Positions 1 to 36,357 of a DNA stretch of 36,357 nucleotides are shown in pieces. Source of the DNA: an uncultured Bacteroidia bacterium. Lineage in GTDB: Bacteria; Bacteroidota; Bacteroidia; Bacteroidales; UBA932. The DNA is taken from positions 1 to 36,357 of the forward strand of contig CACZKE010000031.1 in the NCBI GenBank assembly GCA_902781705.1, in the 5' to 3' direction. Both the position numbers and the translations under genes were made by a program. Under the pieces are notes generated by a model. The model was not told the DNA's origin. It ran no database searches and was given only the letters and a program-made list of their open reading frames with translations. How positions within the stretch are numbered: position 1 is the first letter of the stretch; each line of letters begins with the position of its first letter.

Positions 1-94
<94 letters not shown>

Positions 95-100
95 TTTCGA

Positions 101-137
101 GGCCCTGGATGTCTGATGACATCCGGGGCCTTTTTTT
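101..137 (+). terminator. Intrinsic terminator of the rRNA operon
   Basis: A 13-bp stem (101-113 with 118-130, one G-U pair) closes a TGAT loop and is followed directly by seven T residues (131-137). It sits a few bases past the 5S rRNA end, so it most likely ends the rrn transcript. Confidence 0.92.
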
Positions 138-198
138 GTTATCAATTTGGTCCCCCTGGAAGGGGGATGAGTCGGCCTGCGGCCTCCGATGGGCGATG

Positions 199-288
199 TC
201 CATCCTCAGAATCGGCCTGAAATGAGGACGAGATGGCAGAATACGTTAGTTCGTCCTCAAATATGGGGAGATTTGAGGATGAGGGCGT
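199..288. repeat. Double-hairpin intergenic repeat, copy 1
   Basis: About 88 bases that recur at 498-587 with roughly 85% identity by eye. Each copy holds two successive hairpins with arms of the form CATCCTCA / TGAGGATG: the first loops out ~14 nt, and the second has an 11-bp stem (CGTCCTCAAAT with ATTTGAGGATG, one G-U) around ATGGGGAG. No protein frame explains it. It looks like a dispersed, palindromic intergenic element. Confidence 0.75.
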
Positions 289-296
289 GGTGGCCG

Positions 297-328
297 AAGC
301 CCGGACGTCAATCGTGACGCCCGGGCTT
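297..328. other. Hairpin between the repeat copies
   Basis: A 14-bp stem with one A-C mismatch (297-310 with 315-328) closes an ATCG loop. A weak T-containing tail follows on the plus strand. It could be a second, weak terminator behind the rrn operon or part of the repeat mosaic. Confidence 0.55.
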
Positions 329-356
329 CTTCGTTATCCCCTGTTCCGATCGTCCT

Positions 357-415
357 GTGCACCTCTCGAAACGTATGCCTCTGATTGACATTGACTTGCC
401 TGTTAAGAGGTGCAC
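357..415. repeat. 59-bp palindrome-ended tandem repeat, unit 1
   Basis: The unit begins GTGCACCTCT and ends AGAGGTGCAC, perfect 10-bp terminal inverted repeats. It is followed after 6 nt by a second unit at 422-480 of equal length, with the same ends and a conserved interior (CGAAACGTA and CTGAT). There are only two units with a 65-bp period. Together with the surrounding 88-bp repeats this makes 199-587 almost entirely repeat-derived. Confidence 0.8.
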
Positions 416-421
416 TGGGAA

Positions 422-480
422 GTGCACCTCTCGAAACGTAAGCCGCTGATCGACTGGCACTTGGCTGTTAAGAGGTGCAC
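422..480. repeat. 59-bp palindrome-ended tandem repeat, unit 2
   Basis: Second unit, with the same GTGCACCTCT / AGAGGTGCAC ends as unit 1 and a diverged middle. A transcript of one unit could fold into a 10-bp stem with a ~39-nt loop; the two units could also pair with each other. Confidence 0.8.
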
Positions 481-497
481 CGAGGGAGTTGGCGGTG

Positions 498-587
498 TTC
501 ATCCTCAGAATCGGGCTGAAATGAGGATGAGATGGGCAAAAATGGTTGTTCGTCCTCAAATATGGGGAGATTTGAGGATGAGTGCGT
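498..587. repeat. Double-hairpin intergenic repeat, copy 2
   Basis: Second copy of the 88-bp element at 199-288, in direct orientation. Its first hairpin has a perfect 8-bp CATCCTCA / TGAGGATG stem (500-507 with 522-529), better paired than in copy 1. Confidence 0.75.
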
Positions 588-597
588 TGCGGCCGAC

Positions 598-629
598 AAA
601 AAAACCGACTCCCGGGAGGGGAGCCGGTT
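598..629 (-). terminator. Intrinsic terminator of the glycosyltransferase operon
   Basis: On the minus strand an 11-bp GC-rich stem (603-613 with 619-629, one G-U pair) is followed by a run of T residues (A-run 598-604 on the plus strand). It lies 19 nt beyond the stop codon of the glycosyltransferase gene and ends that minus-strand unit. Confidence 0.85.
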
Positions 630-647
630 GGATGCGTCGATTCCGGT

Positions 648-1598
648 TCAGAACCTCGCCTTGACGTTGTAGTCGTTGCGGGAGGCGGAGGAACGGGAGA
701 TCATTTCACCGATGAAGCCGGTGAGGAAGAAGAGGGCGCCGAGGACGACGGCAAGGAGGGCCAGGTAGAAGAGGGGCTGGTCCGTGACGGCGCGGTAGCG
801 GATGCCCTGGGCCTGGTGGACGAGTTTGGCGATGATGACCCAGGCCGTCATGATGAAACCGATGAGGAACATCAGGATGCCGCTGGTGCCGAAAAAGTGC
901 ATGGGCTTCTTCCCGAACTTGGAAAGGAACCACAGGGACATCAGGTCCAGGAAGCCGTTGACGAAACGCTCCAGGCCGAACTTGGAGACGCCGTACTTGC
1001 GCTTCTGGTGGTGGACCGGCTTTTCGCCGATCTTGACATAACCGGCGTTCTTGGCAAGGTACGGGATGTAGCGGTGCATCTCGCCATAGACCTCGATGCT
1101 CTTGACGACCTCTTTCTTGTACGCTTTGAGGCCGCAGTTCATGTCGTGCAGTTTGATGCCGGTGACTTTGCGTGCCGTCCAGTTATAGAGTTTGGACGGA
1201 AGGTTCTTGGTAAGTTTGTTGTCCTGGCGGTGCTGTTTCCAGCCGGAGACGACGTCGTAGCCCTCCTCGACAATCATCCGGTAGAGTTCCGGGATTTCGT
1301 CGGGGGAGTCCTGCAGGTCCGCGTCCATGGTGATGACGACATTGCCTTCCGCGGCCGCAAAACCTTCGTAAAGGGCGGCGGATTTGCCGTAGTTACGGCG
1401 GAAGGAGATGCCGTGGATGGCGGGATTCTCCGCCGCAAGGCGCCCGACGGTATCCCAGGAACCGTCGGTGGAACCGTCGTCCACCATGATCACTTCGTAG
1501 GAAAACCCATGCTGGTCCATGACCCGGCGGATCCATGCCGCGAGTTCCGGCAGGGACTCGGTCTCATTGAAGAGGGGTACGATGACTGTGATATCCAT
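648..1598 (-). CDS. Family 2 glycosyltransferase, DPM1/GtrB-like membrane enzyme
   Basis: A 316-residue protein with an N-terminal GT-A fold domain: IVPLFNE near residue 6, the nucleotide-sugar DDGSTD at 40-45, and the metal-binding DADLQD at 92-97. Two hydrophobic helices follow (about 233-258 and 275-300). This is the layout of dolichyl/undecaprenyl-phosphate sugar transferases (DPM1, GtrB and ArnC group), which load a sugar from a nucleotide donor onto a polyprenyl phosphate at the inner face of the membrane. Donor sugar and acceptor cannot be told from sequence. The gene starts 2 nt after the stop of the DUF4199 gene and is surely co-transcribed with it; this pair is a recurrent neighbourhood in Bacteroidetes as I recall it. 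Confidence 0.9.
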   Translation of the reverse strand: MDITVIVPLFNETESLPELAAWIRRVMDQHGFSYEVIMVDDGSTDGSWDTVGRLAAENPAIHGISFRRNYGKSAALYEGFAAAEGNVVITMDADLQDSPDEIPELYRMIVEEGYDVVSGWKQHRQDNKLTKNLPSKLYNWTARKVTGIKLHDMNCGLKAYKKEVVKSIEVYGEMHRYIPYLAKNAGYVKIGEKPVHHQKRKYGVSKFGLERFVNGFLDLMSLWFLSKFGKKPMHFFGTSGILMFLIGFIMTAWVIIAKLVHQAQGIRYRAVTDQPLFYLALLAVVLGALFFLTGFIGEMISRSSASRNDYNVKARF

Positions 1599-1600
1599 AG

Positions 1601-2170
1601 TTACTGATTGTCAATGCCGTTTCCGTCGCCGTTGTCACCGCCGTCCTGGAAGTAGTTCTGCATGAAGATGTAGCGGGACATGATGGCGGACAGGAGGCTT
1701 CCGTACAGGAAGCAGTACAGCCACTGGAAGATGAATGTATAAAGCGGAAGCCGGTCCACGACCTGGTCCACGGCAGCCTCGTAACCGCTGCCCAGCTGGG
1801 CGGACACGGAGGAGGACAACTCGTTCATGACGCTGGTGACGGTTTCCTGGGGAATGTTCATGATAAGGACGGCATCCACCGAGGCGAGGATGAGTCCCGA
1901 CAGGAGGCCGATGCGCCGGCCGTAGCGGTAGGTATCGACCATCGTCACATCGTCGTACTTGTCGCGGAGGTCCAGCATGTACTTCTTCATCAAGAGGATA
2001 CATCCGAAGAACTCCACGGCCCAGAGGATGATGGCCGCCGCCTGCACGAGGAAGTTGGACCCGGTGAGGGCACTGGCTTCCCTGAGACCCAGGCAGACCG
2101 ACGAAAACAGCCCGAACACGAGTCCGGTCTTTCCCGCTTCATTCCATAGGGTTTTGCTGTCCAGTTTCAT
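1601..2170 (-). CDS. DUF4199 family integral membrane protein
   Basis: A 189-residue protein with four predicted membrane segments (about 14-35, 43-60, 88-105 and 143-165) and a polar C-terminus rich in Asp, Gly and Asn. It fits the Bacteroidetes-specific DUF4199 family in length and placement directly upstream of a polyprenyl glycosyltransferase. Function is unknown; the context suggests a role beside lipid-linked sugar transfer, which is inference. A TAnnTTTG box lies only 7 nt upstream of the ATG (minus strand, 2177-2184), so the mRNA may have little or no leader. Confidence 0.8.
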   Translation of the reverse strand: MKLDSKTLWNEAGKTGLVFGLFSSVCLGLREASALTGSNFLVQAAAIILWAVEFFGCILLMKKYMLDLRDKYDDVTMVDTYRYGRRIGLLSGLILASVDAVLIMNIPQETVTSVMNELSSSVSAQLGSGYEAAVDQVVDRLPLYTFIFQWLYCFLYGSLLSAIMSRYIFMQNYFQDGGDNGDGNGIDNQ

Positions 2171-2176
2171 GGCTCA

Positions 2177-2184
2177 CAAATATA
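2177..2184 (-). promoter_or_regulatory. -7 box of the DUF4199-glycosyltransferase promoter
   Basis: TATATTTG on the minus strand matches the Bacteroidetes -7 consensus TAnnTTTG. No clear TTTG was found at the usual 19-20 bp upstream. Because transcription starts several bases past this box, the start would fall at or beside the ATG at 2168-2170, implying a near-leaderless mRNA. Confidence 0.5.
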
Positions 2185-2228
2185 CGCATTTTTCCGGCAA
2201 AAGTGGGTATAAACCCGATACTTTTGCG

Positions 2229-2236
2229 TATATTTG
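2229..2236 (+). promoter_or_regulatory. -7 box of the thrS operon promoter
   Basis: TATATTTG on the plus strand matches TAnnTTTG, 58 nt upstream of the thrS start. It is divergent to the minus-strand box at 2177-2184. No convincing -33 TTTG is present at the standard distance, so strength is uncertain. Confidence 0.5.
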
Positions 2237-2294
2237 CAGGATTGCAAGTATTGCTTGGTTTGCAATACGCTACCATTAATTAAAACTGAACATT

Positions 2295-4256
2295 ATGATC
2301 AACATCAAGTTTCCCGACGGAAGCGTCCGCACCTACGAGGCAGGTGTGACCGGCTACGACGTGGCCATGTCCATCAGCCCCCGGCTCGCAGCCGACGTAC
2401 TGGCCGTATCAGTGAAAAAGCCCGGCGAGCCCGAGACTTCCAAGGGAACCACCATCGACCTGATGCGTCCCATCACGGAGGACGTGGAAATCCGCCTGCT
2501 CAAATGGGAGGACGACGAGGCCAAGAAAGTGTTCTGGCACTCCTCTTCCCACCTGATGGCCGAGGCCCTGGAAGCCCTATTCCCCGGCGTGAAGTTCGGT
2601 ATCGGACCGGCCATCGAGAACGGCTTTTACTATGACGTGGACATGAACGGCCGCACCCTCACGGATGCCGATTTCAAGGCCATCGAGAACAAGATGCTGG
2701 AGTTCGCCCGCCAGAAGCAGGACTTCTGCCGCATCGAGGTCTCCAAGGCCGATGCCATGGCCTACTTCACCGAGAAGGGCGACCAGTACAAGCAGGAACT
2801 CATCTCCGAACTGGAAGACGGTACCATCACTTACTATACCAACGGCCAGTTCACCGACCTGTGCCGCGGCCCGCACCTGCGTAACACCGAGGTCATCAAG
2901 GCCGTGAAGATCCTCTCCCTTGCCGGCGCCTACTGGAGGGGCGACGAAACCCGCCAGCAACTCACCCGCATCTACGGCATCACCTTCCCCAAGAAGTCCA
3001 TGCTGGACGAGTACCTGGTGATGCTGGAAGAGGCCAAGAAGCGCGACCACCGCAAGATCGGCAAGGAGATGGAACTCTTCACCTTCTCCCAGCGCGTGGG
3101 CCCGGGCCTGCCCCTGTGGCTCCCGAAAGGCGCGACCCTGCGCAACACCCTGGAGAACTTCCTGAGGAAGAAGCAGGCCGAGTACGGCTACCTCCAGGTC
3201 GTCACCCCGCATATCGGCAGCAAGGAACTCTATGTGACCTCCGGCCACTATGCCAAGTACGGCAAGGACTCCTTCCAGCCCATCCATACCCCGCAGGAAG
3301 GCGAGGAATTCATGCTCAAGCCCATGAACTGCCCCCACCACTGCGAGATCTACCGTAGCAGCCCCCACTCCTACAAGGAGCTCCCGCTGCGCTATGCCGA
3401 GTTCGGCACTGTCTATCGCTACGAGCAGTCCGGTGAACTGCACGGACTTACGCGTGTCCGCGGATTCACCCAGGACGATGCGCACCTGTTCTGCCGTCAG
3501 GACCAGATCCAGGAGGAGTTCGAGAAGGTCATCGACCTGATCCTGTATGTCTTCAAGACCCTGCACTTCGACAAGTTCACGGCCCAGGTTTCCCTGCGCG
3601 ATCCCAAGAACCCGTCCAAGTACATCGGTTCCGACGAGAACTGGGAGAAGGCCGAGGCCGGCATCATCGAGGCCGCCAAGAAGAAGGGACTCCCGTTCGT
3701 CGTGGAGACGGGCGAGGCCGCCTTCTACGGCCCCAAGCTGGACTTCATGGTGAAGGATGCCATCGGCCGCAGCTGGCAGCTCGGAACCATCCAGGTGGAC
3801 TACAACCTCCCGGAGCGCTTCGAACTGGAGTATGTGGATTCCGACGGTTCCCGCAAGCGTCCGGTGATGATCCACCGTGCCCCGTTCGGTTCCCTGGAGC
3901 GTTTCGTCGCCGTGCTCCTCGAGCACACGGCCGGCCATCTGCCCCTGTGGGTCCATCCGGAGCCCGTTAAAGTGCTGCCTGTCAGCGAAAAATATGCAGA
4001 TTATGCGAAAAAAGTTGTAAATCTGCTGAATAATTCCGAAATTCGCGCTTCCATAGACGACAGAAACGAAACCCTCGGAAAGCGGATCCGTGAAACGTCC
4101 CTGAAGAGAGTTCCGGTTCTGGTGATTGTCGGCGAAAAAGAAGCAGCCGAGAACACCGTTTCTGTCCGACGTGGAGCTGCCGATGTGGGCTCGATGACGA
4201 CCGAGGGTCTCGTGAAGTACATTCAGGAGGCCATCCGGGAAGAATTGGCCCAATAG
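2295..4256 (+). CDS. thrS: Threonine--tRNA ligase
   Basis: A 653-residue class II aminoacyl-tRNA synthetase that attaches threonine to tRNA-Thr. The domain order is complete: N-terminal TGS domain (1-61), the second additional (editing) domain with HxxxH at 82-86, the catalytic core with the zinc-ligand Cys346 in MNCPHH, motif 2 around [11 protein letters not shown], motif 3 [11 protein letters not shown], and the C-terminal anticodon-binding domain (about 545-645). Length is close to the E. coli enzyme (642). It leads the conserved thrS-infC-rpmI-rplT translation cluster. The start at 2295 keeps the whole TGS domain; the preceding bases are AT-rich with no Shine-Dalgarno, as usual in this phylum. 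Confidence 0.97.
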
Positions 4257-4280
4257 GCAGGGTATAAATGTTTAATTAAC

Positions 4281-4286
4281 AGGAGG
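4281..4286 (+). promoter_or_regulatory. Strong Shine-Dalgarno that places the infC start at AUC
   Basis: AGGAGG at 4281-4286 ends 8 nt before an ATC codon at 4295. Reading in the infC frame, the region from the stop at 4277-4279 to GTG at 4403 holds no ATG, GTG or TTG. A perfect Shine-Dalgarno is unusual here, since most genes of this window lack one. Confidence 0.8.
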
Positions 4287-4294
4287 AACGACCT

Positions 4295-4882
4295 ATCGCA
4301 ACGCCTTACAGACCAAAGCCTTCGAGACCGAAGCCGAACCGCCCGCAGCAGGGTGGTCCGAAAAAAGATGAGAACGAGCTCAGGATCAATTCCGAGATCA
4401 CTGTGCCCCAGGTCCGACTCGTCGGGGACAACATTCCCGAGCCGGGCATCTACCCCATTGCCAAAGCCAGGGAACTGGCCAGGCAGCTGGAACTGGATCT
4501 CGTCGAAATCTCCGACAAGGCCGATCCGCACGTGTGCAAGATCCTGGATTACCAGAAGTATCTGTACCAGCAGCGCAAGCGTGCCAAGGAGATGAAGGCG
4601 AACGCCGCGAAGATCGTCATCAAGGAGATCCGGTTCGGTCCCAACACGGACGAGCACGACTTCCAGTTCAAACTCAAGCACGCGCAGGAATTCCTGCAGG
4701 AAGGGTCCAAGGTGAAGGCTTCCATCTTCTTCCGCGGCCGTTCCATCATGTTCGCCGAGCAGGGCGAGAAACAACTCCTGCGCTTCGCGGTGGAACTGGA
4801 AGAATTCGGCCGGGCCGAGAACATGCCGGTGCTGGAAGGCAAGCGGATGTCCATGATGATAGCCCCCCTGAAAAAGAAATGA
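4295..4882 (+). CDS. infC: Translation initiation factor IF-3 with AUC start codon
   Basis: IF-3 binds the 30S subunit, keeps 50S away and proofreads the start codon. From ATC at 4295 the product is 195 residues: an Arg/Pro/Lys-rich N-terminal extension (TPYRPKPSRPKP and onward), the N-domain (INSEITVPQVRLVGDNIPEPGIYP), the helical linker (LDYQKYLYQQRKRAKEMK), and the C-domain ending in KRMSMMIAPLKKK. The first conventional start, GTG at 4403, would cut off the N-domain strand that includes INSEI. Rare AUU/AUC starts are a known hallmark of infC, because IF-3 itself rejects them and so represses its own synthesis. The same control is inferred here. The gene follows thrS by 38 nt. Confidence 0.93.
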   Translation: MATPYRPKPSRPKPNRPQQGGPKKDENELRINSEITVPQVRLVGDNIPEPGIYPIAKARELARQLELDLVEISDKADPHVCKILDYQKYLYQQRKRAKEMKANAAKIVIKEIRFGPNTDEHDFQFKLKHAQEFLQEGSKVKASIFFRGRSIMFAEQGEKQLLRFAVELEEFGRAENMPVLEGKRMSMMIAPLKKK

Positions 4883-4890
4883 GCCGGTTC

Positions 4891-4918
4891 AGATTTCTCG
4901 ACTTCGCTCGAAATGACA
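4891..4918. repeat. 28-nt dispersed repeat, copy 1
   Basis: The segment starting AGATTTCTCGACTTCGCTCG and ending AAATGACA is identical at 8591-8618. It sits between infC and rpmI. The core TCGA...TCGA arms can form a short hairpin. Related sequences (CATTTCGAGCGAAGTCGAGA on the other strand) are familiar to me as intergenic repeats in Bacteroidetes drafts; that is recollection, not a search. Confidence 0.8.
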
Positions 4919-4953
4919 GAATCGGAAGAATGTATAATTAATTATCAAAAACA

Positions 4954-5131
4954 ATGGCAAAGCTTAAGACCAACTCCGGTGCCAAAAAGCGCTTCACGCT
5001 TACCGGATCGGGAAAGATCAAGAGGAAGCACGCTTATCACAGCCACATCCTCACCAAGAAGACCAAGCGACCACTTCGCGATCATCGAAAAGGTGGATGT
5101 CGCCCGCGTGAAAGAGATGCTGGTGCTCTAA
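4954..5131 (+). pseudogene. rpmI: Ribosomal protein L35, frameshifted
   Basis: The frame from ATG 4954 reads a perfect L35 start ([20 protein letters not shown], continuing [18 protein letters not shown]) up to Lys38 at 5065-5067. The rest of the protein ([20 protein letters not shown], stop at 5129-5131) is in the +1 frame starting at 5069. Compared with the usual 64-65 residues, about 17-20 nt are missing at the junction, removing the lysine/arginine-rich stretch normally found there. L35 is small but conserved, and a real loss in an otherwise intact ribosomal operon is unlikely, so an assembly or sequencing error is the first explanation. Without a fix the first frame runs on over rplT to 5511. 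Confidence 0.85.
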
Positions 5132-5163
5132 TCTCAATGTTTAACTGGAACGCAGTCGAAAGC

Positions 5164-5184
5164 ACTTTCCGCAAAGAGGAAAGT
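5164..5184 (+). promoter_or_regulatory. Hairpin in the rpmI-rplT spacer
   Basis: A perfect 7-bp stem (ACTTTCC with GGAAAGT) closes a GCAAAGA loop, 27 nt upstream of the rplT start. L20 represses its own operon in other bacteria by binding leader structures that mimic 23S rRNA; whether this small hairpin does so is only a suggestion. Confidence 0.35.
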
Positions 5185-5210
5185 CACTGCCTCCAAAAAA
5201 GTAAAAATTT

Positions 5211-5555
5211 ATGCCTAGATCAGTTAACTCTGTTGCCTCAAGGGCACGCCGCAAGAAGATCCTTTCCAAGACTCGCGGCAACTTCCTGTCCAGGAAGAAC
5301 GTTTGGACGGTTGCGAAGAACACCTACGAAAAAGGTCTCACCTACGCTTACCGTGACAGAAAAGCGAAGAAGCACGAATTCCGCGCCCTGTGGATTCAGC
5401 GCATCAACGCCGCCGCCCGCCAGTACGGCCTCACCTACTCCCAGTTCATGGGCCGTCTCGCGAAGCAGAACATCGGCCTCAACCGCAAGGTTCTGGCAGA
5501 CCTGGCAATGAATAATCCCCAGGCTTTCGAGGCCATCGTCAACTCCGTAAAGTAA
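5211..5555 (+). CDS. rplT: Large-subunit ribosomal protein L20
   Basis: A 114-residue basic protein with the L20 pattern: [18 protein letters not shown], then [33 protein letters not shown] in the extended helical part (about 30-62; key residues YRDRK and FRALWI), and a globular end with [11 protein letters not shown]20 binds 23S rRNA early in 50S assembly. Length is typical (115-120). It is the last gene of the infC-rpmI-rplT unit; the start is preceded by an A-rich stretch rather than a Shine-Dalgarno. Confidence 0.97.
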
Positions 5556-5565
5556 CCTCGAATCC

Positions 5566-6891
5566 ATGGGCTTGAAGGGAATCATCCAAAACCGCTGGGT
5601 CAAGCTGGGCTTCTGGGCCCTGCTCTACACGGCATGGGTGATCTGGCTCGGGAACTACTGGTGGCTTTTCGGCCTCATCATTATCTTCGACCTCCTCATC
5701 ACCAAGAAGGTGAAGTGGCTCTTCTGGAAAAAAGAGTACAAGGAGGGTGAGAAGCACAATGTATGGCTGGACTGGCTGGACGCGATCATCTTCGCGGTGG
5801 TTGTCGTCACTTTCATCAACATGTTCTTCTTCCAGGCCTTCAAGATTCCCTCCTCCTCCATGGAGAGCACGCTCTATACCGGAGACCATCTCTTCGTGAG
5901 CAAGCTCACCTATGGACCGAGAGTCCCCCAGACCCCGCTCACCATCCCGTTCACGCACAACGTAGCGTTCGGCAAGGAGTCCTACTCCACGCTCATCCAG
6001 AACGACTACCGCAGGCTCAAGGGATTCCGGGGGGTCGAAAGAGGCGACATCGTGGTTTTCAACTTCCCCAACGGGGACACCGTCCTCACCAAGGCCCCGG
6101 CCGATGACTATTACGCATGGGTGCGGAGCTCCGGAAGGCAGTACACGATCGACCGGCTGGGTCCGGTGATCGTCCGTCCGATGGACAAGAAGGACCATTA
6201 TGTCAAGCGTTGCGTTGCCGTCGCAGGCGACACCCTCTCCGTCCGGGACGGACTTGTCTGGGTCAATGGAATCCAGCAGGAAACCTTCCCCGGCATCCAG
6301 CTCACCTATCGCGTGGTGACGGACGGCGAGAAACTGGGCCAGCGGATCATCGACGAGCTGGGCCTCAACGCAAGGGAACTCTACTATGATGCGCGGGTAC
6401 CGGGCTACCCCTGGATGCCCCTGACGGCGGACATGCTGGAAAAGGTCAAGTCGCTCTCCCACGTCGTGGAAGTGACCCCGAACCTGGAAACCGCTGCCGA
6501 CACCGAGATCTTCCCCTTCACGGGAACGACCGGTTGGACGCGGGACCAGTTCGGACCGCTCTGGATCCCGAAAAAGGGAGCTACGGTGGACCTGACGGCA
6601 GAAACCCTTCCGTTCTATGAGCGCATCATCCGCGACTACGAGCACAACACGCTGGAAGTCGCCGGGGAGGAAATCAAGGTGGGTGGCGAAGTGGCCACGA
6701 CCTACACCTTCAAGCAGGATTATTACTTCATGATGGGTGACAACCGGCATAACTCCCTGGATTCCCGCTATTGGGGATTCGTTCCGGAGGACCACATCGT
6801 GGGCACGCCGGCCATCATCTGGCTTTCAACGGACGGAAACAAGCCGTTCCCGCAGAGCATCCGGTGGAAGAGGTTCCTGAAGACCTTCTAA
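5566..6891 (+). CDS. lepB: Signal peptidase I
   Basis: A 441-residue S26-family membrane peptidase that removes signal peptides from exported proteins. The N-terminus holds hydrophobic segments (about 13-48 and 67-87); then comes the catalytic Ser98 in PSSSM and the general-base Lys214 in [13 protein letters not shown]. The C-terminal box [16 protein letters not shown] is intact. It is much longer than the E. coli enzyme (324) because of an insertion between about residues 225 and 360, a pattern I associate with Bacteroidetes homologues. The gene starts 10 nt after rplT and is probably co-transcribed with it. Confidence 0.93.
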
Positions 6892-6932
6892 CCACCCCCG
6901 AAGAAAAGAAAACAAATAAAAAGTATAACATT

Positions 6933-7175
6933 ATGTCAAAGGTTTGTCAGATAACCGGAAGGAAGAGAATGATCGGCAACAACGTTGCCCATTCCAAACT
7001 GCGCACCAAGCGCGACTTCGCCCTCAATCTCAAGACCAAGAAGTTCTGGTCCGAGGCTGAGCAGCGTTTCATCACCCTCAAGGTGACCACCAAGGGTATG
7101 CGTATCATCGAGAAGAACGGTCTCGACGCGACCCTCAAGGAGGCCCAGAAGAAAGGATACGTGAACCTTGTTTAA
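6933..7175 (+). CDS. rpmB: Large-subunit ribosomal protein L28
   Basis: Eighty residues beginning MSKVCQITGRKRMIGNNVAH, the signature N-terminus of L28, and ending with LKEAQKKGYVNLV. The ATG at 6933 is chosen because the conserved N-terminus begins exactly there; the open frame extends further upstream into lepB without meaning. It heads the L28-L33-DUF4295 trio, a fixed Bacteroidetes arrangement in front of ftsY. Confidence 0.96.
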   Translation: MSKVCQITGRKRMIGNNVAHSKLRTKRDFALNLKTKKFWSEAEQRFITLKVTTKGMRIIEKNGLDATLKEAQKKGYVNLV

Positions 7176-7187
7176 TTCGTAAGCACT

Positions 7188-7376
7188 ATGGCAAAGAAGA
7201 CCAAAGGAAACAGGGTGCAGGTCATCCTGGAGTGCACTGAGCAGAAGGCTAGCGGTGTACCTGGTATGTCTCGTTACATCACCACCAAGAACAAGAAGAA
7301 CACCCCGGAGCGTCTCGAGCGCATGAAGTACAACCCGTACCTCAAGAAGGTGACCCTCCATCGTGAAATCAAGTAA
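7188..7376 (+). CDS. rpmG: Large-subunit ribosomal protein L33, zinc-free type
   Basis: Sixty-two residues with the L33 body ([42 protein letters not shown]). Only one cysteine is present, so the two CxxC zinc knuckles of the C+ paralogue are absent and this is the C- form. It begins 12 nt after rpmB. Confidence 0.96.
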
Positions 7377-7394
7377 GTGAAAGGAGATTAAGCT

Positions 7395-7553
7395 ATGGCA
7401 AAGAAAGCAGTTGCAACCTTCGACGCCAAGGCCGGTGCCAAGCACATGGTCAAGGTCATCCGCATGGAAAAGAGCCCCAAGACCGGCGCCTACGTTTTCG
7501 TGGAGCAGCTCGTCGAGCAGGGTAAGGAGAAGGAATTCTTCAACGCGAAGTAA
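7395..7553 (+). CDS. DUF4295 small basic protein
   Basis: A 52-residue lysine-rich protein (MAKKAVATFDAKAGAKHMVK, ending KEKEFFNAK) that follows L33. It matches the DUF4295 family, a Bacteroidetes protein always found beside rpmB-rpmG and suspected to be ribosome-associated; no function is proven as far as I know. An AGGAG at 7382-7386 lies 8 nt before the ATG. A strong terminator follows. Confidence 0.88.
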   Translation: MAKKAVATFDAKAGAKHMVKVIRMEKSPKTGAYVFVEQLVEQGKEKEFFNAK

Positions 7554-7579
7554 TCCCGCTTCCACACGCACTGAGATCA

Positions 7580-7612
7580 AGTGGTTCGTCCTTGGGGCGG
7601 ACCACTTTTTTT
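7580..7612 (+). terminator. Intrinsic terminator after the L28-L33-DUF4295 unit
   Basis: A 12-bp stem (7580-7591 with 7595-7606, two G-U pairs) around a TTG loop runs into a T-tract reaching 7612. It separates the ribosomal-protein unit from ftsY. Confidence 0.9.
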
Positions 7613-7628
7613 GTAGCCGTAAAATGAT

Positions 7629-7636
7629 TATCTTTG
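7629..7636 (+). promoter_or_regulatory. -7 box of the ftsY promoter
   Basis: TATCTTTG matches TAnnTTTG, 23 nt before the ftsY ATG and directly after the terminator. A TTG occurs 15 bp upstream, closer than the usual 19-20 bp, so only the -7 element is clear. Confidence 0.6.
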
Positions 7637-7659
7637 TAGGTTATAAGAAATAACGGCAA

Positions 7660-8592
7660 ATGGGTATTTTCGACAAGGGACTCGGGAAGACGAACCTGAA
7701 CTTCTTCCAGAAGCTGGGACGGGCCATCGTGGGCAAGTCCAAGGTGGACGATGACGTGCTGGATGCGCTGGAGGAGGCTTTGCTGTCCTCCGACATGGGC
7801 GTGGACACCACCCTGAAGGTCATCGAGAACCTGGAGGACCGGGTGGAACGGGACAAGTACGTGTCCATGGACGAACTCGTGGACCTCATCCGCGACGAGA
7901 TCGGAAAACTCCTGAATGTCGATGGCGACGACGCTCCCGTGCAGCCCTTCGATTTCTCGAAGAAGCCCTATGTCGTGCTCGTGGTGGGCGTGAACGGGGT
8001 GGGGAAGACCACCACCATCGGTAAACTCGCGTCGATGCTCACCGCGCAAGGCAAGAAAGTCGTGATCGGCGCTGCCGACACTTTCCGCGCTGCGGCCGTG
8101 GAGCAACTCACCATCTGGGCGGAGCGCGCCGGGGTGGACATCGTCAAGCAGGCGATGGGCTCCGACCCCGCTTCCGTGGCCTTCGACACCGTGAAGTCCG
8201 CCGTCGCGAAGGGGGCCGACGTGGTCCTGATCGACACGGCCGGCCGTTTGCACAACCGCATCGACCTCATGAATGAACTCACGAAGATCCGGAACGTCAT
8301 CCGCCGGGTGGTTCCCGACGGGCCGCATGAGGTGCTCCTCGTACTGGACGGCTCCACCGGCCAGAACGCCTTCGTCCAGGCGAAGGAGTTCTCCAAGGCG
8401 ACCGACGTCACGGCCCTCGCCGTCACCAAACTGGACGGCAGCGCCAAGGGCGGCGTCGTGGTCGGCATCGTGGACCAGTTCCGTTTCCCGATCAAGTTTC
8501 TGGGCATCGGGGAGGGAATTGATGACCTGAAGGTGTTTGACAAGAAGGAATACGTGAATTCGCTGTTTAAGAAAGACGATATAGAGAAATAG
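7660..8592 (+). CDS. ftsY: Signal recognition particle receptor FtsY
   Basis: A 310-residue SRP-type GTPase that docks SRP-bound ribosomes at the membrane. It shows an N domain (helical, 1-90) and the G domain: G1 GVNGVGKT at 110-117, DTFRAAAVEQL, G3 DTAGR, G4 TKLDGSAKGG and the closing GIGEGIDDLKVF. The acidic A domain of E. coli FtsY is lacking, as in many short homologues. It has its own promoter box, and pheT follows after 37 nt that are mostly a dispersed repeat. Confidence 0.97.
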   Translation: MGIFDKGLGKTNLNFFQKLGRAIVGKSKVDDDVLDALEEALLSSDMGVDTTLKVIENLEDRVERDKYVSMDELVDLIRDEIGKLLNVDGDDAPVQPFDFSKKPYVVLVVGVNGVGKTTTIGKLASMLTAQGKKVVIGAADTFRAAAVEQLTIWAERAGVDIVKQAMGSDPASVAFDTVKSAVAKGADVVLIDTAGRLHNRIDLMNELTKIRNVIRRVVPDGPHEVLLVLDGSTGQNAFVQAKEFSKATDVTALAVTKLDGSAKGGVVVGIVDQFRFPIKFLGIGEGIDDLKVFDKKEYVNSLFKKDDIEK

Positions 8593-8618
8593 ATTTCTCG
8601 ACTTCGCTCGAAATGACA
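8591..8618. repeat. 28-nt dispersed repeat, copy 2
   Basis: Identical to 4891-4918 and in the same orientation. Its first base pair overlaps the ftsY stop codon (TAG, 8590-8592). It fills most of the ftsY-pheT spacer. Confidence 0.8.
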
Positions 8619-8629
8619 AATGATAGATT

Positions 8630-11074
8630 ATGAAAGTTTCTTACAACTGGCTCAAAGAGTATCTGGAGTGTGACCTGACCGCCGAGCAGGTGGCCGAGGC
8701 GATGACCTCGATCGGAATCGAGGTGGACAGCGTGGAGATGGAGGAAGAGATTCCCGGCGGACTCGCCGGCGTGGTGGTGGCGGAGGTCCTGACCTGCGTC
8801 GAGCATCCGGATTCCGACCATCTGCACATCACGACCGTGAATGACGGCTCCCCGGAGCCCGTGACCGTCGTGTGCGGCGCCCCGAACGTGGCGGCCGGGC
8901 AGAAGGTCCTCTTCGCCCGCATCGGCACCGTGCTGCCGGGCGATTTCAAGATCAAAAAGAGCAAGATCCGCGGCGTGGAGTCCTTCGGCATGATCTGCGC
9001 GCAGGACGAACTGGGCATCGGCACCGACCATGCCGGTATCATGGTCCTGGAACCGGAAGCCGTCGTGGGCACGCCTGCGAAGGAGTATCTCCACCTCAAG
9101 GAGGAGTCCGTCATCGAGTATGAGATCACGGCGAACCGCATCGACGCGGCCTCCCACATCGGTGTGGCCCGCGACCTGTACGCCTACCTGAAGTCCCGCG
9201 ACCTCCCTTGCGCCTTGCACCTTCCTTCCGTGGACGCGTTCCAGGAAGGCGAAGGCGAGTCCATGCCCGTCGAGGTTCTGGACACCGACTGCGCCCCGCG
9301 CTACACCGGCATTACGGTGAAGGGCGTGAAGGTGGCCCCGTCCCCGGAGTGGTTGCAGAAGAAACTGCTCTCCATCGGCCTGCGTCCGATCAACAACGTG
9401 GTGGACATCTCCAACTTCATCCTCTTCGAGACCGGCCAGCCGCTCCATACCTTCGACGCCGACAAGATCCGCGGCGGCAAGGTCATCGTGCGCCGGGCGG
9501 CCCAGGACGAGCCCATCGTCACCCTGGACGGCATCACCCGCAAACTGGATGCGACCGACATGGTCATTGCCGATGCCGAGGGTCCCATGTGCATCGCCGG
9601 CGTGTTCGGCGGTGACGATTCCGGCGTGACCGAGGCGACCGTGAACGTCTTCATCGAAGGCGCCTACTTCGATCCGGCTTCCGTCCGCAAGACCGCCAAG
9701 CGCCAGCAGCTTTCCACCGACGCTTCCTTCCGCTTCGAGCGTGGTGCGGACCCGGAGTGCGCCCTGTACGCCGCCAAACGGGCCGCCCTGCTTATCCTGG
9801 AACTCGCCGGCGGCGAGATTGTCGGCAAGGTGCAGGAAGTGTATCCGAATCCCATCGGCCGCAAGCAGATCGATCTGGACTATGACCGGATCGAGGCCTT
9901 CATCGGCAAGAAGATCGGTCACGATACGATCGTCAAGATCCTGGAAGCCCTGAACTATCAGTTCCTGGAGAAGCGGGAGCACGGCGCCCTCGTCGCCGCC
10001 CCGACCTACATGGTGGACGTGTACCGCGAGTGCGACGTCGTGGAGGAGGTCCTCCGCATCTACGGCTACGACAACATCGAGTTCCCGGACAATCTCCGGA
10101 TGAGCGTGAACGCCACCCCGACCCCGGAACCGGAAGCCATCCGCAACGGCATTTCCAATTTCCTCGCGGCCAACGGCTTCACCGAGACCATGAACAACTC
10201 CCTCACCAAGGAGGACTACTATACCAAACTCACCACCTTCCCGGCCGAGCGCTGCGTCCATATCGTGAATCCGCTGAGCCAGGACCTGAACGTGATGCGC
10301 CAGACCCTCATCCTGAACGGCCTGGAGGTCATCGCCTACAACATCAACCGGCAGGTCACCGCCATGAAGACCTTCGAGTACGGCTCTGTCTATCAGCGCC
10401 TTCCGGAGAAGGACGGCACCAAACTGGAAGGTTATGAGGAGCATCAGAACTTCGCCCTCTTCATCTCCGGAACGCCGGCCAAGTCCTGGCGCACCCCGGC
10501 CAGCAAGGGCGACTTCTTCCAACTCAAGGGCTATGTGGACCTCCTGCTGAAGCGTTTCCGCATCGATCCGGCCACCCTCCAGACCGCTGCCGCGCCGACG
10601 GACATCTTCGCCGAGGGCATCGTCTATTGCCTCCCGGGCAAGGAGCCGCAGGTGCTTGCTACCCTGGGCACCATCAACCCGGTGCTGGCCAAGCGTTTCG
10701 GCATCAAGCAGTCCGTCTTCGCCGCAGAGATCAACTGGCAGGTCCTCTTCAAACTCGTGAAGCGCGACAAGTTCTCCTTCACGGAACTGCCCAAGTTCCC
10801 GGAGGTCCGCCGCGACCTGGCCGTCCTCCTGGACGAGTCCGTCGCTTACGGCGACCTGCGCAAGAGCGCTTTCCGCAGCGCGAAGAAACTTCTCAAGAGC
10901 GTTACGCTCTTTGATGTGTACCGCGGGGAGAACATCCTCCTCGGAAAGAAGCAGTATGCCCTGAACTTCGTCCTCCAGGATCCGGAGCGCACCCTCACGG
11001 ATGCCGAGGTGGAGAAGACCATGGAGAAGATCCTTTCCGGCTTCCAGAACGAGTTCGGCGCCATTCTCCGGTAA
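8630..11074 (+). CDS. pheT: Phenylalanine--tRNA ligase, beta subunit
   Basis: An 814-residue beta chain of the (alpha-beta)2 PheRS. Domains in order: N-terminal B1 (MKVSYNWLKEYL), an EMAP-type OB-fold tRNA-binding domain (about 42-150), B3/B4 editing domain (about 200-375; RPINNVVDISNFI, STDASFRFERG), B5 (about 400-470), the catalytic-like module (EVLRIYGYDNIEF and on), and the C-terminal FDX-ACB anticodon-binding domain (about 720-814). Length matches the family. The alpha-subunit gene is not in the window, so pheS is elsewhere, common in Bacteroidetes. The stop codon shares its last base with the next gene's ATG. Confidence 0.97.
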   Translation: MKVSYNWLKEYLECDLTAEQVAEAMTSIGIEVDSVEMEEEIPGGLAGVVVAEVLTCVEHPDSDHLHITTVNDGSPEPVTVVCGAPNVAAGQKVLFARIGTVLPGDFKIKKSKIRGVESFGMICAQDELGIGTDHAGIMVLEPEAVVGTPAKEYLHLKEESVIEYEITANRIDAASHIGVARDLYAYLKSRDLPCALHLPSVDAFQEGEGESMPVEVLDTDCAPRYTGITVKGVKVAPSPEWLQKKLLSIGLRPINNVVDISNFILFETGQPLHTFDADKIRGGKVIVRRAAQDEPIVTLDGITRKLDATDMVIADAEGPMCIAGVFGGDDSGVTEATVNVFIEGAYFDPASVRKTAKRQQLSTDASFRFERGADPECALYAAKRAALLILELAGGEIVGKVQEVYPNPIGRKQIDLDYDRIEAFIGKKIGHDTIVKILEALNYQFLEKREHGALVAAPTYMVDVYRECDVVEEVLRIYGYDNIEFPDNLRMSVNATPTPEPEAIRNGISNFLAANGFTETMNNSLTKEDYYTKLTTFPAERCVHIVNPLSQDLNVMRQTLILNGLEVIAYNINRQVTAMKTFEYGSVYQRLPEKDGTKLEGYEEHQNFALFISGTPAKSWRTPASKGDFFQLKGYVDLLLKRFRIDPATLQTAAAPTDIFAEGIVYCLPGKEPQVLATLGTINPVLAKRFGIKQSVFAAEINWQVLFKLVKRDKFSFTELPKFPEVRRDLAVLLDESVAYGDLRKSAFRSAKKLLKSVTLFDVYRGENILLGKKQYALNFVLQDPERTLTDAEVEKTMEKILSGFQNEFGAILR

Positions 11075-11784
11075 TGCGGAAGGTCCTGCATATCGTGGTT
11101 TTGCTTGCGGTCGTGGCAGTTTCCTGCCGCGGCCCGCGGGTGATTCCGAAGGATGACCTGACGGACATCTACTACGATATGTTCCTGTTGGACCAGCAGG
11201 TCCGGGAAGACCCCGAGTTGCGGAAGCAGGCCGACACCACCCTCGTCTATGAAGCCGTCTTCAACAAGTACGGCTATGACACGGACGATTACCTGCTTAC
11301 CCTCAACCAATACCTGAAAGACCCGGAAAGGTTCGCCCGGGTACTGGAAGACGTGTCCAAGCGTTTCCAGGACCAGGTCGCCGGCCTGGACAAGGAAATC
11401 GAGCGGCTGGACCGCCTGGCCGGCCTCCTGCGGGTGAAGCAGGCGCCCATCGACTCCATCCTCTCCATCTTCGGACGGGATTCCGTGTACGTGGGTCTGC
11501 CGCGGGTGGTGCGGGATTCTTCCCGCTACGGGGCGCTGTTCCGCCTGACGGAGATCCGTCCGGACACCTTGATGGTTCCGGCCGATTCCGTGAAGACCGA
11601 TTCCCTGAAGGTCGATACGGTCGCCGTGGAGTTGCCGGAGAAACTGGAGCCCGCGAAGGACCTGCCGAAGCCATCGACGGGAACCGTCCTGCCGCCGGAG
11701 CGCCGCCGTCCGCCCCGGGAGATCCGGGAGGAGGTCCTGGAGGAAGTGGAAGAAGTGGCGGTGGAAGAAGTGAAAGACCGATGA
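11074..11784 (+). CDS. DUF4296 lipoprotein
   Basis: A 236-residue protein with a signal peptide and lipobox ending in Cys18 (VAVSC). Residues 24-110 fit the DUF4296 domain (VIPKDDLTDIYYDMFLLDQQ and a tyrosine-rich NKYGYDTDDY). A helical stretch (105-140) follows, then a low-complexity tail rich in Pro, Arg, Glu and Val. It should be anchored in the envelope by its lipidated cysteine. Function is unknown. It overlaps pheT by one base (TAATG) and the next gene by four (ATGA), so translation is coupled. Confidence 0.8.
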   Translation: MRKVLHIVVLLAVVAVSCRGPRVIPKDDLTDIYYDMFLLDQQVREDPELRKQADTTLVYEAVFNKYGYDTDDYLLTLNQYLKDPERFARVLEDVSKRFQDQVAGLDKEIERLDRLAGLLRVKQAPIDSILSIFGRDSVYVGLPRVVRDSSRYGALFRLTEIRPDTLMVPADSVKTDSLKVDTVAVELPEKLEPAKDLPKPSTGTVLPPERRRPPREIREEVLEEVEEVAVEEVKDR

Positions 11785-12962
11785 AAAGGATTGCCGCGAA
11801 ATATGTGTATCCGCTCACCTCGACGGAACCGCTCGTAAATGGTTTCGTGGAGGTGGAAGAGGATGGAACCGTCGTCCGGACAGGGATTTGCGAAGATCCC
11901 GCAAAGGAGTCCGTCTTCCTGGACGGCGCCCTTGTTCCGGGCTTTGTCAATGCCCACTGCCACGTGGAACTTTCCTATATGAAGGGACTTTTCCGGAAGG
12001 GGACGGGCATGGCCGGTTTCATCGACCAGATCAACGAACTCCGGGACACCAAGTCCCTGGAACAGAAGGTCTCCGACCTGACGCAGGCGATGGATTCCCT
12101 TTGGGAGCAGGGCGTGGTGGCGATGGCCGACATCTCCAACTGCGATGATTCCTTCGCCGTGAAAGCCCGCCATCCGATGTACACCCGCACTTTCCTGGAG
12201 GTCTTTGGGACCGAACCGGAGGATTGCGGGGCCGTCATGGAAGGCGTCCGCAAACTGAAGGCCGTGGCCGACGGTTTCGGCATCGACGCCGCCCCGACGC
12301 CGCACGCCTGTTATACGATGAGCCCGGAACTCGTCACCGCTGTGAGCGTGGAGGGCCTGAAATCCGGCTTCCTGTCCTTCCACAGCGAAGAGACGGAAGA
12401 AGAGGAGGAGATGCTCAAGTACGGCTCCGGAAAGATGTGGGAGAACCGCATCAAAGCCGGGATGAGCGTCCCGCCCGTAACGGGGAAGTCCTCCCTCCTG
12501 TATTTCATCGACCGGCTCCTGCAGGGCCATCCGGCTCCCTTCGACGAGCATATCCTGCTGGTTCACGAATGCTGCATGGACCAGGAAGGGATCGATGCGG
12601 TGAAAGCCGTGATGAACCATCCGTTCGTGGCGGTTTGCCCGCTGTCGAACCTGTTTATACATAATGCGTTGCCTCCCATCGACCTGATGCGCCGGAACGG
12701 GCTCAAGGTGTGTGTGGGCACGGATTCCCTCTCGTCCAATGACGACCTCCGGATCGTGGACGAACTCTTCTGCCTCCAGCGGAATTTCCCGGAAGTCCCG
12801 CTCGGAGAACTCTTTACCTGGGCGTCCCGGAACGGGGCCGAATTCCTGTCCAAGCCGGAGTTCGGAACCCTCGAGGCCGGTAAGAAGCCCGGGCTTGTCC
12901 TGGTCGATCACCTGGATGCGGAAGGCCGCCTGACCGCTTCCAGCAAATCCCACCGCCTATGA
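11781..12962 (+). CDS. Amidohydrolase family protein (TRZ/ATZ, aminofutalosine-deaminase-like)
   Basis: A 393-residue metal-dependent hydrolase. The metal-binding HCH lies at 59-61 (PGFVNAHCH), with further ligands in SFHSEE, LVHECC and the aspartate of GTDSLSSN. These fit the TRZ/ATZ/MtaD branch, which deaminates nucleoside-like or aminated substrates. Relatives include aminodeoxyfutalosine deaminase of the alternative menaquinone route; nothing here decides the substrate. The start overlaps DUF4296 by 4 nt and the stop overlaps the radical SAM gene by 4 nt. Confidence 0.85.
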   Translation: MKRIAAKYVYPLTSTEPLVNGFVEVEEDGTVVRTGICEDPAKESVFLDGALVPGFVNAHCHVELSYMKGLFRKGTGMAGFIDQINELRDTKSLEQKVSDLTQAMDSLWEQGVVAMADISNCDDSFAVKARHPMYTRTFLEVFGTEPEDCGAVMEGVRKLKAVADGFGIDAAPTPHACYTMSPELVTAVSVEGLKSGFLSFHSEETEEEEEMLKYGSGKMWENRIKAGMSVPPVTGKSSLLYFIDRLLQGHPAPFDEHILLVHECCMDQEGIDAVKAVMNHPFVAVCPLSNLFIHNALPPIDLMRRNGLKVCVGTDSLSSNDDLRIVDELFCLQRNFPEVPLGELFTWASRNGAEFLSKPEFGTLEAGKKPGLVLVDHLDAEGRLTASSKSHRL

Positions 12963-13708
12963 TGCGGGAAACCACCGTATTCGGGCCCATCTTATCGCGG
13001 AGGCTCGGCTCTTCCCTCGGCATCAACCTGTTGCCGCAGGAAGGGAAACTGTGCAACTTCGACTGCATCTACTGCGAATGCGGCTGGAATGCCGACGGCC
13101 GGGGCGACCGGGCCATCCCGAAGGCGGCCGATGTGCGGAAAGCATTGACAGAGAAACTGGAAGCCTGCGCCGCAGCGGGAACGCCCATCGACTCCATCAC
13201 TTTCAGCGGCGACGGGGAACCCACGCTCAATCCGGATTTCCCCGAGATCATCGACCTCACGCTGGAACTGCGGGACAGGTATTATCCGGCGGCGAAGGTG
13301 TCGGTCCTTTCCAATGCGACGAAGACCTGGCGCGAAGGCGTGTTCCAGGCCCTCCGGAAGGTCGACAACCCCATCCTCAAGTTGGATGCGCCCACGGATG
13401 AAGCCGCGGCCCTCATCAATCATCCGGTAGGGGATTACCACGTGGCCGACATCGTCCGGGACCTCCTCCGGTTCGAAGGGAATTTCGTCCTGCAGACGAT
13501 GTTCCTCAAGGGGGACGGCTTCGAAACGGCGGACTGGGTGGACGGCTGGATGGACATCGTCCGGCAACTGCGTCCCCGGGAGGTGATGGTCTATACCATC
13601 GACCGGGAAACCCCGATGAAGGGGCTTCGGAAATATACGGTGGAGGAAATGCGCAATCTGGTGCAACCTCTTATCGACGAAGGATTTACGATTCAAATCA
13701 AAGGATAG
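12959..13708 (+). CDS. Radical SAM protein, COG0731-like
   Basis: A 249-residue radical SAM enzyme. The 4Fe-4S cluster ligands are Cys32, Cys36 and Cys39 in the CNFDCIYC motif, followed by the SAM-binding FSGDGEPTLNP segment. The fold is nearly complete with no extra C-terminal cluster domain, like the short proteins related to wybutosine-type radical SAM enzymes that are widespread and uncharacterised in anaerobes. The substrate is unknown. It is translationally coupled to the amidohydrolase, so a shared pathway is possible. deoC follows after 6 nt. Confidence 0.85.
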   Translation: MMRETTVFGPILSRRLGSSLGINLLPQEGKLCNFDCIYCECGWNADGRGDRAIPKAADVRKALTEKLEACAAAGTPIDSITFSGDGEPTLNPDFPEIIDLTLELRDRYYPAAKVSVLSNATKTWREGVFQALRKVDNPILKLDAPTDEAAALINHPVGDYHVADIVRDLLRFEGNFVLQTMFLKGDGFETADWVDGWMDIVRQLRPREVMVYTIDRETPMKGLRKYTVEEMRNLVQPLIDEGFTIQIKG

Positions 13709-13714
13709 TACGAT

Positions 13715-14608
13715 ATGGCTGAATTATTCAAAAAGTATGGCTATGCGCCCGACAAGGAGGCGATTGCCCGTCACCTGCAACTGATTGCCTCCGGATTGGA
13801 GCAGGTCGTTTCGGACGAGGTCCTGAAGGAGTGCTTCTCCATCATGGACCTGACCACGCTGAGTTCCAAGGACACGCCGGCCTCGGTGGCGAAACTGGTG
13901 GACAAGGTGAACGCCTTTGCGGCCGCCCATCCGGATTTCCCGCTGCCCGCCTCGGTGTGCGTGTACCCGAACTTCGCGCCGGTCGTGCGCGAGCGCCGCT
14001 GCACGCCTGCGGTCCATGTGACCACGGTCGCCGGCTGTTTCCCTACCTCCCAGAGTTTCCTCGAAGTGAAACTGCAGGAGATCGAGATGGCCGTCCGCGC
14101 CGGAGCCGACGAGATTGACATCGTCCTCGCCCTCAATTCCTTCCTGGCAGGGGATTACGAGAAGGCCGGAGCCGAGATCGCCGCCAGCCGCGCCTGCATC
14201 GACAAGGTGGCTGCCGAACTGGGCCGTCCCGTCGTCCTGAAAGTGATCCTGGAGACCGGTTTCCTCGTGACGCCGGAACTCATTGCCGACGCTTCCTTCC
14301 TGGCGATGGAGAACGGGGCCGATTTCATCAAGACGTCCACCGGCAAGGTGGAGGTGAACGCCACGCCCATGGCCGCCTATGTGATGTGCGAGTGCATTAG
14401 GAAGTACTATGAGCAGACGGGGAAGAAGGTGGGCTTCAAGGCCGCCGGCGGCATTTCTTCCGCCATGGACGCCGTTTGCTACTACTCCATCGTCGCCACG
14501 CTCCTCGGGAAAGAGTGGCTGAACAAGGGGCTGTTCCGCTTCGGTGTGAGCCGCCTGGCGAACCAACTGCTCTCCGCCATCGAGAAGAAAACGGTGACGT
14601 TCTTCTAG
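13715..14608 (+). CDS. deoC: Deoxyribose-phosphate aldolase
   Basis: A 297-residue class I aldolase that splits 2-deoxyribose 5-phosphate into glyceraldehyde 3-phosphate and acetaldehyde. The Schiff-base lysine is Lys206 in FIKTSTGK, the proton-relay lysine Lys242 in GFKAAGG, and an aspartate lies in EIDIVL. It is about 40 residues longer than the E. coli enzyme, mainly from an N-terminal helical extension, as in many Bacteroidetes homologues. It closes the pheT-to-deoC unit. Confidence 0.95.
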   Translation: MAELFKKYGYAPDKEAIARHLQLIASGLEQVVSDEVLKECFSIMDLTTLSSKDTPASVAKLVDKVNAFAAAHPDFPLPASVCVYPNFAPVVRERRCTPAVHVTTVAGCFPTSQSFLEVKLQEIEMAVRAGADEIDIVLALNSFLAGDYEKAGAEIAASRACIDKVAAELGRPVVLKVILETGFLVTPELIADASFLAMENGADFIKTSTGKVEVNATPMAAYVMCECIRKYYEQTGKKVGFKAAGGISSAMDAVCYYSIVATLLGKEWLNKGLFRFGVSRLANQLLSAIEKKTVTFF

Positions 14609-14741
14609 TTTTTCCGGATATCCGTCTAAACGTTTTTTCGGAAAAACGGCCCTGGAGGGCCCTGTGGGGCCGCTCTCAGGAGGAAAATTCGGAAAATAAC
14701 CGTAAAAGTCGCTTTTCGGGGCGCCTGAACCGGATGAAAAA

Positions 14742-14767
14742 CGGCCTTGCACTGCGGTGCAGGGCCG
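14742..14767 (+). terminator. Hairpin downstream of deoC
   Basis: An 11-bp stem (14742-14752 with 14757-14767, one G-U) around a TGCG loop, with a short T-containing tail (CTTTCGCATTT). Two weaker hairpins precede it (14631-14648 and 14647-14672). Together they make the 236-bp gap after deoC a likely termination zone. Confidence 0.55.
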
Positions 14768-14844
14768 CTTTCGCATTTAAACGGTTACATTTTTTTTAAG
14801 ACGGCTAAGATCGGCAGTTTTGCAACCGAGAAAAGAATTGTGCT

Positions 14845-16449
14845 ATGCGAAACTGCGCGAAATGGTTGTTGTTGTTGCTGGCCATGCCCATGGCCTGCCA
14901 GCGGGGAGAGTTACCGGATCCGACCGGACGCCGGGTGGATCCGGGCGCCCTCTCCCATGGAATGATCGAACTCGGGGAACAGTTGGAGGATCCCTATTCG
15001 GTGGAGAACATGCGGGAGGCCCTCGCCGCGCTTTACCCCACCCGGGCCGGAGAAATCCCGGTGTCCACGACGGACCTGTATGTGCGTTTCCTCCCCGTGG
15101 ACGAGGATCAGTATGCCCGTCTGCTGGCGCTGGACTTGCAACTGACGGATCATCCCGTGGATTACCGGATTGTCCGGGAAGGGGACTATTACCACGATCC
15201 GGAAGTGGCGGAGGATGCGATTACCTGGCAGTATGCCGTGGTTCCGCAAAATTTCACCTTCCCGTCGGGGATTCGGTATGAGATTCTGGATGAATGCTTT
15301 ATCTCGGAGCATGACCCGGTGACGCGTGCGGATGCCGGTATCGACTGGGATGCCGTGGAACGGGAGGCCTACGCCCGTACGGGGAATGCCGACCTGTTCC
15401 CGGAAACCCGGGACGGGGAGGAAGGGGAACCGTCCGGTCCCGTTTTCCCGAGCGGCCGCATTACGGTGGAGGATCCGGATGCCTTCGGCGGAAAGCCGTA
15501 CGGGCTTTCCGGCGTGATGGTGTGTTGCAACAGTTTCGTGAAGTTCGCCACGGCCTATACGGACCGGGACGGCTATTACCAGTTGCCTAAGAAATACACT
15601 GCCACACCGCGTTACCGGCTGGTGTTCAAGAACTCGGCGGGTTTCTCCATCGGCCTGAACCTCATCCTGGTACCGGCCTCCGTCTCCACGCTGGGGAAGG
15701 GACCTGCCTCGGGCGTGGATGCCCATATCGACGCATCCTCGGACGGGGCCCTCTTCCGCCGGGCGGCCGTGAACAACGCGGCGTACGACTATATTGCCCG
15801 CTGCGCCGCGTCAGACCTGGATATCAAGGAACCGCCGAAGGACCTCCGGATCTGGATCTTCAAAGACCTCAAGTGCAGCAGCAGCGCGATGCTCCACCAC
15901 GGAGCGTTCGTGGACAGCAACGACCTGGTCCAGCGGTATCTGGGCGGTTATGTGTCCCTCCTGAAAGCCTTCCTGCCGGACATCACCATCGGAGCAGGAG
16001 GCGGGGAAGCGGAGTTCGTGGACCTGTATTCCTCCACGATGCATGAGATGGCCCATGCGAGCCATTATGCGCAGGTGGGGAATGCCTGGTGGAACCCGTA
16101 CATCACCTATATCCTCCGTTCCTATGTGACCGAGGGGCGGGAGGCTTACGGGAGCGGAACGGCGGAGGATGCCGGCTACTGCGAGATCGGGGAGATGTGG
16201 GGCTACTTCATGGAGAGTGTCCTGTTCCAGGACCGTTACGGTGGGGACATCCCTACGTTCGGAACCTCGTTCTGGTTCTATCCGCAGATTTTCCGCTACC
16301 TGTACGAGCGGGGCATGACCTGCGCCCAGATTTTCCGGGCCCTCAAATCCAATGTCACCTCGCGGGACGACCTCCTGGACTCCCTTGTCGAACTATATCC
16401 TGAGCGGGAAAGTACGCTCGCCCAGGTCTTTAGCCGTTACAGCCGATGA
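14845..16449 (+). CDS. Surface lipoprotein with HExxH metallopeptidase motif
   Basis: A 534-residue protein with a lipoprotein signal peptide ending at Cys18 (PMAC). Around residues 205-260 there is a carboxypeptidase-regulatory-like beta domain (GVMVCCNSF, TDRDGYYQLP). The C-terminal half carries HEMAHASH with HExxH at 400-404, and acidic residues in YCEIGEMWGYF (Glu447 and Glu450) at the spacing of a gluzincin third ligand. This suggests a zinc peptidase on the cell surface, but I cannot name the family. It overlaps the DUF3575 gene by 4 nt and leads a unit that ends in a FimB/Mfa2-like anchor, so a role in fimbria processing or surface turnover is possible. Confidence 0.7.
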   Translation: MRNCAKWLLLLLAMPMACQRGELPDPTGRRVDPGALSHGMIELGEQLEDPYSVENMREALAALYPTRAGEIPVSTTDLYVRFLPVDEDQYARLLALDLQLTDHPVDYRIVREGDYYHDPEVAEDAITWQYAVVPQNFTFPSGIRYEILDECFISEHDPVTRADAGIDWDAVEREAYARTGNADLFPETRDGEEGEPSGPVFPSGRITVEDPDAFGGKPYGLSGVMVCCNSFVKFATAYTDRDGYYQLPKKYTATPRYRLVFKNSAGFSIGLNLILVPASVSTLGKGPASGVDAHIDASSDGALFRRAAVNNAAYDYIARCAASDLDIKEPPKDLRIWIFKDLKCSSSAMLHHGAFVDSNDLVQRYLGGYVSLLKAFLPDITIGAGGGEAEFVDLYSSTMHEMAHASHYAQVGNAWWNPYITYILRSYVTEGREAYGSGTAEDAGYCEIGEMWGYFMESVLFQDRYGGDIPTFGTSFWFYPQIFRYLYERGMTCAQIFRALKSNVTSRDDLLDSLVELYPERESTLAQVFSRYSR

Positions 16450-16997
16450 AAAGAACCCTGATGATCCTGGCCGCGCTCCTGGTGGGATGCGCCGCCTCCG
16501 CCCAGCGCTTCTCCGTTGCGACCAATGTGCTGGACTATGCCGATTTCGGCACCTTGAATGTCGAGGGGGACGTCGCCGTCGCCCGCCAGTGGACCCTGGT
16601 CGCCGGGGCCAAATACAATCCTTTCCTGTACAAGGCCGATACGCCCGAGCCGCTCTCGGCCCGGCAGCAACTGTACGCCGCGGGTGTACGGTATTGGCCC
16701 TGGCATGTTTTCTCGGGCTGGTGGCTCGGGGGAAAGGTCCAGTATCAGGAATACAACCGGGGAGGGATCCGTTCGGCCGAGACGGACGAAGGGGACAGAT
16801 ACGGGGCGGGTCTCTCCGCCGGTTTCTCCTATATGCTTCATCCGCACGTGAACGTATCCCTGGGTGCCGGGGTCTGGGCCGGTTTCGAACGCTACACGAC
16901 CTATTCGTGCCCAGTATGCGGCATGACGGAAGGATCAGGGGAACGGACGTTCATCCTCCCGAGCGACCTGATGGTATCCCTGTCCTATGTGTTCTGA
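16446..16997 (+). CDS. DUF3575 outer-membrane protein
   Basis: A 183-residue protein with a Sec signal peptide (cleavage after CAASAQ) and alternating beta strands ending in LMVSLSYVF, a beta-barrel-like C-terminus. It fits DUF3575, a family commonly encoded with type V pilus (FimA/Mfa1) anchor genes in Bacteroidales. Function is unproven; an outer-membrane partner of the fimbrial anchor is the natural guess. It overlaps both neighbours. Confidence 0.8.
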   Translation: MKRTLMILAALLVGCAASAQRFSVATNVLDYADFGTLNVEGDVAVARQWTLVAGAKYNPFLYKADTPEPLSARQQLYAAGVRYWPWHVFSGWWLGGKVQYQEYNRGGIRSAETDEGDRYGAGLSAGFSYMLHPHVNVSLGAGVWAGFERYTTYSCPVCGMTEGSGERTFILPSDLMVSLSYVF

Positions 16998-17745
16998 CTG
17001 TCTCCGGATGCTCGTGCCGGCGTTCCTCGTGGCCGCCTGCTCCTGCTCCGTCAAGGAGGACCGGGACCGCTGTCCCTGTGTCCTGGCGCTGGAACTGTCT
17101 GATTTGCCGGTTACTCCCGTGATGTTGAAGGTGGAGGTGGGGGAGTTTGTCCATACGGAGGTCGTCCATCGTGACACGGTCGTCGTGCTGCAGGTTCCGA
17201 AGGGGAAAGCGGCCGTGTCCGCCGTGGGCGGCGCCCTCCCGGAAGGGAACGGCGGCGTCCGGATCCCGGAAGGGGAGGAAGCACCGGCGCTCTATCTGTT
17301 CCATGCAGATACGGACCTGGTTTCGGAACAACTGGTCCTTCCGGTCGTCCTCCATAAACAGTTTTGCCGGCTGGACCTGGTGTTCAAGGGTCCGCCGGGC
17401 TACGGGCCGCCTTTCGAAGCGGAGGTGGAGGGGTTCCAGTGCGGTTGGTTGAGTAATGGAACCCCCATGCCCGGCGCCTTCCGGAAGCGCCTGCTGCCCG
17501 GCCCGGACGGTGCGGCCGTCCTTCGCCTTCCCCGGCAAGGGGATGATTCGCTCCTCATGCACATCATTTTCTCCGACAAAGTGGTCAGGACCTTCGCCCT
17601 GGGCCAGTACATCGCTGCTGCGGGCTACGACTGGTCCGCTCCCGACCTCGATGACCTGACTCTGACGGTGGATATCTCCGTCACCTCGGTGACGATATCG
17701 ACCGATGCCTGGACGACGACGGAAGAAATCGAGTTATTTATTTAA
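16987..17745 (+). CDS. FimB/Mfa2-like fimbrial anchor lipoprotein
   Basis: A 252-residue lipoprotein with a short hydrophobic leader and candidate lipidated cysteines at 18 and 20 (VAACSC). The mature start (SVKEDRDRCPCVLALELSD) and the two beta-sandwich-like halves agree with the FimB/Mfa2 family, which anchors and terminates type V pili in the outer membrane. It overlaps DUF3575 by 11 nt in another frame; the next in-frame ATG (17008) would remove the only positively charged residue of the leader, so 16987 is preferred. No pilin gene is adjacent, though a fimbrillin-like gene lies at 34307-36073. Confidence 0.75.
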   Translation: MCSDCLRMLVPAFLVAACSCSVKEDRDRCPCVLALELSDLPVTPVMLKVEVGEFVHTEVVHRDTVVVLQVPKGKAAVSAVGGALPEGNGGVRIPEGEEAPALYLFHADTDLVSEQLVLPVVLHKQFCRLDLVFKGPPGYGPPFEAEVEGFQCGWLSNGTPMPGAFRKRLLPGPDGAAVLRLPRQGDDSLLMHIIFSDKVVRTFALGQYIAAAGYDWSAPDLDDLTLTVDISVTSVTISTDAWTTTEEIELFI

Positions 17746-17749
17746 AAAA

Positions 17750-17780
17750 TTTGGAGTTTCAAAAAATCTTCGTACCTTTG
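17750..17780 (+). promoter_or_regulatory. Promoter of tRNA-Leu
   Basis: TTTG (17750-17753), a 19-bp spacer and TACCTTTG (17773-17780): a perfect match to the Bacteroidetes -33/-7 promoter. The tRNA begins 12 nt further on. Confidence 0.9.
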
Positions 17781-17792
17781 TAGTCCTCAATC

Positions 17793-17876
17793 GCGCGGAT
17801 GGCGGAATTGGTAGACGCGCTACTCTCAGGAGGTAGTGTCCGAAAGGACGTGTCAGTTCGACTCTGATTTCGCGCA
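17793..17876 (+). tRNA. tRNA-Leu (anticodon CAG)
   Basis: An 84-nt class II tRNA. Acceptor stem GCGCGGA pairs with TTCGCGC (17869-17875, one G-U), discriminator A. The anticodon stem CTACT/GGTAG closes the loop CTCAGGA, giving anticodon CAG. The long variable arm (GTCCGAAAGGAC) and T-loop TTCGACT are typical. CCA is not encoded. Confidence 0.96.
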
Positions 17877-17879
17877 CGG

Positions 17880-17910
17880 AACCCGGAAACCACAAGTTTC
17901 CGGGTTTTTT
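17880..17910 (+). terminator. Intrinsic terminator after tRNA-Leu
   Basis: A perfect 11-bp stem (AACCCGGAAAC with GTTTCCGGGTT) around CACAA, followed by T residues to 17910. It makes tRNA-Leu a single-gene transcript. Confidence 0.92.
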
Positions 17911-17933
17911 GTCGGTTTATGGCCGGAAAATGT

Positions 17934-17941
17934 TAACTTTG
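17934..17941 (+). promoter_or_regulatory. -7 box of the typA promoter
   Basis: TAACTTTG fits TAnnTTTG and lies 24 nt before the chosen typA ATG. The nearest TTG upstream (17909-17911) is 22 bp away, slightly longer than ideal. Confidence 0.6.
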
Positions 17942-17965
17942 CAAGTTTTTACGTCAAGAAGGTTT

Positions 17966-19771
17966 ATGCAAGACATCCGTAACATCGCCATCATCGCGCA
18001 CGTGGACCACGGCAAGACGACGCTCGTGGACCGCATGATCTACCAGGCCAACCTCGTCCGTCGTCCCGAAGACCTCGGGAACCTCATCCTGGACAACAAC
18101 GACCTGGAGCGCGAAAGGGGAATCACCATCCTCGCCAAGAACGTCTCCGTCACATATAAGGGCGTGAAGATCAACATCATCGACACTCCCGGCCATAGCG
18201 ATTTCGGCGGCGAGGTGGAGCGTGTCCTGAACATGGCGGACGGCGTGCTCCTGCTGGTGGACGCCTTCGAGGGCTGCATGCCCCAGACCCGCTTCGTGCT
18301 GAACAAGGCCATCGACATGGGCAAGAAACCCATCGTCGTGATCAATAAGGTAGACAAGCCCAACTGCCGTCCGGACGAGGTGCAGGAGGAGGTCTTCGAA
18401 CTCATGTTCAACCTGGGCGCGAACGAGGACCAGTTGGATTTCAAGACGGTCTATGGCTCCGCGAAACAGGGCTGGATGTCCCACGACTGGAGACAGCCCA
18501 CCGGCGACATCACCGCTCTCCTGGATACCATCCTGGAAGAAATCCCTGCTCCGGCACAGGTAGAGGGCACTCCGCAGATGCTCGTGTCCTCCCTGGAGTA
18601 TTCTCCGTACGTTGGCCGGATCGCCGTGGGCCGCATCACCCGCGGTTCCCTCAAGAGCGGCATGCCGGTTTCCCTGTGCAAGCGCTACGATATGGTGGAG
18701 AAGTCCAAGATCAAGCAGTTGATGATCTTCGAGGGACTGGGCAAGGCCGATGTGGACGAAGTCCAGTGCGGCGACATCTGCGCCGTCGTGGGCATCGACG
18801 GATTCGAGATCGGGGACACGATCGCCGATTACGAGAACCCGGAGGCTCTGCCGCCCATCGCTGTGGACGAACCTACGATGTCCATGGTTTTCATGATCAA
18901 CAACTCCCCGTTCTTCGGAAAGGACGGCAAGTATGTCACTTCCCGCCACATCAAGGAGCGTCTGGACAAGGAACTCGAGAAGAACCTGGCCCTCCGCGTG
19001 AAGCCGGGTGTCAATGCCGATTCCTTCGTGGTCTATGGCCGCGGCGTCCTGCATCTGAGCGTCCTCATCGAGACGATGCGCCGGGAAGGTTTCGAACTGC
19101 AGGTGGGCCAGCCCAAGGTGCTGGACAAGACCATCGGCGGCCGCCGGTGCGAACCGATCGAGGAACTCTCCATTGAGGTCCCGGAGCAGTTCGTGGGTGC
19201 TGCCATCGAACTTTCCACCCGCCGCAAGGCCGCCCTCGTGCGCATGGAGCCGCGTGGCGACCGGACGCTGCTGGAGTTCGAGATTCCTACGCGCGGCCTG
19301 ATGGGCCTGCGTTCGAACCTGCTGACCGCTACCCAGGGCGAGGCCGTCGTCGCGCACCGTTTCAAGGATTACCAGCCGTACAAGGGTGATATCGAGATGC
19401 GGATCAACGGTTCCCTCGTCTCCCTGGAGACCGGTGAGGCCGTCGCTTATTCCATGAACAAGCTGCTGGACCGCGGACGGTTCTTCGTGGAGCCGGGCGA
19501 GGAAATCTATGCCGGCCAGGTGGTGGGTGAGCATACCCGTGACCGCGACCTGAACATCAACATCTGCAAGACCAAGAAACTCACGAACATGCGTGCTTCC
19601 GGGTCCGACGAAAAGGTGGTCCTGCCGCCTGCCATCAAGTTCTCCCTGGAGGAGGCGCTGGAGTATATCCAGGAGGATGAACTCGTGGAAATCACCCCGA
19701 ATCACATGCGGATGCGCAAGATTCAACTCGATCCGCTGCAGCGGAAGAGAAATTCTGGCTCGGAGGATTGA
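17966..19771 (+). CDS. typA: Ribosome-associated GTPase TypA/BipA
   Basis: A 601-residue translational GTPase that acts on ribosomes in stress and low-temperature conditions. It begins [20 protein letters not shown] with the P-loop AHVDHGKT at 11-18; further on are the G2 region RERGITI, G3 [16 protein letters not shown] and G4 NKVDKP, then EF-Tu-like domain II and the EF-G-like domains III and V, and the TypA-specific C-terminus. The frame is open further upstream, but the ATG at 17966 gives the family N-terminus and lies downstream of the -7 box at 17934-17941, so the longer start is rejected. Confidence 0.97.
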
Positions 19772-19797
19772 TTTTAGAAATATTTTTCGTACCTTTG
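19768..19797 (+). promoter_or_regulatory. Promoter of the DUF177-rpmF unit
   Basis: TTG (19768-19770), a 19-bp spacer and TACCTTTG (19790-19797). The -33 element overlaps the typA stop codon (TGA, 19769-19771). Confidence 0.88.
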
Positions 19798-19819
19798 CAT
19801 CCCTTAATCTGTTTCGGTG

Positions 19820-20362
19820 ATGGATTATATCATACCGTTGAATGGATGGGCAGCCGGCGAGCGGGACTTCCGCTGGCGGGCTGAAACAGAGTTCTTTCAG
19901 AAGTTTGGCAACGAAGAAATTCTTGACGCCGCCGTCGGGATCGTGGCAAAGGCCGTCAAATCAGGGCATTACATTGGCGTGGACCTGGACATCACAGGAA
20001 CCGTCACGGTCGCTTGCGACCGCTGCCTGGAGGATTTGATCCTGCCTGTCGAGGCCCATCCCGCCTTCAGCGTGAAGTTCGGCACGGAGGCTCCGGAAGG
20101 AGAGGACGAGATCCGGGAAGGTTCCCGCGAAATCCTCTGCCTGGACGCATCCGACGCCGATCTGGACCTTTCCCAGGTGATTTACGATTACGTATGCCTG
20201 GCGCTGCCCATGCAGCGGGTTCACGCGGAAGGGGAGTGCAATCCCGACACCGTCAAGTTTCTGAGCGAAGGGGCCGGGAACGAGGAGGCTGCGACGACGG
20301 ACAGCCCGTTCTCCGCCCTGAAAGGACTTTTTGAGGAAGATAAACAAAATAAAGATAAGTAA
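19820..20362 (+). CDS. DUF177 (YceD-like) protein
   Basis: A 180-residue protein of the DUF177/YceD family, which is encoded directly before rpmF in most bacteria and is linked to 23S rRNA accumulation or 50S assembly in plants and E. coli. The central motif ACDRCLE holds Cys66 and Cys69, and a later cysteine lies in HAEGEC. A GTG immediately precedes the ATG at 19820; the ATG is preferred. rpmF follows after 2 nt. Confidence 0.9.
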   Translation: MDYIIPLNGWAAGERDFRWRAETEFFQKFGNEEILDAAVGIVAKAVKSGHYIGVDLDITGTVTVACDRCLEDLILPVEAHPAFSVKFGTEAPEGEDEIREGSREILCLDASDADLDLSQVIYDYVCLALPMQRVHAEGECNPDTVKFLSEGAGNEEAATTDSPFSALKGLFEEDKQNKDK

Positions 20363-20364
20363 TT

Positions 20365-20547
20365 ATGGCACATCCGAAACACAAACTCTCCAAGCAGCGG
20401 AGAGACAAGAGAAGAACGCACGACCACGCTGCGGTTCCCACCCTCAGCGTTTGCCCGAATTGCGGCGCCACGGTGATGTATCACCGCGTCTGCCCCGAGT
20501 GCGGTTACTACCGCGGTCGTCAGATCATCGAAAAGAGCGCCGAATAA
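20365..20547 (+). CDS. rpmF: Large-subunit ribosomal protein L32
   Basis: Sixty residues beginning MAHPKHKLSKQRRDKRRTH, the L32 signature. Four cysteines (30, 33, 43 and 46) form a zinc ribbon of CPNC and CPEC pairs, so this is the zinc-binding form. It forms a two-gene unit with DUF177; the fatty-acid genes that often follow rpmF elsewhere are absent here. Confidence 0.97.
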   Translation: MAHPKHKLSKQRRDKRRTHDHAAVPTLSVCPNCGATVMYHRVCPECGYYRGRQIIEKSAE

Positions 20548-20557
20548 GCGCTCTTTT
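20531..20557 (+). terminator. Hairpin overlapping the rpmF stop
   Basis: A 10-bp stem (AAAAGAGCGC with GCGCTCTTTT) whose loop holds the rpmF stop codon. The downstream T-run is short, so it may be a weak terminator or an mRNA-end stabiliser before tRNA-Arg. Confidence 0.6.
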
Positions 20558-20562
20558 GTTTC

Positions 20563-20634
20563 GGCCCGGTAGTTCAACGGATAGAACGGAAGTTTCCTAA
20601 ACTTTAAATAGAGGTTCGATTCCCCTCCGGGCTA
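20563..20634 (+). tRNA. tRNA-Arg (anticodon CCU)
   Basis: A 72-nt tRNA. Acceptor GGCCCGG pairs with CCGGGCT (20627-20633, one G-U), discriminator A. D-stem GTTC/GAAC. Anticodon stem GAAGT/ACTTT closes TTCCTAA, anticodon CCT (20596-20598). The T-stem AGAGG/CCCCT carries one A-C mismatch. CCA is not encoded. It decodes AGG. Confidence 0.9.
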
Positions 20635-20638
20635 CTGG

Positions 20639-20684
20639 AAAGTGGGTGACCAAAAAGTCAGGAAGACTTGAGGTCGCCCTCTTT
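20639..20684 (+). terminator. Terminator after tRNA-Arg
   Basis: A 13-bp outer stem (20639-20651 with 20672-20684, one T-T mismatch and one G-U) encloses an inner AAGTC/GACTT stem. It is rich in T at its 3' arm (CTCTTTCATTGTGTTTTTG). Confidence 0.65.
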
Positions 20685-20892
20685 CATTGTGTTTTTGATC
20701 ATTGAAGTCGATTCTTGACTTGGGTTTGCGCCGCCCTTGTTGTGTACGAACCTCGTTTGTACAAGAAATTGTCGGCAGAACGACGATTCCTTGTACAAGT
20801 CCCGCCGACTTGGCCGATTATCGTCCCGATTCCGAGAGACTTGTGCAGAAAATCCCGTCCAGAGATGCATTTTGGTGTACGAACCAGGATTT

Positions 20893-20971
20893 GTAAGCCT
20901 ACGAGCAAGTGCAGTGTTTTTGGAAAGCAGAAGAGCAGTAAGATTGGAAACAAGGGTACAGTGTTTTCGGC
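20893..20971. repeat. Internal repeat, copy 1 (with insertion)
   Basis: It begins GTAAGCCT-A-CGAGCAAGTG and ends in a 37-nt tract (20935-20971) that is identical at 21171-21207. Between the two parts it holds about 25 extra bases compared with copy 2. Confidence 0.85.
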
Positions 20972-21062
20972 AACGACCAGTGGGAATGCGTTCGGGAGCT
21001 CCTGAGTCACGACCTGGTTCTTACGAACCCTGGAAATGGGCGAATACATAGGTCCGCATTCA

Positions 21063-21311
21063 CTATAGGTGTTTCCGAACCTCGGAAAAGCCTAAAATGT
21101 TAACCTCGGACAAACCTCGTGTAAGTAAGCCAACGACAAACCACGTAGTAAGGTAAGCCTCCGAGCAAGTGCAGTAAGATTGGAAACAAGGGTACAGTGT
21201 TTTCGGCGTATAAACCAGATTTGAGCATTGCGACATCAACGTTGTCGGTTCCTGTCCATGGGCAGCAAAGACAGAAAGAAAACAAATAAGAAGGAGAATG
21301 GTTTTCTTCAT
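21063..21311 (-). pseudogene. Remnant of a secreted-protein gene: signal peptide only
   Basis: The minus-strand frame opens with a convincing Sec signal peptide (MKKTILLLICFLSVFAAHGQ, then EPTT) but after about 25 residues runs into the repeat block and reads as unrelated sequence, ending at 82 residues. The likely history is an exported-protein gene whose body was replaced or eroded by repeat sequence. A short genuine peptide cannot be excluded. Confidence 0.4.
21154..21207. repeat. Internal repeat, copy 2
   Basis: It carries the same left end (GTAAGCCTCCGAGCAAGTGC) joined directly to the 37-nt tract starting GCAGTAAGATTGGAAACAAG. It lies inside the orphan signal-peptide frame. Confidence 0.85.
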
Positions 21312-21484
21312 GAGGACAGAAAGTAAGGGATTCGAGTCAAGTCGTTTGTATGCAAAATCTGTGCTATTAACGGATATTGAAAATGCTCAGAAAGAGGCAC
21401 TTCGTCCGCTACGATCGAGATCCCCTATCCTTTCTTCTCCTAAACACCCAAATGGGATAAAGTAATAATTCTTTGTATTCTTTT

Positions 21485-21515
21485 TTTGTGGGGTAATATT
21501 GAATTATTACCTTTG
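21485..21515 (+). promoter_or_regulatory. Promoter of the HTH gene
   Basis: TTTG (21485-21488), a 19-bp spacer and TACCTTTG (21508-21515), an exact consensus. The ATG is 15 nt downstream of the box, so the leader is very short. Confidence 0.88.
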
Positions 21516-21530
21516 TAGAAAAGATGATAT

Positions 21531-22199
21531 ATGAATCAGATATACTTCGAGGCAAAGGGAGAGGCGCTGCTTGAGAAGATAGGAATGAGCAAAAGCGAGT
21601 TCGCCAGGCAGATGGGGATTCGGAAGCAGAATGTTAAGGCACTGTTCAGATCCAAGAACCTGGAGACTATCCATAAAGCGGCAACCGTGATGGGGATTCC
21701 GTTTGAAATGCTGATTGGTTTCGTTGAAGAGCCGGATATCTGCTCGATTCCTATCGCCGCACCAAGTGAGACTGGAGTAGAGGTTATCTCCGAGGAGATT
21801 ATCCCCAAAGGGGATTCGCCGGAAGAGATAATATGGAGAAGGACGATCATTTCCAGATTCTACCGGGAATGGAAAGAACAAAATCCTCTTCAGCGTCGAT
21901 ACAACATGTTTCTGAAAGAGTATATCAACATTCGCTTTGTATCGATAACGGAGACCTGCACGCATGCGTCAAGAGCCTATCTTTCCACCCTGGCCATCCT
22001 TCAGTTAGACGCCATTCTGACCGGAGCCAAAACAGTCAATACGGTTCCGGCAAAAAAGAACGGGAACCAGAAAGGATTCGAAAAGATGCTGATCATGCAT
22101 TACCGATGCCCCGGAATTGGGACTGTGAAGATGACCGTCGGTGTCAAAAGAAGGACGCACGAGAAGATTCAATATTGTATTACAGCATTGGAAGCATAA
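21531..22199 (+). CDS. HTH-domain protein with a conserved unknown C-terminal domain
   Basis: A 222-residue protein. Residues about 12-64 look like an XRE-type helix-turn-helix (MSKSEFARQMGIRKQNVKAL, then LETIHKAATVMGIPFEMLIGF), so DNA binding is likely. A linker (65-110) follows, and a distinct C-terminal domain (about 120-222) with RYNMFLKEYINIRFVSITE and MLIMHYRCPGIGTVKMTVGV, which I do not recognise by name. It has its own promoter and ends at a palindromic terminator shared with a candidate small RNA on the other strand. It may regulate that RNA or the nearby accessory genes, which is inference. Confidence 0.7.
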   Translation: MNQIYFEAKGEALLEKIGMSKSEFARQMGIRKQNVKALFRSKNLETIHKAATVMGIPFEMLIGFVEEPDICSIPIAAPSETGVEVISEEIIPKGDSPEEIIWRRTIISRFYREWKEQNPLQRRYNMFLKEYINIRFVSITETCTHASRAYLSTLAILQLDAILTGAKTVNTVPAKKNGNQKGFEKMLIMHYRCPGIGTVKMTVGVKRRTHEKIQYCITALEA

Positions 22200-22331
22200 A
22201 ACAAGGATGGCCAATTGGCCATCCTTTACTTTTGCCCCAAGACTACGTGGTGGATGTTTACCTTTCGGTGAGGCTCGAGGCGGGGTCTTTGCACGTAGCG
22301 AATTACCTCATCCGTGCCACGTTTTACTATC
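22198..22331 (-). ncRNA. Candidate small RNA, about 135 nt
   Basis: On the minus strand a consensus promoter (22338-22368) and the palindromic terminator (22203-22226) bracket about 135 nt with no plausible protein. The RNA can fold as nested stems: ACGTGG (22317-22322) with CCACGT (22245-22250) and GGATG with CATCC just inside, with an ACC-GAAA-GGT tetraloop hairpin (22260-22269) within. An alternative 7-bp pairing CTACGTG/CACGTAG competes with the outer stem. End points are estimates from the promoter and T-run. I know of no named family that it matches. Confidence 0.6.
22203..22226. terminator. Bidirectional palindromic terminator
   Basis: AAGGATGGCC-AATT-GGCCATCCTT, a perfect 24-bp palindrome, followed by T-rich tails on both strands (TACTTTTG on plus; GTTTTATG on minus). 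It can end both the HTH mRNA and the minus-strand candidate RNA. Confidence 0.85.
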
Positions 22332-22337
22332 TCGATG

Positions 22338-22368
22338 CAAAGGTAATACTTTTTCCTTCATCTGCAAA
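22338..22368 (-). promoter_or_regulatory. Promoter of the candidate small RNA
   Basis: On the minus strand TTTG (22365-22368), a 19-bp spacer and TACCTTTG (22338-22345): exact consensus, with no annotated coding gene downstream on that strand. Confidence 0.85.
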
Positions 22369-22412
22369 ACACAGTTGTACCCCAAGAGGAAAACACCTCC
22401 TGCTTCATGGTG

Positions 22413-22589
22413 TCATTTTTCATCATCATCCTGTTGCTTCAGGTAATGTAAATGTGGATTGCAGGGGTCTGGAATCCATTTCTTGAGTTCCCAGATCTTC
22501 TCCAGGTCCTCCAGGAAAAGGTTCGACAAAATGTCATTTGGGGCTACGGAAAAGCCCTCGGAAGCAACTGCTTGCGAGGGCTTTTTCTG
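22413..22589 (-). pseudogene. Short open frame without ATG, possible gene remnant
   Basis: A minus-strand frame open from 22589 to the TGA at 22413 reads ...LFLEDLEKIWELKKWIPDP and ends LKQQDDDEK, a protein-like composition. It has no ATG; only a TTG at 22527-22529 could start a 38-residue peptide. Its first half is the terminator of the neighbouring operon. It may be the 3' end of a lost gene or chance. Confidence 0.3.
22550..22585. terminator. Terminator of the lipoprotein-DUF5723-barrel operon
   Basis: A 17-bp stem with one mismatch (22550-22566 with 22569-22585) with A and T runs at the two ends, so it works in either direction. It lies 18 nt beyond the stop of the minus-strand beta-barrel gene. 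Confidence 0.9.
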
Positions 22590-22603
22590 TTATGCCGATT
22601 CCT

Positions 22604-23041
22604 TTAGAAGCGGTATCTGATACCCAGGCCGACGCTGTCGTACCAGAACCCGTCGTTATGCATGAGGAAATAGACCGGTCTCCAGTCCACGGAGAGTTGA
22701 AGCGGGATTGAGGGGATGTTCCATTCCACGCCGAGTTGGCCGGCGATACCGACATTCACACGGGCGTCACCATCGTAGTGGTTGTAGAAACCAAGTTGGG
22801 CGCCAGGGCCGGCATAGAGGTTCACTTGACCGTTTCCGGTGATGACGAAGTCATAGATGCCGACGATATCGAAGCCACGGGAGAACCAGCCGAGGTCGAA
22901 TTCCGCAAAGTTGGAACCGAAACTGTGCTGGTAGGAAAGTTCGCCGCCGTAACCGGCACGGAGACCGAGGGCACGGGACTGTGCATTGGCTGCGATGGAA
23001 ATGCCCAGGGCAGCCACCAGGAGAATTAGGATTCTTTTCAT
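22604..23041 (-). CDS. Small outer-membrane beta-barrel protein
   Basis: A 145-residue protein with a Sec signal peptide (cleavage after IAANAQ), then alternating amphipathic strands (GLRAGYGGELSYQHSF, VNVGIAGQLGVEWNI) and a C-terminal aromatic strand GLGIRYRF, the usual barrel-assembly signal. Size and pattern suggest an eight-stranded OmpX/OmpA-like barrel. Substrate or partner is unknown. It starts 45 nt after the DUF5723 gene and is probably the third gene of that operon. Confidence 0.78.
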   Translation of the reverse strand: MKRILILLVAALGISIAANAQSRALGLRAGYGGELSYQHSFGSNFAEFDLGWFSRGFDIVGIYDFVITGNGQVNLYAGPGAQLGFYNHYDGDARVNVGIAGQLGVEWNIPSIPLQLSVDWRPVYFLMHNDGFWYDSVGLGIRYRF

Positions 23042-23086
23042 GATTAGGTGTTAGTAAAGTTGTTAAAAGTTCGTTAATAAAATTCT

Positions 23087-24532
23087 TTAAAAATTATACC
23101 GAAAGCCCTTGCTATGGTCCAGGCGGGATTTCCCGAAGGCCAGGTTCAGTCCGAGGTACAGATTGAGCTTCATCTGGTCCCGTGGGATTACGGCCAGTTT
23201 CTCGTACTGCGGGGGGATATTGTCGATCATGGAAGAGATGTTGACCACATGGACCGGGACATAGTCGCAGCCTACCAGCAGGTTGATTCCGCCGGGATGG
23301 AGGTTGAAGGCAAAGCCGAAACTCTCTCCAAGCCGATTGAGCGTAGCGCTGGTGGAGAGGCTGAGGAAGTCCAGGGGATTCCAGTTCAGGGACAGACGGC
23401 CGGAATTCCGGGCGAAACAGGCACCGCCGCGACCGGTGTAAAGCGCACCGACGGAAAGACGGTTGTAGAAAGGCATCCGGTATTCGGCGCCCAGCAGGAC
23501 CTGGAAAGGCATCATCTCCAACTTTTCGCCCTTGCTGCCGGATACATCCTTGAAGCGCAGCAGGCCGGACAGTTGCTCCATGGCGTCATTGATTTCCGCT
23601 TCCCAGTCCTGCTGTCCGGAATGGCTGCCTTCTTCCGGTGCCCAGGTATAGGACGATTCCGGCGAGTGTCCGCGGACTTCACGGTTCCAGCGGATGGCTC
23701 CGAGGTCCAGCACGGAAGCGGACAGCGTCAGGTCCGGAAGGACGTTCCAACTGGCGCCCAGGTCGATGGCGGCCCCATAGCCGGCGGGACCGTACTTTTC
23801 GCTTCCGAGGTTCAGTGACTCGAGATCCAGGTATTCCCCATCCCGGGAATAGGCCAGGGAAGGGGAGGATGCGTTCAGGTAACTTTCGGCCTGCACGGTC
23901 CAGTTGCCGCCCGAGGAGGACAGTTTCAGGTTCTTCGCGATGGCCTCGGCTTCCAGGGCCCCCACCAGGGCCTTGGCCCGGAATCCGATGTTGAACACAT
24001 TGTCATAGTTTCGGGACCACCCGAAAGCGGCCTCCACGAAGCTTTTGGAGCGCAGCCCCATTCCGGAAAGGTCGAAGGTGGAGGGCCCCGTCGTTCCTTC
24101 CTTCCAGAAACTGAAGAGGTCGTAGGGGAGGGAAACGGAATTCAGGCTCCTGACATTGAAGTCGAGGGTCATGAAGGACACTCCGGACCAGAAACCGATG
24201 GTAAGCACGTTGACCCGGAGGTCGGCGTCCAGGGCGTTCTTGGTTGCAATCTGGCGCAGGAAGGTCTGCGTGTTCACCCGGTCGTTGAGGAAGGTATACA
24301 TGTGGCCGTTGTCGTCCGGATACAGAAGCGTACTGACACCCAGGTTGCTCCAGGCGCCCACCCCGGTCTGCCCCAGGCCGATGGAGAGGATGTTCCGTTC
24401 GCTCTGGAAGGCGGGATTCAGGCGGAAGGCATACGGATTACCGCCCAGGAAATAGCCGGTTTCCAGTTCCTGTGCTGCGATAGGAGAGACCGCCCATACG
24501 AAGGAGAAGGCGAGGATGAGGATTCTTTTCAT
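23087..24532 (-). CDS. DUF5723 family outer-membrane protein
   Basis: A 481-residue protein starting MKRILILAFSFVWAVSPIAA with a cleavable signal peptide. The body is rich in aromatic, Gly and Ser strands (NPYAFRLNPAFQSERNILSI; VNVLTIGFWSG; FGFAFNLHPGGINLLVGCDY) and ends DHSKGFRYNF, features of the Bacteroidetes DUF5723 family, predicted large beta-barrels of unknown role. The start at 24532 is chosen because the signal peptide begins there; the open frame extends a further 14 codons upstream into the spacer. It lies 13 nt downstream of the lipoprotein gene. Confidence 0.8.
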   Translation of the reverse strand: MKRILILAFSFVWAVSPIAAQELETGYFLGGNPYAFRLNPAFQSERNILSIGLGQTGVGAWSNLGVSTLLYPDDNGHMYTFLNDRVNTQTFLRQIATKNALDADLRVNVLTIGFWSGVSFMTLDFNVRSLNSVSLPYDLFSFWKEGTTGPSTFDLSGMGLRSKSFVEAAFGWSRNYDNVFNIGFRAKALVGALEAEAIAKNLKLSSSGGNWTVQAESYLNASSPSLAYSRDGEYLDLESLNLGSEKYGPAGYGAAIDLGASWNVLPDLTLSASVLDLGAIRWNREVRGHSPESSYTWAPEEGSHSGQQDWEAEINDAMEQLSGLLRFKDVSGSKGEKLEMMPFQVLLGAEYRMPFYNRLSVGALYTGRGGACFARNSGRLSLNWNPLDFLSLSTSATLNRLGESFGFAFNLHPGGINLLVGCDYVPVHVVNISSMIDNIPPQYEKLAVIPRDQMKLNLYLGLNLAFGKSRLDHSKGFRYNF

Positions 24533-24545
24533 GGTGCAGTCAATG

Positions 24546-25652
24546 TTATTTGTCGAGGCGGACCTGGATGCCACCGGGCAGGTAAAGCTTCATGTCGTAG
24601 AATCGGATTCCCTGATTCTTGTTGAATGCCGTCTCAGCGACCGATTCATTGGAAGCGGCCGTCAGTTCGAGGACCAGGCTGTCGAACCGGAGGTCTCCCT
24701 GGGTGGTCAGGGTGACGACGTTGCCGCCGTTGCTCCGGCCCCGGAGGGTGTCCCATACTTCGACCTGGATGTTGTCCAGTCGATTCCCGTCTGCATCCAG
24801 GGCGTACAGGGACACCGTGAAATCCATCGGGATGGTGTTCTCATAGTTGAAAATCAACTCCGCCTTTTTCAGGCCCACCTGTTCCAGGTCCAACTTGGCA
24901 TCCAGCGGAATGGATACCGTAAACCGGGAGTCGGAGGAGAAAAGGATCGGCGTATGGAAAGATGCCCGGAGGGACAGGCCGTAGCCGTGCGTGGGATCCA
25001 ACTCGGCCTGTTGGGTCCCGTCGATCCAGCGGGCATTCACGTCGCTGATCCGCACTTTGTCCGGGACGGGGGACAGAATCTTGCCAAGGTCGGGGACGCA
25101 CCACGTAGGTTCGGAGGAAGATTCTTCCAGCCAGATATCGTTCATTCCATTCCGGACCGACAGGTCCTGAAGGTCATACCGGTGCTGCACCGCATTGTCT
25201 TTCAGGGTCTCGATCGTCGCTCCGATAGAGAGGTCTGCGGGAATCTCGCTGTCTACCTGAAGGTTGACCTGCATCCGGGACAGGTCGGGCGAGACCTGCT
25301 GCCCCTTGCCGGAAAGGAAATCGGGAAGGGAACCGAAGGCATATTCCACCGGGTCCATATCGACGGGTATTTCCCCCGTCACGTCCGATACGGGGACGTA
25401 CAGGGTCATGTCCACGGGATCCAGACCGAACCGAATTTCATAGTCGCCGTTTTCATTGCAGGCGATATACTCGATACCCTCCAGGTCGAAAATATCGTTG
25501 AGGGTCGTCACGGGCGTGTCCGGGACCCGGAACTCCGCGCCCTTGAGCACGGTCATCTCCGTGTCCAGCTGGGACAGGTCGTAGGACGGGTCGGCGATGC
25601 AGCTGCAAAGGCAAAGGGCGGCGGCAGCCACCGCAGGTAGTGAATTTTTCAT
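24546..25652 (-). CDS. Lipoprotein of unknown function (SYDLS type)
   Basis: A 368-residue lipoprotein, lipidated at about Cys18 (LCLCSC), with a mature start IADPSYDLSQLDTEMTV. The rest is beta-rich with no recognised enzyme motif. Similar proteins with a D/SYDLS start precede DUF5723 barrels in Bacteroidales as I recall, so the two may work together at the outer membrane. It is the first gene of the minus-strand operon and has a good promoter. Confidence 0.72.
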   Translation of the reverse strand: MKNSLPAVAAAALCLCSCIADPSYDLSQLDTEMTVLKGAEFRVPDTPVTTLNDIFDLEGIEYIACNENGDYEIRFGLDPVDMTLYVPVSDVTGEIPVDMDPVEYAFGSLPDFLSGKGQQVSPDLSRMQVNLQVDSEIPADLSIGATIETLKDNAVQHRYDLQDLSVRNGMNDIWLEESSSEPTWCVPDLGKILSPVPDKVRISDVNARWIDGTQQAELDPTHGYGLSLRASFHTPILFSSDSRFTVSIPLDAKLDLEQVGLKKAELIFNYENTIPMDFTVSLYALDADGNRLDNIQVEVWDTLRGRSNGGNVVTLTTQGDLRFDSLVLELTAASNESVAETAFNKNQGIRFYDMKLYLPGGIQVRLDK

Positions 25653-25686
25653 ATTGCTTTCAGTTCAGTCCTGCTATTTTCGAGTT

Positions 25687-25718
25687 CAAATGTAGTGATT
25701 ATTTGTTGTCTGCCCAAA
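25687..25718 (-). promoter_or_regulatory. Promoter of the lipoprotein-DUF5723-barrel operon
   Basis: On the minus strand TTTG (25715-25718), a 20-bp spacer and TACATTTG (25687-25694), 35 nt upstream of the lipoprotein ATG. Confidence 0.8.
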
Positions 25719-26299
25719 TCTTTTACCTTACAAGTGACCAGAACCTGTTGGCAGGTTTGCAAAGGGGACTCTGGGATTTTCAAATGGCACCTTCCTTCAA
25801 TTAGCAGCACCTCTGCCAATGGCCTCTGCCGGGGGATCTTTCAGAATTAATTGATAATAAGTGACTTCCATATCCGTTTGCGGCAAAGTATTCCTTAAAA
25901 AGAGCATTTTGCCGCCGTAGGGTTTGTAACTTATTGAAAACCAAAATGTTGTTTGGTTGTGTCTGGCGAGGGGGTTCGGAGAGGGTGTGATATTGAAGTG
26001 CGGAGCTTGTTCGTCAAATCGACAAATCGGGCAAAGAGGTAGTTATTTGCCCGAAAGCATTTTTGCACAAACCGTGAAAACTTAAAGAGCACCCATCGGC
26101 CCTGTGTGCAGTATATCATCGATTCGCGTTCTTTAACCACTTGAAGATAGCTGGCTAAAGACCGCCCATCGGCCTTCTGCGCACTTCCAGGGCAGGTCCG
26201 CGCGCTTCAAGTTTTCATCGGTCGTAAAGGTGGACGGGGCGCTCGGCTGGAATATCTTGATGAAGGCCTTTTCCGTATCTGCTTCTCGTGAGTAGTACA
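25719..26299. other. Gene-free region before the HipBA island
   Basis: About 580 bases without a convincing gene. It holds a perfect 9-bp hairpin (TCGGGCAAA 26027-26035 with TTTGCCCGA 26046-26054) and an imperfect 73-bp tandem duplication: 27-nt blocks at 26084-26110 and 26157-26183 share AAAGA..-CCCATCGGCC-.-TG-GCA. Minus-strand frames across both blocks read similar short peptides (CTQGRWVLF and CAEGRWAVF). These could be remnants of small genes or a dispersed element; I cannot assign them. Confidence 0.5.
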
Positions 26300-26305
26300 C
26301 CTGCA

Positions 26306-26376
26306 TTTGCATATTCCATTCTAAATAGCTATCTTTGGCATAATATATTATGCGAATTATGCTATTACATGGCATA
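26306..26376 (+). promoter_or_regulatory. hipBA promoter and candidate operators
   Basis: TTTG (26306-26309), a 20-bp spacer and TATCTTTG (26330-26337). Straight after the -7 box lies a perfect 16-bp palindrome GCATAATATATTATGC (26338-26353), then an inverted repeat TATGC-N9-GCATA (about 26358-26376). Palindromes at the transcription start are where a HipB-type repressor would bind to shut its own operon; that role is inferred. Confidence 0.75.
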
Positions 26377-26390
26377 TTAAATATTATAAT

Positions 26391-26702
26391 ATGGAATATC
26401 GGCTCGATAATTACGCTCGCCAACCGGAGATACTGATGATGCGCCTGGCGGAGAATTGCAAGGCACGGAGGCTGGACAAGGGACTCAGCCGACGGAGCTT
26501 GTCAGAGCAGACCGGCATCCCGGCGCCGACCATCGAACGTTTCGAACGGACCGGTCGGATTTCCTTGGAATCCTTCTGTCGGCTCGTGATAGAATTCGAT
26601 TATTTTGACGAGCTGGGAGCCGTGCTCGGACGGACGAAGTATTCCACGGCTGAAGACCTGGAACAGATCAACCGGAACAGGGACAGGAGGAAAGGCCGAT
26701 GA
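26391..26702 (+). CDS. HipB-like antitoxin, XRE-family repressor
   Basis: A 103-residue protein with one helix-turn-helix (about 32-53: LSRRSLSEQTGIPAPTIERF). It overlaps the downstream hipA by 4 nt (ATGA). In HipBA systems this protein neutralises the kinase toxin and represses the operon. The C-terminus is basic (NRNRDRRKGR). Palindromes upstream fit autoregulation. Confidence 0.88.
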   Translation: MEYRLDNYARQPEILMMRLAENCKARRLDKGLSRRSLSEQTGIPAPTIERFERTGRISLESFCRLVIEFDYFDELGAVLGRTKYSTAEDLEQINRNRDRRKGR

Positions 26703-27829
26703 TACCGCAAGTCAGGAAAGTGCAAGTCTTGTACAGGGATACCCCTGTCGGAATCCTTCAGACGGACCCGTCCACGGGTGTCTGTGTCTTTGAATATGAC
26801 CGCAGCTGGTTAGCGGACGGATTCTCCCTGTCACCCACCGAACTGCCCCTGCAGGGTGGACTTATCTATGCCGATCGGGAAAAATTCAACGGCGCATTCG
26901 CCCTGTTCGAGGACAGCCTTCCGGATGGTTACGGACTGCTTCTGCTGGAGCGGATCCTCCGTCGGGAAGGGACTTCACTCCGCGAACTGGATCCACTGCA
27001 GCGTCTCTCCGTCATCGGAGCCTCCGGCATGGGTGCATTGACCTATCTTCCGGTTATGCCGGAATTCGAGAAACAACGGGAGCTGGTCGGTCAGGATATG
27101 CTCGACACCCTGCAGGAAGACGCACTCCGGGTCCTGTCGGAGAAATCCGAAACTGACGTGTCCATGCTTTACTACAGCAGCGCCAATTCCGGTGGCGCCC
27201 GGCCCAAAGCGGTGATGGTCGATGAGGACGGAACGCATTGGCTCGTCAAGTTCCGGCATATTTACGACCCCGTGGACATCGGTCAGACCGAGTTCCTGTA
27301 TATGCAGACGGCCCGCGAATGCGGTATTACCGTCCCTCGGATCCGGCTTGTCCGGGACCGGTATTTTGCCGCCGAACGCTTCGACATCGGCCCGGATGGG
27401 AAACGCATCCACATGGCGACAGCTGCCGCCCTGCTTAAGACCGATTTTCGGAATCAGGATGTGGATTACACGAATCTTCTTGCCCTCACGGGTTTCTTGA
27501 CCCAGGAACCGGCGCAGGTGGAAGAGATGTTTCGCCGGATGGTCTTCAATCTCATCGCCGTGAACAAGGACGACCACGCGAAGAACTTCACTTTCCTCTG
27601 CCGGGAAGGCCAATGGGAGCTCGCTCCGGCCTATGACCTGACTTATTCCCCCCAGGGAAGCAACGGCGAACATGCCACATCCCTCTTTTACCATGGAAAT
27701 CCCGGCCTGGACCTGGTCGTGAAGGCCGGAACCGGTATACGCATCCCTCGCGCCCGCTGCTTGGAAATCGTCCACACGGTGGAAACCATCTGCGCCGACC
27801 GGCTTCCCGTCATCCGAAGACTGCAGTAA
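26699..27829 (+). CDS. hipA: HipA-like serine/threonine kinase toxin
   Basis: A 376-residue HipA-family kinase. The N-terminal subdomain (1-100) with GLIYADREKFNGAFALFEDSLPDGYG matches the HipA coupling domain. The kinase part has the Gly-rich loop SGGARPK (164-170), the ATP-binding Lys in HWLVKF, the catalytic loop NKDDHAKN (289-296) and a metal-binding Asp313 in PAYDLTY. E. coli HipA phosphorylates glutamyl-tRNA synthetase; the target here is unknown. The length is shorter than E. coli HipA (440). The last 11 codons form one copy of a 54-bp direct repeat seen again beside the integrase. Confidence 0.9.
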   Translation: MIPQVRKVQVLYRDTPVGILQTDPSTGVCVFEYDRSWLADGFSLSPTELPLQGGLIYADREKFNGAFALFEDSLPDGYGLLLLERILRREGTSLRELDPLQRLSVIGASGMGALTYLPVMPEFEKQRELVGQDMLDTLQEDALRVLSEKSETDVSMLYYSSANSGGARPKAVMVDEDGTHWLVKFRHIYDPVDIGQTEFLYMQTARECGITVPRIRLVRDRYFAAERFDIGPDGKRIHMATAAALLKTDFRNQDVDYTNLLALTGFLTQEPAQVEEMFRRMVFNLIAVNKDDHAKNFTFLCREGQWELAPAYDLTYSPQGSNGEHATSLFYHGNPGLDLVVKAGTGIRIPRARCLEIVHTVETICADRLPVIRRLQ

Positions 27830-27850
27830 GTCGCTATCAGTCCACCATCC
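27797..27850. repeat. Direct repeat flanking the inserted cassette, left copy
   Basis: It starts at GACCGGCTT within the hipA 3' end, passes the stop codon and ends in CAGTCCACCA-T-CC. Compared with 30804-30857, 44 of 54 bases agree without gaps. Most differences are transitions or silent in the hipA frame. Confidence 0.8.
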
Positions 27851-27878
27851 CAGTCATCCAAGGACCAAAATGCAGCCA

Positions 27879-27910
27879 TTTGCATGTTCAATCTGAATCG
27901 ATTATCTTTA
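27879..27910 (+). promoter_or_regulatory. Promoter of the thioredoxin-like gene
   Basis: TTTG (27879-27882), a 20-bp spacer CATGTTCAATCTGAATCGAT and TATCTTTA (27903-27910). The spacer is nearly the same as in the hipB and phd promoters. A palindrome AAGTACTT follows at 27912-27919. Confidence 0.75.
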
Positions 27911-27952
27911 CAAGTACTTATTACAACCAGCGTAATTGATTTCAAGAACGTT

Positions 27953-28438
27953 ATGAAAAAGATCCTCGTCATCCTCGCAGCCATGCTTTTCATGCTGTCC
28001 ATGAGTTCCAGACTGGGTGCCCAGGAGGCCCAGACCCATCCGGTCCTCGTTGCAAACCGTTCCGGCAGCGTTTCCCTGGTCTATCATCCCCTGAAGAACT
28101 ATGTGGGCAAGGGACAGCCTACGCTCTTCTTTTTCTGGGCTTCCCAATATGATGACTGCCGGGAGGAAGCAGCCTTTCTCCAGACCCTCCATCAGCAATA
28201 CAAGGGTCTGACGGTCCTGGGCGTCCCCATCGACGGTGAAATCGACGCCACGACGGCTGCCATGAAAGAACTTCGGCTGACCTTCCCCCAATTCTTCGAC
28301 ATGGACGACCTCCTGTATGACCGCTACGGAGTAGATGGCATCCCCTACACGGTCCTGCTGAACCCCAGCGGTGAAGTCATTGCAGAGAACTTGCACGGCG
28401 ACGACCTCGTGAAGGCCGTGGACGAGTGCTTGCGGTAA
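27953..28438 (+). CDS. Secreted thioredoxin-fold protein with degenerate active site
   Basis: A 161-residue protein with a signal peptide (cleavage after SRLGAQ, residue 24) and a TlpA/ResA-like thioredoxin fold: PTLFFFWAS, FPQFFDMDDLLYDRYGVDGI and the cis-proline region GIPYTVLLNPSGEV. The usual WCxxC motif is replaced by SQYDDC, leaving only Cys69; the first cysteine position is Tyr66. It therefore cannot cycle a CxxC disulfide as ordinary TlpA does and may act as a binding or monothiol protein. The ATG at 27953 starts the signal peptide; the frame extends upstream over the promoter. It is the first gene of the segment between the two direct repeats. Confidence 0.82.
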   Translation: MKKILVILAAMLFMLSMSSRLGAQEAQTHPVLVANRSGSVSLVYHPLKNYVGKGQPTLFFFWASQYDDCREEAAFLQTLHQQYKGLTVLGVPIDGEIDATTAAMKELRLTFPQFFDMDDLLYDRYGVDGIPYTVLLNPSGEVIAENLHGDDLVKAVDECLR

Positions 28439-28466
28439 TCCGTGCAAGTGGGATCCATTAAACAAG

Positions 28467-28520
28467 ATTATGCATTATACATAATTTAACTTGCGTAATC
28501 AAAATATTTCCGTATCTTTG
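28467..28520 (+). promoter_or_regulatory. Promoter and palindrome of the ATPase gene
   Basis: TTG (28491-28493), a 19-bp spacer and TATCTTTG (28513-28520). Upstream lies the inverted repeat ATTATG-N7-CATAAT (28467-28485), close in sequence to the palindrome at the hipB start. Confidence 0.75.
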
Positions 28521-28541
28521 CCCATAGTAAGAACCACGACT

Positions 28542-29726
28542 ATGGCCCAGGCAAACACTCCTTTGAACCCTTTTTTCCTATCCCCGAAAATTCCGGATAA
28601 GTATTTCTGTGACAGACGGGAAGAGACACGCACATTGTCCCGGCTCGTAACCAACGGAAGCAACGTTCTTTTGATGTCTCCCCGCAGGATGGGGAAGTCC
28701 GGTCTGATCCACCATCTGTTTGAACTTCCTGAAATCAAGAAGGCATATCATACGTTCTTCATCGACATCTATGAGACTTCTTCCCTGGAGGAGTTTGTCC
28801 AGAAACTGGGCCAGGAGATTGTTGGAAAACTGTCGCGGAGAGGGATGGGACCCCTGCTCGCTTTTTTGCGGTCACTGGTGTCGCTCCGGGGAGTCTTTTC
28901 CCTGGACCCCTCTTCCGGAATGCCGTCCTTTTCCGTGGGTATCGGGGAAATAACCCGCCCGGAAGCAACGCTGGACGAGATTTTCTCCTACCTGGAGAAA
29001 GCCGATAAGCGCTGCATTGTCGCCATCGACGAGTTCCAGAAGGTGGCTGACTACGAACAAAAGAACGTTGAGGCTGTTCTCCGGAGCCGGATCCAGCTCC
29101 TTCGCAATACGACCTTTATCTTTTCCGGCAGCGAACGATCCGTGCTCGGGCAAATGTTCGGTTCCGCGTCAAGGCCCTTCTATCAGAGCACATCCTCCCT
29201 GAGTCTCGGCCCCATCGACAAGGACGTGTACGCCGATTTCGCCGTATCACTGTTTGCCGATGCCGGAAAGACACTCGAACGGGAAGCGGTTCTGGACCTG
29301 TATGACCTGGTTCAGGGCTATACTTATTATCTGCAAAGGTCCATGAACGCGGCTTACGCGCTCCTGCCGGATGGGAAACCGTGCGATCGCACGTTCCTTT
29401 TTGAGAGGGTCGATGAAATCCTGACGGCCCAAACTGATTCATACCAGGACATCCTGTCCGCCCTGACTCCCAACCAGCGTGCACTCCTTGCCGCCATAGC
29501 CCTGGAAGGAGTCGCCTCCAATATTACCTCCACGGAGTTTATCCGACGCCATGGACTCGGGCCCATCAGCTCCGTCCAGACCGCTGCGCGCGCACTCATG
29601 AAACGTCAGTTCCTGACGCGGGATCCGCAAAAGAGATACTGCCTGGACGATAAATTCCTGGAACTTTGGCTTGCCCGCCCTTTCGGCATAACCCCGAAAA
29701 TCCGGCTCGGGCAGAACCGGCGATAA
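28542..29726 (+). CDS. AAA-type ATPase, ATPase_2 / archaeal-type family
   Basis: A 394-residue STAND-like ATPase. Walker A is SPRRMGKS (46-53), Walker B IVAIDEFQ (159-165; Asp163 and Glu164), and TFIFSGSERSVLGQMF looks like the sensor region. A C-terminal winged-helix part (about 295-385: LTPNQRALLAAIALEGVAS, KRYCLDDKFLELWLARPFG) is typical of the group also known from mobile islands in Bacteroidales. Roles in these proteins are unproven. The ATG at 28542 is used because the conserved NPFFLSPKIP start follows it and it lies downstream of the -7 box. Confidence 0.85.
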   Translation: MAQANTPLNPFFLSPKIPDKYFCDRREETRTLSRLVTNGSNVLLMSPRRMGKSGLIHHLFELPEIKKAYHTFFIDIYETSSLEEFVQKLGQEIVGKLSRRGMGPLLAFLRSLVSLRGVFSLDPSSGMPSFSVGIGEITRPEATLDEIFSYLEKADKRCIVAIDEFQKVADYEQKNVEAVLRSRIQLLRNTTFIFSGSERSVLGQMFGSASRPFYQSTSSLSLGPIDKDVYADFAVSLFADAGKTLEREAVLDLYDLVQGYTYYLQRSMNAAYALLPDGKPCDRTFLFERVDEILTAQTDSYQDILSALTPNQRALLAAIALEGVASNITSTEFIRRHGLGPISSVQTAARALMKRQFLTRDPQKRYCLDDKFLELWLARPFGITPKIRLGQNRR

Positions 29727-29740
29727 GTCCTTCCGCTCCG

Positions 29741-29792
29741 CTTGCATATTCAATTTGAATCGCTTAACTTTGCGTGTACATAATTACGTACA
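29741..29792 (+). promoter_or_regulatory. Promoter and palindrome of the phd-toxin operon
   Basis: CTTG (29741-29744), a 20-bp spacer CATATTCAATTTGAATCGCT and TAACTTTG (29765-29772), then the imperfect palindrome TGTACATAATTACGTACA (29775-29792). The spacer itself contains the dyad ATTCAAT-TTGAAT. Phd proteins repress their own operons, so the palindrome is a candidate operator. Confidence 0.75.
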
Positions 29793-29795
29793 TTT

Positions 29796-30047
29796 ATGAA
29801 GACAACCAGTGTAACCGATTTCAGGAACAATATGAAACGCTATTTGGATGCCGTTATCTTCGATTCCGACAGCGTTGTCATCAATCGTGGCAATACCGGT
29901 GCTGTACTTATTTCTTTGGAAGAGTACAACGCCATCAAGGGGACGGAATCGATCCTGTCCTCTGACCGGATGACCCGTTCCATTCGCGATGGCCTGGAAG
30001 ACATTTCGCGGGGTGAGGTTGAGGAAGTAGATGTCGATGCTTTATGA
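29796..30047 (+). CDS. Phd/YefM-family antitoxin
   Basis: An 83-residue protein with the Phd/YefM N-terminal fold (TSVTDFRNNMKRYLDAV, VVINRGNTGAVLISLEEYNA) that dimerises and binds operator DNA. The C-terminal half (SSDRMTRSIRDGLEDISRGE) is the toxin-neutralising tail. It overlaps the toxin gene by 4 nt. Confidence 0.92.
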   Translation: MKTTSVTDFRNNMKRYLDAVIFDSDSVVINRGNTGAVLISLEEYNAIKGTESILSSDRMTRSIRDGLEDISRGEVEEVDVDAL

Positions 30048-30778
30048 AACTGTTGTTTTCCAAAAGTGCGTCACAGGCGTATTCTGTCCTGAAAGCGGAT
30101 GCACCTGACTTGGCCGAAAAGGTCAGGACGATCCTGAAGGACGCCCTGCTCCATCCCGACTCCGGTGCCGGAGCGCCGACTATGCTTGAGGGTGCTTATA
30201 GTGGACTATGGCAACGCGTGTATGCACCGGGGCAGGTCATTGTGTACTCGTTCAATGACGAAACCCTGACAATCGTTTCCATCGGAGCCAAGGTAGATGC
30301 CTTGAAGAGAATCCGCCTGGAATCCTATACGGAGCAGGAGGAGCAATCTGTCATGAAACAGATGATGGCCAACCGGGGAAAGGAGGGTGAGCCCAAAGTG
30401 GGGATTTTCTGGTACAACAGAGCGACAAACCAATTGTTCGGTGTGGTATCACACCGAATCAGCGATTACGGCAAGGCCAACGCATCGGACGGCCGCATTA
30501 CGTGTTCCGAGATGCATGAAGATGTCTGGAAAAAAGAGTACCGCATACAGCGGTACCAGCACGGAGGCCAGGGACCGTTCATCGGTGCTTATCAGGACAA
30601 ACCCCGCGGTCGGATCTTCTATCACATGGACGATGGATCCTATGAAGTGGCTGTTGGAAAGTGGATTGAAGAATACCCCCAGGCCTATGAGCTGATTCTG
30701 AAAGAATTCAATCTTCCTCCTGAGAATACAAAAGTCAAGTATGCCATTCATTGGGACATTGGTCAATCGTGGCGCTGA
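30044..30778 (+). CDS. RelE/YoeB-like toxin fused to an unknown C-terminal domain
   Basis: A 244-residue protein. Residues 1-90 match the YoeB/Txe fold (MKLLFSKSASQAYSVLKADA, LEGAYSGLWQRVY, VIVYSFNDETLTIVSIGAK), an mRNA endonuclease class normally about 85 residues long and paired with YefM. The usual C-terminal His-Tyr is lacking and the arginine expected before LVY is a Gln, so activity is doubtful. Residues about 115-244 form a separate domain (VGIFWYNRATNQLFGVVSHR, RIFYHMDDGSYEVAVGKWI, KYAIHWDIGQSW) that I cannot name. No frameshift is needed to join the two. The antitoxin overlaps its start. Confidence 0.8.
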   Translation: MKLLFSKSASQAYSVLKADAPDLAEKVRTILKDALLHPDSGAGAPTMLEGAYSGLWQRVYAPGQVIVYSFNDETLTIVSIGAKVDALKRIRLESYTEQEEQSVMKQMMANRGKEGEPKVGIFWYNRATNQLFGVVSHRISDYGKANASDGRITCSEMHEDVWKKEYRIQRYQHGGQGPFIGAYQDKPRGRIFYHMDDGSYEVAVGKWIEEYPQAYELILKEFNLPPENTKVKYAIHWDIGQSWR

Positions 30779-30798
30779 ATCGCAACCGTCAGTAGACT

Positions 30799-30836
30799 GC
30801 CACGACCGGCTTTCCGTTATCCGGAGACTGCATTGA
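30799..30836 (+). pseudogene. Second hipA 3'-end remnant
   Basis: The frame TGC-CAC-GAC onward reads CHDRLSVIRRLH then stop, against CADRLPVIRRLQ-stop at the end of the intact hipA. Only about 12 codons remain. They sit 20 nt after the toxin gene and 4 nt before the integrase stop, so the remnant is the hipA half of the right-hand direct repeat. Confidence 0.7.
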
Positions 30837-30857
30837 CACCCTACCAGTCCACCACCC
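30804..30857. repeat. Direct repeat flanking the inserted cassette, right copy
   Basis: Partner of 27797-27850, in the same orientation and 3,007 bp away. On the minus strand it encodes the last residues of the integrase (VVDW, stop at 30841-30843), so the repeat spans the ends of two convergent genes. Confidence 0.8.
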
Positions 30858-31638
30858 TGTCCACGAGGCGGCTCTGTTCCAGGGTGGAGCGCTGGAGGTA
30901 GATGCGGGTCGTGTCCACGGATTCGTGGCCCATCAGGTCGGCCAGCAGGACCAGGTCGGTGTTCTTGGAAAGGAAGTTCTTGGCGAACAAGTGCCTGAAA
31001 GAATGCGGATGGACGACCGTCGGGTCGATTCCGTATTTCTCCGCCAACTTCTTGAGGTTCTGCGCGATACCGCGCGGAGTTATCTTGCTTCCGTACCGGT
31101 TGACAAACAGGTATCCGGTATCCCGGTCGATCCATGTCAGGAGTTCCGTCCGCAACCTGACCGGCAGGTAGATCCGTCGGATTTTCCCGCCTTTCGAGTA
31201 GATGTCGTACCAGCCCGTTCGGACATGCTCAGCCTTGAGCTGGACCAGTTCGCTGATCCGGGCTCCGGTCGCCGCCAGGGTCCATACGATGAAATACCAC
31301 CGCAGGTCCTTTTCGCGCCGGAGCCGCTTCTTGAAAAAAACGTAATCCTCGTTACTGATTACATGCTCCAGAAACGAGGATTTGGGAAGTTTGACCGTCT
31401 TGATTTTCAGGTCATTCCGGCCGATGAATTCCAGGTATTTGTTGATGCCCCGTATGCGCAGGTTTACGCTCTTGGGCCTGTACCGTTCCACCAGGACACC
31501 CTTGTACTTGAGCAGGTTGTCCTTGTTCAACGCACTGTAATGTGCATAGTAATCCTGTACCGCGTACCGGTAGGCAACGATTGAGTTGGCAGCGTAGTTT
31601 TCCATCCTAAGCTGCCGTTCGAACGCATTGGTGTTCAT
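30841..31638 (-). CDS. Tyrosine recombinase (phage-integrase family)
   Basis: A 265-residue site-specific recombinase. The N-terminal SAM-like core-binding domain (1-90) is followed by a catalytic domain with every active residue in place: Arg127 (TGARISEL), Lys149 or Lys152 (SKGGK), His212 and Arg215 (HSFRH), His238 (MGHES) and nucleophile Tyr247 (RIYLQRS). It is of XerC/D size. A TATCTTTA box on the minus strand at 31669-31676 could be its -7 element. Its stop codon lies inside the right-hand direct repeat, so it is the obvious candidate for recombining the two repeats. Confidence 0.93.
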   Translation of the reverse strand: MNTNAFERQLRMENYAANSIVAYRYAVQDYYAHYSALNKDNLLKYKGVLVERYRPKSVNLRIRGINKYLEFIGRNDLKIKTVKLPKSSFLEHVISNEDYVFFKKRLRREKDLRWYFIVWTLAATGARISELVQLKAEHVRTGWYDIYSKGGKIRRIYLPVRLRTELLTWIDRDTGYLFVNRYGSKITPRGIAQNLKKLAEKYGIDPTVVHPHSFRHLFAKNFLSKNTDLVLLADLMGHESVDTTRIYLQRSTLEQSRLVDRVVDW

Positions 31639-31792
31639 GATGAATCCGAATCTTTAGGTTAAAATCTCTAAAGATAAGGGATTCTTCTTTCCGTTGTAAC
31701 ACGGTAACAGGTTGACAATGAGCGGTGAAGTTTCATGTTTAAGTGGTGAAAGATATCGTTTGGGCCGTATAATACGTGTCACCTTGCCCTAT

Positions 31793-31827
31793 AAAACACA
31801 TAGCCTCCTGTTGAAGGAGGCTATGTG
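31793..31827 (-). terminator. Terminator of the VWA-fimbrillin operon
   Basis: A perfect 12-bp stem (CACATAGCCTCC with GGAGGCTATGTG) around a 7-nt loop, followed on the minus strand by TTTTAT. It is 18 nt past the stop of the VWA gene. Confidence 0.88.
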
Positions 31828-31845
31828 CGTGATGATAATTGAGCC

Positions 31846-34263
31846 TTATTTAGACTTGAAAATCGTCTTGGAGCTCTTGTAGTGCTCTTCGCGGGCACCC
31901 TCACCTTCCAAGGTCTGGAAGTGGTTGATGGTCACGGCCTCGGCGTGCTTGACAATCGGATCGCCAGCCGCATTCACGGTCCTGGGCTGATTGTGGAACC
32001 TGAACGGATTCAACTCGGAATCCGAGGTGGTTTCACGAGTGGACTCGCCGGTAAGCTCATAGGCCCAACCCCAGTCATCTTCAACCACCATATACACCCA
32101 ACCCGGATCCAAGCCATAGAGTGTCTTGAGAACACCGGCATTATCAGCTCCCTTATTGGTGAGAATTACCTTGGACCAGTCATCCCAGCCGATACCTTCC
32201 AGGTAGTCCATCGGATCGTTTTGATCAAGTTTTCCGTCCTGACTATCGAAGTCATGGAGATCAGGAAGCGGTTTGCCGATGGCGTTGTACAGCCAGATCG
32301 GATAAGCAGTGACTGTGGTAGTCTCTTCAGTTGTGGGGTTACCGGATTCGTCAACAGCATAATACAAGGAGTTACCATCGGCGTCTCTTTTGGGTTTCGG
32401 CCGAACTCTGAACACCTGGAAGGTTGCACTCTCACCAGTGCGAAGACCGTCCTTCTGGATCTTGATAAGTACAGGCAGCGGGGTATGAGGAACGTCATAC
32501 TGATTCACTCTACGGTAAATGGGATTACCATCACCATCGAGTTTCGGCGTAACACCGTCCTCTTCGAACTCCTGGACATAGACACCCGAATCAGGATGGT
32601 TGGTCGCCGTACCGTCACCACCTGTAGCCTCGTCATTCGCCTTAACCTTGAATTCGATGATCAGCTTCTTGCCGGCCCAATACTTTTCAGAACCGGAACG
32701 ATAACGCTCGCCGACCCAGTTGCCGGGAGTGATGGTAAACTGTGTCTCGGGATCGACTACATCGGCCTTTGTATAGTCGAAGCCAGTCACCATCAATTGC
32801 TGATGCTGCTCACCCGTGGAAGTTGTAACAGTCGTGATTTCATAACCAACACCAGTTGCTACCTCAGGATCCTCCCATCCAAGACCATCGCTCGTGACAT
32901 CAGCCACTTTAATCGTGATTCCCGCAGCATCGCCGGTAGGCAGGATGAAACTGTTGGAGACGACGTCACGAACCTGGGTCGACGCACCGGCGGTAGCATC
33001 GGCTGCGCCAGAGGCGTGGGCGACAGCCTCGAAGATCTCATCCAAATCAGCACCGGAGGCATTCTGATAGTAACCGTTGTCCCCGCCGCCGGAACCCGCG
33101 GCGTTCCAGCCCGTAGCATTCGGATAATTCGACGAAGTCCAATTCATATAATTCCGAATGTTATCCGTTTCCTCATCGAAAACGCCAATGGTAAAGACGG
33201 TGGCCTTAAAATCATCCTTAATATCCTTTGCCCAAGCAATGGTGCGACCGGCCACACCCGTGTCAAAAGTGTTCTCATAGGTAGGCGAACCATCAGTAAA
33301 CAGAACGACCACTTTATTGCTCTCACGATTCTTGATTGAATCCTGATTCAACAGGTACCAGGCTTTTGTCATACCAAAATCAGAGGCGGTAGCACCAGCG
33401 GGATCAATATCATTAACACCTAAGGCGGTACCGACACCCATCACACTGTTTACTCCAGCGGTTGTACTGACATCCGTGAAACCAACAAGAACTTCAGTGG
33501 CATTATAACCACCCGAAAAATGATTGCCAGGATTAAGAACGTCGCGACCAGTCGCATTTGCAGGATTGTTCGAAGTACTCTGTACAGTGCCGTTGCTATT
33601 GACAAATTGATTCATCGCATACTTCACGACAGCGATTTGGTTTGTAAGCGGGGTATCGCGTTCATTCTCTTTACTGTCGTAATTCGCATTGTGGTTGACG
33701 GTATTGACGAAAGTCTGCACCGCAGTCTTGAGGGCGTCTATTTTGCTCTGCGAACTAACTACTGTGCGAGTATAAAGTGTTCCGCTAAAGAAGGTTACAT
33801 TATTTCCAACACGATTCGGCCGATCTCTAGTCGCTCCGGCCGCAGTGAGATACCAAGTAGTGCCATCAACAGAGAAAGAGACTCTATTACCCCTGTTGTT
33901 ATTATCAATGGAAACTTTATAATAGTTACCATCAGTATGAAGATAATAACGAGTATAATTACCATAGTTATTATATGTCCAGTCTCGTGTCGTCCCAGAA
34001 TAGGAATAAGTTGAAATGCTTTCTTCCATGGAACCAGAAACATCCAGCACCAGGACAATGTCAACAGGAGTGGCGTTCTCGGTAACGGTAGATTTACCCG
34101 TCGCAAAAGACTCGAGGGAAATCGTATAGTAGCCGTTTACAGGCCCCGTCACCGTCTTGGAAGTCTTCATGCCGCCTTCTTCGTGATAGGTTTGCGCATT
34201 CAAGGCAAGGGAGGAAGCCAGCAAAGCAATCCCGAACGCTATATATTTAAAAGTATTCTTCAT
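31846..34263 (-). CDS. Secreted VWA-domain surface protein
   Basis: An 805-residue protein with a signal peptide (cleavage near LALNAQ, residue 24). After a short strand region (SKTVTGPVNGYYTISLESFA) comes a von Willebrand A domain with the metal-site motif DVSGSM (74-79) and VVVLFTDGSP, interrupted by a Tyr/Asn-rich insertion (about 85-170). Beta-sandwich regions follow to the C-terminus. No LPxTG or T9SS tail is visible. In Porphyromonas the VWA protein Mfa5 decorates Mfa1 fimbriae; the fimbrillin-like gene just upstream supports an equivalent tip or shaft role. An ATG 12 nt upstream (34275) is also possible. Confidence 0.82.
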   Translation of the reverse strand: MKNTFKYIAFGIALLASSLALNAQTYHEEGGMKTSKTVTGPVNGYYTISLESFATGKSTVTENATPVDIVLVLDVSGSMEESISTYSYSGTTRDWTYNNYGNYTRYYLHTDGNYYKVSIDNNNRGNRVSFSVDGTTWYLTAAGATRDRPNRVGNNVTFFSGTLYTRTVVSSQSKIDALKTAVQTFVNTVNHNANYDSKENERDTPLTNQIAVVKYAMNQFVNSNGTVQSTSNNPANATGRDVLNPGNHFSGGYNATEVLVGFTDVSTTAGVNSVMGVGTALGVNDIDPAGATASDFGMTKAWYLLNQDSIKNRESNKVVVLFTDGSPTYENTFDTGVAGRTIAWAKDIKDDFKATVFTIGVFDEETDNIRNYMNWTSSNYPNATGWNAAGSGGGDNGYYQNASGADLDEIFEAVAHASGAADATAGASTQVRDVVSNSFILPTGDAAGITIKVADVTSDGLGWEDPEVATGVGYEITTVTTSTGEQHQQLMVTGFDYTKADVVDPETQFTITPGNWVGERYRSGSEKYWAGKKLIIEFKVKANDEATGGDGTATNHPDSGVYVQEFEEDGVTPKLDGDGNPIYRRVNQYDVPHTPLPVLIKIQKDGLRTGESATFQVFRVRPKPKRDADGNSLYYAVDESGNPTTEETTTVTAYPIWLYNAIGKPLPDLHDFDSQDGKLDQNDPMDYLEGIGWDDWSKVILTNKGADNAGVLKTLYGLDPGWVYMVVEDDWGWAYELTGESTRETTSDSELNPFRFHNQPRTVNAAGDPIVKHAEAVTINHFQTLEGEGAREEHYKSSKTIFKSK

Positions 34264-34306
34264 GGTATAGTTCATTAATATGTTTTGTACCGATTGGAAT
34301 TGTCAT

Positions 34307-36073
34307 TTACTTCGCCTTGATTTTCTTGCCCACGGCATAAGACCAAGCATCCCAGCAGGTCGCGAATTCAGTACCATCCGGTTTTGTCGTGGGGATAGCC
34401 TGAACGACAACCTCCATTACCAGGTGCACGCCCACAGCCTGCTGACGGGCGGTCTGATTGGCAACAGGAAGATAAATGGCCGGAATCATGCTTTCATCCA
34501 ACTCATAGTGCTGGAAGAGCGCATCAGTACCGGACAACTGCTGACCGGCGCCAATTACCTGATCATAGTAGAAGTAACCACCCGTACCTTTCTTCCAATG
34601 GGAAGAGGCTAAAGGACGACCTCCCGGGAATGTTGAATCGAAACCCGCGGCGTATGTAGGGTCTTCCCGGTACCATGGCGTAACCATCGTGTCGTTGTTG
34701 GGATCGTCAGTCGTATATCCAACCAGGATCATAGGATTATTTGGATTAGCAGCCTTGTCCTCAGCAGACTTCCAGCCATACCAGTTACCGATGACCATGA
34801 TGCGGACATACTCGTCCACGTTGCCAGTGTTGGTCACGTGGAGACTGTCCTTCGTCAGATTCGTCATCTTGTCGAAGATCTCGACGTCCACATCGAACGG
34901 CTTCAGGGTGTAGGTGCGGAGCTGGCCGGCCTTCCACTCGGTGAAGGTCTTCTCGGCAGATTCCCCTTCGCCGGTTGTCTTCGTCACCAATTTGCCAAAC
35001 TCAATGACGTGGGGGACCTCCGTTCCGTTGGGGGTGTCCGGGGTCTTCACCAGGAAGGTGATCTCCAGCGTGACGCTCTCGTCGATCTGCTGCGGGATGA
35101 ACCAGAAGGTAAAGGAGCCGTCCTCGTCGTTGATGTTATGGTCGGCGGCGGCACTGGTCCAGGAAGTTCCGTCATATTTGGAATCAGAACCGTACGAAAT
35201 TGTCCCGTCGGGGTTGTCTGCTCCAGCAGAAGGAACATACGTAGGGATGATGCTGCTGAAATCCATGGTAAAGGTCGCCATATTGTCGAGACCTTCCCAT
35301 GCCACCTTGTTCTTGGACGTGCCCTCGGCAACCGGGGTGACTGTGCAGACACCGTGGGACTTGAGGTTCTTGAACGTGACGCTCTTGATGATGGTCTTGG
35401 TGGAGCCGTCATTCGTGTGTCCGTTGCGGAACTTCACGCCGGTGAGCGCGTGGTACATCGTAACGGGGGCGCCGTTCGGAAGATAGCCGTCATGCTTCTT
35501 CTTGCTCACCGCGGTGTGCGAGAACAGGAGGTCCTGCTGCGCTGTGCCGCTGGTAGGGGAATCGAACGTGAAGGTAATCTGCTGGTCGGCATAGTCCAAC
35601 TCGGAAACGCCGGTAGCCTGGGCGGGCATGCTGAAATAGAAGTCAACCGGGGTCGTCTCGTCCGGCCACGGGTCAACGGAACCGTAGTTGTGCCAGTAGC
35701 GCCAGCCACCGTCGACCATATTCTCGTCCATCCGCTCGAAAATGGCCTCACCGAAACCCTTGGAATCACCGTACACGCCCATCGTCTTGTAAATCTCACC
35801 GACGTTGAACGTGTAGGCCGGGACACCCCTCGTGGCGGGGGCGGCGTAATCCATCTCCTCGATGGTCTCCTCCAGGCAGACCTGGCTGTCGAGCTTGATC
35901 GTCATGCCCGGCTTCGGGGCCATAGTGACAGCGGACCGGGTGGCGGCACTCTGCAGGGAGAAGGCAATGTCATCCTTACCAAGCGGAGTAGCATCCTTGA
36001 AATCCTTCTCCTTCTCGCAGGAGGCCAGCGTAACGGCAGCAAGCGCCGCAATCACGAAGTAGATTCTTTTCAT
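34307..36073 (-). CDS. Fimbrillin-family lipoprotein with TasA-like C-terminal part
   Basis: A 588-residue lipoprotein with lipobox LASC (Cys19). Residues about 20-395 follow the Mfa-like fimbrillin plan: PATRG, an arginine site of the type cut during pilus assembly, VYGDSKGFGE, PVDFYFSMPA and HALTGVKFRNGH. The last 190 residues change character: SLHVTNTGNVDEYVRIMVIG, then GGYFYYDQVIGAGQQL and DALFQHYEL, a pattern that recalls TasA/camelysin fibre proteins. It is probably exported, lipidated and polymerised on the surface. It lies 43 nt upstream of the VWA gene. Confidence 0.75.
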   Translation of the reverse strand: MKRIYFVIAALAAVTLASCEKEKDFKDATPLGKDDIAFSLQSAATRSAVTMAPKPGMTIKLDSQVCLEETIEEMDYAAPATRGVPAYTFNVGEIYKTMGVYGDSKGFGEAIFERMDENMVDGGWRYWHNYGSVDPWPDETTPVDFYFSMPAQATGVSELDYADQQITFTFDSPTSGTAQQDLLFSHTAVSKKKHDGYLPNGAPVTMYHALTGVKFRNGHTNDGSTKTIIKSVTFKNLKSHGVCTVTPVAEGTSKNKVAWEGLDNMATFTMDFSSIIPTYVPSAGADNPDGTISYGSDSKYDGTSWTSAAADHNINDEDGSFTFWFIPQQIDESVTLEITFLVKTPDTPNGTEVPHVIEFGKLVTKTTGEGESAEKTFTEWKAGQLRTYTLKPFDVDVEIFDKMTNLTKDSLHVTNTGNVDEYVRIMVIGNWYGWKSAEDKAANPNNPMILVGYTTDDPNNDTMVTPWYREDPTYAAGFDSTFPGGRPLASSHWKKGTGGYFYYDQVIGAGQQLSGTDALFQHYELDESMIPAIYLPVANQTARQQAVGVHLVMEVVVQAIPTTKPDGTEFATCWDAWSYAVGKKIKAK

Positions 36074-36093
36074 AACTTTCAGTCTCTCAAGGG

Positions 36094-36291
36094 TTAGGAT
36101 TCGAAATAAAACACCTCTTCGGCGGCGTCACCCGTGCCCTTCAGCGGGTTGTTCGGGTCGTTCATGTTCTCCCATTCGTCCACCTGGATCTTGAAGCGGA
36201 CGGTAGCGCAGAAATTGTTCTCCAGCGCCATCTGCGTCACCCGGGCAGACGGTGCGTGGTACTTCCGTGTTTTTTTGTTACGACGAAACAT
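36094..36291 (-). CDS. Small protein leading the fimbrillin operon
   Basis: A 65-residue protein (MFRRNKKTRKYHAPSARVTQ start, FYFES end) with no signal peptide. It lies 20 nt upstream of the fimbrillin gene on the same strand and behind a plausible promoter. Short ORFs with a KY-P-A-V pattern occur beside Bacteroidales fimbrillin genes in my recollection; no function can be given. Confidence 0.55.
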   Translation of the reverse strand: MFRRNKKTRKYHAPSARVTQMALENNFCATVRFKIQVDEWENMNDPNNPLKGTGDAAEEVFYFES

Positions 36292-36324
36292 GTTATAATG
36301 CAGTTATTTGTTAATTTTCAGCGT

Positions 36325-36353
36325 TAAAACTACGTTATTTCTTATAATGCCAA
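36325..36353 (-). promoter_or_regulatory. Promoter of the fimbrillin-VWA operon
   Basis: On the minus strand TTG (36351-36353), an 18-bp spacer and TAGTTTTA (36325-36332), a near match to TTTG-N19-TAnnTTTG, 33 nt before the first ATG. Confidence 0.6.
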
Positions 36354-36357
36354 TTAT

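Follow-up and report, generated by a model that had tools for sequence, protein, structure and literature searches.

PsrA, the nearest characterised relative of the tyrosine recombinase considered here, is described in PMC4948785 as inverting DNA, and deletion of pneumococcal psrA is reported there to abolish inversion at the 15-bp repeat IR1. In the Bacteroidales, invertible promoters of surface and fimbrial genes have been profiled (PMC11892184) and invertible-promoter switches of surface-fibre genes described (PMC12632263); judged by description, these systems resemble the present locus in their surface-fibre operons, inverted-repeat switches and tyrosine recombinases. The window (the whole stretch of 36,357 nucleotides that was analysed, contig C31 of an uncultured Bacteroidia bacterium) also encodes two toxin-antitoxin (TA) modules that share Pfam matches with the type II modules HipBA and Phd/YefM-YoeB, but its YoeB has an added C-terminal extension, and the two modules are read here as the probable remains of a duplicated and reciprocally decayed block.

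The window recombinase (30841..31638, minus strand; Pfam Phage_integrase) and streptococcal PsrA, an hsdS invertase, are of equal length (265 amino acids) and homologous throughout, with 143 of 263 residues identical (54%; WP_000651186.1 of Streptococcus dysgalactiae, L185). The inverted repeats of the PsrA locus hold GATAACTCTCCTTAT and TTATGAGAAGTT, similar to the core and arm of a dyad at the adhesin loci discussed below. PsrA adjoins hsdS, whereas the window recombinase adjoins fimbrillin-like and von Willebrand A (vWA)-like genes. The genes identified around it are TA, thioredoxin-like, ATPase, vWA-like and fimbrillin-like genes; hsdS, the setting of known PsrA action, is not among them, and it is therefore for another setting that we propose a PsrA-like mode of action for this putative PsrA-type DNA invertase. 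A search for a closer relative with the same locus gave none: among 400 genomes of the genus, the closest other full-length recombinase is 59% identical and a C-terminal fragment (in G126) 71% identical; a stricter limit (1e-95), which gave 298 relatives in 119 genera, added no new genome. Phage and plasmid origins were considered and rejected, since at 1e-20 the recombinase matches 5 records among 50,697 from phages and 20 among 72,556 from plasmids, the best places all below 60% identity. Insertion linked to a tRNA gene was likewise set aside, the two tRNA genes found (at 17793 and 20563) being distant.

Next to the recombinase, on the minus strand, are genes for a vWA-like surface protein, probably a pilus tip or adhesin (31846..34275; VWA 22.9 bits versus a Pfam cut-off of 23.8, and no match in NCBIfam and PDB searches), and for a fimbrillin-like lipoprotein (34307..36073), whose sole match, below cut-off, is to a lipoprotein family and spans its first 25 residues, and which, for lack of a Pfam match, is named by resemblance and context. 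Each has a homologue beside the recombinase in three of 62 loci (L063, L070, L072), the vWA-like gene being the same neighbour in all three; a further fimbrillin-like homologue adjoins the dyad in L184. Other genomes with adhesin genes beside the recombinase numbered only four (L063, L070, L072, L170).

At adhesin loci the recombinase is accompanied by a dyad of about 30 bp upstream of operons. The dyad core in the window (ATAATGCCAATTAT; 36344..36357, plus strand) lies at the contig end, which falls within the dyad. When the window's own genome is searched with a core pattern based on the window and three relatives, the pattern matches exactly at four places and its reversed control at none. 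Another contig of the same genome, C4, begins 84 bp ahead of one of these, a new dyad (C4:85) on the other strand with both arms present, which would be inverted relative to the C31 dyad if C4 follows, and which is located upstream of a FimD-type operon (FimD tip adhesin, 217.6 bits versus an NCBIfam cut-off of 170). As for a recognised pilin or tip protein, the mark of a type V pilus operon, the C4 operon has FimD and the window's operon two proteins with no match above cut-off. Inverted repeats are found near the recombinase gene in L063, L072 and L170, and in the latter two inverted dyads bracket the recombinase between two divergent operons; the window recombinase, at the 3' end of the vWA gene, is outside the presumed invertible segment, whereas those of L072 and L170 are inside. 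A screen of 64 entries for inverted repeats at least 18 nt long around the recombinase, with arms more than 200 bp apart, yielded repeats with the complete ATAA-N6-TTAT core in 13 (12 loci, L063 occurring twice), and the four control cores, made by rearrangement, gave 1, 0, 1 and 0; 26 of the 64 entries, including the window, have no exact inverted repeat of this length near the recombinase. A strict site pattern matches four of 200 genomes, none of the 189 without the recombinase, and nothing when reversed; because G003, G023 and G126 had supplied the pattern, G142, in which dyad and recombinase are on separate contigs, is the sole independent match, and seven of the 11 recombinase carriers in this sample, the window's own genome included, do not have it.

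The likeliest substrate of the recombinase would be the dyad of about 30 bp upstream of the fimbrillin/vWA operon, together with the inverted partner at the start of C4, and inversion of the segment presumed to lie between the C31 and C4 dyads would set which adhesin operon is transcribed. PsrA shuffles coding sequence, whereas a dyad upstream of operons would switch promoters. The recombinase most likely acts by inversion to turn nearby surface-fibre (adhesin) genes on or off.

On its other side the recombinase is preceded by six plus-strand genes: a hipB-like antitoxin gene (26391..26702, Pfam HTH matches below cut-off), hipA, encoding a toxin kinase in an intact reading frame (26699..27829; HipA_C 5.5e-45, Couple_hipA 2.5e-18), a thioredoxin/AhpC-like gene (27953..28438, AhpC-TSA), an AAA protein gene of the ATPase_2 family (28542..29726, ATPase_2), a Phd/YefM antitoxin gene (29796..30047, PhdYeFM_antitox), and a gene for a YoeB-like toxin (30044..30778; YoeB_toxin at residues 5-80 of 244) with a C-terminal extension of about 160 amino acids. 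According to Pfam, HipBA and Phd-YoeB thus each pair a toxin domain with an antitoxin domain in neighbouring genes, subject to the below-cut-off HTH matches of HipB, and a hipB homologue is found upstream of hipA in every one of the 23 relative hipA loci (39% identical in L095, 27% in L096).

The first-pass annotation had reported a 54-bp direct repeat of the hipA 3' end next to the recombinase (27797-27850 and 30804-30857) with 44 of 54 bases equal, and this count is exact. The ungapped repeat, here called J, comprises 61 positions (27790-27850 and 30797-30857) of which 49 are equal, so that about 20% of bases differ, and the gapped match extends as far as 27855 and 30861. Its local alignment score of 65 was reached by none of 1000 dinucleotide shuffles (best 29); the part outside hipA (27834-27855 and 30841-30861) scores 27 by itself versus 24 for the best of 1000 shuffles, a modest signal taken alone. 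No third copy was found in the window, where the next-best place for J-left scores 23. J-right (30797..30861, unstranded) reads a HipA tail, CHDRLSVIRRLH and a stop, together with the integrase 3' end, as had been claimed, and J-left (27790..27855, unstranded) joins the hipA 3' end to an integrase tail that is retained but decayed. With both tails in each copy, the repeats are copies of a single hipA/integrase junction. The claim that the differences between them are mainly silent or conservative does not hold: six of 13 hipA codons differ, by the replacements A/H, P/S and Q/H (three of 12 residues), two silent changes and one change from stop to stop.

Nested between the two copies of J is a second direct repeat, P, absent from the earlier account. 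Its intact copy, P-right (29742..29837, plus strand), covers the promoter and the first 13 codons of phd, and by alignment these recur as a relic (P-left, 27880..27958, plus strand) fused to the thioredoxin-like gene at its start codon. The P alignment scores 54 (best of 1000 shuffles, 28); with the gapped middle excluded, the copies agree at 25 of 29 bases in the promoter and at 30 of 37 in the remainder, a divergence similar to that of J. A third repeat, in the form of a promoter common to hipB, phd and the thioredoxin-like gene, was considered (scores 30 and 29; none of 1000 shuffles exceeds 28) and is not claimed, since the similarity is limited to the promoter region.

Comparison of gene neighbourhoods shows that in sister genomes the thioredoxin-like gene and the ATPase gene belong to the residents around the recombinase and adhesin genes: the former is at the locus in three of 62 loci (L063, L068, L072) and the latter in two (L068, L070; 74% and 70% identical, respectively). 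In contrast, hipA, phd and yoeB are beside the recombinase in none of the 62, and the hipBA and phd-yoeB modules of relatives, in the hipA and yoeB loci that were read, sit elsewhere. The recombinase, thioredoxin-like, ATPase, vWA and fimbrillin-like genes are all missing from ten wider neighbourhoods (L187-L196) of relatives of hipA (five) and yoeB (five), and one recombinase locus (L036) has a hipB-like gene (36% identity) about 9.5 kb away. Because hipA was never found near the recombinase (0 of 57 and 0 of 62 loci in overlapping sets, some limited by contig ends), no single-junction or empty-site allele was found, nor any other cargo between the same repeats. Of the junction-duplicating cassette advanced by the first-pass annotation, the single junction in two copies stands; insertion by the recombinase of a segment carrying the thioredoxin-like, ATPase and TA genes is not supported, in view of the resident genes and separately located TA modules of relatives, the resemblance to an invertase, the inverted repeats with a common core beside relatives of the recombinase, the lack of a full dyad in the 54-bp repeat, and the nested phd repeat, which points to duplication and deletion of a TA block.

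With moderate confidence we favour an explanation in which a TA block of two modules underwent duplication around resident genes, followed by reciprocal decay of the copies, next to a PsrA-type switch that serves pilus-like operons. A block of phd-yoeB and hipBA would have arrived beside the recombinase, where the hipA end met the recombinase 3' end to create J, and would then have been duplicated so that its copies bracketed the resident thioredoxin-like and ATPase genes. The left copy would have kept hipBA and lost phd-yoeB except for the phd start, probably through a deletion where phd codons 13-14 and the start of the thioredoxin-like gene share a short ATGAAA; in the right copy phd-yoeB would have persisted, and of hipBA only the hipA tail. 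As judged from sequence, J and P look like scars of this block, not attachment sites. Since the left order is hipBA-J-phd' and the right order phd-yoeB-hipA'-J, simple tandem duplication is insufficient, and extra steps or a circularly permuted copy would be needed. Transfer of the left flank (hipBA-J-phd') from a related, differently ordered TA locus, by horizontal transfer or homologous recombination instead of local duplication, would account for the permuted order and the divergence of about 20% without many local steps, and the genus has scattered relatives of hipA and yoeB (24 and 26 of 200 genomes, own included, at E limits of 1e-60 and 1e-15, respectively); but a donor was found neither among the hipA and yoeB loci examined in the 200-genome sample nor beside the recombinase in the 400-genome sample, and we regard such transfer as possible but rather unlikely.

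J was rejected as an att site because a position weight matrix scan gave a half-site only: the 54-bp repeats contain half of the dyad and no full one, the best full-dyad scores at J ranking 281 and 976 among 36,328 window positions. The half-sites are good ones, scoring 8.9 (J-left) and 9.1 (J-right), values equalled or exceeded by 1.3% and 1.1% of 8687 background windows of 61 bp, and the recombinase and J may be linked somehow through them. Integration of a circular thioredoxin-like/ATPase/TA cassette at the hipA/integrase junction, leaving it duplicated as attL and attR, would explain the same junction in both copies and the likeness of the half-site to one arm of the adhesin-locus dyad, yet it is improbable given the resident genes, the missing empty site and alternative cargo, copies that are far from the near-identity of att repeats, and a nearest characterised relative described as an invertase. 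Still more doubtful is an additional action of the invertase at a second, half-matching site in the hipA 3' end, through which it would capture and rearrange TA modules beside its own switch; if true, this would make it a rare cassette-capture enzyme. An integron-like array, with J as an attC-like site and the TA modules as cassettes, is hardly credible: the TA genes do adjoin the recombinase, repeats lie at the module ends, and the best NCBIfam match of the recombinase is an XerA/integron-integrase model (137.7 bits, below the cut-off of 220), but the integron integrase model TIGR02249 scores 53.8 versus a cut-off of 265 bits, neither strand of J folds better than its shuffles do (z -1.07 to 0.64 in four folds), the window has no further J copy, and more than half of J is hipA coding sequence.

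In the best reading, the switch is more interesting than the repeats, which are ordinary scars, a small example of reciprocal loss following duplication of a two-module TA block. An integron-like or gene-3'-end cassette is thereby removed as a false lead, and a testable alternative is put in its place. PsrA-type invertases seem to have one dyad core common to hsdS loci and Bacteroidales fimbrial switches, and this motif would aid the prediction of phase-variable adhesin operons in draft genomes, including those at contig breaks.

The window, one entire contig (C31) of a draft genome in 43 contigs, reads from left to right hipB-hipA, a first copy of the hipA/integrase junction (J-left, 27790-27855), a partial phd start region (P-left) fused to a thioredoxin-like gene, an ATPase gene, the corresponding P-right with phd-yoeB, and a second junction copy (J-right, 30797-30861); beyond it, the minus strand encodes a tyrosine recombinase, a vWA-like protein and a fimbrillin-like lipoprotein, reaching near the contig end. 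Short direct and inverted repeats (28 nt at 82%, 30 nt at 77%) lie upstream of hipB (26075-26217). The junction repeat reported by the first-pass annotation is real: the J copies share 49 of 61 bases and score 65, far beyond the best of 1000 shuffles (29), the part outside hipA alone scoring 27, just beyond its best shuffle (24). Both copies include the integrase tail, intact in J-right (ending VVDW) and decayed in J-left. A second repeat had been missed: a stretch spanning the phd promoter and the gene's first 13 codons (29742-29837) has a counterpart at 27880-27958, gapped midway, and this copy continues into the thioredoxin-like start codon; the alignment scores 54, against 28 for the best of 1000 shuffles. 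Divergence is alike in J (12 of 61 bases) and P (11 of 66 compared bases), which fits a single event without proving it.

The recombinase has matches at a limit of 1e-60 in 11 of 200 and, in the enlarged sample, 20 of 400 genus genomes (own genome counted), and at 47 loci in GTDB contigs. Relatives with hipA next to the recombinase were absent from the loci compared: tblastn of the window's proteins placed hipA near the recombinase at none of 57 loci and then none of 62, an overlapping set without the four weakest GTDB loci (L059-L062) present in the former, many stretches in both ending at contig ends. The thioredoxin-like gene is found at the recombinase locus in three relatives (L063, L068, L072); in L068 the ATPase gene is convergent with the recombinase gene and overlaps it, in L070 it adjoins a vWA-like gene. 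Upstream, the window, L068 and L072 all carry typA and a DUF177-like gene. Unlike these genes, hipA and yoeB, present in 24 and 26 of 200 genomes respectively (each count including the own genome), are located elsewhere, and ten of ten wider hipA or yoeB neighbourhoods contained none of the recombinase-locus genes; an eleventh stretch (L186) has hipB approximately 550 bp from an ATPase of 43% identity. Because the thioredoxin-like and ATPase genes recur at sister loci and hipA and yoeB occur elsewhere, the TA modules seem to be the later arrivals and the genes once proposed as inserted cargo to be residents, on the basis of four sister genomes.

The thioredoxin-like protein (27953-28438) lacks the CxxC motif of classical disulfide oxidoreductases (it reads WASQYDDC, and its homologue in L068 is without Cys at this position), and therefore is probably not one of them. 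The ATPase_2 family, to which the window gene (28542-29726) belongs, occurs widely in the genus, with matches at 1e-80 in 53 of 200 genomes (own included), several of them multi-copy. The YoeB-like toxin (30044-30778) has a C-terminal extension of approximately 160 aa, matched by itself in L147-L153 (34-39% identity, open frames of 157-204 aa). In L187 (7053-8162), L188 (7427-8537) and L194 (1006-1018, right end only), relatives of the window's phd-yoeB module lie between terminal inverted repeats beginning GGCTATCCGCAATATG; beyond these repeats L188 shows an 8-bp direct repeat, CAAAAGAA, whereas none was seen in L187. These are possibly transposon-borne TA modules.

The recombinase (30841-31638) shares 54% identity with an annotated PsrA adjoining an hsdS gene; in pneumococcus, inversion at the 15-bp IR1 requires psrA, according to PMC4948785. 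Among 64 entries including the window (60 distinct sequences, the compared recombinase stretch being identical in four pairs), an exact inverted repeat of at least 18 nt lies no more than about 6-7 kb from the 3' end of the recombinase gene in 38, with arms more than 200 bp apart in 34; in the other 26, the window included, there is no such repeat. A far-apart repeat includes the complete ATAA-N6-TTAT core in 13 entries, representing 12 loci (L016, L020, L021, L023, L024, L040, L045, L051, L057, L063, L072 and L164), compared with 1, 0, 1 and 0 entries for four rearrangements of the same letters. A longer dyad, approximately AACTTCnnATAATGnCnRTTATnnGAAGTT, precedes a short leader gene and pilin-like operon at adhesin loci (three armed copies in L063, an inverted pair in L072, others in L070 and L184, and a variant form in L170). 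L063 also has a second, 5'-truncated recombinase copy (480-1103), by eye seemingly fused with the beginning of a leader-peptide gene in the dyad-flanked segment. A strict pattern (core plus one arm) occurs in four of 200 genomes, all with the recombinase, and its reversed control in none; since three of the four (G003, G023, G126) supplied the pattern, the count mainly says that the 189 recombinase-free genomes are without it. The sole independent match, G142, has the recombinase, but on a different contig, and seven of the 11 carriers, own genome among these, lack the strict site.

The full dyad is not in J: the best scores there stand 281st and 976th among 36,328 window positions. A half-site is present (the J-left score is reached by 1.3%, and that of J-right by 1.1%, of 8687 background 61-bp windows), a weak, post hoc match within hipA codons that is not independent between the copies; it keeps alive, at low odds, the case that the recombinase acted on J. 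The favoured origin is duplication of a phd-yoeB/hipBA block around resident genes, followed by reciprocal loss; according to the main rival, the left flank would have been acquired from elsewhere. Under duplication and loss, a short-homology deletion may have fused codon 13 of phd with the beginning of the thioredoxin-like gene: ATGAAA is common to phd and the fused gene, and the thioredoxin-like gene of L063 starts with ATGAAACG, equal to phd codons 13-15. The left copy of the block is permuted relative to the right, which is compatible with more than one order of steps.

That fimbrial loci and hsdS loci can be invertible is well known. Across search listings of open PMC papers and passages of PMC4948785, PMC12632263 and PMC11892184 there was no mention of the dyad, nor of any PsrA-type enzyme at fimbrial operons of Cryptobacteroides; this does not prove absence. 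PMC11709252 deals with inversion by PsrA in pneumococcus, and its title names a TA system, SpxA1-TenA, as the regulator of these epigenetic variations. In the window, TA genes adjoin the recombinase on its left and might bear on its putative switch. C31 ends in ATAATGCCAATTAT (36344-36357), and the identical 14 bases occur on the opposite strand of C4, another contig of the same draft genome, at 85-98, with arms TTCC/GGAA on either side. Downstream lie a leader gene and genes for three proteins: a lipoprotein, a tip adhesin of FimD type (its NCBIfam match exceeds the cut-off) and one more. The core pattern also occurs at C4:3680 and on a further contig at C20:14561, both armless, inside long reading frames and taken as chance. 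We infer that C31 and C4 are adjacent; if C4 follows C31, the two dyads would be inverted and the two operons divergent, as in L072 and L170.
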